NCBI GenBank assembly: GCA_949292785.1
Contig: CASFBK010000002.1
Span: 1-64,000 of the forward strand
Origin: an uncultured Eubacteriales bacterium
GTDB taxonomy: Bacteria; Bacillota; Clostridia; Lachnospirales; Lachnospiraceae
Length of the DNA stretch: 64,000 nucleotides
Direction of reading: 5' to 3'
Shown: positions 1-64,000 of the stretch, in pieces
Layout: every line of letters begins with the position of its first letter
How positions within the stretch are numbered: the stretch's first letter is position 1
Translations under genes and position numbers: made by a program
Notes under the pieces: generated by a model
Database searches by the model: none
What the model saw: only the letters and a program-made list of their open reading frames with translations
What the model was told of the DNA's origin: nothing

Positions 1-18
1 TGTTATATATAAAATAAG

Positions 19-53
19 GACTGGAAGCTCATCCGAGAGCCTTCAGCCCAGTC
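19..53 (-). terminator. Rho-independent terminator after arsR-family gene
   Basis: On the minus strand, arms GACTGG and CCAGTC enclose a second nested stem (GAAG-CTC with GAG-CCTTC). The hairpin is followed by a CTTATTTT tract. It lies downstream of the minus-strand ArsR gene. Confidence 0.6.
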
Positions 54-84
54 ATTATCATAGAAGATCTGTATTTACAGACTT

Positions 85-351
85 TTATTCACACACTCCA
101 ATAATCGTCAACACATGAGAATCCAACAACGAATAATAAATCGTCTTCCCATCCCTGCGGTTTTTCACCAGCCGATTCTGTTTCAGGATGCTGAGCTGAT
201 GAGAAATCGCGCTCTGGGACATCCCAAGCTCCTCTGCAATATCCAATACACATTTTTCCTTATCCACTAAAGCATAAAGAATCTGCAATCTGGTAGGAGT
301 TCCAAATATTTTAAATAATTCTGCTAAACGTTCAAATTCATCCTGGTGCAT
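85..351 (-). CDS. ArsR-family winged-helix transcriptional regulator
   Basis: A small (88 aa) DNA-binding repressor of the ArsR/SmtB type. A winged helix-turn-helix covers about residues 12-80, with the recognition-helix region MSQSAISHQLSILKQ and the wing at RDGKTIYYSL. Family members usually dissociate from DNA on binding metal or another effector. The typical alpha-3 metal motif (ELCVCDL) is represented only by EKCVLDI, with a single Cys, so a canonical two-Cys metal site is not obvious. The last residues contain one more Cys. No metal efflux gene is next to it; the divergent neighbour is a small membrane protein of unknown role. What it senses cannot be read from the sequence. Confidence 0.85.
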   Translation of the reverse strand: MHQDEFERLAELFKIFGTPTRLQILYALVDKEKCVLDIAEELGMSQSAISHQLSILKQNRLVKNRRDGKTIYYSLLDSHVLTIIGVCE

Positions 352-386
352 TCAAATTCCTTCTTTTCTAAAAAGTTTTCTACTAA

Positions 387-415
387 AAAATAACATAGAT
401 AGAAAGTCCTGTCAA
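387..415 (-). promoter_or_regulatory. Probable promoter of the arsR-family gene
   Basis: Minus-strand TTGACA (410-415) and TATTTT (387-392) are separated by 17 bp, about 36 bp upstream of the start codon. Confidence 0.55.
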
Positions 416-461
416 AAGAAATAATTTAAAAAGGCGTTGAATCCCGGAAGGAAGGGAACAG

Positions 462-490
462 TTGAAAGTACCAAAAGGACATGATACAAT
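462..490 (+). promoter_or_regulatory. Probable sigma-A promoter of the 532 gene
   Basis: TTGAAA (462-467), a 17-bp spacer, then TACAAT (485-490), about 40 bp before the start codon at 532. Confidence 0.55.
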
Positions 491-531
491 GAAGCAGACA
501 AATAATTGGATTTTGGAAGGAGTACAATGAG

Positions 532-1008
532 ATGAATGGATCAAAGGAACAAATGGAAGTTATGCAGCAGGCAATAGAGCTTATTGTGCCGAATATTCCG
601 GCATTATTGGCGTTTGTAGCTACATGGGTAATTGAGATAATTTTAGTAAATAAGAAAATTATCTGTCATGGAAAGGAAAAGAAGATTGAAAAAGCGAAAG
701 AACTTGGTCAGGTGGTGACCGCGAGACTTGACAGCCGTAAATATCAATATGATTATAATGAAAATGGACATGGTGCGGCGAGATATATATATTCTATTGA
801 TGGCATACATCAGAAGAAAAAAGTAATTTCTGTGAATCATGGAAGAAGATGGACAACATTTCCGGATACCATTAACATTTATTATCTGGGGAACAAAATT
901 TATACAGACTATGATAAATCAAGTGCCTGGAATCTGCTGATTCCAATTTTGCCGATTTTGGTAGGTGGTCTTGTGATGTATCTGACCCATCCGGAATTGT
1001 TTCAGTAA
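532..1008 (+). CDS. Hypothetical membrane protein with two terminal TM segments
   Basis: A protein of 158 aa with no recognised family. A hydrophobic segment lies at about residues 20-40 and a second one at about 134-152. Between them is a roughly 90-residue polar region containing charged and Tyr-rich stretches (HGKEKKIEKAKELG, SRKYQYDYNENGHG). The layout suggests a soluble domain held at the membrane by both ends. A GGAAGGA ribosome site lies 10 nt before the ATG at 532; the nearby ATG at 527 meets a stop immediately. It has its own promoter and is divergent from the ArsR gene, so it could be that regulator's target, but this is inference. Confidence 0.6.
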   Translation: MNGSKEQMEVMQQAIELIVPNIPALLAFVATWVIEIILVNKKIICHGKEKKIEKAKELGQVVTARLDSRKYQYDYNENGHGAARYIYSIDGIHQKKKVISVNHGRRWTTFPDTINIYYLGNKIYTDYDKSSAWNLLIPILPILVGGLVMYLTHPELFQ

Positions 1009-1055
1009 TTTTCCAAATGTCGATTAGATAGAATAGATTAGGAAAGAATTTAATC

Positions 1056-2819
1056 ATGAATATTTTGTTAGTTGCCATAAATGCAAAATACATACATTCC
1101 AATCTTGCGGTATACAGCCTAAAATCCTATGCCAAAGAATATACAGAATATATTGATCTGGCGGAATATACCATCAACCATAGGGTAGAATATATTTTGC
1201 AGGAATTATATAAAAAGAAGCCGGATGTTCTGTGTTTCTCCTGTTATATCTGGAATTTCCGATATATACAGGAGTTGATAGAGGAGATACATAAGCTGTT
1301 GCCAAACCTTCCTATTTGGGTAGGAGGTCCAGAGGTCTCTTATGAACCAGAAGCCTTTTTGCGAGAATTTCCTATGGTAAAGGGAATTATGATTGGAGAA
1401 GGAGAGGAAACCTTTCGGGAATTGTGTGAATATTATGTAAACCAAGAACATTCCATAAGGAATAAAACGGAGAACCAAGAACATTCTACAAGGAATCAAG
1501 CGAAGAACCCACAGAAATTACAGCATATTTCAGGACTTTTATTCCGCAATGAAGAAAATGAGCTGGTGCAAACACCCCACAGGGAACCCATTTCCATGGA
1601 CATGCTTCCTTTTTGCTATGACCACCTGGAGGACTTCGAGAACCGCATTATTTATTACGAGACCAGCAGGGGCTGTCCATTTTCCTGCAGCTATTGCCTC
1701 TCCTCCATAGAAAAGGGGTTACGTTTCCGTTCGTTATATCTGGTAAAAAAGGAACTTCAGTTTTTCTTAGACCACAAGGTGCCGCAGGTAAAGTTCGTAG
1801 ACCGTACCTTTAACTGCAATCACAATCACGCCATGGAGATATGGAACTATATAAAAGAGCACGACAACGGAATCACCAATTTCCATTTCGAGATTTCCGC
1901 AGATTTGCTGACGGAAGAAGAGATTGCACTGATATCAGAAATGCGCCCCGGACTGATACAGTTAGAAATTGGCGTACAGTCCACCTTTGCACCCACCATC
2001 CAGGAGATTCACCGAACCATGAATCTTTCCCGGCTGGAAGCGATTGTAAAAAAGGTGCAGCAGGCGGGAAACATCCATCAGCATCTGGATTTGATTGCCG
2101 GACTTCCCAAGGAAGATTTCAGCACCTTTGCCAAGTCCTTTCAGGAGATTTACCGCTTAAAGCCCGAACAACTGCAACTGGGCTTTCTTAAGGTGCTAAA
2201 AGGCTCCTACATGTACGAGCATCAGAAAGAATACGGTCTGGTTTACCAGTCCAATCCGCCCTATGAAGTGATGGCAACGAACTGGCTGTCTTACGAAGAG
2301 GTATTGCGCATCAAGCTGGTGGAAGAAATGTTAGAAGTATACTATAACAGCGGACAGTTTGAAATGACTATGAAGGTGCTGGAACTGGCGTATGAAAATC
2401 CCTTTGACATGTTTTTGGAATTAGGAGAATACTATGAAAAGCATGGACTATTTGCCATGAATCATTCCCGTATCCGCCGTTGCGAGATATTACTGGACTT
2501 TGTGAGGGAAAAGGATGCCGACCATGAAGAAATCTACAAGGAAACTCTGACCTTTGACTTATATTATCGGGAAAATATGAAGACTCGCCCCGCTTGGGCG
2601 CCCCCTGTGGCAGCATTTAAAGAGGAAACCAGAAAATACTGTAAGAACGGAAAACTGTCTCATATAGAACCTTTTTATTATGATATGAATCTGTTGCTGA
2701 ACCGGAAAAGTATTTCAGAATATCCGTTCAAAGGCGAACCGGTTTTTTACCTGTTTTCCTATGAAAAGAAGAATCCTTTGACCGGACAGGCCGAGGTGGA
2801 AAGAATAGAAGAGAAATGA
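1056..2819 (+). CDS. B12-binding domain radical SAM protein (DUF4080-type)
   Basis: A 587-aa protein with an N-terminal cobalamin-binding-like Rossmann domain (about residues 1-125, including FSCYIWNFRYIQEL and WVGGPEVSYEP). A radical SAM core follows, with the CxxxCxxC cluster motif in RGCPFSCSYCLSS near residue 210. The C-terminal part (about 420-587) matches the architecture of DUF4080-bearing family members. The family is common in Clostridia; its substrate is not known to me. Between the two domains is a short low-complexity insert (about residues 129-152) built from an imperfect peptide duplication (NQEHSIRNKTE / NQEHSTRNQAK). It precedes nth by 15 bp on the same strand. Confidence 0.8.
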   Translation: MNILLVAINAKYIHSNLAVYSLKSYAKEYTEYIDLAEYTINHRVEYILQELYKKKPDVLCFSCYIWNFRYIQELIEEIHKLLPNLPIWVGGPEVSYEPEAFLREFPMVKGIMIGEGEETFRELCEYYVNQEHSIRNKTENQEHSTRNQAKNPQKLQHISGLLFRNEENELVQTPHREPISMDMLPFCYDHLEDFENRIIYYETSRGCPFSCSYCLSSIEKGLRFRSLYLVKKELQFFLDHKVPQVKFVDRTFNCNHNHAMEIWNYIKEHDNGITNFHFEISADLLTEEEIALISEMRPGLIQLEIGVQSTFAPTIQEIHRTMNLSRLEAIVKKVQQAGNIHQHLDLIAGLPKEDFSTFAKSFQEIYRLKPEQLQLGFLKVLKGSYMYEHQKEYGLVYQSNPPYEVMATNWLSYEEVLRIKLVEEMLEVYYNSGQFEMTMKVLELAYENPFDMFLELGEYYEKHGLFAMNHSRIRRCEILLDFVREKDADHEEIYKETLTFDLYYRENMKTRPAWAPPVAAFKEETRKYCKNGKLSHIEPFYYDMNLLLNRKSISEYPFKGEPVFYLFSYEKKNPLTGQAEVERIEEK

Positions 2820-2834
2820 GAAAAGGAGAACTCT

Positions 2835-3467
2835 ATGAAAAAGAGAACCGCGGAAATCTTAAAGCGTATGGATGAAGCATATGGAACCGAATATCGTTGT
2901 TATCTGAATCATGACAACGCATGGCAGTTACTGATTGCGGTTATCTTAAGCGCTCAATGCACCGATGCCAGAGTAAATATTGTGACGGCAGATTTGTTTC
3001 AAAAGTATGACAGTTTAGAGAAATTCGCCAATGCAGACATAAAAGAGATGGAACAGGATATTCATTCCACTGGTTTTTATCACAATAAGGCAAGAAACAT
3101 TATTTTGTGCGCAAGAAAGCTGATAACGGAATTTGGCGGAGAGGTTCCAAGTGGTCTGGAAGAGCTGACCTCATTACCAGGCGTGGGACGAAAAACTGCC
3201 AATGTTATTCGTGGGAATATTTACAATGAGCCAAGCATCGTAGTGGATACCCATGTAAAACGGATTTCCCGCAGACTGGGATTTACCAAGGAAGAAGACC
3301 CGGTAAAAATTGAGTTCGACCTGATGAAGGTATTACCAAAGGACCATTGGATTCTTTACAATATCCAGATTATTACACTGGGAAGAACCATATGCACCGC
3401 AAGAAGTCCTAAGTGCAGTGAATGTTTCTTGGGTGATTTATGTAAGGCAGGCGATAAGACATGCTAG
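2835..3467 (+). CDS. nth: Endonuclease III
   Basis: A base-excision-repair glycosylase/AP lyase of 210 aa acting on oxidised pyrimidines. The helix-hairpin-helix LPGVGRKTANV carries the catalytic Lys at residue 120, and the catalytic Asp is at 138 in VVDTHV. The [4Fe-4S] cluster ligands are C187, C194, C197 and C203 with the C-x6-C-x2-C-x5-C spacing, the same numbering as in the E. coli enzyme. AAAGGAG precedes the ATG. The 3' end overlaps the exonuclease gene by 7 bp, suggesting coupled translation of two DNA-maintenance enzymes. Confidence 0.95.
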   Translation: MKKRTAEILKRMDEAYGTEYRCYLNHDNAWQLLIAVILSAQCTDARVNIVTADLFQKYDSLEKFANADIKEMEQDIHSTGFYHNKARNIILCARKLITEFGGEVPSGLEELTSLPGVGRKTANVIRGNIYNEPSIVVDTHVKRISRRLGFTKEEDPVKIEFDLMKVLPKDHWILYNIQIITLGRTICTARSPKCSECFLGDLCKAGDKTC

Positions 3468-4177
3468 AATCCTATGTAGTTGTAGATTTAGAGATGACCG
3501 GACTGCGGGCAAAGACAGACCGGATTTTAGAAATCGGAGCGGTAAAGGTAGAAAACCACCAGATTACAGAGACATATCAGAAGATGATAAATGCAGGGAT
3601 AAAAATTCCAAAAGAGGTTCAAAAGCTTACCGGAATTACCGATGAAATGGTAGCAGCCGGTGTGGAAGAGAGTGAGGCGGTAGAAGGATTTTTTGATTTT
3701 TGCCGAGGATTTCCATTAGTGGGACATAACATTATATTTGATTATAGTTTTCTCAAGCAATATGCGGTAAATCATAAAGTGACCTTTGAAAAAAATGGGA
3801 TAGATACCCTGAAGCTGTCCCGAAAGTTTTTGCTGGAACTGGAGAAAAAGACACTGGATTATCTTTGCGAATACTTAAAGATAGAACGAAACCAAAATCA
3901 CCGTGCACTGGAGGATGCCAGAGCCACGTATGTTCTTTTGGAATATTTGCGGGAAAAATACGCAGAACAAGAGCCGGAAGCATTCCGCCCCCTGCCATTA
4001 CTCTACCGGGCAAAAAAGCAAAGCCCGGCAACGGAAAGACAAAAAAGACACTTGAAGGAGCTGGCAGAATATCATAAAATAGAACTTGATATCGATATAG
4101 AGACCCTTACCAAAAGTGAAGCATCAAGAAAAACAGACCGTATTCTCGCACAATATGGAAAGATGCCGAAAGCCTAA
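3461..4177 (+). CDS. DnaQ-like 3'-5' exonuclease (DEDDh family)
   Basis: A 238-aa protein. Residues about 1-165 form an RNase-T/DnaQ exonuclease fold: Exo I VVDLEMTGL (D and E ligands), Exo II GHNIIFDYSFL, and Exo III HRALEDARAT with the H-x4-D signature of the DEDDh subclass. Such proteins proofread or trim 3' ends as free-standing epsilon-like nucleases. The C-terminal 70 residues are basic and not part of the fold. It overlaps nth, and its stop codon overlaps the end of the convergent gene on the opposite strand by 4 bp. Confidence 0.85.
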   Translation: MLESYVVVDLEMTGLRAKTDRILEIGAVKVENHQITETYQKMINAGIKIPKEVQKLTGITDEMVAAGVEESEAVEGFFDFCRGFPLVGHNIIFDYSFLKQYAVNHKVTFEKNGIDTLKLSRKFLLELEKKTLDYLCEYLKIERNQNHRALEDARATYVLLEYLREKYAEQEPEAFRPLPLLYRAKKQSPATERQKRHLKELAEYHKIELDIDIETLTKSEASRKTDRILAQYGKMPKA

Positions 4178-4773
4178 GCATTTTCCAGCATGGCAAGAAT
4201 AGAATCTTTACGGAGAGAAGTTAATTGGTCGGCAGAATGTTTCAGGTGTTCAATGCCGGAACGTTCTCCGGATTCCAGATAAATATGAAGGAGCAGTTCA
4301 TAGGTAGCCTTGATATCACTTCCGATGGAGACCGCAAACAAAAGAACCGTTTTGGCTTCCTCAGGGTGGGAAAGCTCATAGAGGCGGTGTCCCCATTGGT
4401 TGAGGGTGCGAACCAGAAGAATGAAGTTCTGGTCATAGCGGGTCAAGGAGCCAAGATTTGCCACGCCGTATTGTAGTTTTAAGTCGGTATTGCTGATACC
4501 GTTCAGATTTAGAATCTTCTGTTCGCGCAGGTCTAGTACCTGTTGCTCACATTGATGCAGCTCATCATCCTGAAACAGGGCAAAGGGAAGCGTTACGCCG
4601 GAAAGGTCTACATAATTGAGCTGACTGATATCCTGCGGTAACGTCAGATTTGACTGGCTTTCCCGTTTCCAGAAGGATTGCCATTTGGTACGGTCCCGCC
4701 GCTCGTTGCGGCGGAGAAATATGGATACAAGACCAAGAAATATCAGAAAAATACCTAAGGTTCGAAAAATCAT
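4174..4773 (-). CDS. Hypothetical membrane-anchored protein
   Basis: A protein of 199 aa with one N-terminal membrane segment (about residues 3-20, FRTLGIFLIFLGLVSIFL) followed by Arg-rich residues. The soluble remainder is helical; the last 90 residues (HRLYELSHPEEAKTVLLFA onward) look like tetratricopeptide-type helical pairs. No enzymatic motif was seen. It is convergent with the exonuclease gene (4-bp overlap of 3' ends). The role is unknown; a scaffold or assembly role would fit TPR-like helices but is inference. Confidence 0.6.
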   Translation of the reverse strand: MIFRTLGIFLIFLGLVSIFLRRNERRDRTKWQSFWKRESQSNLTLPQDISQLNYVDLSGVTLPFALFQDDELHQCEQQVLDLREQKILNLNGISNTDLKLQYGVANLGSLTRYDQNFILLVRTLNQWGHRLYELSHPEEAKTVLLFAVSIGSDIKATYELLLHIYLESGERSGIEHLKHSADQLTSLRKDSILAMLENA

Positions 4774-4830
4774 AATGAAGGACTCCTTTATTGTATAGTA
4801 ACAGCAAATAGAATGGAAAGAGGTGGGAAA

Positions 4831-4935
4831 ATGAACTTTAATAACTCCAAAAAAAGAAAAACATTTGCAGCAGTTATCGTAGTAATATTAGTAGCTTCCA
4901 TGGTATTGTCTGTTTTTGTTTCAGCGTTTGCTTAA
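4831..4935 (+). CDS. Small single-pass membrane peptide (34 aa)
   Basis: ATG at 4831 is preceded by GAGGTGGG about 5 nt upstream and the frame closes with TAA at 4933-4935. The peptide has a polar, basic N-terminus (NNSKKRK) followed by a hydrophobic stretch of about 23 residues ending in FVSAFA. This is the layout of a small integral membrane protein or an uncleaved signal anchor. It is the only coding candidate in the 304-bp stretch between 4774 and 5077. The good ribosome site and clean topology argue that it is real; the function is unknown. Confidence 0.5.
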   Translation: MNFNNSKKRKTFAAVIVVILVASMVLSVFVSAFA

Positions 4936-5007
4936 GTAAAAAGATTTTCATGTTCATAATATACAGAAAGCTGGGATTTCTGTCAATGATATTCGTTGTT
5001 CTGCATC

Positions 5008-5035
5008 TTGAAAAATCCCCAGTTTATGGTAGAAT
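5008..5035 (+). promoter_or_regulatory. Possible promoter of the VanW-domain gene
   Basis: TTGAAA (5008-5013), a 16-bp spacer, TAGAAT (5030-5035), about 40 bp before the start codon at 5078. Confidence 0.4.
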
Positions 5036-5077
5036 AATGAGTAAAGTGTAAAAATGTCATACAATAGGAGAATAGAT

Positions 5078-6604
5078 ATGAAAAAGAATTGGAAAAGATA
5101 CCTGCCGATGGCTTGTATGGGCATCCTGTTGACCCTTCTGGTGATAGTGACAATTCCTGTAAATGCAGAAAAAAAGGAAACAGATACGATACCGGAACGA
5201 GTTTATGTAGGTGAAATTTCGGTAGGGGGAATGACACAGGAGGAAGCCGTTCAGACTGTAGAAGAGTATGTAGCAGGACTGGAAGATAAGAACATTATTC
5301 TTCAGGCAGGAGAAAATGAACTGGAGGTAACTGCAGGAGATGTTGGAATTTCCTGGGGGAATCCGGAGATTATCGAAGAAGCAGTCGGACTGGGAAAGAG
5401 TGGGAACTTAATCAGTCGTTATAAAGCAATGAAAGATCTGGAAAATGAAGACAAGGTGTACCAGATTGCTTATAATATAGATAGGGAAAAGACAGTAAAG
5501 GTATTAGAGGATAACGAAGAGGTCCTGAATACGGAAGCAGTAGATGCCGGGCTGGAGAGAGCGGACGGTTCTTTCAATATCATTCCCGGAAGCCAGGGCG
5601 TTACCGTAAATGTAGAAGAATCTCTTGATACAATAGAAGCGTATTTTGTTCAGAGTTGGGATGGTAATGATGCATCTATAGAATTGGTGGCAGAGGTAGT
5701 AGAGCCAAAGGGAACAGAGGAAGAGCTTTCTAAGGTAAAGGATTTACTGGGAAGTTATCATACGTCTTATTCCACTTCGGGAGCAGGACGTTCCCAGAAC
5801 GTAGCAAATGGTACCTCTAAAATAAATGGCTCTGTGATTTATCCGGGAGAAGAATTCTCCGTGTATGAAGCAGTAAGCCCATTTGAAGCATCCAATGGAT
5901 ATGAATTGGCAGGCTCTTATGAGAACGGAACTACGGTAGAGACCTATGGCGGTGGAATCTGTCAGGTATCCACAACCCTTTATAATGCAGTTATTCGTGC
6001 AGAACTGGAAGTGACAGAACGTTTTAACCATTCCATGATTGTAACCTATGTAGATCCATCTGCAGATGCAGCGATTGCAGGAACATATAAGGACTTGAAG
6101 TTTAAGAATAATACAGATGCACCAATCTATATTGAAGGTTATACATCAGGAAAGGTCGTATATTTCAATATTTTTGGACAAGAGACCAGAGATAGTAATC
6201 GAGAAGTAAGCTTTGTCAGTGAGACACTTTCCACCACAGATCCGGGAGTGCAGTATAAGGCATCGGCGGATTTGCCAATCGGAAAGTTCAGCACGGAGCA
6301 GTCTGCCCATGTCGGATACACAGCACAGTTGTGGAAGATTGTAAAGGTAGATGGTGTAGAGCAGAGCCGGGAGGTATTTAACAAGAGTACCTATAATCCT
6401 TCACCGAAGATTGTTTTAGTAGGGGTTGCATCTGCAAATGGCGATGCGGTTGCAGCCATGAATGCAGCTATTGCAAGTCAGGATGAGGCAACAATAAACG
6501 CAGCGGCGGCACAGTGGAATGATGCAGCCATTGCAGCGCAGCAGGCAGCAGCTCAGGCAGCCGCAGAAGCAGCAGCTCAGCAACAACAGCAGCAACAACA
6601 GTAG
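5078..6604 (+). CDS. VanW-domain cell-wall protein (YoaR-like), Gln-rich tail cut by a stop
   Basis: The start is ATG 5078, with AGGAG 7 nt upstream, rather than the upstream in-frame ATG at 5054. An N-terminal signal anchor (about residues 9-29) is followed by a putative peptidoglycan-binding region (about 40-210). A VanW domain follows (about 225-370, including YGGGICQVSTTLYNAV) and then a G5-like segment (about 385-455). The C-terminus is Ala- and Gln-rich (CAG/CAA repeats). The TAG at 6602-6604 falls inside the Gln tract, and the same frame continues for another 24 sense codons to TAA at 6677, ending in DDPNKIQDTGVTP. The protein probably acts outside the membrane in the wall. Whether the tail extension is lost or read through is unclear. 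Confidence 0.85.
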   Translation: MKKNWKRYLPMACMGILLTLLVIVTIPVNAEKKETDTIPERVYVGEISVGGMTQEEAVQTVEEYVAGLEDKNIILQAGENELEVTAGDVGISWGNPEIIEEAVGLGKSGNLISRYKAMKDLENEDKVYQIAYNIDREKTVKVLEDNEEVLNTEAVDAGLERADGSFNIIPGSQGVTVNVEESLDTIEAYFVQSWDGNDASIELVAEVVEPKGTEEELSKVKDLLGSYHTSYSTSGAGRSQNVANGTSKINGSVIYPGEEFSVYEAVSPFEASNGYELAGSYENGTTVETYGGGICQVSTTLYNAVIRAELEVTERFNHSMIVTYVDPSADAAIAGTYKDLKFKNNTDAPIYIEGYTSGKVVYFNIFGQETRDSNREVSFVSETLSTTDPGVQYKASADLPIGKFSTEQSAHVGYTAQLWKIVKVDGVEQSREVFNKSTYNPSPKIVLVGVASANGDAVAAMNAAIASQDEATINAAAAQWNDAAIAAQQAAAQAAAEAAAQQQQQQQQ

Positions 6605-6679
6605 CAACAACAGCAGCAAGAGCAGACGCCGCCGGCAGATGATCCGAATAAAATTCAGGATACGGGCGTAACACCATAA
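6605..6679 (+). other. In-frame extension of the VanW-domain gene beyond an amber codon
   Basis: Directly after TAG 6602-6604 the reading frame continues CAA CAA CAG CAG CAA GAG CAG and so on for 24 codons, to TAA at 6677-6679. The residues continue the Gln tract and then form a hydrophilic tail. The TAG differs from CAG by one base, so a point mutation in the repeat is the simplest explanation. Confidence 0.6.
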
Positions 6680-6697
6680 CAACAAAAGAATAGAAGA

Positions 6698-6725
6698 AAG
6701 GCTGTTTCACCTATGAAACAGCCTT
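6698..6725 (+). terminator. Likely terminator after the VanW-domain gene
   Basis: A 12-bp perfect stem AAGGCTGTTTCA / TGAAACAGCCTT with a 4-nt loop, followed by a weak T-rich stretch. It lies just after the extended reading frame closes at 6679, which fits the extension having once been part of the gene. Confidence 0.6.
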
Positions 6726-6755
6726 GTTGAATATTGTAGTAAAAGAGGAATGAAA

Positions 6756-7739
6756 ATGAAGGTTGGAAAGATACCGGAGAGTGTATTGAAACGCTCAGTA
6801 TTCAAACAAATACATACAAAAAGAAGTGAAGTTCTGTTGGGAGCTGGTGTAGGCGAGGATTGCGCAGCCTTAAAGCTTGAAGCGGATGAAATGTTCGTGA
6901 TGTCCACAGACCCCATTACCGGTACTGCAACAGATATTGGGAATCTTGCCATCCATATTACCATGAATGATTTGGCATCTGCGGGGGCAGAGCCGATAGG
7001 TGTAATGCTTACCATATTGCTTCCTGAAAATAGTGAGGAGGCGGTATTGCGGGAAACAATGGCACAGATTGAAACAGCATGTGCCGAGGCAAATGTCCAG
7101 ATTATGGGAGGACATACCGAAGTCACCAGAGCAGTCAACCAGCCGTTGATTAATGTCTGCGGAGTAGGAAAAGCAAAAGCGGGACAACTGGTCACTACCG
7201 GAGGAGCGAAGACCGGAGATGATATTATCGTGACAAAATGGATTGGACTGGAGGGTACGTCCATTATTGCCAAGGAGAAGGAAAAGGAGCTTCTGACCAG
7301 ATATCCCGGACACCTTGTAGAAGCTGCTAAGAATTTTGATAAATACTTATCCGTATTACCGGAGGCCGCCACCGCCGTTAAGTCTGGCGTTAGTGCAATG
7401 CATGATGTGACTGAGGGCGGAATTTTTGGTGCACTTTGGGAAATGGCAGAAGCATCTGGCGTCGGACTTGAAATTGATTTAAAAAAGATACCTGTGAAGC
7501 AGGAGACCATAGAAGTGTGTGAATTCTTCGGAATCAATCCTTATGAACTGATTTCGAGTGGTTCTATGTTAATGGCATCATCAGATGGAAACATGCTGGT
7601 GCGGGAACTGGAAAAACAGGGAATTCATGCCGCAGTTGTGGGAAAGGCAGTCGCAGGGAATGACCGTGTGTTGATTAATGAAGATGAGAGAAGATTTTTG
7701 GAACCTCCAAAAACAGATGAATTATATAAAGTAGTATAA
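6756..7739 (+). CDS. AIR synthase-related protein (PurM/HypE-like fold)
   Basis: A 327-aa protein of the PurM/ThiL/HypE/SelD superfamily, which binds ATP and activates a substrate by phosphorylation. The N-terminal domain (about residues 1-150) has GAGVGEDCAALKL and HITMNDLASAGAEP. The C-terminal domain (about 165-310) has MHDVTEGGIFGALWE. The start at ATG 6756 is preferred to ATG 6750 because AGAGGA lies 6 nt before the second but abuts the first. No hydrogenase-maturation, thiamine or purine genes adjoin it; an Lrp regulator and aminotransferase follow. The substrate is therefore unassigned. Confidence 0.75.
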   Translation: MKVGKIPESVLKRSVFKQIHTKRSEVLLGAGVGEDCAALKLEADEMFVMSTDPITGTATDIGNLAIHITMNDLASAGAEPIGVMLTILLPENSEEAVLRETMAQIETACAEANVQIMGGHTEVTRAVNQPLINVCGVGKAKAGQLVTTGGAKTGDDIIVTKWIGLEGTSIIAKEKEKELLTRYPGHLVEAAKNFDKYLSVLPEAATAVKSGVSAMHDVTEGGIFGALWEMAEASGVGLEIDLKKIPVKQETIEVCEFFGINPYELISSGSMLMASSDGNMLVRELEKQGIHAAVVGKAVAGNDRVLINEDERRFLEPPKTDELYKVV

Positions 7740-7775
7740 CATACTGTATTATTAGGAAAAGGAAGGGTAAGCACT

Positions 7776-8264
7776 ATGGAAATGAGAGAGAAGATTTTAA
7801 CATTTATAGAAAAAAACAGCAGAGTAGATTTAAAGGAGCTGGCAATCGTACTGGGTGTAGATGAAGTAGTGGTAGCCAATGAACTGGCAGCGATGGAGCA
7901 GGAGCATATTATCTGCGGATATCACACGTTGATTGACTGGGAAAAAACCAACATTGAAAAAGTAAATGCGCTGATTGAAGTGCGGGTAACACCACAGCGT
8001 GGACGTGGATTTGATAGTGTGGCAGAGCGTATTTACAACTATCCGGAGGTGAATGCTGTATATCTGATTTCCGGAGGTTATGATTTGTTGGTGACTCTGG
8101 AAGGAAAGACATTGCGCGAGGTAGCACAGTTCGTATCGGATAAGCTTTCCACGCTGGATTCTGTTTTAAGCACTAAGACGAACTTTATTCTGAAAAAATA
8201 CAAAGACCACGGTACGATTATTGCAGAACCGGAAGAAGATGAAAGGATGCTGGTGACCCTATGA
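7776..8264 (+). CDS. Lrp/AsnC-family transcriptional regulator
   Basis: A 162-aa feast/famine regulator. The N-terminal helix-turn-helix covers about residues 5-60 (VDLKELAIVLGVDEVVVANEL) and the C-terminal RAM/AsnC effector domain about 70-145 (ALIEVRVTPQRGRGFDSVAE, VYLISGGYDLLVTLEG). GGAAGGG lies 8 nt before the ATG. Its last codons overlap the next gene by 4 bp (ATGA), so regulator and aminotransferase are translationally coupled. The regulator probably senses an amino acid handled by that enzyme. Confidence 0.9.
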   Translation: MEMREKILTFIEKNSRVDLKELAIVLGVDEVVVANELAAMEQEHIICGYHTLIDWEKTNIEKVNALIEVRVTPQRGRGFDSVAERIYNYPEVNAVYLISGGYDLLVTLEGKTLREVAQFVSDKLSTLDSVLSTKTNFILKKYKDHGTIIAEPEEDERMLVTL

Positions 8265-9433
8265 GAAATCCATTATCAGAACGCATTGTAGAAATTCCTT
8301 TTTCCGGCATCCGAAAGTTTTTTGATATTGCAGCAGAGATGACAGACGTGATTTCTCTTGGAGTAGGAGAGCCGGATTTTGATACGCCATGGCATATCAG
8401 AGATGAAGGAATCTATTCGTTGGAAAGAGGAAAAACTGCATATACTTCTAATGCAGGATTAAAGGAATTAAAAATTGAGATTGCAAAATATTTAGAACGA
8501 AGATTTCAGGTATCTTATGATTATAATACGGAAATGATGATTACGGTAGGTGGCAGTGAGGCCATCGATATGGCAATGCGCGCCATGTTAGACCCGGGGG
8601 ACGAGGTGCTGATTCCACAGCCAAGCTATGTTTCCTATGTACCTTGTGCCACACTTGCAAACGGAACACCGGTCATTATTAATCTAAAGGAAGAGAATGA
8701 ATTTCGGCTTACCGCAGAAGAATTAGAGGCAGCAATTACGCCAAAGACAAAAGTTTTGGTACTGCCATTTCCGAATAATCCTACCGGAGCAATTATGGAA
8801 CGCAAGGATTTAGAAGCCATTGCAGAAGTGGTAAGAAAGCATGATTTGTATATCATCAGTGATGAGATTTATGCGGAATTGTCTTACTTAGAGGACCATG
8901 TCACCATTGCTTCTTTGCCTGGAATGAGGGAACGTACGGTGCTTATCAACGGATTTTCCAAATCATATTCCATGACGGGATGGCGCCTTGGATATGCCTG
9001 TGCACCTAAGCTTATCTTAGAGCAGATGTTAAAAATTCATCAGTATGCCATTATGTGTGCGCCTACTACCAGTCAGTATGCGGCAGTAGAAGCGGTGCGT
9101 AATGGGGATGAGGATGTGGCTGCCATGCGGGAAGAATATAACGGAAGACGCCGTTATCTGATGCATCGTTTCAAGGAAATGGGATTACAGTGCTTTGAGC
9201 CTTATGGCGCATTTTATGCATTTCCAAGCATTCAGGAATTTGGTCTCACCTCCGATGAATTTGCCACCAGAATGTTAAAGGAAAAGAAAGTCGTTGTTGT
9301 GCCGGGAACTGCATTTGGTGACTGCGGCGAAGGATTCCTTAGAATTTCCTACGCTTATTCTCTGGAGCAGTTGAAAGAGGCATTAGACCGAATGGAAGAA
9401 TTTGTAACAGAGCTGCGGGCACAGAAAAAATAA
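8261..9433 (+). CDS. Class I/II PLP-dependent aminotransferase (aspartate/aromatic type)
   Basis: A 390-aa fold-type I aminotransferase. The PLP-binding Lys lies in NGFSKSYSMTGWRLGYA (about residue 232). The upstream substrate and cofactor elements are FPNNPTGA and SDEIYAEL, and the C-terminal carboxylate-binding Arg is in FLRISYAYS. It resembles the PatA/AspC-like group; the amino-acid preference cannot be read from sequence. It is coupled to the preceding Lrp-family regulator by a 4-bp overlap. TrmL follows after 36 bp. Confidence 0.88.
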   Translation: MRNPLSERIVEIPFSGIRKFFDIAAEMTDVISLGVGEPDFDTPWHIRDEGIYSLERGKTAYTSNAGLKELKIEIAKYLERRFQVSYDYNTEMMITVGGSEAIDMAMRAMLDPGDEVLIPQPSYVSYVPCATLANGTPVIINLKEENEFRLTAEELEAAITPKTKVLVLPFPNNPTGAIMERKDLEAIAEVVRKHDLYIISDEIYAELSYLEDHVTIASLPGMRERTVLINGFSKSYSMTGWRLGYACAPKLILEQMLKIHQYAIMCAPTTSQYAAVEAVRNGDEDVAAMREEYNGRRRYLMHRFKEMGLQCFEPYGAFYAFPSIQEFGLTSDEFATRMLKEKKVVVVPGTAFGDCGEGFLRISYAYSLEQLKEALDRMEEFVTELRAQKK

Positions 9434-9469
9434 TAGTAACAGCAAGCGATTGAAGGAAAAGAGAGAATT

Positions 9470-9973
9470 ATGGCAAAGCTGAACATTGTATTATATGAGC
9501 CGGAGATTCCGGCAAATACGGGAAATATCGGGCGAACCTGTGTTGCTACCGGGACAAGCCTGCACTTAATCGAACCCCTTGGATTTTCTTTAAGTGAAAA
9601 GGCAATCAAGCGTGCCGGAATGGATTACTGGAAAGACCTGGATGTAAAACGTTATGTAAACTGGGATGATTTCCTTCAGAAAAATCCGGGAGCTAAAATA
9701 TATATGGCAACCACCAAAGGACGCCATGTTTATACAGAAGTAAATTACGAACCGGACTGTTTTATCATGTTCGGAAAGGAAAGTGCGGGAATTCCGGAAG
9801 AGATTTTAAAGGAACACCCGGACACCTGTGTGCGGATACCTATGATAGGGGAAACACGTTCCCTGAACCTTTCGAATTCTGTTGCGATTGTACTGTATGA
9901 AGCATTACGACAGAATCAGTTTGACCATATGAAGTTAGAAGGGGAACTGCACCGGCTGAGCTGGGATGATTAG
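9470..9973 (+). CDS. trmL: tRNA (cytidine(34)-2'-O)-methyltransferase
   Basis: A 167-aa SPOUT methyltransferase of the minimal SpoU type, which methylates the wobble ribose of tRNA-Leu isoacceptors. The three conserved motifs are present: PEIPANTGNIGRTC near the N-terminus, MFGKESAGIPEEIL in the middle, and the knot motif MIGETRSLNLSNSVAI followed by LYEALRQ. The length is typical for the family. It precedes the ECF ATPase genes by only 9 bp and may be read with them. Confidence 0.93.
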   Translation: MAKLNIVLYEPEIPANTGNIGRTCVATGTSLHLIEPLGFSLSEKAIKRAGMDYWKDLDVKRYVNWDDFLQKNPGAKIYMATTKGRHVYTEVNYEPDCFIMFGKESAGIPEEILKEHPDTCVRIPMIGETRSLNLSNSVAIVLYEALRQNQFDHMKLEGELHRLSWDD

Positions 9974-9982
9974 GAGATAACC

Positions 9983-10834
9983 ATGAACTTTATTGAAGCC
10001 AGAAAATTAGTACATGAATATATCAGACGGGATGAAGAGGGAAACGTAGAAGGAATTGACACTGCACTAGACGGTGTAGACCTTGACATCCGACAGGGAG
10101 AATTTATTGCAGTGCTGGGGCACAATGGTTCCGGTAAGTCTACGCTTGCAAAGCATCTGAATGTTTTATTGGAAGCAAGCGGCGGTACCCTCTGGGTAGA
10201 CGGAAAAGATACCACCAAGGAAGAAAATCTATGGGATATCCGTAAAAATGCAGGAATGGTGTTCCAGAACCCGGATAACCAGATTATTGCAAGTGTAGTA
10301 GAAGAAGATGTGGCATTCGGACCGGAAAACATTGGTGTTCCTACCGATGAAATCTGGAAAAGAGTGGAAAACAGCCTGAAGTCCGTAGGGATGATTCAGT
10401 ATCGGGAACATTCTCCCAATAAACTCTCCGGCGGGCAGAAACAGCGTGTTGCCATTGCAGGTGTTATGGCGATGGAGCCAAAGTGTATCGTATTGGACGA
10501 GCCAACCGCTATGCTTGACCCCAATGGACGCAAAGAGGTATTAGATGCAGTAGAGCGGCTGAATAAGGAAAAAGGCGTTACGGTCATCCTGATTACACAC
10601 TATATGGAAGAAGTCATTCGGGCAGATAGGGTTTATGTCATGGACAAGGGTAAGGTCGTGATGCAGGGAACGCCGAGAAGTATTTTTTCACAGGTAGAGA
10701 CCCTGAAGTCTTATCGCCTGGACGTACCCCAGATTACTTTGCTGGCATATGAACTTCGCAAAGCAGGATTAGAGATTCCGGAGGGAATCTTAACAAGACA
10801 GGAATTGGTGGATGCATTATGTCAATTATACTAG
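9983..10834 (+). CDS. ecfA1: ECF transporter ATPase subunit EcfA1
   Basis: An ABC ATPase of 283 aa for the energy-coupling-factor vitamin/metal importer core. Walker A is GHNGSGKST (about residue 46), the Q-loop is VFQNPDNQI, the signature is [16 protein letters not shown] and Walker B is [13 protein letters not shown]. The 16-bp overlap with the next ATPase and the downstream EcfT define a standard ecfA1-ecfA2-ecfT operon. No substrate-binding S component is encoded nearby. This is normal for group II ECF systems, in which one module serves several unlinked S components. Confidence 0.93.
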
Positions 10835-11679
10835 ATAAAGTGAATTATGTTTACAGTGAGAAAACTGCATATGAGATTCATGCCTTGAAGGACGTAAGTC
10901 TGAAAATCGAGGACGGAGAGTTTATCGGTATTATCGGACATACCGGTTCCGGGAAGTCCACCCTGATTCAGCATCTCAATGGTCTGGTAAAAGCTACTTC
11001 CGGTGGAATTTATTACAATGGACAGGACATTTACGATGAAGATTTTAATATGAAAGAACTGCGCGGTAAGGTGGGACTGGTCTTTCAATATCCGGAGCAT
11101 CAGCTCTTTGAGACCACCATTTTTGCAGATGTCTGTTTCGGTCCCCTGAATCAGGGATTGTCCAAAAAGGACGCAGAGCTTCGTGCCTTTACAGCCCTTA
11201 GAAGCGTAGGATTGCCGGAGGAATACTGGTATCAGTCTCCGTTTGAATTATCCGGCGGACAGAAGCGAAGAGTTGCCATTGCAGGTGTCCTTGCCATGAA
11301 GCCGGAAGTGCTGGTATTAGACGAGCCGACGGCTGGACTGGACCCACAGGGGCGCGATGAGATTTTAGACCAGGTGGCGAAAATGCATGAGGAACTGGGG
11401 ATGACCATTATTCTGGTATCTCACAGCATGGAAGATGTAGCAAAATATGTGGACCGGCTGATTGTAATGAATCACGGAAGCGTTATGTTAGACGGAACGC
11501 CAAGAGAGGTATTCCATTATTACCGGGAATTGGAAGAGGTGGGGCTTGCGGCACCTCAGGTCACATATCTGATGCATGAACTGCGAAAAAGAGGTATTCC
11601 GGTAGATGGCGAGGCGACCACATTGGAAGAAGCGAAAGCGTCTATTTTAAAATGCTTTCAGGAGCGAAAAAATAGGTAA
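10819..11679 (+). CDS. ecfA2: ECF transporter ATPase subunit EcfA2
   Basis: The second ECF ATPase, 286 aa, which pairs with EcfA1. It has Walker [11 protein letters not shown]-loop [11 protein letters not shown], signature [16 protein letters not shown] and Walker [14 protein letters not shown]. It begins inside the end of ecfA1. The last codons (QERKNR-stop) lie inside the first copy of a 38-39-bp tandem duplication that continues into the spacer before ecfT, so the present C-terminus may be recent. Confidence 0.93.
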
Positions 11680-11738
11680 ACTTGTGGAACGCTGACAGTA
11701 GAGCGAGAAATAGGTAAACCTGTGAAATGCTGACAGTA
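11662..11738 (+). repeat. Imperfect 38-39-bp tandem duplication at the ecfA2 3' end
   Basis: Copy 1 (11662-11700) and copy 2 (11701-11738) both begin GAGCGA and end CTGACAGTA, with a TAGGTAAAC core. A third partial GAGCGAAGAAAA start follows at 11739. The stop codon of ecfA2 lies in copy 1. Confidence 0.8.
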
Positions 11739-11769
11739 GAGCGAAGAAAAAGGAAAAGTAGGAAAGCAC

Positions 11770-12570
11770 ATGATAAGAGATATAACCATTGGACAATATT
11801 ATCCGGCAGATTCTGTGGTTCATAGGCTGGACCCAAGAGTAAAGCTTATGGCAGTTATTTTATATGTCATTTCGTTATTTACATTCCGGGGCATCTGGGG
11901 ATTTGTATTAGTGACCCTTGCGCTGGCAGGAATGATAAAACTTTCCAAGGTACCATTTCGGTTCATGGTAAAGGGATTAAAAGCCATTGTTATTATTCTG
12001 CTTATTACAGCATTATTTAACCTGTTTTTGACACCGGGCGAAACCTGGGTTACGGTCTGGAAGCTGACCATTACAAAGGAAGGTCTGAAAAGTGCGGTAT
12101 TTATGGCAATTCGTTTGATTTATCTGATACTTGGTACCTCAACGCTGACTTTGACGACTACGCCAAATCAGTTGACAGATGGAATGGAAAAGGCGCTAAG
12201 TCCTTTCAACAAAATACATGTGCCGGTGCATGAGGTCGCCATGATGATGTCCATTGCCCTCAGGTTTATTCCGATTTTGATTGAAGAAACGGATAAGATT
12301 ATGAAGGCGCAGATTGCCAGAGGCGCAGACTTTGAAAGTGGAAATCTGATGAAAAAGGCAAAGGCAATGGTGCCGCTGTTAGTACCGCTTTTCATTTCTG
12401 CATTCCGACGGGCAAATGACCTTGCGCTGGCAATGGAAGCCCGCTGTTATAACGGCGGTGCAGGCAGAACCAAGATGAAGCCATTAAAATATAAAAAAGC
12501 AGATTTGGCGGCATATGGAATAATGCTTGGATATATTGTCATGGTAATTCTTCTACGGGTATTACTATAA
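11770..12570 (+). CDS. ecfT: ECF transporter transmembrane subunit EcfT
   Basis: The 266-aa membrane scaffold linking EcfA1A2 to S components. Hydrophobic segments lie at about residues 27-47, 50-66, 72-90, 110-125 and 245-265. The two cytoplasmic coupling-helix motifs are visible as QIARGADFESG (about 182-192) and EARCYNGGAGRT (about 223-234). The N-terminal signature IGQYYPADSVVHRLDPRVK is typical. A 90-bp gap containing a tandem duplication separates it from ecfA2. Confidence 0.93.
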   Translation: MIRDITIGQYYPADSVVHRLDPRVKLMAVILYVISLFTFRGIWGFVLVTLALAGMIKLSKVPFRFMVKGLKAIVIILLITALFNLFLTPGETWVTVWKLTITKEGLKSAVFMAIRLIYLILGTSTLTLTTTPNQLTDGMEKALSPFNKIHVPVHEVAMMMSIALRFIPILIEETDKIMKAQIARGADFESGNLMKKAKAMVPLLVPLFISAFRRANDLALAMEARCYNGGAGRTKMKPLKYKKADLAAYGIMLGYIVMVILLRVLL

Positions 12571-12590
12571 TGATAAAATATGTGTAACGA

Positions 12591-12621
12591 AAAAGCAGGC
12601 AGGAGAAATCGGTCTGCTTTT
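12591..12621 (+). terminator. Likely terminator of the ecf operon
   Basis: A 10-bp stem AAAAGCAGGC / GTCTGCTTTT (one G-U pair) around an 11-nt loop, ending in TTTT. Confidence 0.55.
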
Positions 12622-12686
12622 CTGAAATTATATGATAGTATTCTGGTATATAATAGTATTCTGACAGGAAGCAGAAGGGAAGTTGT

Positions 12687-13427
12687 ATGAAACGAATAAA
12701 ACTGGTAGTAGCTTACGAAGGCACCAATTACTGTGGCTGGCAGATACAGCCAAGCGGGATTACCATTGAAGGAGTATTGAATAAGGCGTTATCGGAGCTT
12801 TTGAAAGAGGATATTAAAGTGACCGGGGCAAGTCGTACGGACTCCGGAGTTCATTCTCTTGGAAATGTGGCAGTGTTTGATACGGAAACCCGGATTCCTC
12901 CGGAGAAAATCTGTTATGCCCTAAACCAGCGGCTGCCGGAGGACATTGTAGTGCAAAGCTCCTGCGAAGTTGCGCCGGACTTTCATCCAAGACATTGTTA
13001 TAGTGAGAAAACCTATGAATATCGTATTTTGAACCGAAAAATTCCCATTCCGACACTGCGAAAGGATACTTATTTTTATTACCGCAATCTGGATGTGGAG
13101 AAGATGAAAAGAGCGGCGGCATATCTGGTGGGAACCCATGATTTCAAAAGCTTTTGTTCTATCCATACGGCAGTGGAGGATACGGTGCGAACGATTCTCT
13201 CCTGCGAGGTAGAAAAGTCTTTGCAGGATATTATTACCATTCGGGTCACAGGAACCGGATTTCTCTATAATATGGTAAGAATTATCGCGGGAACTATAAT
13301 ACAGGTAGGAATCGGGGAAAAGGAACCGGGGGATATCTTGGAGATTCTTGAAAAAAAAGACCGAAGTGCAGCAGGACCAACGGCTCCGGCGCATGGACTT
13401 ACCATGATTGGGATTGTTTATAAATAA
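12687..13427 (+). CDS. truA: tRNA pseudouridine(38-40) synthase
   Basis: A 246-aa TruA enzyme that isomerises uridines 38-40 in the anticodon stem. The catalytic Asp is residue 52 in GASRTDSGVHSLGN, and the conserved YEYRI and GTGFLYNMVRIIAGT motifs follow. The ATG at 12687 has an AGAAGGGAAG ribosome site. Just upstream an 11-bp direct repeat ATAGTATTCTG (12635-12645 and 12653-12663) overlaps a TATAAT box (12649-12654). It is followed, after the L13 leader, by rplM-rpsI, the common order in Firmicutes. Confidence 0.94.
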   Translation: MKRIKLVVAYEGTNYCGWQIQPSGITIEGVLNKALSELLKEDIKVTGASRTDSGVHSLGNVAVFDTETRIPPEKICYALNQRLPEDIVVQSSCEVAPDFHPRHCYSEKTYEYRILNRKIPIPTLRKDTYFYYRNLDVEKMKRAAAYLVGTHDFKSFCSIHTAVEDTVRTILSCEVEKSLQDIITIRVTGTGFLYNMVRIIAGTIIQVGIGEKEPGDILEILEKKDRSAAGPTAPAHGLTMIGIVYK

Positions 13428-13449
13428 GACAATAAATGAAAAATACCCA

Positions 13450-13478
13450 TTGACACGCACGAGTCCGTGTAATATAAT
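13450..13478 (+). promoter_or_regulatory. Consensus sigma-A promoter of rplM-rpsI
   Basis: TTGACA (13450-13455), a spacer of exactly 17 bp, then TATAAT (13473-13478): both boxes match consensus. The start site near 13485 leaves a long leader of about 220 nt before rplM. Confidence 0.85.
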
Positions 13479-13484
13479 AGAGCA

Positions 13485-13704
13485 GTATGGCGAGTTAGAA
13501 ATGCAAGCCTTACCCCGGCGAAGCGTTTTTACTTTGAGGTACAAAGAAAAATGTAAATGGTGTGAAAATGATAGAACGGATGAATTTCAACTTGGGGAAA
13601 ATTCACTGAGATAAGCCGGAAAAATCGCAAGTGCAGTTTGGAAGGCATTTGGACGGCATTCGGATATCAGAGTAACATTGTAAAATTCAAGGAGGTAACA
13701 TTCA
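13485..13704 (+). promoter_or_regulatory. Leader of rplM-rpsI, possible L13 ribosomal-protein autoregulatory RNA
   Basis: An untranslated stretch of about 220 nt between the promoter and rplM. One clear hairpin is TGAATTT / AAATTCA (13581-13605) with an 11-nt purine-rich loop. AAGGAGG precedes the rplM start. L13 leaders that bind the L13 protein are known in low-GC Gram-positives; position and length fit, but I could not match the consensus by eye. Confidence 0.4.
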
Positions 13705-14133
13705 ATGAAAACTTTTATGGCCAGCCCGGCAACAATTGAAAGAAAATGGTATGTAGTTGATGCTGAAGGAAAGACATTAGGACGTTTGGCATCTGAAGTA
13801 GCAAAGGTATTAAGAGGAAAGAACAAAGCAATCTACACTCCTCACATTGATACCGGAGATTACGTTATTGTAGTAAATGCAGAGAAGATTAAAGTAACTG
13901 GTAAGAAATTAGACCAGAAGATTTACTATCATCACTCCGATTATGTAGGTGGAATGAAAGAGACCACTTTAAAGGAAATGTTAGCTAACAAACCAGAAAG
14001 AGTTATCGAACTTGCTGTTAAGGGAATGCTTCCAAAAGGACCTTTAGGAAGACAGATGTATAAGAAGTTATTCGTATACGCAGGACCGGAACACAAACAC
14101 GAAGCTCAGAAACCAGAAGCTTTAACATTTTAA
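13705..14133 (+). CDS. rplM: 50S ribosomal protein L13
   Basis: A 142-aa L13 protein of the large subunit, of standard length. Recognisable segments are [34 protein letters not shown] and [22 protein letters not shown] precedes the ATG. It is co-transcribed with rpsI, 17 bp downstream, from the consensus promoter at 13450-13478. Confidence 0.98.
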
Positions 14134-14150
14134 TCAGGAGGTAAAATAAG

Positions 14151-14543
14151 ATGGCTAATACAAAGTATTACGGAACAGGAAGAAGAAAAAAATCTATCGC
14201 CAGAGTATATTTAGTACCTGGAACCGGTAAGGTTACAATTAATAAAAGAGACATTGACGAATATTTAGGATTAGAGACCTTAAAGGTTATCGTTCGTCAG
14301 CCATTGGTTGCAACAGAAACAGTTGATAAGTTTGACGTTTTGGTAAACGTTAAGGGTGGCGGATACACAGGTCAGGCAGGCGCTATCAGACATGGTATCG
14401 CAAGAGCATTACTTCAGGTAGATGCTGAATACAGACCAGTTCTTAAGGCAAACGGCTACTTAACTCGTGACCCAAGAATGAAAGAAAGAAAGAAATACGG
14501 TCTCAAAGCTGCACGTCGTGCTCCTCAGTTCTCAAAGAGATAG
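14151..14543 (+). CDS. rpsI: 30S ribosomal protein S9
   Basis: A 130-aa S9 protein of the small subunit. It has the N-terminal [16 protein letters not shown], the central [19 protein letters not shown] and the basic tail [18 protein letters not shown] that reaches the P-site tRNA. AGGAGG precedes the ATG. A strong terminator follows. Confidence 0.98.
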
Positions 14544-14570
14544 GAAATTTCACATTTATATTGCAGAAGA

Positions 14571-14600
14571 CCCGCAAACGTCAAGTTTGCGGGTTTTTTT
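14571..14600 (+). terminator. Rho-independent terminator of rplM-rpsI
   Basis: A perfect 9-bp stem CCCGCAAAC / GTTTGCGGG with a 5-nt loop, followed by seven T. Confidence 0.92.
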
Positions 14601-14601
14601 A

Positions 14602-14655
14602 CTCTATAGGAAATATCGTGTTGTGTTAAAGCGTAAAATTGTGATTCCTATAGAG
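14602..14655. repeat. Short inverted-repeat element, copy 1
   Basis: A 54-bp unit bounded by 11-bp inverted ends CTCTATAGGAA and TTCCTATAGAG, with a shared core GTGTTGTGTTAAAG. The same unit recurs at 14763. Both copies are followed by CAAAAAGC. No transposase is present; it resembles a MITE or intergenic repeat. Confidence 0.7.
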
Positions 14656-14762
14656 CAAAAAGCACTCCGTGCAGGATGCGCACTCGCACAAGTGGAATTA
14701 TGTCGCAAGCGACTGTGCTCGGCAATGTATATTCGCGAGAGTGTGCGGAGCACACTTTGTTC

Positions 14763-14819
14763 CTCTATTATAGGAAATACCGTGTTGTGTTAAAGTGTAA
14801 AATTGTGATTCCTATAGAG
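14763..14819. repeat. Short inverted-repeat element, copy 2
   Basis: A 57-bp copy of the 14602 unit, with a 3-bp insertion in its left end (CTCTATTATAGGAA) and a nearly identical core and right end. It ends 10 bp before the stop of the minus-strand LysR gene. The 107 bp between the copies contain further small inverted repeats (for example GCACTCCGTGC) and no gene. Confidence 0.7.
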
Positions 14820-14828
14820 CAAAAAGCG

Positions 14829-15740
14829 TTACAGCGTCGCTTTGTGGCAAATCTTAAAATAATGGATGAAGTCTTTCATATAAGAGGTCAAGTATTTATT
14901 TTGATGATAAATAAGATAATATGTTCTTGTTAATTGACATTCCTTAATATTCAGACTTATTAATGGAGTGTTAGCAAGTAATTCCTTTGCTAACTTTTCC
15001 GAAAGAAATAAAATACCTGCTCCGCTGAGACATAGGTTAATCAGAGAGTGGTTACTGATGCTCTCGGCGGCAATGACAGAAGAAACATGATAACTGTAGA
15101 AAGTATTATCAACAATATGGCGCAATCCACTTCCTGGTTCACGGACTAATATAGGGAGATGCGAAAAATCTGATATGGAACATGTAGCAGTGGTATCGGA
15201 TTTTGGGGCGTAAGAAAAATATTTTTGAAAATACTTTTCGGAACATACAGGTATTATGTTTTCTTTTTGTATAAGATGAGATTTGATTTTCGCATGAGTG
15301 TCAGGATTATCAATAATGGCAAAATCAAGATTATTTAATAACAGTTCTTCTTCAATTTGTTTGGAATTCTGCGTTTTTATATATAATGGAATATCCGGAT
15401 GAAGTTCGACAAAACCAGATATAATATCAGGCAGATAATTTTCAGAGAAAGTAACATTACAGCCAATACGAATAGGGGAAGGTGCAGAATCCTGGATGAC
15501 TTGTCTGATTTCGGTAAATTGCAGAAGAATGTTATTTGCATAATTTAAGAGTATCTCACCGGCAGAGGTGATATAAATACGTCTGTTCATTCTTTCAAAT
15601 AATTTTACATTATAAAATACTTCTAATTCTTTTATGGCATTACTTACGGCGGGCTGAGCCATATTCAGATTTTCTGCGGCTTTGGTGATGCTGTTCGCGC
15701 GGCATACTTCGACGAATATCTTCAAATGTCTGATTGTCAT
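14829..15740 (-). CDS. LysR-family transcriptional regulator
   Basis: A 303-aa LysR regulator. The N-terminal winged HTH (about residues 1-60: ENLNMAQPAVSNAIKELE) is followed by a linker helix and a two-lobed periplasmic-binding-like effector domain (about 90-295). It is divergent from the TauE/anSME-like pair, with a 155-bp AT-rich spacer containing a 10-bp dyad. It therefore probably controls those genes. The effector is unknown. The 3' end abuts the inverted-repeat element at 14763-14819. Confidence 0.88.
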   Translation of the reverse strand: MTIRHLKIFVEVCRANSITKAAENLNMAQPAVSNAIKELEVFYNVKLFERMNRRIYITSAGEILLNYANNILLQFTEIRQVIQDSAPSPIRIGCNVTFSENYLPDIISGFVELHPDIPLYIKTQNSKQIEEELLLNNLDFAIIDNPDTHAKIKSHLIQKENIIPVCSEKYFQKYFSYAPKSDTTATCSISDFSHLPILVREPGSGLRHIVDNTFYSYHVSSVIAAESISNHSLINLCLSGAGILFLSEKLAKELLANTPLISLNIKECQLTRTYYLIYHQNKYLTSYMKDFIHYFKICHKATL

Positions 15741-15786
15741 CTTTTTTGCTCCTTTCCTGTTAAGGTTTTTTGAAAAAACATAATTA

Positions 15787-15819
15787 AAATATTATGTATT
15801 ATATATTAACATAATAATT
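15787..15819. promoter_or_regulatory. Candidate LysR operator
   Basis: Arms AAATATTATG (15787-15796) and CATAATAATT (15810-15819) are inverted repeats matching at 9 of 10 positions with a 13-bp centre. They lie between the divergent LysR and TauE genes. Confidence 0.45.
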
Positions 15820-15895
15820 GAAATATGAAAATGCAAAAAATATAATTTAATAAAAAGGAGAAGTAAATAAAAAAGAGAAGTAGAGGATTACAAAA

Positions 15896-16687
15896 ATGGG
15901 TTATTTGAGTTTTATGATATGTTTTTTGGCCTCTGTAATTGGAGCTATTTGCGGAATTGGCGGAGGTGTCATTATCAAACCGGTGCTTGATGCATTTGAG
16001 GGAATGGATACCGGAACAATCAATTTTTTGTCCGGATGCACGGTGTTATCGATGACAACATATTCTGTAGCAAAAAGTAAAATAAGTGGAGAAAGCCATG
16101 TTAAGATAAGGACAGGCCTGCCGCTGGCGATTGGGGCTGCTGCCGGCGGAATAGCCGGAAAATGGTTGTTTTCTTTACTGGAGGGAATGTATGAAAAACC
16201 AAATGTAATCGGGGAAATTCAAGCGGTTTGTCTGTGCCTCATTACAATAGGTACCTTATGCTACACAGTATTTAAGGAAAAAATAAAAACACATCATGTT
16301 GAAAACAGCATCGTTTGTGCTGTGATTGGAGCGTTTCTTGGAATAATATCGTCATTTCTTGGGATTGGAGGGGGACCTATTAATTTAGTGGTGCTTTTTT
16401 TCTTTTTCTCAATGAGTATAAAGGCAGCAGTAGAAAATTCTCTTTATATCATTTTCTTTTCGCAGCTGGCAAATTTAGGATGCAATATTATTACGAAATC
16501 TGTTCCCAACTTTACATATCATGTGTTAGTATGGATGGTAGTGGGAGGTATCCTGGGAGGAATCGTTGGAAGGAAAATTAATAAAAAAATTGATGAGGAG
16601 ACAGTGAATAAATTGTATCTTGGGTTAATGGTCGTGATTATTGTGATTAATATTTGTAATATTTATAAGTTTCATGGGATGGAGTGA
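15896..16687 (+). CDS. TauE/SafE-family membrane transporter
   Basis: A 263-aa integral membrane protein with about eight hydrophobic segments and the two family repeats marked by GAICGIGGGVIIKP (about residues 16-29) and SFLGIGGGPINLVV (about 152-165). Members export or import small sulfur- or carbon-containing anions such as sulfite or sulfoacetate; the substrate here is unknown. The stop overlaps an upstream GTG of the radical SAM gene. With the divergent LysR gene it forms a small transport and modification unit. Confidence 0.85.
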   Translation: MGYLSFMICFLASVIGAICGIGGGVIIKPVLDAFEGMDTGTINFLSGCTVLSMTTYSVAKSKISGESHVKIRTGLPLAIGAAAGGIAGKWLFSLLEGMYEKPNVIGEIQAVCLCLITIGTLCYTVFKEKIKTHHVENSIVCAVIGAFLGIISSFLGIGGGPINLVVLFFFFSMSIKAAVENSLYIIFFSQLANLGCNIITKSVPNFTYHVLVWMVVGGILGGIVGRKINKKIDEETVNKLYLGLMVVIIVINICNIYKFHGME

Positions 16688-16716
16688 TTTTAAGCGGAAA
16701 GAGAGGGAAAATAAGA

Positions 16717-17838
16717 ATGCCAGCAATCAGCGTTTTGATGAAGCCTTCATCCGGAATGTGCAATATGTCCTGCGATTATTGCTTTTATCGTGATGAAATG
16801 CAAAAAAGGATGAAGGAAACCTATGGTTTTATGTCGGAGCAGACTTTGAAAAATGTGATACGGAAAACATTACTTAAGGCAGAGGGAAGTATCAGTTATG
16901 CATTTCAGGGTGGGGAGCCCATGCTGCGGGGAATAGAGTTTTTTCAGAAAGCGGTGAGCTTTGAGAAACAATATAATAAAAACAATATTAAAGTCTTAAA
17001 TTCATTACAGACAAATGGCTATCTGATTGATGAACAATGGTGCAAATTTTTAAAAGAGAATGACTTTTTGGTAGGTGTTTCAGTAGACGGAACACAGGAG
17101 ATTCATGACCGGTACAGACACACCAGACTGGGACAAGGAACCTTTGACAGAATTTACCGCAACACGAAATTGCTTGACCGGTATGGCGTAGATTATAACA
17201 TTCTGACCGTTGTTACGCAGGAAACCGCAAGGAATATTGCAGACATTTATAAATTTTACAAAAAGTGTGGATGGCAGTATCAGCAATATATAGCCTGTCT
17301 GGAACCGATAGACGATGAGCGGGGAAAGTATCAGTATGCAGTTTCACCGGAGCAATACGGCAAGTTTTTAATAGAATTGTTTGAACTGTGGTATGCTGAT
17401 TATCAGAAGGGGAGCCAGCCTTACATCCGCCAGTTTGATAATTATATAGGAATCCTTCTTGGATACTGGCCTGAGTCCTGTGAACAGAGGGGGACCTGTG
17501 GGATACAGAATGTAGTAGAAGCTGACGGAAGCGTGTATCCCTGTGATTTTTATGTGCTGGATGATTATTTATTAGGAAATTTAAATCACAACACATTAGA
17601 CGACATAAATGAAAAGAGGGAAGAAATTCAATTCCTGGAACGTTCTGTCAGACTAAGCGACCAGTGTAAGGAGTGCCGGTTTTTATCGTTGTGTAGAGGA
17701 GGGTGCCAGCGAAACCGGGAATATAGTTGTCGGGATAATGGCTATGTAAACTACTTTTGTAAAAGCTACGAGATGTTCTTTTCTGCCTGTATAGATAAAA
17801 TGAAGTTATTAGCGGAGAATATGATAAATAAAAATTAA
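16717..17838 (+). CDS. Anaerobic sulfatase-maturase-type radical SAM/SPASM protein
   Basis: A 373-aa radical SAM enzyme. The CxxxCxxC motif is CNMSCDYCFY near residue 14, after SVLMKPSSG, as in anSME enzymes. The C-terminal SPASM region has further Cys groups (CGIQNVVEADGSVYPCDF; CKECRFLSLCRGGCQ) for auxiliary clusters. The start at ATG 16717 is preferred (GAGAGGGA 8 nt before) over GTG 16684, which overlaps the TauE stop. anSMEs convert a Cys or Ser of a sulfatase to formylglycine. No sulfatase gene lies in the window, so it may act in trans or on another peptide. Confidence 0.8.
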   Translation: MPAISVLMKPSSGMCNMSCDYCFYRDEMQKRMKETYGFMSEQTLKNVIRKTLLKAEGSISYAFQGGEPMLRGIEFFQKAVSFEKQYNKNNIKVLNSLQTNGYLIDEQWCKFLKENDFLVGVSVDGTQEIHDRYRHTRLGQGTFDRIYRNTKLLDRYGVDYNILTVVTQETARNIADIYKFYKKCGWQYQQYIACLEPIDDERGKYQYAVSPEQYGKFLIELFELWYADYQKGSQPYIRQFDNYIGILLGYWPESCEQRGTCGIQNVVEADGSVYPCDFYVLDDYLLGNLNHNTLDDINEKREEIQFLERSVRLSDQCKECRFLSLCRGGCQRNREYSCRDNGYVNYFCKSYEMFFSACIDKMKLLAENMINKN

Positions 17839-17861
17839 CGGTGAAAAGTGAAAAAGAAAAG

Positions 17862-17910
17862 CAGTTTCATGCAGTTTCAAAATACGAAACAGTGTGAAAC
17901 TGTTTTTTTT
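17862..17910 (+). terminator. Rho-independent terminator
   Basis: Outer arms CAGTTTCA / TGAAACTG enclose a second GTTTC / GAAAC stem and are followed by eight T. It closes the TauE-radical SAM unit. Confidence 0.85.
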
Positions 17911-17912
17911 GA

Positions 17913-17941
17913 TTGAGATAACAGGATAAGTTTATTATAAT
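17913..17941 (+). promoter_or_regulatory. Probable promoter of the HAD phosphatase gene
   Basis: TTGAGA (17913-17918), a 17-bp spacer, TATAAT (17936-17941), immediately after the preceding terminator. Confidence 0.6.
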
Positions 17942-17991
17942 AAAAAGGTAAGTTTGAAAAATACAGACCGGGAAAAGGAGAAAGCATTTCA

Positions 17992-18666
17992 ATGATATGT
18001 TTGAATGAATTAAAATCCGAATCACCTAAAACGATAATTTTTGATTTAGATGGAACCCTTATTGACACGGAAAAATATTTCAAAATATTCTGGCGCAAAG
18101 CTGCGGCAGAATACGGCTACACCATGAGCGAGGAACAGGCACTAATGCTGCGGAGCCTAGGTCGCCCCTATGCACCGGCGCTGTTGAAAGAATGGTTTGG
18201 CGAAGATTTCGATTACATACAGGTACGAGATTGCCGTAGAAAGATGATGAAGGCACATTTGGAACAAACAGGAATAGAAACAAAGACAGGAGCAGAACAG
18301 GCGTTACAGCAGCTGAAGGAAATGGGATGTTGTATCGCGGTTGCCACGGCTACGCCGATAGAACGTGCAAAAGAGCAATTAGAACAGGTGGGGCTGCTTA
18401 GATATTTTGATGAAATTGTCAGTGCAGTGCAGGTAGAACGTGGAAAACCGGCGCCAGATGTCTATCTTTATGCCTGCCGGAAGCTTAAGGCGGTACCAGA
18501 GGAGGTATTTGCTGTGGAGGATTCTCCAAATGGAGCAATGGCGGCAGTCAGGGCGGGAATGAAGGTTGTTTTCATACCGGACCAGACCCAGCCGGAACCG
18601 GAGCTGTCAAAGCAGATATATGCCTGTATTCCCAGCTTGCTGCAGCTGCCGGATATTATCTTGTAA
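17992..18666 (+). CDS. HAD-superfamily hydrolase (phosphoglycolate/beta-phosphoglucomutase-like)
   Basis: A 224-aa HAD phosphatase with a four-helix cap. Motif I is FDLDGTLIDTE with the nucleophile Asp near residue 20. Motif II is the Thr in VATATP, motif III the Lys in ERGKPAPDVYLY, and motif IV the EDSPNGAMAA segment. The fold is subfamily IA. The closest types are phosphoglycolate phosphatase and beta-phosphoglucomutase; the substrate is unassigned. It has its own promoter and is followed by L-lactate dehydrogenase about 120 bp downstream. Confidence 0.85.
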   Translation: MICLNELKSESPKTIIFDLDGTLIDTEKYFKIFWRKAAAEYGYTMSEEQALMLRSLGRPYAPALLKEWFGEDFDYIQVRDCRRKMMKAHLEQTGIETKTGAEQALQQLKEMGCCIAVATATPIERAKEQLEQVGLLRYFDEIVSAVQVERGKPAPDVYLYACRKLKAVPEEVFAVEDSPNGAMAAVRAGMKVVFIPDQTQPEPELSKQIYACIPSLLQLPDIIL

Positions 18667-18783
18667 GAGTAATCAGTGAGTTTACCACATGCGGAATGGG
18701 GAGAAAGCATGGAGCTGGTTAGTGGACAAAAATATTTGTACTATTGTGGATTAGAAAAATTGATAAGAAGAGAGGAAGCATCA

Positions 18784-19719
18784 ATGTCATCAGGCAGAAA
18801 AATTGTAATCATCGGAGCAGGTCATGTAGGCTCCCATTGTGCATATGCTCTGGCAATTCAGGGGATATGTGAAGAAATCATATTATTGGATATAGACCAG
18901 GTCAAGGCGGAAAGTCACGCCATGGACATTGCGGATAGTGTATGTTTTTTGGGAAGCTCCGTAACAGTAAGAACAGGAGACTATGAGGATTGCAAGGACG
19001 CAGATATGATTGTCATTAGCGCCGGAGTGCCGCGGCTGCCGGGACAGACCCGGTTAGATACCTTAGGGGCATCCTTAGAGTGCATGAAGGAGATACTTAC
19101 CCACCTGGAAAAAATAGAGATTCCGGGTATTATCATTACCATTTCTAACCCGGCGGACATTATTGCAGATTATATCCGTAAGGGAACCGGACTTCCAAGG
19201 AGCAGGGTATTTGGCACAGGTACCTCTCTTGACACTGCTAGAATGAGAAGAACTGTTGGAGATTTGTGCGGTATAGACCCTCATAGCGTAGTAGGATTTG
19301 TTCTGGGAGAGCACGGTGACTCCTCCATGATTCCTTTTTCCCACCTTACCATATTTGGAAAGGATTATAGGGAACTAAAAGCGGAAAATCCCCAGCGGTA
19401 TGGAGGTCTTTTGGAAGAAAGAATCTTAGAGAGAACCCATTTGCGCGGAATGGATATTATTAATGGAAAGGGTTCTACAGAATTTGGTATTGGTTATGCG
19501 TTGGCAGATATGGCAAAGGCAGTATTGATGAACGAGCACAGAACGCTTCCGGCATCCGTGCTTCTGGAAGGAGAATACGGACAGAAGGGAGTCCATGCAG
19601 GAGTGCCATGTGTGATAGGAAGGGATGGCATAGAACAGATTATTGAATTGAAGCTGACAAAGGAGGAGCAGAGACTGTTTGATTCTTCCTGCGAAGTGAT
19701 TCGGCAATATATGCCATAG
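18784..19719 (+). CDS. ldh: L-lactate dehydrogenase (first copy)
   Basis: A 311-aa NAD-dependent LDH/MDH-family enzyme that reduces pyruvate to L-lactate. The Rossmann motif is IIGAGHVGSHCA. The mobile-loop Arg region is PRLPGQTRLD, the substrate-binding Arg is in TSLDTARMR, and the catalytic His is in GEHGDSSMIPFS. The start is ATG 18784, with GAGGAAG 6 nt before; the longer frame from 18676 adds residues not seen in the family. The active-site loop has Gln in PGQTR, the lactate- rather than malate-type residue. A second paralogue lies at 44634. Confidence 0.9.
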   Translation: MSSGRKIVIIGAGHVGSHCAYALAIQGICEEIILLDIDQVKAESHAMDIADSVCFLGSSVTVRTGDYEDCKDADMIVISAGVPRLPGQTRLDTLGASLECMKEILTHLEKIEIPGIIITISNPADIIADYIRKGTGLPRSRVFGTGTSLDTARMRRTVGDLCGIDPHSVVGFVLGEHGDSSMIPFSHLTIFGKDYRELKAENPQRYGGLLEERILERTHLRGMDIINGKGSTEFGIGYALADMAKAVLMNEHRTLPASVLLEGEYGQKGVHAGVPCVIGRDGIEQIIELKLTKEEQRLFDSSCEVIRQYMP

Positions 19720-19755
19720 TGGCAGAGTAGTTTCTAAACAGAAGGAGGATAAGAA

Positions 19756-20070
19756 ATGAGTGAATTTACAACAATTCCAAACCATGTGAAATTTAAGGCA
19801 AAAAAATTATTTGGAGAGTCAGGAAGAATTATTGATGGTTCTATTGCTTATATTGATTTAGAGGGCGGTGGACCTGTGGAGCAGCATACACATGAGCATG
19901 ACCATTTGTTCATCGTAACCCAGGGAGCGGCGAAGCTTCTGCTGGGAGAGGAAGAAATCATACTGAAAAAAGACGAGGCATATCTGGTGAAAGGCTCCAT
20001 TCCTCATGCCACATGGAATGTTTCCGATGGAGAAACGGTGATGATTGGAATAACGGTGATGCCGGAGTAA
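19756..20070 (+). CDS. Cupin-domain protein
   Basis: A 104-aa single-domain cupin. The metal-site motifs are HTHEHDHLFIVTQG (about residues 43-56) and the second-motif His in SIPHATWNV. It could be a small metal-binding isomerase, dioxygenase or sensor; no substrate can be inferred. GAAGGAGG precedes the ATG. It lies between an LDH gene and the promoter of a MarR gene, same strand. Confidence 0.85.
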   Translation: MSEFTTIPNHVKFKAKKLFGESGRIIDGSIAYIDLEGGGPVEQHTHEHDHLFIVTQGAAKLLLGEEEIILKKDEAYLVKGSIPHATWNVSDGETVMIGITVMPE

Positions 20071-20101
20071 GGAATCCTATAATTTAAAATGAGAGGATGG
20101 G

Positions 20102-20148
20102 TTGACATTGCTCCTGACTGGGTGTAAAATTGTTCACAAGTGAACAAT
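20102..20148 (+). promoter_or_regulatory. marR promoter with overlapping operator
   Basis: TTGACA (20102-20107), a 17-bp spacer and TAAAAT (20125-20130). A perfect 9-bp dyad ATTGTTCAC-AA-GTGAACAAT (20129-20148) begins on the last two bases of the -10 box and covers the start site. An extra half-site AAGTGAAC follows at 20155-20162. This is the layout of an autorepressed marR gene. Confidence 0.8.
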
Positions 20149-20175
20149 ATACATAAGTGAACCATGGAGAGAGTT

Positions 20176-20631
20176 ATGACGGATGAATTAGAATTGCTGA
20201 TTACAGGAAGACAATTCCGTAAAATGTGCGAAAGAGAATACGAGACAATACGAAAGAGATACGACCTTCGGAAAGTGGAGCTGGATATGCTGTATTTTCT
20301 GGATTGCTCTAAGGAGGCGAGAACGGCAGGTGATATTGCCCAGATACGGCAGGTGTCCAAGGCGCATATTTCCACGGCAGTAGAGAATCTGGTAAAAAAA
20401 GGACTGCTAGAGACACGGGAGGATTCGAAGGACCGCAGACGCATACTTCTGGAGCTGACCGGACAGGGAAAGGTCGTAGTAGAAGAAGTGGGATTGGCCC
20501 GTCGGCGCATGTCTCAGGTTGTTTATCGTGGCATAACGGAAGAGGAAAAGGCTGTAATGCAGCAGGCGGCAAAGAGAATGCTGCAGAACATGCAGGAAGA
20601 GATAGAAAGGTCGCCGGAAAGGAGAATGTGA
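20176..20631 (+). CDS. MarR-family transcriptional regulator
   Basis: A repressor of about 151 aa. The winged HTH is visible in TAGDIAQIRQVSKAHISTAV and the wing in TREDSKDRRRILLELTGQGK. The start at ATG 20176 has GGAGAGA a few nt before; the in-frame ATG 20164 has no ribosome site. The gene has a consensus promoter overlapped by an 18-bp-arm dyad, so it is probably autorepressed and responds to a small ligand. Its stop codon overlaps the region just before the cytidylate-kinase-like gene, which it likely co-regulates. Confidence 0.88.
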   Translation: MTDELELLITGRQFRKMCEREYETIRKRYDLRKVELDMLYFLDCSKEARTAGDIAQIRQVSKAHISTAVENLVKKGLLETREDSKDRRRILLELTGQGKVVVEEVGLARRRMSQVVYRGITEEEKAVMQQAAKRMLQNMQEEIERSPERRM

Positions 20632-20633
20632 AC

Positions 20634-21227
20634 ATGAAGATTATTACCATTGACAGAGAATATGGAAGCGGCGGAAGAGAGGTTGGAAAGATTATTTCAG
20701 AGAAAACGGGAATTCCGTGCTATGACAATCACCTGATTATGGAGGCTGCCGAGAATTTTGGGTTGAGCGTGGGAATGATGAAGGATTATGACGAGAAGAA
20801 TATAGGAAGTACCCTTTATAACATTGCCATGATAGCAAGCAATATGAAGATGGATGGCGAAAACAATAAGACCTATGAGATTTACTATGCTATTTCTGAA
20901 ACGGTAAAGAGACTTGCCATTCAAGGACCCGCAGTATTTATCGGAAGATGTGCGAATGAGGCATTAAATGAGAATAGGAATGTAGTCAATGCGTTTATCT
21001 ATACATCGGATATTGAAAAACGCAAACAACGTATTATAGAAGTGGATGGCGTATCAGGAAGCAATGCAGAATACGCTTTGAAAAAACGCGATAAACAAAG
21101 AAAATTATTTTATGAGTTTTATACCGGAAAGAAATGGGGAGAACGACAGAACTATGATATTATGCTGAATACAGCAACACTTGGGTATGAGGCGTGTGCA
21201 GATGCTTTGATTCAAATGGCAGAATGA
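20634..21227 (+). CDS. Cytidylate-kinase-like family protein (copy 1)
   Basis: A 197-aa P-loop protein with the glycine-rich nucleotide-binding loop REYGSGGREVGK near the N-terminus. The downstream segments VFIGRCANEAL and FYTGKKWG are shared with the two paralogues at 33832 and 52657. The family resembles CMP kinase, but the canonical cmk gene is a different, longer protein and the real substrate is unknown. The start at ATG 20634 (AAAGGAGA 8 nt before) is preferred to GTG 20628. It is coupled to the MarR regulator, so its expression is ligand-controlled. Confidence 0.75.
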   Translation: MKIITIDREYGSGGREVGKIISEKTGIPCYDNHLIMEAAENFGLSVGMMKDYDEKNIGSTLYNIAMIASNMKMDGENNKTYEIYYAISETVKRLAIQGPAVFIGRCANEALNENRNVVNAFIYTSDIEKRKQRIIEVDGVSGSNAEYALKKRDKQRKLFYEFYTGKKWGERQNYDIMLNTATLGYEACADALIQMAE

Positions 21228-21305
21228 ATAAAAATTTTGCGGGAAGGGGAGTCATTTTTGTAATGAGTTCGTTTGCAGACCAAAGAAGAAATAATGAGAG
21301 GTAGC

Positions 21306-21710
21306 ATGAGTATGAAAAAGAAATTGGTTTTTGCCAGTAAAATATTTTTAGGTGTGTTTTGTATATTATTATTTTTGATAGTGATGGGCTTAGCGTATAC
21401 CGAAGAAGGGGGAGAAGCGGATTGGCTGGTATTTCTTTTGGTGCCGTTTTTGATTGTTGGCATATTGATGGTGATTTCCTTTTTAACAGAGTTTATTCTG
21501 GAGATATGGGAACGCTGGAAGGAAAATGGAATCGAGGGTGTAGTGCGAATTCTGGTGGAAGCCATCCTTTGTACGCTGGTGTTTATGGGGTGCGATTTGC
21601 TGATATCAAAGGAAATTTCGAGATTTAGAGGATACATAGGATATGGAGTAACCTTGATGATTGTTATGACGGTTATGGGGTATTGGAAAAGAGTGAGGAG
21701 ACAAAACTAA
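21306..21710 (+). CDS. Hypothetical membrane protein
   Basis: About 134 aa with four predicted membrane segments (roughly residues 7-30, 37-62, 77-100 and 108-126) and basic ends. No recognised family. Several starts are possible (TTG 21273, ATG 21294, 21306, 21312); 21306 or 21312 fits GAGAGGTAG best. It follows the cytidylate-kinase-like gene on the same strand and could be part of that MarR-controlled unit. Confidence 0.55.
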   Translation: MSMKKKLVFASKIFLGVFCILLFLIVMGLAYTEEGGEADWLVFLLVPFLIVGILMVISFLTEFILEIWERWKENGIEGVVRILVEAILCTLVFMGCDLLISKEISRFRGYIGYGVTLMIVMTVMGYWKRVRRQN

Positions 21711-21737
21711 CAGGGGCGCGGGATATGCTGAAGCAAA

Positions 21738-22910
21738 TCACAGCATATCCTGCAGCATGAAGCCAAGGGTAAGCTGCAGTCTTGTATCAAGGCTGGAAAG
21801 ATTTATATTAAGAATCTCAGCCACCCGGTTCAATTTGTAATTTACCGTATTTCGGTGTACAAATAATTCATCGGCGGTATCCTTGACGCTTCCATTGTGT
21901 TTTAGATAGCACCACAGTACTTTGGAAAGGTCAGAGTCATTTTTCAGGTCATATGTAATAAGTGGTTGAATTGTTTTTTCATAATATTCTTCCAGAATAT
22001 CTTTGTCTTCAATTCCAAGCAGCAGCTTATAGATTCCCATATCAGAATAAGATAATAAATCAGAACTGTTTTTTTGGTTTTGCAGAAAATTTTGAATGGA
22101 AAGTGCCTGGTGGTAGCTTTTGTATAAACAGCGGATACTTTTGGTGGATTTTCCAATGCTAATATAAAAGCGTTCGTTTTTCTGTAGATAGCGGGATAAA
22201 TATTCGTGAATATCGTGGGTGAAACAAGTCATGTTTTCCTCTGTATAGTTTCCGGTAATTGCGATGAGCTGATTTTCATTATAAAAGATGGCAAATTTTT
22301 TGTATTTGCGGTGTTGCAAATGGTTATCGATATCGAGGCAAACAGCTTCTAAACGTTTTTGTGAAATGGAGTGCCGCAGAGATTGCGTAATGCGGATGGC
22401 ACAGGAATAATAGTTCCAGTTGAGATTAAACCCATGTTGAGACAGAGGAACAACATAAAGCTCTTCCTGTTTTGGAAAAAATAAGGCATTTTTAAAGGCG
22501 GCAGCAATTTCCAGGTTTGCCTGTTCTGATTTTGTAATCATGTAGGAAAAAATGCGCATGATTTCTGCAATATGCGTTTTCCATGGAACCGTAAAAACAG
22601 GAAAATCATGAGAATTACCAAACGCAATTACCTCCTGTGGGATACTTTCCAGAAACGGACCAATATTTAATACAACGCCAGCAGCGTTATTTTTCCAGAT
22701 ATTTTCCACCAAGTCCAGAATAGAGAGGCTATTATTTAAGCCGATTCCAGTTGTAAAGGCAATCTCGCCACCTTCTAAAAAAGTAGAAGCTTCTTTGGTT
22801 TCAATCATGTGTACCCAGCTTACCATATTAGATAGCCCTTGTTCTCCGGCAATCATGGTAATATCCATATGTGTTACTTTTTCCATTAACTTACTTAACT
22901 CGACAGCCAA
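21738..22910 (-). CDS. PucR-family transcriptional regulator
   Basis: A 390-aa activator or repressor. The N-terminal PucR domain covers about residues 10-120 (MITKSEQANLE ends it). A central CdaR/GGDEF-like region lies at about 160-280. The C-terminal HTH_30 covers about 325-388 (GSVKDTADELFVHRNTVNYK). PucR proteins classically control purine or nitrogen-ring catabolism. This one is divergent from the aminotransferase that starts the pyrimidine-catabolic gene string, so it is the likely regulator of that island. Its own promoter holds a 12-bp palindrome. Confidence 0.88.
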   Translation of the reverse strand: MAVELSKLMEKVTHMDITMIAGEQGLSNMVSWVHMIETKEASTFLEGGEIAFTTGIGLNNSLSILDLVENIWKNNAAGVVLNIGPFLESIPQEVIAFGNSHDFPVFTVPWKTHIAEIMRIFSYMITKSEQANLEIAAAFKNALFFPKQEELYVVPLSQHGFNLNWNYYSCAIRITQSLRHSISQKRLEAVCLDIDNHLQHRKYKKFAIFYNENQLIAITGNYTEENMTCFTHDIHEYLSRYLQKNERFYISIGKSTKSIRCLYKSYHQALSIQNFLQNQKNSSDLLSYSDMGIYKLLLGIEDKDILEEYYEKTIQPLITYDLKNDSDLSKVLWCYLKHNGSVKDTADELFVHRNTVNYKLNRVAEILNINLSSLDTRLQLTLGFMLQDML

Positions 22911-22942
22911 TCAATCATCTCCTTTGCTTGCTTCAAAAAAAT

Positions 22943-22976
22943 AAGACAAAGAGCCTGTCAGGGACATCTTTGTCTT
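22943..22976 (-). terminator. Promoter-proximal terminator-like hairpin in the pucR leader
   Basis: A perfect 10-bp stem AAGACAAAGA / TCTTTGTCTT with an inner TGTC / GACA stem. On the minus strand it is followed by TTATTTTTTT. It begins about 5 nt after the predicted pucR start site and 33 nt before the start codon, so it sits in the gene's own leader. Confidence 0.6.
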
Positions 22977-22987
22977 TATGATTGTAG

Positions 22988-23016
22988 ATAATACTCCTTT
23001 TCCGGAAAAAGGTCAA
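22988..23016 (-). promoter_or_regulatory. pucR promoter with palindromic operator candidate
   Basis: Minus-strand TTGACC (23011-23016), a 17-bp spacer and TATTAT (22988-22993). The spacer contains the perfect palindrome TTTTCCGGAAAA (22998-23009), well placed for autoregulation. Confidence 0.6.
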
Positions 23017-23062
23017 GGAATTATTTTAGGCTTCAGCACAATTTGATTTGGGCTTTGATTTA

Positions 23063-23090
23063 TTGTTTTACTGACTGCAATGTTTATAAT
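23063..23090 (+). promoter_or_regulatory. Probable promoter of the aminotransferase-led operon
   Basis: TTGTTT (23063-23068), a 16-bp spacer, TATAAT (23085-23090), about 57 bp before the aminotransferase start. Confidence 0.5.
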
Positions 23091-23147
23091 GTGAATCAAC
23101 AAGCAGGATAATTGTCAACAAAGAGATAGAAGAAAAGAGGTCATAGT

Positions 23148-24473
23148 ATGAATGGTGCAGAAGTAAAAGAAAAGCAAAAAAGGTATGTATTACAGTCTTG
23201 GAGTAAGCAGGGAGCATTGAACCCCATTCCGGTAGAAAGAGCAGAAGGAATCTATTTTTACGATTATGATGGAAAACGTTACACGGATATGTCATCGCAG
23301 TTAGTAAACTTAAATGTGGGGTTTGGTAACGCTGATATCGCAGAAGCAATCAAAGCACAGGTAGATAAGTTTTGTTTCGTGGGTCCTTCCTATGCGGCAG
23401 AATCAAGGTCCCGGCTGGCAGAAATGATAATCAATTTATTACCGGATACCTTTGGAAAAGTATTTTTTACCAATGCAGGAGCAGATGCAAATGAAAATGC
23501 AATCAAAATTGCAAGAATGTATACAGGCAGAAAAAAGATATTCAGCCGTTATAGAAGTTATCACGGTTCCTCCTTTGGCGCAGGTAATCTGACGGGAGAA
23601 CCGAGAAGATATCCATTGGAGCCTGGAATTCCGGGCTTTGTGAAGTTCTTCGATCCGTATATTTACAGGGAACCCATTCAGTTTGCCACGGAAGAGGAAG
23701 CAACAAAATATTATCTGGCAAAGCTCAGAGAGCAGATTTTATACGAAGGACCGGATAACGTTGCCGCCATTGTAATGGAGACAATCACAGGTTCTAACGG
23801 TGTCATTATTCCGCCGGAAGGATATCTTCCGGGCGTTCGTAAGATTTGTGATGAATTTGGAATTATAATGATTTGCGATGAGGTTATGGCAGGCTGGGGC
23901 AGAACCGGTAAGATGTTTGCTTTTGAGAACTTTGATGTTGTTCCGGATATTGTTACCTTTGCAAAGGGTGTTACCTGCGGATATGTTCCCTTGGGCGGTG
24001 TTGCTGTAAGCAGTAAAATAGCCAAATATTTTGAGGAACATTTACTATCCTGCGGTCTGACATACAGTGGTCATCCGCTTGCCTGTGCCGCCGGAGTTGC
24101 CTGTGTCAATTATTACAGCAAAGCAAACCTTCTGGATAATGTAGAAAAGACAGGAAAGGTACTTGCAGCAAGACTGGAAAACATGAAAAAGTCTCATGGA
24201 TGCGTTGGAGATGCACGTTATATTGGACTGTTTTCCTGTGTGGAACTGGTCAAAGATAAGAAAACAAGGGAAGCGTTGGTTCCTTATGGTCAGGACCCGG
24301 AGGGTATCATGGGGAAAATCATTGGCAAGCTGAAGGAGCGGGGATTTATGACCTATTCCCATGAAAATATGATTTTTATCTGCCCGCCTCTTATTATTAC
24401 CGAGGAACAGTTAGAAGAAGAGCTGGATAAGCTGGATGAGGTATTAAGTATCGTAGATAAGGAATTTATTTAA
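23148..24473 (+). CDS. Class III aminotransferase, likely beta-alanine (omega-amino acid) aminotransferase
   Basis: A 441-aa fold-type I omega-aminotransferase. The cofactor motif is MICDEVMAGWGRTGKMFAFE and the PLP Lys lies in TFAKGVTCGYVPLGG (about residue 275). The relatives include taurine-, beta-alanine- and omega-amino-acid:pyruvate enzymes. In this neighbourhood (dihydropyrimidine dehydrogenase, dihydropyrimidinase and N-carbamoyl hydrolase downstream) it most likely removes the amino group of beta-alanine, the end product of reductive uracil breakdown, giving malonate semialdehyde. The alcohol dehydrogenase 18 bp downstream would take that aldehyde. AAAAGAGG precedes the ATG. The function is inferred from context; the family is certain. 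Confidence 0.82.
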   Translation: MNGAEVKEKQKRYVLQSWSKQGALNPIPVERAEGIYFYDYDGKRYTDMSSQLVNLNVGFGNADIAEAIKAQVDKFCFVGPSYAAESRSRLAEMIINLLPDTFGKVFFTNAGADANENAIKIARMYTGRKKIFSRYRSYHGSSFGAGNLTGEPRRYPLEPGIPGFVKFFDPYIYREPIQFATEEEATKYYLAKLREQILYEGPDNVAAIVMETITGSNGVIIPPEGYLPGVRKICDEFGIIMICDEVMAGWGRTGKMFAFENFDVVPDIVTFAKGVTCGYVPLGGVAVSSKIAKYFEEHLLSCGLTYSGHPLACAAGVACVNYYSKANLLDNVEKTGKVLAARLENMKKSHGCVGDARYIGLFSCVELVKDKKTREALVPYGQDPEGIMGKIIGKLKERGFMTYSHENMIFICPPLIITEEQLEEELDKLDEVLSIVDKEFI

Positions 24474-24491
24474 GAAAGTGAGGGAGAGCCT

Positions 24492-25646
24492 ATGCCACAT
24501 TTTACAGTACCCAATCATATTTTTACAGGAAAGAATGCGTTAGAAGAAGCAATTCCCTACATAGGAAATTTTGGAAAAAATGCTTTGATTGTAACCGGAA
24601 AACACGTAGGAAAATCTCCCATGTATGAAAAGCTGGTTAAGATGCTGGAAAAGGAGAAAATCGGTTATGCAACCTTTGATGGCATTACCGGGGAACCAAC
24701 AGACCGGATGATAGAGGAAGGTCTCAAGCAATACAAAACAAAAGACTGTGACTTTGTAATTGGAATCGGTGGCGGCAGTCCTCTGGATGCGGCAAAGGCG
24801 ATTGCTGCAATGGCTGTAAATCCGGGAAAAATAGCGGATTATATGGGAAGGGAGATTACAGGAGATATTCCTCCTGTAGTAGCAATTCCTACAACGGCGG
24901 GAACCGGTTCGGAAGCCACGAAGTTTACCATTATTACAAATCAGGAAAACGATATTAAAATGCTGCTTAAGGGAGACTGTCTGGTTCCGAAAATAGCCAT
25001 TGTTGACCCGGACTTTTCCATGGATATGCCCAAATCGGTGACCGCCGCCACAGGACTGGATGCATTTACCCATGCGGTAGAAGCCTATACTTCCCAAAAG
25101 GCGTTTGATATGACGGATACACTAGCAGTTTCAGCGGTAAAGCGGATATTGGAAAATCTCCCTAAAGTATACCGGAACGGCTATGATGGCAAAGCACGGG
25201 AAGAAATGGCGATTGCAGCGTTAGAAGCAGGAATCTGTATCAATAATTCCAGTGTTACGATTGTACATGGCATGAGCCGCCCCATTGGTGCGTTGTTTCA
25301 TGTTCCCCATGGAATGTCGAATGCAATGCTGCTAAAGGAATGTATCGGTTTTGCACTGGATGGAGCGTATGACCGTTTTGCAGAACTGGCAAGGGCATCA
25401 GGTGTTGCAGGTGCAGAGGAAAAAGACGAGACGGCAGCTGAGAAGTTTCTTGTGGCAATCGACAATCTTTGCAAGGTCTGTGAAGTTCCGACGCTGGCAG
25501 AGTATGGCGTAAAGAAAGAAGAATTCATGGCTGTGATGGATAAAATGGCAGAGGATGCCATTGCTTCGGGAAGTCCCGGAAATACAAGAAAGACAGTAAC
25601 CAAGGAAGATTGTGTGGAGATATATAAAAGGGTATATGAGGGTTAG
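24492..25646 (+). CDS. Iron-containing alcohol dehydrogenase, likely 3-hydroxypropionate-forming
   Basis: A 384-aa group III (Fe) alcohol dehydrogenase. The NAD-binding GGGSPLDAAKAIA is near residue 95 and the PTTAGTGSEATKF motif near 135. The metal ligands are in GLDAFTHAVEAY and in HGMSRPIGALFHVPHGMSN (Asp and three His). It follows the aminotransferase by 18 bp in the same operon. The most economical role is reduction of malonate semialdehyde to 3-hydroxypropionate, disposing of NADH. The family does not fix the substrate, so this role is inferred. Confidence 0.85.
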   Translation: MPHFTVPNHIFTGKNALEEAIPYIGNFGKNALIVTGKHVGKSPMYEKLVKMLEKEKIGYATFDGITGEPTDRMIEEGLKQYKTKDCDFVIGIGGGSPLDAAKAIAAMAVNPGKIADYMGREITGDIPPVVAIPTTAGTGSEATKFTIITNQENDIKMLLKGDCLVPKIAIVDPDFSMDMPKSVTAATGLDAFTHAVEAYTSQKAFDMTDTLAVSAVKRILENLPKVYRNGYDGKAREEMAIAALEAGICINNSSVTIVHGMSRPIGALFHVPHGMSNAMLLKECIGFALDGAYDRFAELARASGVAGAEEKDETAAEKFLVAIDNLCKVCEVPTLAEYGVKKEEFMAVMDKMAEDAIASGSPGNTRKTVTKEDCVEIYKRVYEG

Positions 25647-25701
25647 AAAAAGATAGTTTGAGAAATGTGCCGGAGCACAAAGCAGTTTGTGCTGTAACGC
25701 A

Positions 25702-25730
25702 TTGAAAAGAGTTACCGTAAAAATTATACT
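25702..25730 (+). promoter_or_regulatory. Internal promoter of the ABC-importer operon
   Basis: TTGAAA (25702-25707), a spacer of 17 bp, TATACT (25725-25730). It lies after the alcohol dehydrogenase and before a leader terminator. Confidence 0.6.
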
Positions 25731-25761
25731 TTCCATATAAAATTTAAGAAAGAAATCGTAG

Positions 25762-25809
25762 AACATAGCAAAGGCGCTATAGGATGAATGCCTTTGCTAT
25801 GTTTTTTTT
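25762..25809 (+). terminator. Strong terminator/attenuator before the ABC-importer operon
   Basis: A perfect 12-bp stem CATAGCAAAGGC / GCCTTTGCTATG with a 14-nt loop and eight T, about 25 nt after the predicted start site and 22 nt before the next start codon. The left arm contains a competing small hairpin ATAGC-AAAGGC-GCTAT. The 15-mer TAGCAAAGGCGCTAT (25766-25780) recurs in the leader of the permease gene at 38364. Confidence 0.85.
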
Positions 25810-25830
25810 CAGTACAATGGAGGGAATGCG

Positions 25831-26622
25831 ATGAGTGAAGCAGTAAAAAAAGAAGTTGAAATAGAAATAAAAGATTTGGGAGTTACCTTTCAGGATAATT
25901 CAGGCAACGATGTGCAGGCATTGACAGGTGTAAACCTGAACATCTATAAGGGGGAATTTGTATCTCTTTTAGGACCTTCCGGTTGTGGAAAGACGACGCT
26001 GCTTCGTTCTGTTGCGGACTTGCAGGAGCCAACAGAGGGAACGGTTCGAATTGCAGGGATGACACCAAAAGAAATCAGAATGCAGCAGAAGTTTGGATTT
26101 GTGTTTCAGCAGCCGGTATTGTTTGATTGGAGAACCGTAAAAAAGAACATTGAGCTGCCTTTAGAGATTATGTATTACTCCAAGGAAGAGCGATCCCAAA
26201 GAGCAGATGAGATGCTGGAAATGGTAGGTCTTAAGAATTTTGCAAATCATTTTCCCAAGCAGTTAAGTGGCGGTATGCAGCAAAGAGTAAATATTGCAAG
26301 AGCATTCGGACTGCGACCGGAAATTCTTCTTATGGATGAACCCTTTTCGGCATTGGATGAGTTTACGAAGGAAAAATTGCATGAAGACCTGTTGCAAATC
26401 TGGAGACAGACCAATAAGACTGTGTTATTTGTAACCCATAATATTCAGGAAGCAGTTTTCCTGTCAGACAGGGTCTGTGTGTTATCTCCTCATCCCGGAA
26501 GATTATCGGCAGTCGTAGAGATTGATTTACCAAGACCCAGAACATTAGAAATGAAGGAGACCCAGCGCTTCAATGAATTGGTTACTAAGGTGCGTAACAG
26601 TTTTGAAGGGGGAAGTGTTTAA
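25831..26622 (+). CDS. ABC transporter ATPase (SsuB/TauB/ThiZ-type)
   Basis: A 263-aa ATPase. It has Walker A GPSGCGKTT near residue 52, Q-loop VFQQPVLFDWRTV, signature LSGGMQQRVNIARAF and Walker B ILLMDEPFSALDEF. The type drives importers with NMT1/THI5-like binding proteins for pyrimidines, sulfonates or related small heterocycles. It starts an operon of ATPase, two permeases, a binding protein and then catabolic enzymes. Its stop overlaps the next start (ATG at 26622). The likely cargo is a pyrimidine or a pathway intermediate. Confidence 0.9.
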   Translation: MSEAVKKEVEIEIKDLGVTFQDNSGNDVQALTGVNLNIYKGEFVSLLGPSGCGKTTLLRSVADLQEPTEGTVRIAGMTPKEIRMQQKFGFVFQQPVLFDWRTVKKNIELPLEIMYYSKEERSQRADEMLEMVGLKNFANHFPKQLSGGMQQRVNIARAFGLRPEILLMDEPFSALDEFTKEKLHEDLLQIWRQTNKTVLFVTHNIQEAVFLSDRVCVLSPHPGRLSAVVEIDLPRPRTLEMKETQRFNELVTKVRNSFEGGSV

Positions 26623-27464
26623 TGAAGAATAAAGTAAAAAGTCTTGCAAATAAAAAATGGGTATCTACCGTTTTCTGGCTGGCGATTCTGGTTATTGTCT
26701 GGGAAATAGGAGCTTCTATGATAGCGGTAACTAAGAGGACCCCGGAAAATATCATGCCCCATTTATACCAGATTATTGAGGCGGCATTTTCACCAAAGCC
26801 GGTTGCAAATGGAATGTCGGCAACCATGGTAGTTCTTACCAGTGCAAGAGCAACCTTGGTAAGAGCCTTAGGGGGATTTCTTCTTGGCGCGATATTAGGA
26901 TTTCTGTTGGCACTTTTAATGAAACTGTCTGGCATTGTAGAAAAATTAATGTTTCCGTATTTGATGCTGATACAGTTGATTCCGGTATTAGGTCTGGCGC
27001 CCATTATTCTGGCAATTACAGGAGATATCAATAAGAGCAGAATTGTAATTGCGGCAATCCTCAGCTTTTATCCGGTGGCAACCAATACACTGGCAGGTTT
27101 CAAATCGGTGGAGAAAGATAAATATGATTTGATGTTTACTTATGCAGCGCCAAAAAGAAAAATTTATATAAAAGTGTTGATTCCATCTGCCATTCCTTAT
27201 TTTTTTACAGGGCTTAAAATTGCGGCGCCTATGGCAATCACTGCATCCATTCTGGTGGACACCCTGCAGGGAGATGGTGGATTAGGCTGTATGCTTTCAC
27301 AATCACTGAAACATGCAATGTCCATTTATGTTTTCTGGCTTATTGTTTTCTTCAGTGCATTTATAGGAATCTTCAGTGGATATTTAATGGGCTGGCTGGA
27401 AGCGCTGGTATCTCCGCAAAAGCGGGGCATCAAAAGAACAAAGCGTAAGAAGGGAGGGAACTGA
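26622..27464 (+). CDS. ABC transporter permease (SsuC-type), first
   Basis: A 280-aa binding-protein-dependent inner-membrane permease with about six membrane segments. The first is at residues 14-33 and the last near 240-262. A coupling-loop EAA-like region lies around residues 165-190 (FTYAAPKRKIYIKVLIPSAI). It starts on the last base of the ATPase gene and precedes a second permease by 2 bp, so the importer uses a heterodimeric channel. Confidence 0.9.
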   Translation: MKNKVKSLANKKWVSTVFWLAILVIVWEIGASMIAVTKRTPENIMPHLYQIIEAAFSPKPVANGMSATMVVLTSARATLVRALGGFLLGAILGFLLALLMKLSGIVEKLMFPYLMLIQLIPVLGLAPIILAITGDINKSRIVIAAILSFYPVATNTLAGFKSVEKDKYDLMFTYAAPKRKIYIKVLIPSAIPYFFTGLKIAAPMAITASILVDTLQGDGGLGCMLSQSLKHAMSIYVFWLIVFFSAFIGIFSGYLMGWLEALVSPQKRGIKRTKRKKGGN

Positions 27465-27466
27465 AT

Positions 27467-28306
27467 ATGGCGCAGAAGTTAAAAAGAAAGAAAAGTCTGT
27501 ATCAGAGAGGAAAAGAAAATAAAAAGGTACAGGCGGCGTTGACCGTACTTTTGCCGGTTCTTTTCGGAATCCTGGTGATTGCACTTTGGCAGGGACAGAG
27601 CTTACATAAAATGTTCCATACAGATACCTATACCTTGCCGCTGCCTACGAAAATAGGAAGTATATTCATGGATAATCGGGATAAGATTTGGGAAAACACT
27701 GTGGCTACGGTATCCGTTGCTTTCATAGGGCTGATGCTGGGAAGTCTTTTGGGATATGCGGTAGCAATTCTGGCATCCTTTTTTCCAAAGATGGGAAAAG
27801 GTGGATTAAGCATTATCGGTGCATTTGCATCTGTTCCGGTAGTTGCCATGGCGCCGGTTCTCAATAACTGGACGAAGGACATTTCGAATGAAGCAAGTGT
27901 TCGAAGCATGGTGGCAAAGATTATTGTGGTTATGCTTGTTTCTGCCGCAAATATGAGCTTAAATGCCTATCGGGGGCTGACAGAGCTAAAACCTTATGCC
28001 GAGGATTTGATGGCAACCTATGCGGCGAAAAAAAGAGTGATTTTAGTGAAGCTCAGATTACCAAATTCCGTGCCCTATATTTTTATAGCTTTAAAGGTAG
28101 CTGTCCCTGCAAGTATTATGACTACCATCGTTAGTGAATATTTTGCAGAGTATATTACAGGGGTAGGACGGCAGATTCGGGAAAATATTGTGTTAGCGCA
28201 GTATTCCACTGCCTGGGCATATATTGTGACAGCATGTCTGTTAGGAGTAATTTCATATGTAATTTTAATGATAGTACAGAGTATTTTGCTAAGGAAACAT
28301 CAGTAA
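27467..28306 (+). CDS. ABC transporter permease (SsuC-type), second
   Basis: A 279-aa permease paralogous to the preceding one, with about six membrane segments. Its coupling region is ATYAAKKRVILVKLRLPNSV (about residues 183-202). GAAGGGAGGG precedes the ATG. The substrate-binding protein follows 51 bp downstream. Confidence 0.9.
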   Translation: MAQKLKRKKSLYQRGKENKKVQAALTVLLPVLFGILVIALWQGQSLHKMFHTDTYTLPLPTKIGSIFMDNRDKIWENTVATVSVAFIGLMLGSLLGYAVAILASFFPKMGKGGLSIIGAFASVPVVAMAPVLNNWTKDISNEASVRSMVAKIIVVMLVSAANMSLNAYRGLTELKPYAEDLMATYAAKKRVILVKLRLPNSVPYIFIALKVAVPASIMTTIVSEYFAEYITGVGRQIRENIVLAQYSTAWAYIVTACLLGVISYVILMIVQSILLRKHQ

Positions 28307-28357
28307 TCTTTGGCTAAATATATAAAAACAGAAACAATGAAAAAGGAGGAAATTATT

Positions 28358-29503
28358 ATGAAAAAAAGAAAAATGAAACTGATAAGCCTGCTTTGTGCAG
28401 CAGCCATGGCAATGTCAATGTTTACAGGATGTGGAGATTCTTCCCAAAAAACTGATTCTGGAAGCAGTACGAAAGAAGCGGGAAGTGAAACGAAAGATAC
28501 CGCAACAGAAACAGCTATGAGTAATGAAGAGATTATTAAGGCGGCAGCCGCTGATGGAAAAGTGGGAAACTGGGGACTTGGCAATGAATACGAAGTGTTA
28601 GCATTGTTAGCTAAGTATGACCTTCCTACGGAATATTTAAGTCAGGACTTTACCATGGATGGATTTGACGATGATTCTATTACACTTGCCTCAGCCATGA
28701 CCTACAATGAGCTGGGACTGGTGCAGAATGATTACGATGGCGGTTATGGTTATGGAGATTCCATTGGTATCATTGATATGAATGATGAGGGAGTAGCCAT
28801 GTTAGAGGACAATATTTTCTGTACCAAGCAGTTTGCAGCAGAAAATCCAAATACAGTAGCCGCGTTTTTATATGCATCCTTAAAGGGATGGGAATATGCG
28901 GTAGAAAATCCGGAGGAAGCGGCAGAAATCTGTTATGAATATGGTTCTTCTGTATCCGCAGACCATCAGGCATATATGGCAAAAGAAGTTGCGAAGCTGG
29001 TTACTACGGATATGAACGGAAATACCGTAAACGATATTGGTACCATGGACGAGACAGCAATGGAACAGACATTGGAGATTGCAAAGAAATACGTTACTTT
29101 AGATGATGCAGATGCAAACACAGCGCTTCAGGCAATGACTTTAGATGATATTCGTGATACCTCTTTCCTTGAAAATGCAAAAGCTTCCGATGGAGCCTTT
29201 GATGTTGAGAAACCGGAAGTTTCCATTCAGTTAAAGTGGCTGCCTCAGGCACAGTTCATGGGATACTATGTAGCATTAGATAAGGGATATTATGAGGAAG
29301 TTGGTCTGACTGTAAATATTGTTTCCGGTGGCGGTGATATCGCAGAAACGACAGCGGTAAATAATGGAACCGTAGACTTTGGTGTGACATGGGTAACAAA
29401 TCTTGCTTCTGCAAATGCAGGCGGAATGGATTTGGTGGAAATAGCTCAGATTTACCAGCGTTCCGGTCTGGTACTGGTATATAAACCGGAGAATTTTCAG
29501 TAA
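28358..29503 (+). CDS. NMT1/THI5-type substrate-binding lipoprotein, circularly permuted
   Basis: A 381-aa lipoprotein. The signal peptide ends at the lipobox MFTGC (Cys25), followed by a Ser/Thr-rich linker. The start at ATG 28358 has AAAGGAGG. The order of family segments is swapped. Residues about 66-245 match the part that normally lies second (GKVGNWGLGNEYEVLALLAK, AMTYNE, FLYASLKGWEYAVENPEEA). Residues about 284-375 match the normal N-terminal segment (QLKWLPQAQFMGYYVALDKG, NGTVDFGVTWVTNL, AQIYQRSGLVLV). No segment appears missing, so this reads as a circular permutation and not a truncation. The family binds pyrimidine-like ligands, which fits the neighbouring enzymes. Confidence 0.82.
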   Translation: MKKRKMKLISLLCAAAMAMSMFTGCGDSSQKTDSGSSTKEAGSETKDTATETAMSNEEIIKAAAADGKVGNWGLGNEYEVLALLAKYDLPTEYLSQDFTMDGFDDDSITLASAMTYNELGLVQNDYDGGYGYGDSIGIIDMNDEGVAMLEDNIFCTKQFAAENPNTVAAFLYASLKGWEYAVENPEEAAEICYEYGSSVSADHQAYMAKEVAKLVTTDMNGNTVNDIGTMDETAMEQTLEIAKKYVTLDDADANTALQAMTLDDIRDTSFLENAKASDGAFDVEKPEVSIQLKWLPQAQFMGYYVALDKGYYEEVGLTVNIVSGGGDIAETTAVNNGTVDFGVTWVTNLASANAGGMDLVEIAQIYQRSGLVLVYKPENFQ

Positions 29504-29526
29504 AATTTGTAACTAAAAAAGGCATA

Positions 29527-29563
29527 GCGGATTCAGTCCGGGGAAATCCGGATTAGAATCCGC
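29527..29563 (+). promoter_or_regulatory. Intra-operon stem-loop between binding protein and dihydropyrimidinase
   Basis: An outer 8-bp stem GCGGATTC / GAATCCGC encloses an inner TCCGG / CCGGA stem. There is no T tract, so an mRNA-stabilising or processing hairpin is more likely than a terminator. Confidence 0.5.
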
Positions 29564-29584
29564 CGAATAAAAGAGGTGTATGCT

Positions 29585-30952
29585 ATGGATTTATTATTGA
29601 AAGGTGGAACTGTCGTAACCGCAACAGAGAGTTTTGTTGCAGATGTAGCAGTAAAAGATGGAAAAATTGTTGCAATAGGAAAAGATTTGGATATGCCTGC
29701 AGACAAGGTGGTAGATGCCACAGGAAAATTAGTATTACCCGGGGCGTTGGATGCACACACCCATATGGCAATGCCATTTGGCGGTACGGTATCCGCAGAC
29801 AGTTATTTATCCGGAACGAGAGCAGCCGTGTGCGGTGGAGTTACAACTATTTTTGATTATCCGGTACAGCATAAAGGAGAGACCATTCTTGGACTTGTAA
29901 ATTCCAAAAAAGAAGTGTTGGAAAAGGAAGCATGTTGTGACTATGCATTTCATTGCTGTATTACAGACTTGAATGACGGTGAGATTCTAAAGGAAATGGA
30001 GCAGGCAGTAAACGAAGGAATTACCAGTTTTAAATGTTTTTTAGTTTACAAAAAAGAAGGCATGATGGTGGACGATGGTATGCTGGCAACACTATTGCTT
30101 CGGGCAAAGGAACTGGGAGCAATGATTAATGTACATGCAGAAAATCCCGACCTTATAGACCTGCGTACTGCCAAATATTTGAAAGAGGGAAAAACCTCTG
30201 CCTGGTATCATTACATGAGCAGACCGGAATTTGTAGAAGCGGAGGCAGATAAACGAGTGGTTCACTGGTCCACCCATCTGAATGCTCCGGTTTATATTGT
30301 ACATATGGCAGATAAAGAGGGATTGGAGGCTTGCATTAAGGCGAAGGAAGAAGGGCATGAGCTTTATGTGGAGACCTGTCCTCAGTATCTGGAATTTACC
30401 TGTGATGTTTATAAGAGAGAAGACGGAAGAAACTTTGTCTGCTCCCCGCCAATGAAAGGGCAGGAAAGCCTGGAGGCATTATGGAAGGCATTAAAGGCAG
30501 GCTTTATTGATACGGTCGCAACAGACCACTGTCCTTTCCAGAGCTATGAAAAGGATTGGGGCAAGGATGATTTTACCAAAATTCCAAATGGATGCGCCGG
30601 GGTGGAAAACCTCTATCCATACATGTTAGATGCGGCGAATGCAGGAAAGATTTCTTTTGAAAAAGTCGTGGAAGTTTGTTCCACCAATGTGGCAAAAATT
30701 TTTGGCTGTGAAAATAAGGGAGCAATAGCGGTTGGAAAAGATGCAGATATTGTTCTTTACGATAAAGAGAAAGATTTTACCATTAGTGTAAATAATATGC
30801 ATTCCGATTATGACCATACCATCTGGGAAGGAAAAAAGCTTCATGGATATCCGGTGCAGACATATCTGCGTGGACAACTGGTCTATGACAATGGAAACTT
30901 TGTGGGAACTCCGGGAACAGGTGCATATGTCAAACGTACACCGAAGCATTAA
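29585..30952 (+). CDS. hydA: Dihydropyrimidinase (D-hydantoinase family)
   Basis: A 455-aa cyclic amidohydrolase that opens dihydrouracil or dihydrothymine to the N-carbamoyl-beta-amino acid. The metal site is complete: DAHTH, the carbamylated Lys in SFKCFLVYK with the substrate-binding Tyr five residues later, His in INVHAEN, His in IVHMAD, and Asp in VATDHCPF. The start is ATG 29585 with AAAGAGG 8 nt upstream; the GTG at 29576 lies within that site. It sits directly before the dihydropyrimidine dehydrogenase and N-carbamoyl hydrolase genes, giving the three canonical reductive pyrimidine steps. Confidence 0.92.
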
Positions 30953-30972
30953 GAAGGAAGGAGGCGATGACA

Positions 30973-32490
30973 GTGGCATACGAAGAAATCAGGATAAAAA
31001 GTGAAACAGGCAGATGTCTGTTATGTCACGAAGCGCCTTGTGGGGGAGCATGCCCGGAGAAAGTTCAGATAGAACGTATCATACGTTCCCTGCGTTTTGA
31101 AAATGATATGGGAGCGGTGAGACGACTGGGAAACAGGAATGCATGTGCGGACTGCAGTGCACCATGCATGGCTGCCTGCAACCGAGGGAAAATAGATAGA
31201 CCCATTGATATCCCGGCAATTTTGGAGGATGCAAACAGTTACCGTACAGGACTGCAGGACATAGCGTCTTATGAGATAGTAAAAAAGGTAGATTTATCCG
31301 TTGATTTTTGCGGAGTGCACTGTGAAAATCCCTTTTTTCTTTCTTCTTCCGTGGTAGGAAGCAATTATGAAATGGTAGCAAAGGCATTTGATATGGGATG
31401 GGCAGGCGTGGCATTTAAGACAATCGGTCTGTTTGTTCCGAATGAGGTATCACCAAGATTTGCAGCAATGGAAAAGGAAAATACGCCGTTTGTAGGCTTT
31501 AAGAATATTGAGCAGATTTCAGACCATTCCCTGGAGGAAAATCTGGCATTTTTAAGACAACTGAAAGAAGATTATCCAACTAAGATTATCATTGCTTCTA
31601 TCATGGGGCAGAACGAAGAGGAATGGACCATATTAGCCCAAAAAATGGAAGAAGTGGGTGCAGATATTATTGAGTGCAATTTCTCCTGTCCGCAGATGGT
31701 AGGAGAAGGCTTAGGAAGCGATGTGGGAACCAATCCGAAACTGGTGGAAAAATATACAAAAGCCACCAGAAAGGGGACAAAGCTTCCCATTCTTGCCAAG
31801 ATGACGCCCAATATTACGAAAATGGAAGAGCCTGCAATAGCGGCGGTACGTGCCGGGGCGGATGGTATTGCAGCAATCAATACCATCAAAAGTGTTATGA
31901 ATGTGAATCTTAATAGCTTTGAATCAGCGCCGGAGGTGGCAGGAAAGTCAGCAGTTGGCGGCTATTCCGGAAAAGCGGTAAAGCCCATTGCCCTTCGCTT
32001 TATTCATGATATGAAAAAGCAGGAGGAACTAAAAGAGGTACCAATCAGCGGCATGGGAGGAATTGAGTCATGGCGTGATGCAGCAGAGTTCGTTGCCATG
32101 GGCTGTGGGACTATTCAGGTTACCACTTCTGTCATGCAGTATGGATACCGCATGATAGAAGATATGATAGAAGGGTTTTCAGATTATATGATTTCGGCAG
32201 GAATCACATCTGTGGCAGAGATGGTGGGAAAGGCATTGCCGCAGTTGGTTTCGGCAGATGATTTGGAGCGTAGTACCATCGAGTACCCAAGATTCGATAG
32301 AAAATTGTGTGTATCCTGTGGAAGATGCTATTTATCCTGCTACGATGGTGGACATCAGGCGCTTCATATAGATGCAAAAAACGGTCAGCCCATTATGGAT
32401 GCAAAAAAATGTGTGGGATGTCAGCTGTGCAAGCTGGTCTGTCCGGCAGGCGCAATTACAGCTGGAACGAGAGTCAAGAAAAGGAAATAA
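30973..32490 (+). CDS. preA: Dihydropyrimidine dehydrogenase PreA with fused PreT/DPD-type N-terminal Fe-S domain
   Basis: A 505-aa protein. Residues about 1-95 match the N-terminal Fe-S domain of PreT and [17 protein letters not shown] (C15, C18, C23, C27), then [12 protein letters not shown], then DRPIDIPAI. Residues about 105-430 are a dihydroorotate-dehydrogenase-like FMN barrel with the PreA signatures [26 protein letters not shown] and AKMTPNIT. Residues about 446-490 form a two-[4Fe-4S] ferredoxin domain ([22 protein letters not shown]). The FAD and NAD(P)H domains of DPD/PreT are absent, and no preT lies in the window. GTG 30973 is preferred as start (AGGAGG 8 nt before); ATG 30967 is only 2 nt from it. 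It should reduce uracil to dihydrouracil with electrons from another protein. Confidence 0.9.
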
Positions 32491-32538
32491 AAGTATGCAC
32501 AAGAAAAATAAAAAGTAGAAAAGGATGGTGTTTGTATT

Positions 32539-33801
32539 ATGTATACATGCAGTTTAGAGAGAATGACAGATAAGATTAAGACATTTTCCCAATATGGAGA
32601 TGCAGGACATGGCGGAATTACAAGATATTCCTTGTCCGAGGCTGCAATACAGGCAAGAAAGGAATTCCGAAAGAGAATGGAAGCCATTGGTGCAACCATA
32701 GAAATTGATGATGTAGCTAATATGTATGCAACGATTCCGGGAACAGACCCGGAGGCGAAGCGAATTGTTATGGCGTCTCATTGTGATTCTGTAAAAAATG
32801 GCGGTAACTATGATGGTATTCTGGGGGTTATGTCTGCCATGGAGGTATTAGAAACCGTAGTAAAAAATAACATTCCTCACAAGCATCCCCTGACGGCAAT
32901 GATTTGGACGAATGAAGAGGGCTCTTTATATCCGCCGGCTATGATGTGCTCCGGAATCGTGTGTTATGATTATCTGCCGGAGGATATCAGAAGTAAGTTT
33001 AAATATGAAGATATGATGAATTCCAAGAGCATTCTTGATAATAAGAGCACATTCCGGGAAGCCTTGGAGAAATCCGGCTTTAAAGGGGATAAGAAATACA
33101 GATTAAGCCCTGAAAAGTATTTGTATATGTTCGAAACGCATATTGAGCAGGGACCGATTTTAGAAGATGCAGGAAACGATATAGGGGTTGTTGATTGTGT
33201 ACTTGGAATGTTTAATTACAGATTAAGATTTTACGGTCAGACTACCCATGCAGGAACGTTCCCGATGCCCAAGAGAAAGGATGCATTTTTTGCTGCTTCC
33301 CAGGCGTTATGCTATCTGCATGAAGAGATTGATAAGCTGGGCTATCCAGAGCTTGTATATACCACCGGAGAAGTAGTCTGCCATCCTTGTGTACATACCT
33401 GTGTGCCGGATTTTTTTGATTTTTCCTTTGATGCAAGGCATGAAAAGCCAGAGGTCTTAGAAAAGGTTTTAAATATTGTAAAGAGCTGTGCAGATAAGAC
33501 GTGGGCAGGATGTACCTGTGAGGTGGTTAAGGCATGGAACAGAGATACGGTATATTGGGATAAGAAGCTGGTGGGTTTTGTAAAGGAAGCCGCAGAAGAA
33601 GCAGGCATTTCCCACCAGTACATCCACTCCGGCGCAGGTCATGATGCGCAGTTTGCGGCATATATGCTTCCGACTACTATGATTTTCGTACAGTCTAAGG
33701 ATGGATTATCTCATTGTGAACCGGAGTATTCCTCGCCGGAGCATTGTACGGAAGGTGCAACGGTTATGTTGAATGCTGTGTTAAAGGCGGATGCAGAATA
33801 G
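32539..33801 (+). CDS. Zn-dependent N-carbamoyl-beta-amino acid hydrolase (beta-ureidopropionase type)
   Basis: A 420-aa M20-family amidohydrolase of the HyuC/AmaB/PydC group. The metal ligands are visible in ASHCDSV, the bridging Asp in GGNYDGILG, Glu in WTNEEG, His in FETHIEQGP, and the late His in SGAGHDAQF. It would split N-carbamoyl-beta-alanine to beta-alanine, CO2 and ammonia, feeding the aminotransferase at 23148. It follows the PreA fusion after 48 bp. Specificity within the family (carbamoyl-L-amino acid, ureidoglycolate, allantoate) is not fixed by sequence; the context favours ureidopropionate. Confidence 0.87.
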   Translation: MYTCSLERMTDKIKTFSQYGDAGHGGITRYSLSEAAIQARKEFRKRMEAIGATIEIDDVANMYATIPGTDPEAKRIVMASHCDSVKNGGNYDGILGVMSAMEVLETVVKNNIPHKHPLTAMIWTNEEGSLYPPAMMCSGIVCYDYLPEDIRSKFKYEDMMNSKSILDNKSTFREALEKSGFKGDKKYRLSPEKYLYMFETHIEQGPILEDAGNDIGVVDCVLGMFNYRLRFYGQTTHAGTFPMPKRKDAFFAASQALCYLHEEIDKLGYPELVYTTGEVVCHPCVHTCVPDFFDFSFDARHEKPEVLEKVLNIVKSCADKTWAGCTCEVVKAWNRDTVYWDKKLVGFVKEAAEEAGISHQYIHSGAGHDAQFAAYMLPTTMIFVQSKDGLSHCEPEYSSPEHCTEGATVMLNAVLKADAE

Positions 33802-33831
33802 AGCATCTTTGGTGAAAAAGAGGTGACAATA

Positions 33832-34473
33832 ATGCAGAATTATGTGATTACCATTGCCAGAGGATTTGGAAGTGGTGGAAAAGATATAGGTATGAGGCTG
33901 TCTAAGGAATTGGGAATTCCGTGTTATGACAGACAGATTCTTACGATGGCGTCAGATAAAAGCGGAATTGATGAAAGTGTTTTTGTAGAAACAAATGAAA
34001 AGCTGCGAGGAAAATATATTGCGAATTTTCTGCGTAGAATGCCGGTAACAGGCGTGTTAGACCCTCAGGAAAAAGATTTTGTATCAGATGTAAATGTGTT
34101 TAATATACAGGCAGAGCTGATTCGCAGTCTTGCAGTAACGGAAAGCTGTATTATCATTGGAAAATGTGCGGATGATATTTTAAGAGACTACAAAAATGTA
34201 ATTAGTATCTATATTGAAGCACCCAGGTCTGCCTGTGTGAAATCCATTCAGGAAAAAATGCATGTTTCCGAAGAGCGGGCGCACCAACTAATCCGCAGTA
34301 CAGATAAGTATCGGACAAAATATTATAGCTATTATTCCGGCGGAAAAGACTGGACCAATCCGACGAATTATGATTTGGTGTTGAATAGTGACAGAATAGG
34401 CAGAGAAAATTGTGTGAAGCTTATCAAAGACTATATTAAGATTAAGTTTGGGGAAGAAATATATTTTGCTTGA
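33832..34473 (+). CDS. Cytidylate-kinase-like family protein (copy 2)
   Basis: A 213-aa P-loop protein. The N-terminal loop is ARGFGSGGKDIGMRLSKELG. Conserved later segments are IIIGKCADDIL, YIEAPRSACVKSI, RAHQLIRSTDKYR and GKDWTNPTNYDLVLNSDRIG. It is highly similar along its length to copy 3 at 52657 and less so to copy 1 at 20634. The start at ATG 33832 has AAAGAGG 8 nt before. It follows the N-carbamoyl hydrolase directly, just as copy 3 follows the nitrilase-family hydrolase in the second island. The substrate and role are unknown. Confidence 0.8.
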   Translation: MQNYVITIARGFGSGGKDIGMRLSKELGIPCYDRQILTMASDKSGIDESVFVETNEKLRGKYIANFLRRMPVTGVLDPQEKDFVSDVNVFNIQAELIRSLAVTESCIIIGKCADDILRDYKNVISIYIEAPRSACVKSIQEKMHVSEERAHQLIRSTDKYRTKYYSYYSGGKDWTNPTNYDLVLNSDRIGRENCVKLIKDYIKIKFGEEIYFA

Positions 34474-34535
34474 GGAATGAACTCCCTATTTCTGAGAATA
34501 CTTTATAGTAAAAACAGAAATGAGGAAGTGCAAAC

Positions 34536-35765
34536 ATGAAAACCTTTCATGAATTATATCTTGATATTTTAAAACAAGAAGCTGGTCAGGGGCGTACGCT
34601 GGAGGAAGAATACAATCCATATCATATGGACTGCCTTCTCCATCCGGAACAGTACGCTCCTGTTGTATTTACAGAAGAATGTGAGCAGTGTGCTTACGAA
34701 AAAGCCTGTCAGAACAGTTGTATTTTCCATGCTTTTGAACAGGATGAAGAAGGCAGAGTATCCATTAATCGGGAAAAATGTGTAGGCTGCGGAGCCTGTG
34801 TCGATGCCTGTAAGTTAGAAAAGCTGGCAGAGAATAAGGACGTAGTTCCGGTTCTGCAGGCAATCCGAAAGGAAAATAGCAAGGTATATGCCCTGGTCGC
34901 ACCCGCGTTCCTGGGGCAATTCGGAAGTGAAGTCACAACCGGAAAGCTGCGTTGTGCATTTAAGGCGATGGGCTTTCAAGGAATGATAGAGGTTGCGGTG
35001 TTCGCAGATATTCTTACCTTAAAGGAAGCATTGGAGTTTGATGCGAATATTAAAGAGACCAATGACTATCAGCTTACCAGCTGTTGCTGCCCGGTGTGGA
35101 TTGCCATGATTCGCAATGTATATCATGAGCTGATGCCTCATGTGCCGGGAGCGGTATCACCTATGATTGCAGCAGGGCGTGTGGTAAAGAAACTGTATCC
35201 CGAAGCGGTCACCGTATTCATAGGTCCTTGTATGGCAAAGAAAAAGGAGGCGCGGGAGCCGGATATTGCAGATGCGGTAGATTATGTATTAACGTTTCAG
35301 GAAGTACAGGACATGTTTGAAGCAGCAGACATTCATCCCGAACAGCTCGGAGAGGATGAAAAGGAACATTCCTCCAAGGCAGGACGCATTTATGCGAGAA
35401 CCGGTGGAGTAAGTCAGGCGGTAAAAGAGACCGTAAAACAGTTAAATCCCAATCGCAAAATTGAAGTGCGTTCCGAGCAGGCAGATGGAGTACCGGCATG
35501 TCGTGCAATGATAGAGCGGTTGAAAAAGGGAGAGACAGACGCGAACTTTTTTGAAGGAATGGCGTGTAACGGGGGCTGTGTAGGGGGACCAAAAGCAATT
35601 ATTCCCAAAGAGCAGGGAAAACAGAATGTAGACCGTTACGGAGAAGAAGCGGAGTATAAGACCCCGCTGGAAAATCCATATGTCATGGAGCTGCTTTCCA
35701 GACTGGGGTTTCATACCATAGAAGACTTTCTTGAAAAAAGCGACATTTTTACAAGGAATTTTTAG
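34536..35765 (+). CDS. [FeFe]-hydrogenase-like iron-sulfur protein
   Basis: A 409-aa protein. Two N-terminal [4Fe-4S] sites are C49/C52/C58/C62 and C82/C85/C88/C92 (CVGCGACVDAC). The hydrogenase large-subunit domain has all H-cluster motif regions: TSCCCPVW (residues 181-188), GPCMAKKKEA (C232) and EGMACNGGCVGGP (C344, C348). The first motif has Ser-Cys where Thr-Ser is usual before CCP, and the third lacks the usual GGG ending. It could oxidise or make H2, sense H2, or act as an electron-transfer partner. It lies in the string with the PreA fusion, which lacks its own NAD(P)H module, so electron supply is the attractive inference. Its stop overlaps the end of the convergent guanine deaminase gene. 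Confidence 0.82.
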   Translation: MKTFHELYLDILKQEAGQGRTLEEEYNPYHMDCLLHPEQYAPVVFTEECEQCAYEKACQNSCIFHAFEQDEEGRVSINREKCVGCGACVDACKLEKLAENKDVVPVLQAIRKENSKVYALVAPAFLGQFGSEVTTGKLRCAFKAMGFQGMIEVAVFADILTLKEALEFDANIKETNDYQLTSCCCPVWIAMIRNVYHELMPHVPGAVSPMIAAGRVVKKLYPEAVTVFIGPCMAKKKEAREPDIADAVDYVLTFQEVQDMFEAADIHPEQLGEDEKEHSSKAGRIYARTGGVSQAVKETVKQLNPNRKIEVRSEQADGVPACRAMIERLKKGETDANFFEGMACNGGCVGGPKAIIPKEQGKQNVDRYGEEAEYKTPLENPYVMELLSRLGFHTIEDFLEKSDIFTRNF

Positions 35766-37033
35766 GAGAGCTCAAAGGGTTTTGTAACGTAAGCTCCCTT
35801 GCAATACCGTGCAAGAATGTTTCTGTCATCGCCGTCATAGATATATTGTTCCAGCTTTTCAAAAGGGGTACGGGGAAGCATTCCGTTCATTTCGTCGGTC
35901 TCAATGACCAATGCATCAAAATCGTACCCCTTTTCAAAGCTTCCCACTTTTCCAAAGAAGGAACCGCTTTGCTTGGTGGCAAGGAACAGCGCTTCCGGGA
36001 GTTGCAGCGCCTTTTCCTCCGGATGAGAAAGCCAGTTGATTTTAGACAATTCAATAGAAGCGGCAATATGACGGTTCATATCCGGGGTATGGCTTCCTGC
36101 AATATCGCTTGCAATGCAGCATCGTAATCCCATTTCCAAATTTTTGCGCAAAGGCATAACACCGCTGGATAAGTCCGCATTGGACTGGGCGCAGTGGGCA
36201 AGCATAACGCCCTTTTCCGCTAAAAGGGCTTTTTCTTCCTCAGACAGATAAATGGAATGAGCCATAATGGTCTTGTCCTGCCGCATTAATCCAAATTCAT
36301 TGTATACATCCGTATATGTTTTGATGGTTGGATGTAACTCTTTCACCCATGCAACCTCACTTCTGTTTTCGGATAAGTGGGACTGTACGGGAAGGTCATA
36401 TTTTTCCCCCAGTTTTCCTAAACCAGTCATCATTTCTTCCGTAGTAGACGGAACAAATCTGGGTGTAAGAATATAGTTGACGTGTTTTAGTTCTTCGTTG
36501 CATTTTACGATTAATTCTTCCGTTTCCGCTAAGGATACATCCGTCTTTTCACACAAAATATCCGGTGAATTGCGGTCCATATTGACCTTGCCGATATAGG
36601 CAGACAAGCCGGATTGTTCTGTAAGCTCCATAAAATGCCAGGTTGCTTCCTTGTGCAGCGTGGCAAAGGCAGAAAAGCGCATGGTACCCACTGCCCATAA
36701 GCGGTTTAAAAACAGCTTATAGGCGCGGTCGGCAAAAGCCATGTCCTGGTATTTTGCTTCTACCGGAAAGGTATAGGTTTCCAGCCAGGGGAGCAATTCC
36801 TTGTCGAATCCCACCCCGCGGTTAATGAGCTGAGGCGCATGGATATGCAGGTCGTTAAAAGCCGGGATGATAATGGCAGTTCCATAATCCGTTATTTTTT
36901 CCTCCGCATATTCTGTGGGAAGCGTTTCATAGAAGTCTTCTATTTTTCCATCCTTTACCACCAGATATACCTGCTCCTTTACAACGAATTCATCTATGGA
37001 GGAGGTATATAAAAAATTTCCTTTTATAATCAT
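35762..37033 (-). CDS. guaD: Guanine deaminase
   Basis: A 423-aa amidohydrolase converting guanine to xanthine and ammonia. It has the metal motif FNDLHIHAPQ and the substrate motif PRFVPSTTEE. It also has HLSEN, AHSIYLSEEE, AHCAQSNADLSSG and ASDIAGSHTPDM, matching guanine deaminase signatures in order. Its start overlaps the permease stop by 4 bp (ATGA), so the two form one minus-strand transcript convergent with the pyrimidine genes. The function pairs with nucleobase uptake. Confidence 0.9.
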   Translation of the reverse strand: MIIKGNFLYTSSIDEFVVKEQVYLVVKDGKIEDFYETLPTEYAEEKITDYGTAIIIPAFNDLHIHAPQLINRGVGFDKELLPWLETYTFPVEAKYQDMAFADRAYKLFLNRLWAVGTMRFSAFATLHKEATWHFMELTEQSGLSAYIGKVNMDRNSPDILCEKTDVSLAETEELIVKCNEELKHVNYILTPRFVPSTTEEMMTGLGKLGEKYDLPVQSHLSENRSEVAWVKELHPTIKTYTDVYNEFGLMRQDKTIMAHSIYLSEEEKALLAEKGVMLAHCAQSNADLSSGVMPLRKNLEMGLRCCIASDIAGSHTPDMNRHIAASIELSKINWLSHPEEKALQLPEALFLATKQSGSFFGKVGSFEKGYDFDALVIETDEMNGMLPRTPFEKLEQYIYDGDDRNILARYCKGAYVTKPFELS

Positions 37034-38364
37034 TCTGTAACAGCTCCTTTGCTTTCTGGTACGGCTTCTTTCGGCTCGTCCGGTAAAATTAAATTCAAGA
37101 TAACTGCGGTAATTCCGCCAACGGCGGTTCCACTGCTTAAGAAATACTGGATAGTGGCTGGGAACAGCGCCATAACATCAGAGGAAATTACCATACTTGA
37201 AACGGTGAATACAATGGATAATCCAATCACCAGTATTTTCTTCTGGCTCATCTGCTCGCGGCTTACGATTTTTAAGCCATTGGCAATCAGTATCTGACAG
37301 ATGACAAGGAAGATACCGCTGATAACGGAGCCTGGAACGGAAGCGATAATAGCCATCAGCTTCGGACAGAATCCCATGAGAGCCAAAATAGCACCGGCGG
37401 TCATTACTACGACCCTGCTTCCGATTTTCGTGATGGAAATCACCCCTGCATTAGAGGAATATCCGGTTAATGGGGTGCCGCCAAAAACAGAACCTACAAG
37501 ACAACCTAACCCTTCTCCGATAACGGCGCGGTTCAGTCTTTCATCGGTCAGCGGTTCACCGGTTACATCACTTACCGTAATCCATACGCCTGTTGTTTCA
37601 ATCAATACAATAAAGTAAATGAAGGTCATCAGAATACATGGAGATAATTCAAACTGCGGGGCTCCAAAGTGGAAAATATTCGGAACCTGGAACCAGGCAG
37701 CCTCTTTTACCGCAGAAAAGTCCAGGGTTCCCATACATGCGGCAACAATACATCCTACAATTAAAGCACCAATCACAGAGAACAGGCTTAAAAATTTATG
37801 ACGGTAATTGGTCCTATAGGAAATCACGTTTACGATAACTAAGGTAATCATAGCGGAAAATCCGGGAATTAAGTTGTTCATCAGTCCGCCGTTGCTGCTG
37901 ATAACGCCGCTGGCTGCGGTGGAAGTTAAGGAAATACCTACAATCATGATAACAAGTCCGCCAATATATGCCGGTACACATTTATTGACAATTTTAGAAA
38001 AGACTTTGGTAACACCAAGGAGGCACAGAATAATGGCTCCCGGAATCAGGCTCCCAATTAAAACAGGCATACCGCTGGTGGTTCCAATGGCAGCCAAAGC
38101 GCTTAATGCCACAAAGCTGGAACCCTGTACCACAGGCAGCTTTATTCCGATTCCTGTCTGGATTAAGGTAGCAATACCACAGGTAAAGAAACACATTTGA
38201 ATAAGATAGCTTGTGTCAGCACCGGATAACCCCAGCATTGCAGCAAGCAGAATCGGAAATACATATAAGTCCATGGACAAAATATGCTGAAATGCAAGTA
38301 ATATTGCTTTTCCTGGTTTTACTTTTTCGTTGACGCCTACAATTAAATTTGGATTTTGATTCAT
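37030..38364 (-). CDS. Xanthine/uracil permease (NCS2 family)
   Basis: A 444-aa nucleobase transporter with about 12-14 membrane segments. Signature regions are LPVVQGSSFVALSALAAIG, IVLIETTGVWITVSDVTG and FGGTPLTGYSSNAGVISITK. The start at minus-strand ATG 38364 has CGGAGGA 6-7 nt before; an upstream in-frame ATG at 38421 lacks a site and lies in the leader. Coupled to guaD, it could bring in guanine, xanthine or uracil; sequence does not discriminate. Transcription passes two leader hairpins that may attenuate it. Confidence 0.9.
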   Translation of the reverse strand: MNQNPNLIVGVNEKVKPGKAILLAFQHILSMDLYVFPILLAAMLGLSGADTSYLIQMCFFTCGIATLIQTGIGIKLPVVQGSSFVALSALAAIGTTSGMPVLIGSLIPGAIILCLLGVTKVFSKIVNKCVPAYIGGLVIMIVGISLTSTAASGVISSNGGLMNNLIPGFSAMITLVIVNVISYRTNYRHKFLSLFSVIGALIVGCIVAACMGTLDFSAVKEAAWFQVPNIFHFGAPQFELSPCILMTFIYFIVLIETTGVWITVSDVTGEPLTDERLNRAVIGEGLGCLVGSVFGGTPLTGYSSNAGVISITKIGSRVVVMTAGAILALMGFCPKLMAIIASVPGSVISGIFLVICQILIANGLKIVSREQMSQKKILVIGLSIVFTVSSMVISSDVMALFPATIQYFLSSGTAVGGITAVILNLILPDEPKEAVPESKGAVTE

Positions 38365-38400
38365 AACAATTCCTCCGTTTTCAAATTTCTCATTTGCATG

Positions 38401-38440
38401 AAAAAAGACACTATCCCCCAAGGAAATAGCGCCTTTGCTA
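38401..38440 (-). terminator. Second leader terminator before the permease, with shared 15-mer
   Basis: On the minus strand GGCGCTAT pairs with ATAGTGTC (two G-U pairs) and is followed by TTTTTT, 37 nt before the permease start. The left side carries TAGCAAAGGCGCTAT (38426-38440), the same 15-mer as in the ABC-importer leader. Confidence 0.65.
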
Positions 38441-38467
38441 AAAAGTAAATCTTATCTTATTCATGAA

Positions 38468-38529
38468 TAAAAAAAGAAAGAAGTCTGTACCACTTTGTTG
38501 AGAAGGAAAGTGATAAAGCTTCTTTCTTT
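38468..38529 (-). terminator. First leader terminator before the permease
   Basis: On the minus strand arms AAAGAAAGAAG / CTTCTTTCTTT with an inner CACTTT / AAAGTG stem end in a T-rich tract. It begins about 5 nt after the predicted start site, the same arrangement as in the pucR leader. Confidence 0.65.
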
Positions 38530-38540
38530 AAGATGAAGTC

Positions 38541-38570
38541 ATAATAGCACCATGTAAGGGCGGTTGTCAA
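38541..38570 (-). promoter_or_regulatory. Promoter of the permease-guaD operon
   Basis: Minus-strand TTGACA (38565-38570), an 18-bp spacer, TATTAT (38541-38546). Confidence 0.65.
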
Positions 38571-38588
38571 GACAAAATTTAAAATATT

Positions 38589-39620
38589 TCAGATTTGGCT
38601 ATCGGAGAGGGTGCAGGTAGTTTTCCCTTGAATCAGCAGTGGTAACGTGGTAAAGCTCTGAATCTGCAAGTCCGGATTGGCGAGCTTATGCAGAATCATC
38701 ATGCCAGCCTGTCTTCCCATGTCGTACATATTGATGTCGATGACTGTTGGGAGCGGGTCGATAATGGCGGAATAAGGATATACATCAAAGGTCAGAAAGG
38801 CAATCTCTTCCGGAACCCGCAGACCGGACTTTTCAATGGCCTTAGAAACGCCCAGAGCTATCATGTTATTTTCGCATACAATGGCTCTGGGACGAGCCTG
38901 GGATGACAAAAGACGAAGAGTAGCCCGGCAGCTTTCTGCAATGCTGGAATCGGTATACAAAATATGTTCGTCGGTTACCTGATAGCCGTATTTGTTCATT
39001 AATCCTAAGAAGCCTTTTTGCCTTTGAATGGAGATAACGTCGGTACGTTTTCCGCCGATAAAGGCAGTGTCGGTGTAACCGCAGGAAATCATGTGCTCTG
39101 CGGCAAATTCCCCTGCCAGAGTGTGGTTGGTATCCATCCAGCACAGCTGGCTGGAAAAGCTGGGATGACCGATTACGATATGAGGATATTTCTCTTTTAC
39201 CAACAACTGGGCAGTTTCTTTGCTGATGGCAGAGCCATGAACCACAATAGCATCTGCACATTTCTGGGAGATGACCCGGGAAACGGTCTCACCGGGATAG
39301 GATTCCCGGGAAGTGTCTACCAGAGTCAGGGAGTAACTGGTTTCTGCCAGAGCGTTTTGGACACCGCACATAATATCAAACATATGAGGATTTTTATATG
39401 CCTCATTCTGGGTCAGAGCAGTGAGGAATACAATGTTCATAGTAGCCTGTCTTGCAAAATTCACAGCCCGGGCATTGGGGGTGTAATTTAATTTTTGAAT
39501 CGCAGCCTGCACTTTTTCTTTGGTGGCAGGAGAAATGGTAGTCCATCCGTTCAAAACCTTGGAAACCGTAGAAATAGAAACCCCCGCTTCTTTTGCCACG
39601 TCACTAATGGTAATCGCCAT
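38589..39620 (-). CDS. LacI-family transcriptional regulator of the maltodextrin locus
   Basis: A 343-aa repressor. The N-terminal HTH is TISDVAKEAGVSISTVSKVL with hinge NARAVNFARQ. A periplasmic-binding-like sugar-sensing domain covers about residues 60-335. It is divergent from the malE-like gene, with back-to-back promoters in the 237-bp gap. It most likely represses the malEFG-GH13 operon in the absence of maltodextrin. The 14-bp dyad with a central CG at 39824-39837 is a plausible target. Confidence 0.88.
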   Translation of the reverse strand: MAITISDVAKEAGVSISTVSKVLNGWTTISPATKEKVQAAIQKLNYTPNARAVNFARQATMNIVFLTALTQNEAYKNPHMFDIMCGVQNALAETSYSLTLVDTSRESYPGETVSRVISQKCADAIVVHGSAISKETAQLLVKEKYPHIVIGHPSFSSQLCWMDTNHTLAGEFAAEHMISCGYTDTAFIGGKRTDVISIQRQKGFLGLMNKYGYQVTDEHILYTDSSIAESCRATLRLLSSQARPRAIVCENNMIALGVSKAIEKSGLRVPEEIAFLTFDVYPYSAIIDPLPTVIDINMYDMGRQAGMMILHKLANPDLQIQSFTTLPLLIQGKTTCTLSDSQI

Positions 39621-39711
39621 AGCAGATACCTCCTTTTATTTTATATCAGCGGTCTTACAGACCTGTTTCAGTAAATTTTTGCAGTACGAAATAGTTACCA
39701 AATTTACAATT

Positions 39712-39740
39712 ATAGTATAGCGCTTTCCCAACAAAGTCAA
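39712..39740 (-). promoter_or_regulatory. Promoter of the LacI-family gene
   Basis: Minus-strand TTGACT (39735-39740), a 17-bp spacer, TACTAT (39712-39717). Confidence 0.55.
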
Positions 39741-39759
39741 TATTTTTATTTCGAAAAAA

Positions 39760-39788
39760 TTGACTTTAAAGGGATTTCGGACAATAAT
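39760..39788 (+). promoter_or_regulatory. Promoter of the malEFG-GH13 operon
   Basis: TTGACT (39760-39765), a 17-bp spacer, AATAAT (39783-39788), divergent from the LacI promoter. Confidence 0.55.
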
Positions 39789-39823
39789 AATACCAGAAGC
39801 AGGCTTCAAGTAACGAAAAATAA

Positions 39824-39837
39824 GGAAAACGATTTCC
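39824..39837. promoter_or_regulatory. Candidate LacI-family operator
   Basis: GGAAAACGATTTCC, an imperfect 14-bp dyad with the central CG typical of LacI/MalR-type sites. It lies about 30 bp after the predicted start site and 20 bp before malE. Confidence 0.45.
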
Positions 39838-39857
39838 TTAACAAGGAGGAAGAAGAT

Positions 39858-41117
39858 ATGAAACGATTTTTAGCGTGTTTATTATGCGGGTGCATGACCA
39901 TGGGATTATTAGCTGGTTGTGGAGAAAAAGGAACAGAAGAAACGCAAAAAAGCGGCGGTGATGATGCAAAGGATACACAGCAGGAGACAGAGACGGTTGT
40001 CATCTGGCACGATGGGGACGAAGGAATTATGGATACCATCGCAAACTGTGTAAATCAGGAATTAAAAGAGGAAAATATTCAGGTAACCTTTGAAAAAAAG
40101 AGTGGTCTGACCGACCAGTTACAGTTATATGGAAATGATGAAGCAAACGGACCGGATATGTATCTTTACGCCCATGATTCTCTGGGAATGTTAGCAGAAA
40201 TGGGAATTCTGGCCCCGATTACAGATGTGATTTCGGAAAGTGATGAGGCGGATATGCTTCCTATGACATTAGAAGCAGGAACTTATAAGAATACGCAGTA
40301 TATGCTTCCGGTATATTTTGAAACCTTACTGTTTATGTATAATAAGGACTTGTGGGAAGGTGAAGTACCTGGTACCACAGATGAGCTTTTGGCTTATATG
40401 GAACAGCATACAGATACCGCAGCAGGAACCTATGCAGTGGTAAATCAGCATTCCACCGCATACAACGTAGCACCATTTATCAATGGTTTCGGCGGATATA
40501 TTATCAACGAGGAAGCAGAGCCGGGTCTGAATCTGCAGGAAACAAAAGATGCTATTACATATAATCAGAAGTTTGCTGCATTGCAGGCAGATGGAGATTA
40601 CAATACAGTAACTACTTTATTTAATGACGGAAAGGCAGCAGCCATTGTGGGAGGTCCATGGCTGGTAACAGGAATTAAGGCAGCAGGCATTGACCTGGGT
40701 ATTAAGTCATTATCTGAATTTACCTTGCCAAATGGAGAAAAGTTAGCGCCTTATTCCGGTGTACAGGGTGTAGGAGTTATGAAATATGCAGCAGAAAATA
40801 GAAAAGAAACCATAGCAAGCGTATTAAAAGCGTTGGCAGGTGCCCAGGTAGGAGTTGACCTTGCGGTAAATGCAAACTGTGCTCCGGCAAATGAAAAGTC
40901 TTATGAGGATGAGCAGGTTGCATCAAATGAAATGATAAGTGCCATAAAGACAACGGCAGAAACAGCACAGCCAATGCCAAATGTTCCGCAGATGAGCGTT
41001 ATGTGGGGACCGGCAGAATCTCTCCTTGCAGCAGTAAATAAATCAGGAGAAGATGTAAACGAGGCGGCAGACCAGTATCAGAAGGAAGCAGAATCTGCCA
41101 TTGCAGATATGCAGTAA
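39858..41117 (+). CDS. Maltose/maltodextrin-type ABC substrate-binding lipoprotein
   Basis: A 419-aa family 1 binding lipoprotein. The signal peptide ends at lipobox LLAGC (about Cys21) and is followed by a charged linker. Binding-domain motifs include PVYFETLLFMYNKDLW and ATIVGGPW-like AAIVGGPWLVTG, typical of MalE. AAGGAGG precedes the ATG. It heads an operon with two MalF/MalG-type permeases and a GH13 enzyme, which supports a maltodextrin or cyclodextrin cargo. No dedicated ATPase is present; such systems often share an unlinked MsmX-type ATPase. Confidence 0.88.
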   Translation: MKRFLACLLCGCMTMGLLAGCGEKGTEETQKSGGDDAKDTQQETETVVIWHDGDEGIMDTIANCVNQELKEENIQVTFEKKSGLTDQLQLYGNDEANGPDMYLYAHDSLGMLAEMGILAPITDVISESDEADMLPMTLEAGTYKNTQYMLPVYFETLLFMYNKDLWEGEVPGTTDELLAYMEQHTDTAAGTYAVVNQHSTAYNVAPFINGFGGYIINEEAEPGLNLQETKDAITYNQKFAALQADGDYNTVTTLFNDGKAAAIVGGPWLVTGIKAAGIDLGIKSLSEFTLPNGEKLAPYSGVQGVGVMKYAAENRKETIASVLKALAGAQVGVDLAVNANCAPANEKSYEDEQVASNEMISAIKTTAETAQPMPNVPQMSVMWGPAESLLAAVNKSGEDVNEAADQYQKEAESAIADMQ

Positions 41118-41129
41118 AGGATGTAACAA

Positions 41130-42017
41130 ATGAAAAGAAAGAAGAAAGCAGCGTGGCTGTATTTGACACCCGCACTGGTTTTGATAGGACTCATTATTGT
41201 GTTTCCTATTCTTTATACCGGCTATATTTCACTGACAAATATGAATCTGTTCCATTGGAACGACTACAGCTTCATTGGATTGGAAAACTATAAAAGAGCG
41301 TTGGCAAAGGCAGATTCCGGCTTTCTGGCGGCCATAGGAGTAACCCTCCTGTGGACGCTGGTAAACATGGTGGTGCAGGTAGTTATTGCGTATTTCATCG
41401 CCCTTGGGCTGAATGTGAAAGGGCTTAGGGCAAATCGTATTTACAAGACACTTTTGATGTTTCCATGGGCAATGCCTGCATATGTTTCCATTTTATTATG
41501 GAGAGTCTGCATGTTCAATACGGAGTTTGGTCTGTTGAACCAGATATTGGGAAAGCTGGGATTGGATAAATTGAATTATCTCTCTCAAAATGTTCCGGCG
41601 TTTATTTCTTGTACCATATTGAATCTGTGGATGGCACTGCCGTTTATGATTATGATGATAGACGGAGCGCTGCAGAGCGTGGATAAAAGCTTTTATGAGA
41701 GTGCAAGGCTGGATGGCGCCGGATTCTGGAAACAGAATTTTTATATTACCATCCCCTGCATCAAGCCCATTCTGGCTCCGGCAGTAGTAATGACTACGTT
41801 TACTACCTTTAAGCAGTTTGATATTATTTATCTGCTTACCATGCAAAAGGGAGCGTTGTCCGGTGCATCGCTGCAGACGATTATCACTTATGCACATCAG
41901 AATGCCTTTGTGTCGAATAATTACGGCTTGTCCTCTGCGGTGTCCATATTGATATTCGCCCTTATTATTATTTTCTCATTATATACCAACCGGGGACTGA
42001 AGGAGGAGAACAGATGA
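41130..42017 (+). CDS. Maltodextrin ABC permease, MalF type
   Basis: A 295-aa permease with about six membrane segments (the first at residues 8-31). The EAA coupling motif is ESARLDGAGFWKQNFYITIP (about residues 190-209). It follows malE by 12 bp and overlaps malG by 4 bp. Confidence 0.9.
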   Translation: MKRKKKAAWLYLTPALVLIGLIIVFPILYTGYISLTNMNLFHWNDYSFIGLENYKRALAKADSGFLAAIGVTLLWTLVNMVVQVVIAYFIALGLNVKGLRANRIYKTLLMFPWAMPAYVSILLWRVCMFNTEFGLLNQILGKLGLDKLNYLSQNVPAFISCTILNLWMALPFMIMMIDGALQSVDKSFYESARLDGAGFWKQNFYITIPCIKPILAPAVVMTTFTTFKQFDIIYLLTMQKGALSGASLQTIITYAHQNAFVSNNYGLSSAVSILIFALIIIFSLYTNRGLKEENR

Positions 42018-42859
42018 AGCGGAAAAAAATAAAAAATACACTGAAATTAACGGTACTGAATGTGATTTTTATTCTTATCTGTATTCTGGTGCTGGTTCCT
42101 ATTCTGTATGCGCTCTCCTTATCCTTCAGTGGAAGCAGCAGTGCGCTGTCCTCGGAGTTCCGGTTGATACCGGAGGATATTACACTTAAAAATTATCAGG
42201 CTATTTTTACGGAAAAGCCTTTTTTGACATGGTTGAAAAATTCTGTGATTTTAAGTGCAGGAACCATGATTCTTGCCATGGGATTTGCAGTAACCGCAGC
42301 ATATGCAGTTTCCAGATACCGGTTCAGGGGGCGTCATGGAATGATGATGACACTGCTGATGCTGAATGCATTTCCGCAGATATTGTCCATGTTTGCCATA
42401 TTCCGTCTTTTTAAGACCATGAATCTGCTGAACTCAAGAATTGGGCTGATTCTGGTATATGCAGGCTCTATGTGCATTTTTGCCATCTGGAACATGAAGG
42501 GATATTTTGATACGATTCCTTTGGATATAGAAGAGGCGGCGAAGATTGACGGCGCCGGGGATTTTCGGATTATGGCAGGGATTGTACTGCCGCTGGCAAG
42601 ACCTGCGATTATTGTAACCGCAGTGATGGTGCTTATTTTTGTGTGGAATGAATATTTGTTTGCGACGACCTTTCTTTTAAACGAGTCCAGTTATACGCTG
42701 GCAGGAGGCTTGTATCAGTTGCAGGCAAGCGATTACAGCAGAAGCTGGCCGCTGTTTACAGCCGCGGCAGTATTGGTATCGGTACCGATATTGATTATTT
42801 TCTTCTGTATACAAAAATACATGGTGTCAGGACTTACCGCAGGCGGTGTAAAAGGCTAA
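42014..42859 (+). CDS. Maltodextrin ABC permease, MalG type
   Basis: A 281-aa permease with six membrane segments and the EAA motif EEAAKIDGAGDFRIMAGIV (about residues 173-191). It starts within the last codons of the MalF-type gene. The C-terminal SGLTAGGVKG ending is characteristic of MalG. Confidence 0.9.
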   Translation: MKRKKIKNTLKLTVLNVIFILICILVLVPILYALSLSFSGSSSALSSEFRLIPEDITLKNYQAIFTEKPFLTWLKNSVILSAGTMILAMGFAVTAAYAVSRYRFRGRHGMMMTLLMLNAFPQILSMFAIFRLFKTMNLLNSRIGLILVYAGSMCIFAIWNMKGYFDTIPLDIEEAAKIDGAGDFRIMAGIVLPLARPAIIVTAVMVLIFVWNEYLFATTFLLNESSYTLAGGLYQLQASDYSRSWPLFTAAAVLVSVPILIIFFCIQKYMVSGLTAGGVKG

Positions 42860-42871
42860 TAAGGAGGAGTT

Positions 42872-44602
42872 ATGCAGTTACAGGCAGTTTTACATGTCCC
42901 ATTGTCTAACTATGCGTTTGCGGCAGACCAGACAGCTCTGGTGATACGTCTTCGGACAGCAAAAGATGACATGCGGCAGTGCAGTTTGTACTATGGTGAC
43001 CGGGTCTGTGAAAAAGACCCCATAGATGTGACAGAAATAAACATGAAAAAAATCGCTTCGGATCATCTGTTTGATTATTACGAGGCAGAAATAAAAGATG
43101 ATTATACACGGGTGTGTTACTATTTTAAGCTGGAGGATGGAAAGGAGCATATTTTTTATAGCGGATATGGGTTCAGTCAGGAGATGAAGTGTTCGAGAAC
43201 CCAGTATTTTCAGTTTCCTTATATTCGCAGAGAGGATATTCCAAAGATTCCTGCCTGGGCAAAAGAAATGGTAATGTATCATATTTTTCCGGACAGCTTT
43301 GCTACGGAGAAAAACCGGATTTCAGAAAAGGAATGTTGTATAGAAAAAGAGGGAAAGGTGTACAAAAGCCATCAGGGCGGAACCCTCAAGGGGATAATGG
43401 AATCCCTGGATTACATTGCCGGGCTCGGTGTGAATTGTGTCTATCTGAACCCGATTTTTGCAGCAGAGTCTTATCATAAGTACGATACCATTGATTACTT
43501 TCGGATAGACCCCTGCTTTGGAACGCTGGAGGAATTTAAGGAGCTGGTAAAACGATTGCACGAAAGAGGAATCCGTATTATTTTAGATGGCGTGTTCAAT
43601 CACTGCGGAGCAGGATTTTTCGCCTTTCAGGATGTGTTGGAAAAGGGGGAGAATTCACCTTATCGGAACTGGTTCTATCAGATGGAATTTCCGGTGCATT
43701 TCGCAAAGCCGCTGAACTATGAAGCCTTCGCCTATGTGAAGGAAATGCCTAAGCTCAATACGGGAAATCCGGAAGTGGTGGAGTATTTTAAGAAAGTAGG
43801 TACATGGTGGATAGAGGAAACCGATATTGATGGCTGGCGGCTGGACGTTGCCAATGAAATCAATCATGATTTCTGGCGGGAGTTTCGAAAGGCAGTCCGT
43901 ACCGTAAAAAAGGATGCTGTTTTAATCGGAGAAATCTGGGAGGATTCGGAAGTCTGGCTGATGGGCGACCAGTTTGATTCTACGATGAATTATACCTTTT
44001 CCTATATCTGTCGGGAATTCTTTGCAGAACATGATATTTCGCTAAAAGAATTTGATGAAAAAATCAATCGAATGCTTCTGCGTTATCCTCATCCGGTCAG
44101 CATGGTTCAGATGAATTTTTTAGATACTCATGATGTGCCAAGATTTTTGTCTTATTGCAAGAATGGAATGGAAGATTTGAAGCAGGCGGTCTTTTTTATG
44201 ATGATGTGTGTGGGAATCCCTTCTGTTTTTTATGGAGACGAGCAGCTCATTGAGGGGATGACAGAGCCGGAGTACCGCAAGCCTATGCCATGGAATTCCC
44301 GTAACCCGCAGATGGAAGCATTTTTTGAAAAATGGATTAAGATACGAAGAGAGTTTCCGGCATTGCAGGAGGGGAAATATGAGACGGCAATGGTGGACGA
44401 GGAACAGGGAATTTACGGATTTCGGCGTTTTACGAAGGAACAGGAGGTGTTAGTCTTACTGAATACCTCGAGTCAGGAAAAACAAGTAGAACTTTCCGAA
44501 ACAGGTAAAAGGCTTATAGATATTGAAAATGGAATAGAATGTGATAAAAAAGAGATAATAATACCAAAAGGCACAGGGAAAGTATATCAGTGCTTGACAT
44601 AG
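42872..44602 (+). CDS. GH13 alpha-glucosidase/neopullulanase (cyclomaltodextrinase-like)
   Basis: A 576-aa cytoplasmic glycoside hydrolase. An N-terminal beta domain (about residues 1-120) is followed by a GH13 barrel. The four conserved regions are DGVFNHCG, GWRLDVANEI (nucleophile Asp), LIGEIWED (acid/base Glu) and FLDTHDVPR (transition-state His-Asp). There is no signal peptide, so it acts on imported maltodextrins or cyclodextrins. AAGGAGG precedes the start, 12 bp after malG. Specificity among neopullulanase, cyclomaltodextrinase and maltogenic amylase is not resolved. Confidence 0.88.
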   Translation: MQLQAVLHVPLSNYAFAADQTALVIRLRTAKDDMRQCSLYYGDRVCEKDPIDVTEINMKKIASDHLFDYYEAEIKDDYTRVCYYFKLEDGKEHIFYSGYGFSQEMKCSRTQYFQFPYIRREDIPKIPAWAKEMVMYHIFPDSFATEKNRISEKECCIEKEGKVYKSHQGGTLKGIMESLDYIAGLGVNCVYLNPIFAAESYHKYDTIDYFRIDPCFGTLEEFKELVKRLHERGIRIILDGVFNHCGAGFFAFQDVLEKGENSPYRNWFYQMEFPVHFAKPLNYEAFAYVKEMPKLNTGNPEVVEYFKKVGTWWIEETDIDGWRLDVANEINHDFWREFRKAVRTVKKDAVLIGEIWEDSEVWLMGDQFDSTMNYTFSYICREFFAEHDISLKEFDEKINRMLLRYPHPVSMVQMNFLDTHDVPRFLSYCKNGMEDLKQAVFFMMMCVGIPSVFYGDEQLIEGMTEPEYRKPMPWNSRNPQMEAFFEKWIKIRREFPALQEGKYETAMVDEEQGIYGFRRFTKEQEVLVLLNTSSQEKQVELSETGKRLIDIENGIECDKKEIIIPKGTGKVYQCLT

Positions 44603-44633
44603 AGTAAATTCGTGCCAATAAAGGATTATTATT

Positions 44634-45599
44634 ATGAAAATAACAAAACGAAAAGTTGCAATCGTAGGATGCGGTCTGGTAGGAAGCTCTACGGCATTTA
44701 GTCTGGTAACCCAGGGAGTCTGCGATGAAGTAATGATGATTGACATTGACAAGGAGCGGGCTTACGGGGAAATGCTGGATTTAAAAGACAGTATTGAGTA
44801 TCTGAATCGTAATGTACAGGTAAGAACCGGAAGCTATGAAGACTGCGGTGACATGGATATTATTGTGATTACCGCAGGAGCGCCGCCCAAGCAGGGACAG
44901 ACCCGGTTAGATACGCTGGAATTGTCTGCAAAAATCTGTAAGGCTATCGTAGAGCCTATTATGAAAAGTGGATTTGACGGCATTTTCATTGCTATTTCCA
45001 ATCCGGTGGATATGATTGCTCATTATATTTACAAATTATCAGGGCTTCCTAAGAATCAGGTAATTGGAACGGGAACAGCCATTGATTCCGCAAGGCTTCA
45101 AAATGACATTGCCCAACTGGTGAATGTAGACCCGAGAAGTGTACATGCCTATTCTATGGGAGAACATGGAGATTCACAAATGGTTCCCTGGTCTACCGTG
45201 ACAGTAGGAGGAAAACCTTTTTATGACGTGATTGCAGATAACAAGGAAATGGTAGGCGAGGTAGATTTAGAGGAACTGGTGTATAAGACCACCCGAAAGG
45301 GATGGGAGATTTTAGAGCGCAAAGGAACGACCTATTATGGAATTGCAACTGCCTGTGTGGGAATTATCAAAGCAATATTAAATGATGAGAACCGCATTAT
45401 TCCGGTATCCACCCTGCTAGAGGGGGAATATGGAGAGTACGATGTATATGCAGGTGTTCCAGTCGTGCTAAACAGAAGCGGTGCATATGATGTACTGGAA
45501 ATCCATATGACGCCCGGAGAACTGGCAAGATTCAAAGAATCCACCAGTGTCATTCGGGCGTACACAGAGAAGATTATGGAATATGATATGTCAGTTTAG
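44634..45599 (+). CDS. ldh: L-lactate dehydrogenase (second copy)
   Basis: A 321-aa LDH/MDH-family enzyme paralogous to that at 18784. Motifs are IVGCGLVGSSTA, PPKQGQTRLDTLE, TAIDSARLQ and GEHGDSQMVPWS with the catalytic His. It follows the GH13 gene by 31 bp and is closed by a strong terminator, so lactate production appears linked to maltodextrin utilisation. No obvious ribosome site precedes the ATG (AAAGG only). Confidence 0.9.
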   Translation: MKITKRKVAIVGCGLVGSSTAFSLVTQGVCDEVMMIDIDKERAYGEMLDLKDSIEYLNRNVQVRTGSYEDCGDMDIIVITAGAPPKQGQTRLDTLELSAKICKAIVEPIMKSGFDGIFIAISNPVDMIAHYIYKLSGLPKNQVIGTGTAIDSARLQNDIAQLVNVDPRSVHAYSMGEHGDSQMVPWSTVTVGGKPFYDVIADNKEMVGEVDLEELVYKTTRKGWEILERKGTTYYGIATACVGIIKAILNDENRIIPVSTLLEGEYGEYDVYAGVPVVLNRSGAYDVLEIHMTPGELARFKESTSVIRAYTEKIMEYDMSV

Positions 45600-45613
45600 A
45601 AAACAGATAATAG

Positions 45614-45654
45614 GCAGTAAATCTCTTGAGGAGAAAGAGATTTACTGCTTTTTT
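45614..45654 (+). terminator. Rho-independent terminator of the maltodextrin operon
   Basis: A perfect 14-bp stem GCAGTAAATCTCTT / AAGAGATTTACTGC with a 7-nt loop and six T. Confidence 0.93.
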
Positions 45655-45692
45655 GAAATTAATCAATATAAAAATTATATAGATAAATCCAA

Positions 45693-45730
45693 ATATTGTA
45701 TTTTACAATATGGAAAAAACATTGTATGAT
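45693..45730 (+). promoter_or_regulatory. Promoter and dyad operator of the second catabolic island
   Basis: The perfect dyad ATATTGTA-TTT-TACAATAT (45693-45711) overlaps the -35 box TTTACA (45702-45707). After 17 bp comes TATGAT (45725-45730), with a third half-site ATTGTA at 45721-45726. The dyad contains a T-N11-A core, as in LysR boxes. Confidence 0.6.
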
Positions 45731-45846
45731 TACTGCAAGTTAATCAAAGCAACCAATTATGGAAACAGGACAAAGGTGTCATAATACCCGCGTTCTGTTT
45801 TTTTGTGGAATTATCCATATCTTACAGGAAGTGAGGAGTGAATGAA

Positions 45847-46887
45847 ATGAAAGCAGTAGTGTATGAAGGAGTAGGAAATTTTCGGCTGGAGGAACGACCG
45901 ATGCCGACATTGTTAGACAGTCGGGATGCAATTGTCAAGGTAACGCTTGCGTCCATATGTTCCAGTGACATCCACATCAAGCATGGAGCAGTGCCACGTG
46001 CAGTTCCGGGAACGATTGTAGGACATGAATTTGTTGCAGAAGTAGTCGAAGTTGGCACAGATGTAAAGAAGTTCAAATCAGGAGACCGGGTAACGGTAAA
46101 TGTGGAAACTTTTTGTGGAGAATGTTTCTTTTGTAAAAGAGGTTATGTGAATAACTGTCAGGATAAGCATGGAGGGTGGGCATTAGGCTGCCGCATTGAT
46201 GGCGGTCAGGCAGAGTATGTAAGAGTACCTTATGCAGATAACGGATTAAATCATATTCCGGAAGGAGTAAGCAATGAAGAAGCACTCTTTGTTGGAGATA
46301 TACTGGCAACCGGTTACTGGGCAGCTCAGATAGCAGAAATCAAACCGGCAGACGCCGTAGTAGTATTAGGAGCCGGACCTACCGGATTGTGTACGTTAGA
46401 ATGTGTGAAATTGTATGGTCCGGAAAAAGTTATTGTAATAGATACCTCAGAGGAACGTCTGGAACTGGCAAAGAAACAAAAAATAGCAGATATAACAATC
46501 AATCCCTTAAAGGAAGATGTAGAGAAAGTGGTTCTCGCACATACAGAAGGCAGAGGTGCCGATGTGGTGTTAGAAGTTGCGGGAGGAAAGGATACGTTCC
46601 AGACCGCGTGGAAGGTAGCAAGACCAAATGCCACTGTATGTATAGTGGCATTATATGAAGATAGTCAGGAATTACCTCTGCCACAGATGTACGGGAAAAA
46701 CCTTACCTTCAAAACCGGAGGTGTAGATGCTTCATGCTGTGAGGATATTTTAAAATTGATTGCCTGCGGAAAGATACGCACAGATTACATGATTACACAT
46801 CGGGTAAAACTGGCAGATATTATGGGGGCATATCATATTTTTGAAAATAAACTGGACCATGTAATCAAGGTGGCAGTAGAGCCATAA
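45847..46887 (+). CDS. Zinc-dependent alcohol dehydrogenase (MDR family)
   Basis: A 346-aa medium-chain dehydrogenase. The catalytic-zinc region has ICSSDIHIKHG and GHEFVAEVVEVG. The structural zinc lobe has CGECFFCKRGYVNNC, and the NAD-binding motif is VVLGAGPTGLC. The start is ATG 45847 (GAGGAG 8 nt before), not GTG 45838. It resembles threonine/sorbitol-type dehydrogenases. As first gene of the island, 71 bp before the binding protein, it may interconvert an alcohol and aldehyde in the same pathway; the substrate is unknown. Confidence 0.85.
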   Translation: MKAVVYEGVGNFRLEERPMPTLLDSRDAIVKVTLASICSSDIHIKHGAVPRAVPGTIVGHEFVAEVVEVGTDVKKFKSGDRVTVNVETFCGECFFCKRGYVNNCQDKHGGWALGCRIDGGQAEYVRVPYADNGLNHIPEGVSNEEALFVGDILATGYWAAQIAEIKPADAVVVLGAGPTGLCTLECVKLYGPEKVIVIDTSEERLELAKKQKIADITINPLKEDVEKVVLAHTEGRGADVVLEVAGGKDTFQTAWKVARPNATVCIVALYEDSQELPLPQMYGKNLTFKTGGVDASCCEDILKLIACGKIRTDYMITHRVKLADIMGAYHIFENKLDHVIKVAVEP

Positions 46888-46958
46888 AAAATAACTGGTA
46901 AAAACGTGCAACCGGGAGTTTAACCTCCCTGCAAATAAATGAGAAAAGAGGTAATATT

Positions 46959-48197
46959 ATGAAAAATGCAGTAAAAAGAGTATTAACAGTAGTAATGGCA
47001 GTGATTCTCTGTGTTGGAATGACCGCATGCGGCAGTGATTCCAGCGGAGCATCCACAGCAGACAAGTCAAAGGAAGAGGCAAAAGGAGGAACCGCTGCAT
47101 CCGGTGATACGATAAAAGTCGGACTTCTTACCGCTTCTAGTGGTGGAACAGCGGTATTAGATGGTTATATTGCCAATGCTGTCATTATGGCAGTGGATGA
47201 AATCAATGAAGCCGGAGGCGTAAATGGAAAGCAGATTGAACTCATAAAAGAAGATTATGCTTCTGATCCTGCCATGGCAGCAGAAAAAGCAGAAAAGCTA
47301 ATCGTAAATGATGGGGTATCCTGTATTATCGGCGTCGTATTATCTTCCTGTCGTCAGGCAGTGTTACCGGTGGTAGAAAAGTATGATAATCTGTTGATTT
47401 ATCCTACGGATTATGAAGGATTAGAACAGTCTGATAATATTATCTATGTAGGTTGTGTGCCAAATCAGCAGATTCAGACAATTGCACCATGGCTGGCAGA
47501 AAATGTTGGAAAGAAAGTATATTTGATTGGAAATGATTATTTATATCCAAGATCTACTCTTGCACAGATGAAAGCTATGTTAGAAGAAAACGGTGCAACA
47601 GTGGTGGGAGAAGAATATATTGCAATGGATGAAACAGATTATACAGCGTCTATTTCCAAGATTATGGATGCTGAACCGGATGTAGTATTTTCCGTATTGG
47701 TAGGAGACTGTATTACTGCATTCCAGAAGCAGTATGCACAATACGGTATCGATGATATTGAAATGTTCCATCTGTGTCTGGATGAATCAGGAGCCGAAGC
47801 AATCGGCATTGAAAGCTGCGAAGGTGTATATTCCGGACAAACATATTTCTGTACCGTAGAAACAGATGCCAACAAAGTATTTAGAGAAAAATATAAAGAA
47901 GCGTATGGTACAGAACCAACCGTATATGCAAGCAATGGATATGTAGCTGCAAACCTTCTGGCAAAAGCATTAGAGTCAGCAGGAGAAGAATTCACAACAG
48001 AAGATTTGGTAAATGCATTCCGCGGACAGAGCTTTGAAGGACCGGCTGGCTTAACAACGGTGTGTGACAATAATCATTGTACCGTAACACCCAGAATTGG
48101 TCAGGTAAATGCAGATGGATTGTTTGATATATTATTTGAGAGTGAATCCCCGGTAGAGCCGGACCCACAAGCGGGAGCAAAATATTATACAGAATAA
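46959..48197 (+). CDS. urtA: Urea/amide-type ABC substrate-binding lipoprotein (UrtA-like)
   Basis: A 412-aa type I periplasmic-binding-fold lipoprotein with lipobox GMTAC (about Cys23). Segments typical of the UrtA/AmiC/FmdD group are KVGLLTASSGG, EDYASDPAMAAEKAEKLI, YPTDYEGLEQSDNI and CVPNQQIQTIAPWL. AAAGAGG precedes the start. The next four genes encode the matching permeases and ATPases. No urease is in the window, so an amide or a related nitrogenous compound is likelier cargo than urea as a nitrogen source. Confidence 0.85.
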   Translation: MKNAVKRVLTVVMAVILCVGMTACGSDSSGASTADKSKEEAKGGTAASGDTIKVGLLTASSGGTAVLDGYIANAVIMAVDEINEAGGVNGKQIELIKEDYASDPAMAAEKAEKLIVNDGVSCIIGVVLSSCRQAVLPVVEKYDNLLIYPTDYEGLEQSDNIIYVGCVPNQQIQTIAPWLAENVGKKVYLIGNDYLYPRSTLAQMKAMLEENGATVVGEEYIAMDETDYTASISKIMDAEPDVVFSVLVGDCITAFQKQYAQYGIDDIEMFHLCLDESGAEAIGIESCEGVYSGQTYFCTVETDANKVFREKYKEAYGTEPTVYASNGYVAANLLAKALESAGEEFTTEDLVNAFRGQSFEGPAGLTTVCDNNHCTVTPRIGQVNADGLFDILFESESPVEPDPQAGAKYYTE

Positions 48198-48210
48198 AAG
48201 GTTGAAGGAG

Positions 48211-48241
48211 CGAAGGAGCTGTTTGACATACAGCTCTTTCG
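48211..48241 (+). promoter_or_regulatory. Intra-operon stem-loop after the binding-protein gene
   Basis: A 12-bp stem CGAAGGAGCTGT / ACAGCTCTTTCG (one G-U pair) with a 7-nt loop. It may be a partial terminator or mRNA-protecting hairpin that raises binding-protein expression over the permeases. Confidence 0.55.
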
Positions 48242-48269
48242 TCATATTTACAGGATAGGAGGAGTCAAT

Positions 48270-49124
48270 ATGCTTCTTACATTTATTATAAACGGACTCA
48301 TGACAGCGGCATCACTGCTGATGCTGTCCATGGGAATGGCGATTATTTTCGGTATTATGAACGTAGTAAACCTGGCACATGGGGAACTGATTATTATCGG
48401 GGCATATGTGTCATATACGATGATTGGTATTTTACAGCTGCCATTCGGGATTGCTTTGCTAAGTTCCTTTGTGGTAACCGGAATTATTGGTGCAATCATC
48501 GAAAAATTAGTAGTAAAAAAACTATATGGAAAAACAGCAGAGACGTTGTTGGTTACTTATGCATTATCTATGATTTTTCAACAGGTTATTAAGCTGTTAT
48601 ATGGTGCAGGATATATTCATCTGTCTTCACCTGTATCTGGTGCGGTAAAAATAGGAAAAGCGATTATGCCTGTGTATTACATCTGTATTATTGCGGTAGC
48701 AGCAATTATGTTTCTTGTAACTCTTATTTTATTTCACAAGACCAGGCTTGGCATGCAGATTCGTGCAGTTAGTCAGAATCGTACCATGGCAGGATGCCTC
48801 GGAGTAAATGTTAAAAAAATCGATACCCTGACCTTTGCATACGGAGCGGGGCTGACCGGACTTGCCGGTTGTATGATTGCACCAATTAATTCCATTTCAC
48901 CTTTTGTTGGTTCTAATTATATCGTAGATACTTTTATGACGGTGGTATTAGGGGGTGTAGACTCCCTGTTCGGAAGTGTCTTAGGTTCCGTGATTATTGG
49001 AGAAAGCAATGCAGTGATTGGTGGATATATTGATACTGTATTCGCAGAAATGATTGTTGTATTCGCAGTAGTAGTAATAATAAGATTTAAGCCTAAGGGA
49101 CTGATTGTAAGGGAAAGGAGGTAA
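48270..49124 (+). CDS. urtB: ABC permease, UrtB/LivH type
   Basis: A 284-aa permease with about eight membrane segments. The N-terminal MLLTFIINGLMTAASLLML and the region GIMNVVNLAHGELIIIGAYV are standard for LivH/UrtB. TFAYGAGLTGLAGCM and TVVLGGVDSLFGSVLGS form the coupling part. GGAGGAG precedes the ATG. It is followed by the UrtC-type gene after 6 bp. Confidence 0.9.
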   Translation: MLLTFIINGLMTAASLLMLSMGMAIIFGIMNVVNLAHGELIIIGAYVSYTMIGILQLPFGIALLSSFVVTGIIGAIIEKLVVKKLYGKTAETLLVTYALSMIFQQVIKLLYGAGYIHLSSPVSGAVKIGKAIMPVYYICIIAVAAIMFLVTLILFHKTRLGMQIRAVSQNRTMAGCLGVNVKKIDTLTFAYGAGLTGLAGCMIAPINSISPFVGSNYIVDTFMTVVLGGVDSLFGSVLGSVIIGESNAVIGGYIDTVFAEMIVVFAVVVIIRFKPKGLIVRERR

Positions 49125-49130
49125 CAGAGA

Positions 49131-50192
49131 ATGAAACAAAAATTATTTTCGAAGGACAATCCCATGTCCATGATGTTTATCATAGATATTCTGCTGTTTG
49201 TCTTTCTTGCGATTTTTCCGTTGTTTGTAAATGAATTTCGATTGCAGATTATGGCAAAGTGTCTCTGCTATATCGTATTTGCCTATTCTCTGGATTTGCT
49301 TTGGGGATATGTAGGACTGATGAGTATGGGACATGCAGTTTTTTTCGGTATAGGTGCATACATTGTGGCAATAGGCTATTCCATGGAGGGTGGAATTCCG
49401 TCTTATATGACAAGTCTTGGAGTTATGAAAGCACCGGGAATTTATTATGTGCTTGCTCATAAACCGATAGCTTTTTTTGCAGCATTGATAGGCTGTGGCG
49501 TAGTAGCCAGTATTCTGGGAGCATTTCTGTTTACCAAAAAAGTGAACAGTGTCTTTTTCTCTTTGATTACCTTTGCATTAGCAAGAGTATTTGAGTTATT
49601 GATTATCAATCAGCAGAAGTATACCGGTGGAGCCAATGGCATTACCCAGGTTCCGTCAAAATTACTGGTAGATGTTGAAATACCGGATAACATATATTAT
49701 TTTGTTCTGCTTGGAATTGTAGTTCTGGTGTATGTATTCTGCCGTTATCTTACAAACAGCAGATATGGATTGATATTGGAAGCAGTTCGTGAAAACGAAG
49801 ACCGCTTGAACTTCTTTGGCTATAATGTGGTCCGGTTTAAGGTAGTTGTTTTTATTATTTCAGCGGTAATTGCAGGACTGGCAGGAATCATGTTTGCTAC
49901 TTCCCAGTCATTTATCGGACCTTCCAATGTAGGCATCTCTGCATCTACAGCGGTATTAGTATGGCTGGCGCTTGGAGGAAGAGGAAATATAACCGGAGCA
50001 ACGGTTGGAACATTGGTAGTCTGCTGGGCAGAAAGCCTTTTTTCGGAGCAGCTTACAGATTATTGGAACATTATCTATGGCATCATGGTACTTCTGGTAG
50101 TGTTTTTCATTCCCAAGGGAATTGTTGGAACCCTGCGGGAAGCAGTGTATAACAAGCGCACAGAAGCAAGGCATAATTTGGAATTAGAGTAG
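49131..50192 (+). CDS. urtC: ABC permease, UrtC/LivM type
   Basis: A 353-aa permease with about nine membrane segments. SLDLLWGYVGLMSMGHAVFF is the characteristic LivM/UrtC motif. AVRENEDRLNFFGYN and ISAVIAGLAGIMFATSQSFI follow. GGAAAGGAGG precedes the start. It pairs with the preceding permease. Confidence 0.9.
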   Translation: MKQKLFSKDNPMSMMFIIDILLFVFLAIFPLFVNEFRLQIMAKCLCYIVFAYSLDLLWGYVGLMSMGHAVFFGIGAYIVAIGYSMEGGIPSYMTSLGVMKAPGIYYVLAHKPIAFFAALIGCGVVASILGAFLFTKKVNSVFFSLITFALARVFELLIINQQKYTGGANGITQVPSKLLVDVEIPDNIYYFVLLGIVVLVYVFCRYLTNSRYGLILEAVRENEDRLNFFGYNVVRFKVVVFIISAVIAGLAGIMFATSQSFIGPSNVGISASTAVLVWLALGGRGNITGATVGTLVVCWAESLFSEQLTDYWNIIYGIMVLLVVFFIPKGIVGTLREAVYNKRTEARHNLELE

Positions 50193-50207
50193 AAAGGGGG
50201 AAAGGAT

Positions 50208-50984
50208 ATGTCAGATATCAGGGAAAACCGTCTTGTAGTTCGTGGATTAAGTGTAAGCTTTAATGGATTTGTAGCAGTAGACCAGGTGGATTTAACCGTA
50301 GAACCGGGAGAAACGAGAGTGATTATCGGACCTAATGGTGCCGGAAAGACAACACTGCTTGATTTAATAACCGGAAAAACTGCCGCTACAGCAGGAACGG
50401 TGGAATTTCGCAATCATCAGCTTGCAGGGAAAAGTACATCAGAAATCTGTAACAAATATCACGTGGGACGTAAGTTTCAGGGACCAAATGTATTTCATGA
50501 ACTGACGGTTCATGAGAATATGCAGCTTGCCATGATGGGAAATCAGTCCATGGGATTTTATGTATTCAGCCAAAAGACCAGAGAGGAAGAGGAGCGGATT
50601 GACGCGTGCCTGAAAAAAGTAAATCTGCTGGAATATAAAGAGGTAAAAGCAAGTTCACTTTCTCACGGACAGAAGCAATGGCTGGAGATTGGAATGGTAA
50701 TTTTACAGAACGCAGAATTAATTGTATTAGATGAACCTACCGCAGGAATGACAGCAGAAGAGACCTACAAGACCGGAGAAATGATAAAGAATAATCTAAA
50801 AGAAAAAACAGTATTGGTTATTGAACATGATATGGATTTTGTAAAACAGATTGCAGAAAAAGTAACGGTTCTTCATCAGGGGCGTGTGTTGGCGGAGGGA
50901 ACCTTTGAAGAGATGGAAAATGATCCTCGTGTCATCTCGGTATACCTGAAACAGACAGAAGAAGAGGAGGATGCGAAATGTTAG
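50208..50984 (+). CDS. urtD: ABC ATPase, UrtD type
   Basis: A 258-aa ATPase. It has Walker A GPNGAGKTT, the UrtD-like segment VGRKFQGPNVFHELTVHEN, signature LSHGQKQWLEIGMV and Walker [12 protein letters not shown]. It overlaps the UrtE-type gene by 7 bp. The VGRKFQ-P-VF element favours the urea/amide branch over LivG. Confidence 0.9.
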   Translation: MSDIRENRLVVRGLSVSFNGFVAVDQVDLTVEPGETRVIIGPNGAGKTTLLDLITGKTAATAGTVEFRNHQLAGKSTSEICNKYHVGRKFQGPNVFHELTVHENMQLAMMGNQSMGFYVFSQKTREEEERIDACLKKVNLLEYKEVKASSLSHGQKQWLEIGMVILQNAELIVLDEPTAGMTAEETYKTGEMIKNNLKEKTVLVIEHDMDFVKQIAEKVTVLHQGRVLAEGTFEEMENDPRVISVYLKQTEEEEDAKC

Positions 50985-51676
50985 AGTTAAAGGACGTACA
51001 TGTAAGCTATGGGAAAAGTAAAGTAATCAATGGGATTGATTTTTCCATGGAGACCACAGAAAAAGTAGCGTTGCTGGGAAGAAACGGAGTGGGAAAAACC
51101 ACATTGCTGAAAAGTTTAATTGGTGTACTGCCAGTAGAGTCAGGAGAAATCAGATATGAAGACACCCTGATGAACAAAAAGAATACCTATGAACGTTCCG
51201 CTGCCGGGATTGCTTATGTGCCTCAGGGGAGAGAAATTATTCCTGATTTTACCGTAAAAGAGAATCTGGAGCTGGGCGGTATTTCCGTCAAAAAGAATAT
51301 GGTAAATGACAGAATAGAGGAAGTATTGGGATATTTCCCGGCACTGAAAAAGCATTACATTCGTAAAGGAGGCGTATTGTCGGGCGGGCTGCAGCAACAG
51401 CTGGCAATTTCCAGAGCATTGATGTCTCACCCTAAAATTCTTTTGTTAGACGAGCCAACGGAAGGTATTCAGCCCAACGTTGTAGCTGAAATAGCGGATA
51501 TTTTGAATCGTATACATGTGGAAATGAATGTCGGGTTGATTTTAGTGGAACAAAATCTGAAGTTTGCATTTCACATCTGTGATTCTTACATTCTGATGCA
51601 GAAAGGAAAAATTGCAAATGCAGGAAAGAATGGAGAACTAACAGATGACATTATCAAAAAATATTTGACCGTATAG
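50978..51676 (+). CDS. urtE: ABC ATPase, UrtE type
   Basis: A 232-aa ATPase. It has Walker A GRNGVGKTT, YVPQGREIIPDFTVKENL, signature LSGGLQQQLAISRAL and Walker B LLLDEPTEGIQPN. The TEGIQP element is characteristic of UrtE. It is followed by the nitrilase-family gene after 12 bp, within the same transcript. Confidence 0.9.
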   Translation: MLELKDVHVSYGKSKVINGIDFSMETTEKVALLGRNGVGKTTLLKSLIGVLPVESGEIRYEDTLMNKKNTYERSAAGIAYVPQGREIIPDFTVKENLELGGISVKKNMVNDRIEEVLGYFPALKKHYIRKGGVLSGGLQQQLAISRALMSHPKILLLDEPTEGIQPNVVAEIADILNRIHVEMNVGLILVEQNLKFAFHICDSYILMQKGKIANAGKNGELTDDIIKKYLTV

Positions 51677-51688
51677 GAGGAAAGCAGG

Positions 51689-52645
51689 ATGAGAAAATAT
51701 GAGGATATTATTACAGTAGCCACTGTAAATTTTCGTCAGGTGTGGGGAAAGAAAGAGAGCAATCTTGCCCGTATCAAGGGATATATTTGTGCAGCAGCTA
51801 AGGCAGGAGCAGATGTAATTGTATTTCCGGAGATGGCGTTGAATGGATATGATGATGAAAGTGATGTGCCAAAACCGGAAAAAATGCAGATTCGGGAAGC
51901 CGAGGTTTTACATGGACCATCTGCCCAGGCAGTGGCAGAGATAACGAAAAAGTACGGAGTGTATGCCGTATTTGGAATGGCAGAAAGAGAAGAAGAAGAT
52001 TCCCAAATCGTATATAATTCGGCGGTCGTGTGCGGACCGGAGGGCATTATGGGTTCTTACCGCAAGATTCATCCCGCATTGGCAGAGCAGTGCTGGTGCG
52101 AGCGGGGAAATGAGCCATATGCATTTCCAACTCCATGGGGAGATATTGCGATCGGTATCTGCTATGATACTTATAATTTTCATGAACTGATGCGCTATTA
52201 TGCGGCAAGTGGAAGCCGTTTATATTTAAATCCCACTGCCATAGGTCCAAGTGGCAGACATGACTGGAGAGACTATTATATGACAGGATTGAAACAGGGC
52301 GTGAACTCCTGTGAAATTTTTATTGCCAGCTCCAATTTAGTAGGAAACAGCTTTGTAGACGAAGAGGAAGGTGGAAGCCTTGGAAATATCAAGGAAGTTG
52401 GTCCCGGCTGTGGAGGTGGAAGTATGATTTTAGGACCAGGTTTAAATGACAAGCTCCATATCTATGCCGGAGATGTAGATGATAACGAAGAGGGATTTTG
52501 TATAGCGACCATCGACCTGTCTTTAGCAACCCGCAGAAACTTTAAGGTGGACCCGGTAAAAGGCTGCCCGGATTACCGACCGGATATTTATCAGAAGTTG
52601 AATGAAAAATTATTAGAAACACCATTTTGGAAACAGTTTGTCTAG
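51689..52645 (+). CDS. Nitrilase-superfamily carbon-nitrogen hydrolase (amidase or carbamoylase)
   Basis: A 318-aa hydrolase with the Glu-Lys-Cys triad: Glu in VFPEMALNGYD, Lys in SYRKIHPAL and Cys in IGICYDTYNFHE. The second Glu-like region precedes the Lys as in the family. Members hydrolyse aliphatic amides, N-carbamoyl amines or beta-ureidopropionate. It lies directly after the urea/amide importer and before a cytidylate-kinase-like gene, so it probably acts on the imported compound or on a ring-opened product. Specificity is unresolved. Confidence 0.87.
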   Translation: MRKYEDIITVATVNFRQVWGKKESNLARIKGYICAAAKAGADVIVFPEMALNGYDDESDVPKPEKMQIREAEVLHGPSAQAVAEITKKYGVYAVFGMAEREEEDSQIVYNSAVVCGPEGIMGSYRKIHPALAEQCWCERGNEPYAFPTPWGDIAIGICYDTYNFHELMRYYAASGSRLYLNPTAIGPSGRHDWRDYYMTGLKQGVNSCEIFIASSNLVGNSFVDEEEGGSLGNIKEVGPGCGGGSMILGPGLNDKLHIYAGDVDDNEEGFCIATIDLSLATRRNFKVDPVKGCPDYRPDIYQKLNEKLLETPFWKQFV

Positions 52646-52656
52646 GAGGAAAGCCT

Positions 52657-53298
52657 ATGAAAAATTATATTATCACCATTGCCAGAGGCTTTGGCAGTGG
52701 AGGAAAAGACATTGCCAACAGGCTGGCGAAGAAGTTGAACATCCCCTGCTATGAACGGGAAATTTTGGAGATGGCATCCGAGGAAACGGGATTGGATGTA
52801 GGGGTATTTCTTGAAGTAGATGAAAAGTTAAGAAAAAATACCATATTAAAAAATATTCAGACCGTACAGACGGAATATGTCATAGAGCCTACGGAAAAGG
52901 ATTTTGAATCGGATGACAATCTGTTTCATATTCAGGCACAGATTATTCGTACACTGGCAAGCTCCGATATGTCCTGCATCATTGTAGGAAAGTGTGCAGA
53001 TTATATTTTGAAGGATTATGACAATGTAGTCAGCGTTTATATCGAAGCCCCCAGAGAAGCGTGTGTGGAATCTATCAAGGCAAAGCTGAATGTTTCGGAA
53101 AAGGAAGCACATCGTATGATACGAAGTACAGATAAATACCGCGCCAACTATTATCGGTATTATACCCGTGGAAATGACTGGACCAACCCTATTAATTATC
53201 ATATGACATTGAATTCTGCCAGAGTTGGAAGAGAGGGATGTGTAGACATTATAGCTGATTATGTGAAAGAAAAATTTCCGGAAGTATTTCAAGAGTAA
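52657..53298 (+). CDS. Cytidylate-kinase-like family protein (copy 3)
   Basis: A 213-aa P-loop protein and close paralogue of copy 2 (33832). Matching segments are ITIARGFGSGGKDI, IIVGKCADYIL, VYIEAPREACVESI, RMIRSTDKYR and DWTNPINYHMTLNSARVG. ATG 52657 has AGGAGGA 6 nt before and is preferred to the in-frame 52627 start, which lies inside the preceding gene. As in the first island it follows an amidohydrolase gene. The repeated placement suggests a shared accessory role in these catabolic units. Confidence 0.8.
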   Translation: MKNYIITIARGFGSGGKDIANRLAKKLNIPCYEREILEMASEETGLDVGVFLEVDEKLRKNTILKNIQTVQTEYVIEPTEKDFESDDNLFHIQAQIIRTLASSDMSCIIVGKCADYILKDYDNVVSVYIEAPREACVESIKAKLNVSEKEAHRMIRSTDKYRANYYRYYTRGNDWTNPINYHMTLNSARVGREGCVDIIADYVKEKFPEVFQE

Positions 53299-54713
53299 TG
53301 CGTATGAAGAAAAGGCAGATAGCAGGTTTTATATTGGCAATGATGTCTCTTATTCTGATTATGGTATTTCCGGAAATAGAAGGATTGTCGGAAGAAGGAA
53401 AACGGTGTCTTGCGGTATTTGTTGCGGTATTTTTTCTATATGCATTTGAAGCAATGAATGCGGCGATTGTCAGTCTTGCCATTGTTCCCTTGCTGGTGTT
53501 TTTTAAAGTTACCCCCATAAAAGAAGCATTGGCAGGATTTTCTTCTACCTCTACCTATTTAATCGTAGGAGCATTTCTGTTGACGGGAGCAATGGTGAAA
53601 TCAAGGGCAGGAGACCGGATTACCTATTATATACTACTGTTAGTAGGTACGAAAAGCCGGAATATATCCTTTGGCATTATGTGTGTCAATATTCTGCTGG
53701 CGTTTATGATTCCGTCCTCCACTGCCAGAACGGCAATGATGCTCCCAATCTGTTTAAAAATTATTGAACAGTATCAGGGAGAGGGAAAAGATAAGACCAG
53801 ATTCGGAGCAAATCTTATGATGACCTTGTGTTGTACCAACTCAACCATCAGCTCTGGAATACTGACTTCTACGATTACGAATCCCATGGCAGTGGAATAC
53901 ATACAAACGATTACAGGGCAGACGATTACTTATCGTACCTGGCTTGTGTGGGGCGGTCCTCCGGCATTGGTCTGTACCTTGATAGCGTGGTTGATGATTC
54001 AGGTAATGTTTTCACCGGAAAAACCATGTATGGAGAATGGAAAATTTTATGTACAGCAAAAACTGCAGGAGCTGGGACGGGTATCCATCGAGGAAGTCAA
54101 GGTTATGGTAGTCCTGGGAGCCGCCATTTTGTTATGGTTTCTTGGCGACATGATAAATCTTGACAGTACCACAGTCTGCCTGATGTGCGGATGTCTGCTC
54201 TGTATTCCTAAGCTGGGCGTACTGTCCTGGAAGGATTGTACAAAAAATATTTCCTTAAGCGTCATGTTTGTAGTAAGTGGTGGAATCAGCCTCGGAACAG
54301 CAATGAGTACCACGGGAACAGCAACATGGCTGGCAGAAAGTATATTCCGCATCTTTGGTTTAGAGCGTTTGTCCGCGCAAATGCTGCTTCTGGCAATGAT
54401 TGTAATTATACAGTTTATGCATGTATTTTTTTCCGGAACAGCAACTATGGCAAATGTGTTTTTTCCGGTAGTGGCAGGAATTGCCGGGGTTGCGGGAATT
54501 TCTCCAGTGGTAATGGTGGTGGTTGCTGCATTTATGATAGGCGGCTATCCGGTGTTGATGTTTTTTAATACAACGCCTAATATACTTTGTTATGATACGG
54601 GACATCTGACAACAGGGGATTTTATAAAGTTCGGACTGGTATTATCCGTAGCAGCCTGTGTGGTCTATGGAATCTGTGTGGAATGGTACTGGTCCATGAC
54701 AGGAATGTTGTAA
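53298..54713 (+). CDS. DASS-family (SLC13) carboxylate transporter
   Basis: A 471-aa membrane carrier with about 11-12 segments, two helical-hairpin motifs (IPSSTARTAMMLPI near residue 137; FFSGTATMANVFFP near 378) and substrate-motif region CTNSTISSGILTSTITNP. The family moves di- and tricarboxylates or sulfate with sodium or by exchange. The start ATG 53298 overlaps the preceding TAA; ATG 53304, six bases later, has better spacing from AAGAG. In this island it could import a carboxylated substrate or export a carboxylate end product. Confidence 0.87.
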   Translation: MRMKKRQIAGFILAMMSLILIMVFPEIEGLSEEGKRCLAVFVAVFFLYAFEAMNAAIVSLAIVPLLVFFKVTPIKEALAGFSSTSTYLIVGAFLLTGAMVKSRAGDRITYYILLLVGTKSRNISFGIMCVNILLAFMIPSSTARTAMMLPICLKIIEQYQGEGKDKTRFGANLMMTLCCTNSTISSGILTSTITNPMAVEYIQTITGQTITYRTWLVWGGPPALVCTLIAWLMIQVMFSPEKPCMENGKFYVQQKLQELGRVSIEEVKVMVVLGAAILLWFLGDMINLDSTTVCLMCGCLLCIPKLGVLSWKDCTKNISLSVMFVVSGGISLGTAMSTTGTATWLAESIFRIFGLERLSAQMLLLAMIVIIQFMHVFFSGTATMANVFFPVVAGIAGVAGISPVVMVVVAAFMIGGYPVLMFFNTTPNILCYDTGHLTTGDFIKFGLVLSVAACVVYGICVEWYWSMTGML

Positions 54714-54766
54714 AAAGCAAAAGAGTAAAAATGCAAAAGAGTAAAAGGAACAGGAGAGAAAGGAAC

Positions 54767-55939
54767 ATGGAGAAAACAATAATTAAAAACATTGGACTTA
54801 TTGTAAGTGGTGATATAAATAACCCCATTTTAGAGGGGAATACAGTGGTGATGGAAGACGGAATTATCACGGCTGTTGGCGGGGAAGCATTGCTTGCAGG
54901 CATCAATGAGAAAAGTACAGATGTCAAGGTAATTGACGCAAAAGGAATTACGCTTACGCCGGGGCTGATTGATTCTCATGTACATACCAGCATTGGAGAT
55001 TATGCACCAAGGCAGAAGACACTCGACTTTATTTCCAGTGCACTTCATGGAGGGGTTACTACTATGATTTCAGCAGGAGAAGCGCATATCCCGGGCAGAC
55101 CCAAGGACCCGGCAGGAACCAAGGCATTGGCAGTGCTGGCGGCAAAGTCTTATGAAAACGCCAGACCGGCAGGGGTAAAAGTGCATGGCGGGGCATTAAT
55201 TCTGGAAAAAGGATTGACGGAAAAGGATTTTGAAGAATTAAAAGAGCAGGGAGTCTGGCTGGTGGGAGAAATCGGACTGGGAAGTGTGAAAAAGCCGGAG
55301 GATGCTGCGCCAATGGTAGAATGGGCACATAAAAACGGATTCAAGGTTCAGATGCATACAGGCGGAACGTCGATTCCGGGAAGCTCTACGGTAACAGCAG
55401 CAGATGTAATGGCAACGAAGCCGGATGTGGTTTCTCATATTAATGGTGGACCGACTGCTATTTCTTTAGAAGAAGTGGACCGGATTATGGATGAGACAGA
55501 TTTTGCATTAGAAATTGTCCAATGCGGAAATCCAAAGGTTGCAGACTATGTGGCAAGACAGGCAGCAAAAAAGGGAATGCTTGAAAGAATTATTTTTGGA
55601 AATGATGCACCAAGCGGAACGGGTCTGATTCCGCTTGGAATTATCCGTAATGTCTGCCAGTTGTCCTCGGTATCAGAAATTGCACCGGAACAGGCATTGT
55701 GTATGGCATCCGGCAACACCACAAAGGTATATGGACTAAATACCGGAGTCATTGCGGTAGGAAGAGAGGCAGACCTGGTTTTGATGGATGCGCCCATGGG
55801 AAGTGTTGGAAACAATGCATTAGAGGCAATCAGTGCAGGAGACATTCCGGGCATCAGTATGGTGTGGATAGATGGCAAATTACTGGTGAATAAGAGCAGA
55901 AATACACCGCCGGCAAAGACACAGGCAGTTGTTTTATAG
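54767..55939 (+). CDS. ena: Enamidase (nicotinate-fermentation type cyclic amidohydrolase)
   Basis: A 390-aa amidohydrolase. Metal and active-site segments are LIDSHVHTS, AGVKVHGGALILEKGL, KVQMHTGGTSIPGSSTV, VSHINGGPTA and FGNDAPSGTGLIPLG. These and the ADYVARQAAKKG and KSRNTPPAK elements closely match my recollection of Eubacterium barkeri enamidase. That enzyme opens 1,4,5,6-tetrahydro-6-oxonicotinate to 2-formylglutarate plus ammonia. ATG 54767 (AAAGGA) is chosen over the upstream frame start at 54683, which lies within the transporter gene. The next-but-one gene is the expected following enzyme of that pathway. Confidence 0.85.
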   Translation: MEKTIIKNIGLIVSGDINNPILEGNTVVMEDGIITAVGGEALLAGINEKSTDVKVIDAKGITLTPGLIDSHVHTSIGDYAPRQKTLDFISSALHGGVTTMISAGEAHIPGRPKDPAGTKALAVLAAKSYENARPAGVKVHGGALILEKGLTEKDFEELKEQGVWLVGEIGLGSVKKPEDAAPMVEWAHKNGFKVQMHTGGTSIPGSSTVTAADVMATKPDVVSHINGGPTAISLEEVDRIMDETDFALEIVQCGNPKVADYVARQAAKKGMLERIIFGNDAPSGTGLIPLGIIRNVCQLSSVSEIAPEQALCMASGNTTKVYGLNTGVIAVGREADLVLMDAPMGSVGNNALEAISAGDIPGISMVWIDGKLLVNKSRNTPPAKTQAVVL

Positions 55940-55969
55940 GATAGGATAAAAGAAAGGAAGGAAATCACT

Positions 55970-56554
55970 ATGGAATTATCAATCAGAAAAATCGTAACCA
56001 ATTTAGAGGAAATCAGATATGAAGGCTTTAAGGAATTAGAAAAGCCAATTAAAAAGTGCAGTGTATCTGCCGTAATCAAAAATCCATATGCCGGAAAGTA
56101 TGTGGAAGACCTGGCAATGCTTTCTGAAATTGGAAAGTTTTTAGGTGGAGAACTGACAAAGAGGGCGGTAGAAGCAATGGGTATTGAGCCGTCAGAAGCA
56201 AACAGCTATGGAAAAGGAGCAATTATTGGATTAAACGGAGAATTAGAGCATGGAGCTGCAATTCTTCATCCGCTGCTTGGAAAGCCAATGCGGGAACAGG
56301 TAAATGGCGGAAAGGCAATTATTCCATCTGCAAAAAAGGCAGGAACGGCAGGAACTTCCTTAGATGTACCTCTTCATTATAAAGATGCCGCTTTTGTACG
56401 CACCCATTATGATGCTATGGAGGTAAGAATCCCGGATGCACCTAAGGAAAATGAGATAGTAGTGTCGATTGTGGTAACCAATGGGGGACGTCCACATCCA
56501 CGTATTGGTGGCTTACAGATAAGTGAGGTGAAAGGTGAAGATGGCTTACGGTAG
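55970..56554 (+). CDS. Amino-acid-synthesis-family protein (DUF1185/AA_synth)
   Basis: A 194-aa protein of the PF06684-type family. Distinctive segments are MLSEIGKFLGGELTKRAVEA, SYGKGAIIGLNGELEHGAA, KPMREQVNGGKAIIPS and VTNGGRPHPRIGGLQ. The family's biochemical role is poorly defined and the historical name is not a functional proof. It lies 30 bp after enamidase and overlaps the dehydrogenase gene by about 14-20 bp, so it is embedded between two consecutive pathway enzymes. This suggests a role on the same intermediate, for example as hydrolase, isomerase or aldehyde-handling protein (inference). Confidence 0.75.
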   Translation: MELSIRKIVTNLEEIRYEGFKELEKPIKKCSVSAVIKNPYAGKYVEDLAMLSEIGKFLGGELTKRAVEAMGIEPSEANSYGKGAIIGLNGELEHGAAILHPLLGKPMREQVNGGKAIIPSAKKAGTAGTSLDVPLHYKDAAFVRTHYDAMEVRIPDAPKENEIVVSIVVTNGGRPHPRIGGLQISEVKGEDGLR

Positions 56555-57443
56555 TGATAAATTGGAAAAAGTAATTGGATTTATTGGACTTGGAGCCATG
56601 GGAAAGCCAATGGCAGAAAATTTTCTCAAGGCAGGGTATGAACTCAATGTGTTTGATGTGTCCGCCTTGGTCATGGAGAAATGGAAGAGAACGTCAGCAA
56701 ACTTATGCAAAAATGTAACAGAGGTAGCGGAGAAAAGTGATATTATCTTTTCCTCTCTGCCTAACGGAAAGATTGTACAGAGCATTATGGAGGGAGAACA
56801 AGGTGTCCTTGCTTCCTGTAAAACGGGAGCGGTCATTGTGGACTTAAGCAGTGTCGCACCGGAAACATCGGAAAGTCTCTGTCAGAAAGCTGGTGAAAAA
56901 GGCGTCTGCTATCTGGACTCTCCTGTCAGCGGAGGGGTTACGGGAGCACAGAAGGGGACACTGACATTGATGGTTGGCGGTGACAGGGAAGCGTACGAGG
57001 CAGTGCTGCCGGAACTAAACTGTATCGGAAAGAATATTTTCTATATTGGGAAAAGCGGTTCCGGTGATGCTATGAAGATTGTGAATAATCTACTGCTTGG
57101 ATGTAATATGGCAGCTCTGGCAGAAGCGCTGATTCTAGGAGAAAAGTGCGGGTTAGATTTGAAAACCATGAAGGAGATTATCAGCATCAGTTCCGGAAGA
57201 AGTTATGTGTCAGAAGCAAAGCTGGAGAATTTTATTATGCCGGAAAGCTATGACGGGGGATTTGCTATCAGTTTACAGCATAAAGACTTGAGTCTGGCAT
57301 TGGAGGCAGGAAAAGCAGTAACCATGCCCCTGCCGATGACCTCCATGGCGGCACAGATATACGAACTGGCAAAGGCAGAGGGGCTATCCCGAAAGGATAT
57401 TTCTGCCTTAGTCAAAATGTGGAGTGAACATACATTAAAATAG
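56541..57443 (+). CDS. hgd: 2-(hydroxymethyl)glutarate dehydrogenase-like beta-hydroxyacid dehydrogenase
   Basis: A 300-aa enzyme of the 3-hydroxyisobutyrate/tartronate-semialdehyde reductase family. The NAD motif is GFIGLGAMGKPMAENFLKAG, the substrate motif SPVSGGVTGAQKGTLTLMVG, and the catalytic Lys is in GSGDAMKIVNNLLLG. The stretches GCNMAALAEALILGEKCGL, SSGRSYVSEAKLENFIM and ISLQHKDLSLALEAGK resemble the E. barkeri enzyme that reduces 2-formylglutarate. ATG 56541 is preferred to GTG 56535. Methylmalonate-semialdehyde reduction is an alternative. Its 3' end overlaps the convergent LysR gene by 9 bp. Confidence 0.83.
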   Translation: MAYGSDKLEKVIGFIGLGAMGKPMAENFLKAGYELNVFDVSALVMEKWKRTSANLCKNVTEVAEKSDIIFSSLPNGKIVQSIMEGEQGVLASCKTGAVIVDLSSVAPETSESLCQKAGEKGVCYLDSPVSGGVTGAQKGTLTLMVGGDREAYEAVLPELNCIGKNIFYIGKSGSGDAMKIVNNLLLGCNMAALAEALILGEKCGLDLKTMKEIISISSGRSYVSEAKLENFIMPESYDGGFAISLQHKDLSLALEAGKAVTMPLPMTSMAAQIYELAKAEGLSRKDISALVKMWSEHTLK

Positions 57444-58319
57444 ATTGATGAACTCCAGTAGAGAAAGGGGCAGATTTGCATTTTTGCTCCAGACAAGATA
57501 CAGGTTAGCGTAGGAAACGGGATGAATGATTTTCTTAATTACAACATTATCGTCATCAATCAGCAGGGAGGAAGAGTAGGGCATAATAGCACATCCCAGA
57601 CCATTTACGGTCCATTCAATGGAGGTAATAATATTGTCATTGCGGGAAATGATATTAGGTTTTACATTTTTCTCCATGCAGGTATAGAGAAAGGATTCCT
57701 CAAAACGGCGATGAATTACTAATGGGAGATTGACAACATCAGAAAAATCAATGACACCTTGGGAATAATCGTGAAAAAATTCCCTGCGCCCGGTAACCAC
57801 AAAATAGTCATTCTCATCGTTAGAGGAATCCGGCATTTTTATCTGCTGGCAGGAGTAAAGACTGTGGTTAAAGGGTTCCCTTAGAATACCAATGTCTATG
57901 ATTCCGTTATCCAGCAGCTCCATGATGCGGATACTGCTCCCGTCATGGATATTAAATACCGTATGGGGATAGTGCTGCTTGTATTCCTTAATAATAGTAG
58001 GGAGCATATTGTGGTTTACACTGCTGACGGTGCCGATATTGATAATGGTAGGAGCGATGGTGGAAAAATCATGCAAGTCATCTACCGTCTGCTGGATAAG
58101 CGCCAGTATCTGCGTAGTTTTGTTTTGCAGATAGATGCCCTCGTTGGTAATGCGTAGGTTACGGGAGTCCCGGGTAAAAAGTGTAACGCCAAGTTCTTCC
58201 TCTAAAAGCTTTAACTGATAGCTTAAAGGCGGCTGTGAAATATTCAAAAGCTGTGCCGCCTTTGTGAGATTTCCGGTCTCTGCAATTTTTAAAAAGTAAG
58301 TTAATTGTTTTAGTGTCAT
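57435..58319 (-). CDS. LysR-family transcriptional regulator of the second island (probable)
   Basis: A 294-aa LysR regulator. The HTH is at residues 1-60 (AAQLLNISQPPLSYQLKLLE), and the effector domain at about 90-290 contains NIHDGSSIRIMELLDNGIID. It is convergent with, and overlaps, the last gene of the enamidase operon. It could control the dyad promoter at 45693-45730, which has a T-N11-A core. Its own upstream region lies between two 13-bp perfect inverted repeats (58324-58394). Confidence 0.85.
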   Translation of the reverse strand: MTLKQLTYFLKIAETGNLTKAAQLLNISQPPLSYQLKLLEEELGVTLFTRDSRNLRITNEGIYLQNKTTQILALIQQTVDDLHDFSTIAPTIINIGTVSSVNHNMLPTIIKEYKQHYPHTVFNIHDGSSIRIMELLDNGIIDIGILREPFNHSLYSCQQIKMPDSSNDENDYFVVTGRREFFHDYSQGVIDFSDVVNLPLVIHRRFEESFLYTCMEKNVKPNIISRNDNIITSIEWTVNGLGCAIMPYSSSLLIDDDNVVIKKIIHPVSYANLYLVWSKNANLPLSLLEFINLF

Positions 58320-58323
58320 ACAA

Positions 58324-58394
58324 AAATCCTCTGAAACAGGTGGAAAGTAAATGGTTTCTATATCATTTAGTATAGCACATATTTCAGAGGATTT
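58324..58394. repeat. 13-bp perfect inverted repeats flanking the lysR promoter region
   Basis: AAATCCTCTGAAA (58324-58336) and TTTCAGAGGATTT (58382-58394) enclose 45 bp that contain a minus-strand TATACT box. It may be operator arms, a MITE-like remnant, or a leader hairpin. Confidence 0.6.
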
Positions 58395-58423
58395 ATATTA
58401 TTTTCTGATAAGGAATAAGCACG

Positions 58424-58702
58424 TTATTTCTTGGATGATACGGATAGTGTTAGTCCCAAAGGGCGCATAATTTTAAGTAAGGTATCAAGATTGGGTGTGG
58501 TTTTGTAGGATTCAATTCTCGCAACAGAGGATTGTGGGATGCCGCAAAGTGATGCAAGCTCACGCTGACTGATGCCCATAGCCTTTCGTTGTTCAATAAG
58601 AGCACCGACAATAGGGGCAATACTTTCAATTTCCTCAATATCCTTTTGACCTTTTGGATCAACAGACTTTACATGTTCTTTATAATCATTCCATGTTTTC
58701 AT
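58424..58702 (-). CDS. HigA-type antitoxin (XRE family)
   Basis: A 92-aa helix-turn-helix protein. The XRE domain covers about residues 30-85 (QRKAMGISQRELASLCGIPQ, ARIESYKTTPNLDTLLKIM). It begins 3 bp after the toxin stop, giving the toxin-first HigBA order. The protein should neutralise the RelE-like toxin and repress the operon through its dyads at 59114-59170. Confidence 0.88.
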   Translation of the reverse strand: MKTWNDYKEHVKSVDPKGQKDIEEIESIAPIVGALIEQRKAMGISQRELASLCGIPQSSVARIESYKTTPNLDTLLKIMRPLGLTLSVSSKK

Positions 58703-58705
58703 ATC

Positions 58706-59074
58706 TTATGATTCCTCCCTTCTGGATAAGTAATCATCTCGCTCTGCTTTTGCTTTGTTAATTTCGCGACGAGGCGTTTTCTGTGATTTCTTACGGAAAC
58801 TGTGAAGAAGAACATAGGTATTGTCTTTAGAATAAAAATAAAAAACTCGATTGTTTCCAGGGCGTAGTTCCCAGATATCTTCTTCAATATGCTTCGTAAT
58901 GTTATCTGGAAGTTGGGTACCGTTGTCTTGTAGTAACTGAATATAAAGCATTACTTGCCGGTATTGTATCCTTGCATTTTTGTTTGAGTTAGATTTAGAA
59001 CGCAAAGTTTCCAGAAAGTTCCAAACCTCAGATTCACCATTTTGTTTTTCATAGAATTCAATGTTATATCCCAT
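58706..59074 (-). CDS. HigB/RelE-family toxin
   Basis: A 122-aa RelE/ParE-fold toxin: N-terminal YNIEFYEKQNGESEVWNFL, central DIWELRPGNNRVFYFY and LLHSFRKKSQKTPRREINKA, the phage-derived Gp49-like/HigB signature. Such toxins cleave mRNA in the ribosome. It is followed by the XRE antitoxin after 3 bp. Confidence 0.88.
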   Translation of the reverse strand: MGYNIEFYEKQNGESEVWNFLETLRSKSNSNKNARIQYRQVMLYIQLLQDNGTQLPDNITKHIEEDIWELRPGNNRVFYFYSKDNTYVLLHSFRKKSQKTPRREINKAKAERDDYLSRREES

Positions 59075-59111
59075 AGTATACTCCTAACCTCAGGAGTTCA
59101 TTCCTGATTAA

Positions 59112-59170
59112 ATGATAGCATAAAAGCTATCGGCAGTCAATAATGTCTGTATTACAATTACTATAATACA
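59112..59170 (-). promoter_or_regulatory. higBA promoter with two dyad operators
   Basis: Minus-strand TTGACT (59135-59140), a 17-bp spacer, TATCAT (59112-59117). The dyad GATAGC-N6-GCTATC (59114-59131) covers the -10 box and spacer. A second dyad TGTATTA-N9-TAATACA (59148-59170) lies just upstream. Confidence 0.6.
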
Positions 59171-59209
59171 AACATACGTTCGAGTCAACCGAAAATATTA
59201 AAATTAAGG

Positions 59210-60172
59210 TCATCGTACAGCCTTTTTAAACTCCGTTATATTACCCGTAGACAGCGAAGACACAGAATCACTTTCTTCCCGTACAATATAAATAGGTCTT
59301 TTCTTATTTTCCAGATAATCCTTAGAAAGATATTGCCCCAAAATAAATACCATAAGCATTTGCAGACTGCCTAAAAATATCATAATAGCAGTTACCATGA
59401 GCCATGTCTTTGGATGAAAAACCGTGGTAACTCCAAGCCCTGCCGAAATCAACAGGAGGATAAGCCCTAAGACACCCGGAATTTTCAAGGGAGCCGTGGA
59501 AAAAGAAAGTATTCCGTCAAAAGCATAGGAGAACAGGCTTTTTATATTCCACTTGGTCTTTCCGGCAGCACGCTCTACGTTGTGGAATTCCACCCATTTT
59601 GTCTCAAATCCCACAAAAGAGAAAATACCCTTGGTATAACGGTTATATTCCTTCATTTCCAAAATGGCATTCACCATGCGGCGGTTCATCATACGGAAAT
59701 CTCCGGCGCCGTCGCTCATGTTCAGGTGGGTCATTTTCTGAATCACATGGTAAAAGCTTTTGGAAAGAAAACTGCGCAAGAAGCCATCCCCTTCTCTGCC
59801 GACACGCTTTCCGGCACAGCAGTCATACCCTTCGGCGGAAACTGCCTGATACATGGCAGGAAGCAGTGCAGGCGGATGCTGCAAATCTGCATCCATAATT
59901 ACGCAGTAGTCTCCGGTGGCTTCGGTAAGGCCCGCATACATGGCGGCTTCTTTTCCAAAATTGCGGGAAAAGGATATGTATTTGCAGCACCCATCCTGAT
60001 AAGACAAAAGCCGCAGAATATCTAAGGTATGGTCCTTGCTTCCGTCATCAATGAAAATAAATTCATAAGGGGTTTGCTCTATGGCACTGACAATCTTTTT
60101 CGTTTCCTGATAAAAGGCAGGAAGTACCTCTTCTTCGTTAAAACACGGAACAATAATGCTGATTTTATTCAT
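59210..60172 (-). CDS. Family 2 glycosyltransferase (GtrB/polyprenyl-phosphate type)
   Basis: A 320-aa bactoprenyl-phosphate glycosyltransferase. The N-terminal GT2 domain has ISIIVPCFNEEEVLPAFY, FIDDGSKDHT and MDADLQHPP (DxD), and QHPP is typical of GtrB/DPM1-like enzymes. Two C-terminal membrane segments lie at about residues 225-250 and 258-285. The start at 60172 has AGGAGT 8 nt before. It would charge a lipid carrier with a sugar used in envelope glycosylation together with the overlapping GtrA-like flippase. Confidence 0.9.
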   Translation of the reverse strand: MNKISIIVPCFNEEEVLPAFYQETKKIVSAIEQTPYEFIFIDDGSKDHTLDILRLLSYQDGCCKYISFSRNFGKEAAMYAGLTEATGDYCVIMDADLQHPPALLPAMYQAVSAEGYDCCAGKRVGREGDGFLRSFLSKSFYHVIQKMTHLNMSDGAGDFRMMNRRMVNAILEMKEYNRYTKGIFSFVGFETKWVEFHNVERAAGKTKWNIKSLFSYAFDGILSFSTAPLKIPGVLGLILLLISAGLGVTTVFHPKTWLMVTAIMIFLGSLQMLMVFILGQYLSKDYLENKKRPIYIVREESDSVSSLSTGNITEFKKAVR

Positions 60173-60587
60173 GGCGAACAACTCCTTTCACAAAAATATG
60201 GCATTTACAAATCGCATAATTTCCAATAATCGTTACCACACTTACTGCAAGCTTTGAAAGCATTGGCGCCAATTCCATCTGCTGAATAAAGCAAAACAGC
60301 AGAAGATTTTCCAAAAGCAGGGTAAGAAAGCGCATGGACACGAAGGAAAAGGCCTCCTGTAATACATGGTTTTTGGAATGAAAGACCATCTTGCGGTTGA
60401 CAATATAGGCAAAAGCAACTGCAAATATCCAGGCGATGGTATTGGCTGTCAGGTAGTTCTGGTTCAAATGCAGGAACAAAAGGTACACCACATAGTTTAC
60501 GGCTGTGGTAGCGGCTCCGGTAATGCCGTATCGGAGAAGCTCCTGCAAAGATTCTTTTTTCAAAAAGTATATTACAAAGTGTTTCAT
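60165..60587 (-). CDS. GtrA-family flippase-like membrane protein
   Basis: A 140-aa protein with four membrane segments and the family motifs LRYGITGAATTAVNYVVYLL and FAYIVNRKMVF. The start at 60587 has AGAGGAA 8 nt before. It overlaps both the preceding YfhO gene (4 bp) and the following glycosyltransferase, so the three are one transcript. It probably translocates lipid-linked sugar. Confidence 0.9.
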   Translation of the reverse strand: MKHFVIYFLKKESLQELLRYGITGAATTAVNYVVYLLFLHLNQNYLTANTIAWIFAVAFAYIVNRKMVFHSKNHVLQEAFSFVSMRFLTLLLENLLLFCFIQQMELAPMLSKLAVSVVTIIGNYAICKCHIFVKGVVRHE

Positions 60588-63079
60588 ATCGTGTTCCTCT
60601 TTTCTCTTTCTAGTAAAATAAAAAATAATATAAAGCATATAAGGCTTAAGAAAATGCCGGCATTTTTTCCGGGCGGAGAGTAAAAAAGAATAACTTCATG
60701 CTCGCCTTCTGTTAGTGGAAAGCCTACAAAGCCTTCATTGATATTTTCTATCGTAACCCGTTTTCCATCCGCATAAGCCTGATAACCTGGTCGGTAGGGC
60801 AGGGAGGTTACGAAATAGCCATCCTGTTCTAGCGTTGCAGTGCCCTGTAAGATGGCATTGCCCTTGTTGGTATCAGATGAAAAAGGAATCACACTGTCAT
60901 TTCCAATGCAATCCGGGTCAGCCACGTAGGCGTGTATATTGAAAATAGAATAGGTTCCCTTTGAAAAAGTAATATTTAGCTCTGTCAGTCCTCCCGCATC
61001 GGAAAGAAAATAGGTAAAACAATGATTGTTATTCGGATAGGGAGCGTTCTTTCCCGACAACTTGTTGCGTGTTCCGTTGATGTCAATGGTTACCTCATTT
61101 CCCTTTGGTGATGATACATCAAAAAATAAAATCAGGATTTTATTTTTGATATCATCCCTTAGTGGAAGTGTGACAGAGGATTCTTCTTTAGAAGAAAAGG
61201 AATAGCTGTCCTCCCAGCTCTGTGCTATGGGTGTGATTCCTTTTGGCAACGTGACAGTATCATCTATCGTACCAAAAGAGGGTGACTTGTCTGGTACTAC
61301 GGTCCGATTGGTCAGAGCCATCAGATTATAAGGAAATTCCAATTCCTCATAAGCCTTTTGAGACATCAGGCTGGTACTGGTATAGGCAATAGGAAGCACA
61401 TCAGGATTTTCCGCAATAACGGCACCGGATTCAGCGGTCCTTGTGGCAGTAAGCACTGCATAACCAAGAGGCAGATAATTCTCCCGGGTCTGGATGTAAC
61501 GAATCCCCATCAGATAAGAAAAGAAGGGATTGGCATCTGTCATCAACGCCACCCGATTGCGAATCCGAATGGGGTTACGCACTGTCTGATAGAAAAAATC
61601 GGCGTAGTCACTGTTCATTACAGAAGAATACAGGTTGGTACTTCCCATGCTCCAAGGGGCAGTCAGATTTACCGTAGAAAACGGCGTAGTCAGGTAGTCA
61701 AAACGGTAATTTTCATCCAGTGACAAACGCTTTAATTCCTCCTTGAAAAACAGCTCCTGTCGGTCATCAGAGACACTTATGTAAGTTTCCGTCTGATTGA
61801 CTGTGAAGAATACCAGAACAGGAAAAACAGCAAGTATTACATAACACAGCGGAAAAGCATAGCAAACTTTCAACTGCGGTTTCTTTCGATTATCTATCAG
61901 ATGACACACCAGAAATCCGCCTGCCATCAGAAGAAAGTCCAGAAGAATCACAGCAGTCCGGTCATAAAAGAGCGCAGGAACCAGGCAGCATGCCAGCAGC
62001 GGCAGGCTGTGGCGGAGCTTTTGATGATGTAGTTCTTCCAACGTCTGTACGCAGAGCAGTAGAAAGAGCGGCACCAGTGGAATCAGCACCTTATAGCGTA
62101 TATACAAAAATCCGCTCAATACATAAGGAATAACGTTCAAGGTCAGACACAGCATCAGCAGAATTCCAAGAATACGCGTGGATTTACGCCGGATGCTTAA
62201 CAGCAGCGTATACAGACATAGAAGAGTCAGCCCACAGCTATAGCCACTATATAACAAGGAACTCATAGAGAGATTTCCCGAGAAAATTTCACTGATTTTA
62301 GCAGGTGTACCGGCATCTTTCCGGTTAGAAAGCAGAGTCAGTGCCGTAGGAAACAGCAGAACTGCCGCCATGCCGATGGATAAAAGGACAGCCCCGGCGA
62401 ATCTACCAAACAATGCTCCAAAACGCCTGCTTTTAAAACAGTTCCCCGAAAGGGAATAACTGTGTAAAAAGTACAACAGGCACACAAAAAGGGCGGCAAC
62501 AGCGAAGTAAAAGCTGTGCAGATACAGTAAAAACAGCGAGAAAATCAAAAGTCCGGTTGTTCTTTTTTGGAGCATCCGGTCAATCCCAAGGAGTGCCAGA
62601 AACAAAAAGGGCAGATAGTTCACAAACATAATCTGGTGATGCGCCTGATAGGTAAATCCGCCGCAACTAAAAAGCAGTGCGCCCAGGAATGCAAAAAAGG
62701 GAGCAGAAACATGGCGTTTCAGCCAGATATAGCATAAATTTATAGCTGTAATCATTTCCAAAATGGCGTAGGTGGAAATAATATATTTCATAGGAATTTC
62801 CGGCAGAAGAAAGGAAATCAGCACATCCGGTCTTAAAAATCCATAATAAGAAATATCATAAATATTGCTGCCGCCGCCAAGTAAGGTGTAGTCCGGAAAA
62901 ATTCGTCCGGTCTCATAAAAAATCTGGCGAAATTGTTCCGCTAACGCCACATGCTGGCTGAACCAGTCTCCTTCCGAGCCATAGATACAGCCGGATGGAA
63001 TGGTAAATATTAGGAACAAAATAAAAATCAGGGTCAGCAGACAGGGGTAAAAAAATTTTGCCTGAAACAGTTTTTTCAT
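60584..63079 (-). CDS. YfhO-family membrane glycosyltransferase-like protein
   Basis: An 831-aa protein. A long N-terminal part with about 12 membrane segments (residues 1-430) includes GSEGDWFSQHVALAEQF near the first external loop. An extracellular beta-rich part (about 440-800) follows. The ending has PGYQAYADGKRVTIENINEG and a final membrane segment, as in YfhO proteins. The family takes part in glycosylation of lipoteichoic acid or other surface polymers. The overlaps with gtrA and the glycosyltransferase gene support this. Confidence 0.88.
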   Translation of the reverse strand: MKKLFQAKFFYPCLLTLIFILFLIFTIPSGCIYGSEGDWFSQHVALAEQFRQIFYETGRIFPDYTLLGGGSNIYDISYYGFLRPDVLISFLLPEIPMKYIISTYAILEMITAINLCYIWLKRHVSAPFFAFLGALLFSCGGFTYQAHHQIMFVNYLPFLFLALLGIDRMLQKRTTGLLIFSLFLLYLHSFYFAVAALFVCLLYFLHSYSLSGNCFKSRRFGALFGRFAGAVLLSIGMAAVLLFPTALTLLSNRKDAGTPAKISEIFSGNLSMSSLLYSGYSCGLTLLCLYTLLLSIRRKSTRILGILLMLCLTLNVIPYVLSGFLYIRYKVLIPLVPLFLLLCVQTLEELHHQKLRHSLPLLACCLVPALFYDRTAVILLDFLLMAGGFLVCHLIDNRKKPQLKVCYAFPLCYVILAVFPVLVFFTVNQTETYISVSDDRQELFFKEELKRLSLDENYRFDYLTTPFSTVNLTAPWSMGSTNLYSSVMNSDYADFFYQTVRNPIRIRNRVALMTDANPFFSYLMGIRYIQTRENYLPLGYAVLTATRTAESGAVIAENPDVLPIAYTSTSLMSQKAYEELEFPYNLMALTNRTVVPDKSPSFGTIDDTVTLPKGITPIAQSWEDSYSFSSKEESSVTLPLRDDIKNKILILFFDVSSPKGNEVTIDINGTRNKLSGKNAPYPNNNHCFTYFLSDAGGLTELNITFSKGTYSIFNIHAYVADPDCIGNDSVIPFSSDTNKGNAILQGTATLEQDGYFVTSLPYRPGYQAYADGKRVTIENINEGFVGFPLTEGEHEVILFYSPPGKNAGIFLSLICFILFFILLEREKRNTI

Positions 63080-63218
63080 AAGTAAGTCCTCCCAAATGTG
63101 TCATATGTATCATATTCAGATCTGACGTTGAAAAGAAGTATAGCAGTTATTTCTTAAAATGCTCCCTAAGGAAATCTAAAGAATTCTTAAGAAACTCCGA
63201 TTTTTTTCTGAATTAGTG

Positions 63219-63224
63219 TATAAT
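63219..63224 (+). promoter_or_regulatory. Likely -10 box for the response-regulator gene
   Basis: TATAAT about 100 bp before the start codon; no good -35 match is visible, which would suit an activator-dependent promoter. The gap 63080-63325 also holds the divergent yfhO upstream region. Confidence 0.4.
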
Positions 63225-63325
63225 GTGCGTATGGCAATGAGCAGTGCCTCCCGAACGTGCGCTGCAAAGTAGTGGAATACGAAAGATAATATCTAATGGT
63301 AACAAGTAAACACGGAGAGAAAATT

Positions 63326-64000
63326 ATGAGCGAAACATCAAGAATTCTAATCGTAGATGACAATAGTGAGATTCGGGAAGTTATCAATATCCTGTTATCC
63401 GGCGAAGGCTATGAAGTATCAGAAGCCGGGAATGGAGCCGAAGCCTTAGAAAAGATTCGTCAGGAGGAATACGACCTGATTATCTTAGATGTCATGATGC
63501 CGGGATTAAACGGCTATCAGACCTGCATGGAGATTCGGAAAAACAGCAATGCCCCGGTATTGTTTTTAAGTGCAAGGTCTCAGGTTGAGGATAAAACCAT
63601 GGGATTTTCCAGTGGAGGTGATGATTATCTGCCAAAACCATTTTCCTATAATGAGCTGGTGGGAAGAGTAAAGGCATTGATGCGCCGCTATCAGGTCTAT
63701 AAGGGAAAAGAGCAATCTCCCGGAGAAGAAACACCGCAAAAAACAGAAAAAGTAATAGAACTACCAGGACTTCGGATTGAGAAGAATCAGGAACAGGTAT
63801 TTCGGGATGGTACGAAGCTGGAGCTTACCGATATAGAATTTTCGATTTTATGTCTGCTGGCAGAACATCGGGGACAGATATTCTCAGCCCAGAGGATTTA
63901 TGAGAGTATCTGGCAGGAGAGCTATTACTACGGGGCAGCGAATACGGTGATGGTACATATCCGCAATCTCAGGGGGAAGATAGAAAAGGACGCCCATAAC
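63326..64000 (+). CDS. OmpR/PhoB-family response regulator (partial, runs off the window)
   Basis: The frame is open from ATG 63326 (CGGAGAGA before it) to the window end, 225 codons without a stop. Residues about 6-118 are a receiver domain: acidic pair DDN, phospho-acceptor Asp in LIILDVMMPG, Thr/Ser in LFLSARS and Lys in LPKPFS. After a short linker, a winged-helix DNA-binding domain begins near residue 150 (ELTDIEFSILCLLAEHRGQ, NTVMVHIRNLRGKIE). A sensor kinase gene probably follows outside the window. Confidence 0.92.
   Translation, partial: MSETSRILIVDDNSEIREVINILLSGEGYEVSEAGNGAEALEKIRQEEYDLIILDVMMPGLNGYQTCMEIRKNSNAPVLFLSARSQVEDKTMGFSSGGDDYLPKPFSYNELVGRVKALMRRYQVYKGKEQSPGEETPQKTEKVIELPGLRIEKNQEQVFRDGTKLELTDIEFSILCLLAEHRGQIFSAQRIYESIWQESYYYGAANTVMVHIRNLRGKIEKDAHN

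Follow-up and report, generated by a model that had tools for sequence, protein, structure and literature searches.

The window, the whole 64,000-nucleotide stretch analyzed here, comes from a gut-type bacterium, an uncultured Eubacteriales member of the Lachnospiraceae whose genome is 99.7% complete. Positions 45838-57443 form one operon-like run of 12 genes, all on the (+) strand and all with open frames, and a LysR-type regulator lies at the island end on the opposite strand. The features are listed below, with identities to the orthologs in L030 and L016, two genomes described further on:

45838..46887 (+): Zn-dependent medium-chain alcohol dehydrogenase, secondary-alcohol/threonine dehydrogenase-like (PF08240/PF00107), first gene of the entry module
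46959..48197 (+): UrtA/AmiC-like ABC substrate-binding protein (PF13433, 6e-101)
48270..49124 (+): UrtB-type permease (TIGR03409, 264.6 bits, above the cut-off of 250.3; 78-83% identity)
49131..50192 (+): UrtC-type permease (TIGR03408, 276.5 bits, below the cut-off of 296.2; 75-78% identity)
50208..50984 (+): UrtD-type ATPase (TIGR03411, 320 bits, above the cut-off of 304.1; 73-78% identity)
50978..51676 (+): UrtE-type ATPase (TIGR03410, 284.2 bits, 1.6 short of the cut-off of 285.8; 78-84% identity)
51689..52645 (+): CN-hydrolase (nitrilase superfamily), putative amidase of an unnamed subfamily (PF00795, 1e-34)
52657..53298 (+): Cytidylate_kin2 protein (PF13189, 9.4e-52; solved relatives 3hdt and 3fdi)
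53298..54713 (+): DASS-family carboxylate carrier, proposed exporter or exchanger (PF00939; TIGR00785, 250.9 bits, cut-off 198.6)
54767..55939 (+): enamidase (75% identity to the Eubacterium barkeri enamidase, 2vun)
55970..56554 (+): AA_synth protein (PF06684, 9.6e-73, 243.8 bits, gathering score 27)
56535..57443 (+): HGDH-like dehydrogenase of the beta-hydroxyacid dehydrogenase family (best solved match 3cky)
57435..58319 (-): LysR-type regulator (PF00126, PF03466)

Gaps between the 12 genes do not exceed 72 bp, and a 1-bp overlap between the cytidylate-kinase-like and DASS genes links an upstream module (alcohol dehydrogenase, Urt-type importer, CN-hydrolase) to a downstream core (DASS, enamidase, AA_synth, HGDH-like). 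An earlier note on this DNA had named enamidase-like, HGDH-like, AA_synth, Urt-like, nitrilase-family and DASS genes, and all were confirmed as co-directional with open frames. The Zn-alcohol dehydrogenase that heads the run had gone unnamed in that note. The GC content of the island bins (0.41-0.45, against 0.37-0.45 for the window bins) shows no compositional break, so that recent transfer is neither supported nor excluded.

The enamidase aligns with PDB 2vun at 648.8 bits and 75% identity over 390 columns, and homology places its start at 54767 rather than at the first ATG, 54683. Residues H71, H73, E168, H197, H224 and D280, which we take to be the metal site from the amidohydrolase superfamily pattern, are invariant in all 31 aligned rows, window included. 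A set of 26 other enamidases has 120 invariant columns, and the window protein keeps every one of them (L016 keeps 116 and L030 115). The HGDH-like protein scores 339 bits against the E. barkeri HGDH (3cky), with a runner-up of 208, and 265.1 bits against TIGR01692 (HIBADH), under the cut-off of 291.6. Its K181, N184, N185 and S132-G133-G134 are invariant across 23 rows, the window again among them, and it carries SSGRSY at 219. As judged from sequence, the enamidase and HGDH are thus orthologous to the nicotinate enzymes of E. barkeri. HGDH is fast-evolving (the window's terminal branch is 1.15), and its substrate may therefore have shifted. Together with DASS (50-59%) it is the least conserved part of the set among the window, L016 and L030 (51-55%). 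AA_synth, with the solved relatives 2qtp and 3byq, is 74-81% identical among the same three. The solved relatives of the DASS carrier are all distant, the top ones being chloroplast dicarboxylate transporters 1 and 2.1 at 98-99 bits.

The upstream importer is of Urt type, as the earlier note had proposed, although its description as an amide importer needs qualification: UrtB and UrtD, two of the five subunits, pass the NCBIfam urea-transporter cut-offs, and the system may therefore carry plain urea. The binding protein reaches 317 bits on TIGR03407, far under the urea cut-off of 492.75, and its nearest solved structures are 8tg1, then UrtA and AmiC. The alcohol dehydrogenase is closest to 5yln and 4cpd, followed by isopropanol dehydrogenases; it carries C41, GHE from 62, GD from 153 and VID at 200-202, and it is conserved in L030/L016 to the level of the importer and amidase (77-80%). 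The CN-hydrolase has E48, K126 and C158, presumably the Glu-Lys-Cys triad of the nitrilase superfamily. It matched 10 NCBIfam families of amidases and nitrilases at 0.001, none near its curated cut-off. Orthologs with 79-80% identity occur in two of 13 comparison genomes (L030/L016), and two others gave only partial matches of 35-36%. At 1e-50, 391 genomes of the class yielded only the window's own copy and one other (G302, 44%), and the 10.7 kb around the latter held no match to the importer, the alcohol dehydrogenase or the enamidase and core. A plasmid search at 1e-40 gave no match, and structure prediction from three sequences was unusable (mean pLDDT 37).

Searches for four other enzymes of nicotinate fermentation covered the whole genome. 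No match was obtained for the nicotinate hydroxylase large subunit (ndhL) at 0.001 or for 2-(hydroxymethyl)glutarate dehydratase (hmd); 6-hydroxynicotinate reductase (hnr) gave only a 61-residue ferredoxin stretch and 2-methyleneglutarate mutase (mgm) only a B12-binding stretch. Three of these queries served as positive controls in the 13 comparison genomes, where mgm was detected in 6, hnr in 11 and ndhL (at 1e-20) in 9; for hmd, tblastn detects the dehydratase in 8 of 38 enamidase loci. For these four key upper- and lower-step enzymes, listed as missing in the earlier note, the negative result extends from the window to the genome. The contrary case named there, with the whole pathway encoded at another place in the genome, was examined for the same four, and none was found.

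A comparison of enamidase neighborhoods, suggested in the earlier note and made here across 38 loci by tblastn on DNA, found the truncated set again in L016 and L030, where the same 13-gene set recurs with its two blocks in swapped order. The LysR protein also groups with those of L016 and L030 (SH-aLRT 97). Neither hnr, ndhL nor mgm was found in these two genomes; like another seven of the 13 genomes compared, they are metagenome-assembled and of untold completeness, so that single absences there are weak. AA_synth is present in 33 of the 38 loci, directly after enamidase in E. barkeri (L012). DASS occurs in seven loci and mgm in eight, never together, a pattern in keeping with export by loci that lack the lower pathway; a partial mgm at the edge of L028, a locus without DASS, fell below threshold and was not counted. 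Truncation is graded across the loci: the full pathway is present in E. barkeri and others, the mutase was not found in Hespellia, Pelosinus and others, and mutase, hydroxylase and reductase were not found in the window, L016 and L030.

Enamidase trees were built from 31 loci plus the window and from 28 loci plus the window, out of the 38; mis-called rows were left out, as were L042, L043 and the partial L041 from the smaller tree. The window groups with Hespellia (97/96) and L016 with L030, so that the three do not come out as one clade. A single clade is nevertheless not rejected for enamidase (p-AU 0.197, 28 loci plus window), for HGDH (0.384) or for AA_synth (0.089), and the DASS comparison favors neither arrangement. 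The idea that the entry module joined two different cores independently was accordingly dropped.

Taken together, gene content, null searches, conservation and the operon-like layout are the basis for reading the island as a truncated anaerobic nicotinate-type pathway with an exchanged entry module. We give this reading slightly better than an even chance; in outline it is likely, the particular substrate is a guess, and the reactions and the direction of transport are what we infer. The Urt-type importer, CN-hydrolase and alcohol dehydrogenase would form the entry module, taking in and converting a substrate whose ring has probably lost its aromaticity before uptake, given that the genome search gave no Hnr-type ring reductase. 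The alcohol dehydrogenase would oxidize a ring 6-hydroxy group to the 6-oxo lactam, and the CN-hydrolase would act as an amidase converting the carboxamide to the ring carboxylate. Such enzymes would suit a nicotinamide that is already reduced, one example being 6-hydroxy-1,4,5,6-tetrahydronicotinamide, which is the base in NAD(P)H hydrate. The enamidase would then open 1,4,5,6-tetrahydro-6-oxonicotinate to 2-formylglutarate and ammonia, assisted in some unspecified way by AA_synth, and HGDH would reduce the resulting aldehyde to 2-(hydroxymethyl)glutarate. DASS is proposed to export this product, since the dehydratase and mutase for further steps were not found. The gain would likely be two ammonia per molecule with zero net redox change. 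The recurrence of the arrangement in two other bacteria suggests that the food is not vitamin B3 (nicotinate) itself but a related compound that is partly reduced from the outset, and that the product is secreted.

The earlier note had likewise envisaged uptake, ring opening, reduction and export. That scheme gains from the four enzymes not found, from the recurrence in L016 and L030 and from the DASS loci without mgm (0/7). Its partly reduced cyclic enamide or carboxamide still fits, although it left no role for the conserved alcohol dehydrogenase or for AA_synth. Against the truncated-pathway reading stand the small number of members found, three only, the urea-level scores of UrtB and UrtD, the fast evolution of HGDH and the placement of the three in the enamidase tree.

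Among the alternatives, cross-feeding is unlikely. Tetrahydro-6-oxonicotinate or its amide would be imported from Hnr-bearing neighbors, with the alcohol dehydrogenase in a side role; the upper steps do exist in other bacteria and no new chemistry would be required. However, conservation of the alcohol dehydrogenase equal to that of the importer and amidase argues for a direct role, and no documented leak of tetrahydro-6-oxonicotinate was found. Somewhat less probable again are two adjoining, unrelated functions, a nitrogen importer for urea or short amides with its amidase beside an orphan enamidase-HGDH core. The subunit scores are consistent with this (UrtB and UrtD above the urea cut-offs, UrtC and UrtE a little under), as is the presence of UrtA and AmiC among the binding protein's nearest solved relatives. 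The binding protein itself, however, falls far short of the urea model, the modules stay together in three genomes despite the swapped order, close spacing and the 1-bp overlap run across them, and the CN-hydrolase is rare among the 391 class genomes, where the 10.7 kb around its one distant relative show no importer or core match.

Conceivably, though doubtfully, the island breaks down nicotinamide that has been damaged or reduced, with 6-hydroxy-1,4,5,6-tetrahydronicotinamide from NAD(P)H hydrate (NAD(P)HX) as the substrate. The Urt-type system would import the free base, the alcohol dehydrogenase would oxidize the cyclic hemiaminal to the lactam, and the CN-hydrolase would strip the carboxamide nitrogen before the enamidase opens the ring. 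HGDH would reoxidize NADH, and 2-(hydroxymethyl)glutarate would leave through DASS, releasing two ammonia in a redox-neutral route. To our knowledge, this damage product is otherwise known only for repair.

That the core was repurposed for some other enamide and aldehyde, unrelated to nicotinate, is very improbable: the long HGDH branches and the low conservation of HGDH and DASS would fit, but the invariant enamidase columns, all kept in the window and nearly all in L016 and L030, and the conserved AA_synth argue against it. A decaying remnant of a full pathway is scarcely credible: the distribution is patchy (none of 28 genomes examined from the same genus, several being incomplete, yielded an enamidase), but every frame is open, the genes are arranged like an operon, and three genomes retain the set together with an additional conserved module.

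The truncated-pathway reading implies that anaerobic nicotinate breakdown is modular, with parts that can be exchanged, and not a single fixed route; it occurs in full, without the mutase, or without reductase, hydroxylase and mutase. On this reading 2-(hydroxymethyl)glutarate should be secreted, enamidase would have a new use, and the AA_synth family, tied here to enamidase, would gain a function that can be tested. Should the reduced-nicotinamide route prove true, the damage products of NAD(P)H would have a biological sink.

This gene arrangement was not found in the literature searched, outside which lie most subscription papers, including the 2006 paper on E. barkeri. The gene names used for the E. 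barkeri locus presumably follow that 2006 description. The closest known system is its nicotinate fermentation cluster, which shares with the island an orthologous enamidase, AA_synth directly downstream, HGDH and a LysR gene; AA_synth therefore belongs to the known cluster as well. Unlike that cluster, the island has no detectable ndhL, hnr, hmd or mgm and adds the Urt importer, CN-hydrolase, alcohol dehydrogenase, cytidylate-kinase-like protein and DASS. Five shortened clusters in which hnr is present and the mutase was not found (Hespellia stercorisuis DSM 15480, Pelosinus propionicus DSM 13327, L009, L015 and L027) share the enamidase, DASS in four (L015 ends first), HGDH in four and AA_synth in three; they differ in keeping hnr, and in three cases in giving ndhL matches. 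L027 has a PnrA/Bmp-type ABC importer and no Urt block. Urea and short-chain amide importers (UrtABCDE, with AmiC-type binding proteins) resemble the island in the A-E gene order, the binding-protein family and the UrtB/UrtD scores, and differ in that the island's binding protein scores well under the urea cut-off and UrtC and UrtE slightly under. Other AA_synth/DUF1185 proteins, namely BB2672, SPO0826, HcdD and TgnF (so named in trigonelline breakdown, PMC7913881), lie in ABC-transporter or catabolic neighborhoods according to the portions of the sources available, which assign no reaction to the first three; the AA_synth of the island differs in being tied to enamidase. On the truncated-pathway reading, the island would carry the middle steps of the known nicotinate route, joined to an uptake and amide-cutting set of its own.

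The island is a compact run of 12 plus-strand genes with gaps of at most 72 bp and three overlaps, flanked by a LysR gene on the opposite strand:

45838-57443, plus strand, in order: Zn-alcohol dehydrogenase; UrtABCDE-like importer; CN-hydrolase; cytidylate-kinase-like protein; DASS carrier; enamidase; AA_synth; dehydrogenase resembling 2-(hydroxymethyl)glutarate dehydrogenase (HGDH)
57435-58319, minus strand: LysR gene

This gene run bears out the earlier note, which had placed enamidase, AA_synth and HGDH downstream of Urt-like genes, a CN-hydrolase and a DASS carrier. The enamidase shares 75% identity with the Eubacterium barkeri enzyme, and E. barkeri HGDH is the nearest solved protein to the HGDH-like dehydrogenase. 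A lactate dehydrogenase gene located 238 bp upstream of the island is not seen in L016 and L030, two loci related to the island. Adjoining the LysR gene, Gp49-like (HigB-type) and HTH_3 proteins are encoded at 58424-59074 (minus strand) and are likely a toxin-antitoxin pair.

The host genome (3.65 Mb, 30 contigs, 99.74% complete) contains one enamidase of the E. barkeri kind, the other four matches having E values of 6e-6 or weaker. It was searched with proteins from the E. barkeri nicotinate cluster (L012). The 6-hydroxynicotinate reductase (hnr) query matched only a 61-residue ferredoxin stretch, the 2-methyleneglutarate mutase (mgm) query matched only a B12-binding stretch, and the nicotinate hydroxylase large subunit (ndhL) and dehydratase (hmd) queries gave no match. 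The hydroxylase, reductase, dehydratase and B12 mutase noted as missing from the window were thus not found elsewhere in the genome, although a reductase from a different family may be present. As a positive control, the same queries detected hnr in 11, mgm in 6 and ndhL in 9 of the 13 genomes behind the loci; for hmd, the control was tblastn on the loci alone (found in 8/38).

These genomes, of which L006, L012, L023 and L025 carry strain names and the other nine are MAGs of unstated completeness, fall into three grades. All three of hnr, ndhL and mgm are detected in L012, L007, L010, L018 and L023, and also in L022, but there on a contig other than that of its DASS locus. A second grade has hnr and no detected mgm: L006 (Hespellia stercorisuis), L025 (Pelosinus propionicus), L009, L015 and L027. 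Within it, ndhL is not detected in L009 and L015 and reaches only 42% in L027; where ndhL matches weakly, at 30-40%, the protein may be a different molybdenum hydroxylase. The Hespellia reductase lies in two pieces on two contigs, perhaps split by assembly. In the third grade, made up of the window, L016 and L030, neither reductase, hydroxylase nor mutase was found.

Two peptide motifs, matched exactly against a collection of 84,980 species, picked out 38 enamidase loci; relatives without these motifs would escape such a scan. By tblastn, hnr was found in 31, AA_synth in 33, mgm in 8 and DASS in 7 of these, counts that are lower bounds because contig ends cut many loci. DASS and mgm were never found together (0/38), and the dehydrogenase-importer-hydrolase-kinase block was found in two, L016 (Clostridium sp. 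MAG) and L030 (Lachnospiraceae MAG). Among the seven loci without hnr, L011, L020 and L041 end close to the enamidase and L042 and L043 are from Chloroflexi; L016 and L030 extend far on both sides. At E<=1e-80, enamidase was found in none of 60 relatives (28 of the same genus, some incomplete). Of 397 family genomes, two have it: that of the window and one agreeing with L016 in contig number and position. Within the E. barkeri cluster, an ApbE-related gene (3289-4161; UPF0280 in plasmid records) follows hnr. Of the 31 loci with hnr, 29 have this gene, a possible partner of the reductase. A PTS_EIIC_2-family protein (PF13303; 8733-9908), also present in several related loci, may be a nicotinate permease.

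The arrangement is a conserved variant, shared by the window, L016 and L030. The latter two begin with LysR, HGDH, enamidase, AA_synth and DASS and continue with the dehydrogenase, UrtABCDE, CN-hydrolase and kinase-like genes. In the window the two blocks are swapped, the dehydrogenase-to-kinase-like block preceding the core; L016 also carries a nitroreductase-family gene that separates LysR from HGDH. Their fetched flanks share no further island gene with the window, giving only 27-35% matches to window genes outside the island, and the unit is therefore 13 genes. Identities to the window are 77-80% for the dehydrogenase, 71-84% for the importer, 79-80% for the CN-hydrolase, 69-80% for the kinase-like protein, 57-61% for LysR, 68-74% for enamidase, 74-76% for AA_synth, 51-53% for HGDH and 50-55% for DASS. 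The entry block is thus best conserved, and HGDH and DASS least. The three LysR proteins form one clade (SH-aLRT 97).

The failure to find an Hnr-type reductase suggests a substrate that has already been reduced as far as a tetrahydropyridine. The entry block would supply a urea/amide-class importer along with an amidase and an alcohol dehydrogenase, the last having secondary-alcohol enzymes among its nearest solved relatives. The motifs VID in this dehydrogenase and VFD in HGDH presumably indicate NAD as cofactor of both. A 6-hydroxy carboxamide could then become the enamidase substrate by just the amidase and alcohol dehydrogenase steps. A title cited in PMC5938422 describes enzymatic hydration of NADH to beta-6-hydroxy-1,4,5,6-tetrahydronicotinamide adenine dinucleotide. 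The NAD(P)H hydrate holds this ring and would be a candidate origin of the substrate. A weakness of this proposal is that the conserved gene set of the window, L016 and L030 includes no nucleosidase, so the free base would need to be imported.

Several observations count against a truncated nicotinate-type pathway fed by reduced nicotinamide. The importer's sequence makes a plain urea importer possible: UrtB and UrtD exceed their urea-transporter cut-offs in NCBIfam, UrtC and UrtE fall slightly short, and the UrtA-like binding protein misses its own widely. In the enamidase tree the three islands do not group as one, though their union is not rejected; HGDH sits on a long branch, and the solved relatives of the DASS carrier are too distant to indicate substrate or direction.

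In a truncated nicotinate-type pathway, AA_synth may act on the ring-opened intermediate, e.g. by accelerating enamine hydrolysis or tautomerisation. It directly follows enamidase in E. barkeri (L012, 11194-11775) and lies within about 4 kb in the 33 loci. PMC2954203 describes an AA_synth structure whose fold resembles chorismate mutase and which has a cluster of histidines, with branched-chain amino-acid ABC genes as neighbours, and PMC7913881 calls TgnF of trigonelline breakdown an AA_synth homologue. Enamidase-like proteins with less than 60% identity occur in 25 plasmid records. Five of six plasmid neighbourhoods hold AA_synth in the fetched stretch, the Prescottella stretch being the exception. 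By tblastn, hnr was found in three (Sulfitobacter twice, Comamonadaceae; 39-43%) and not in the Agrobacterium vitis, Shinella and Prescottella stretches. In A. vitis, the enamidase-like gene and an AA_synth gene of 36% identity overlap by 4 bp, so the pair also exists outside the island with no hnr nearby. On the Sulfitobacter sp. M368 plasmid (L055, 12001-21429), enamidase-like, two AA_synth, UPF0280 and 6-hydroxynicotinate reductase-like genes lie together, and L054 and L056 are similar; the hosts are marine and plant-associated proteobacteria, and Sulfitobacter adds a molybdopterin hydroxylase. This group is a possible reductive pyridine route.

A loose parallel to the island is found in Chloroflexi L042 and L043, whose fetched stretches contain no hnr: in each, the enamidase-like gene (51-52% identity) shares 1-4 bp with an isochorismatase-type hydrolase gene. 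RutB gives the best score for the L043 hydrolase, far below cut-off, and this enzyme may therefore equally serve pyrimidine use. Near the pair lie nucleoside hydrolases and PfkB kinases in L043 (369-12183) and an adenine deaminase in L042 (4098-7653).
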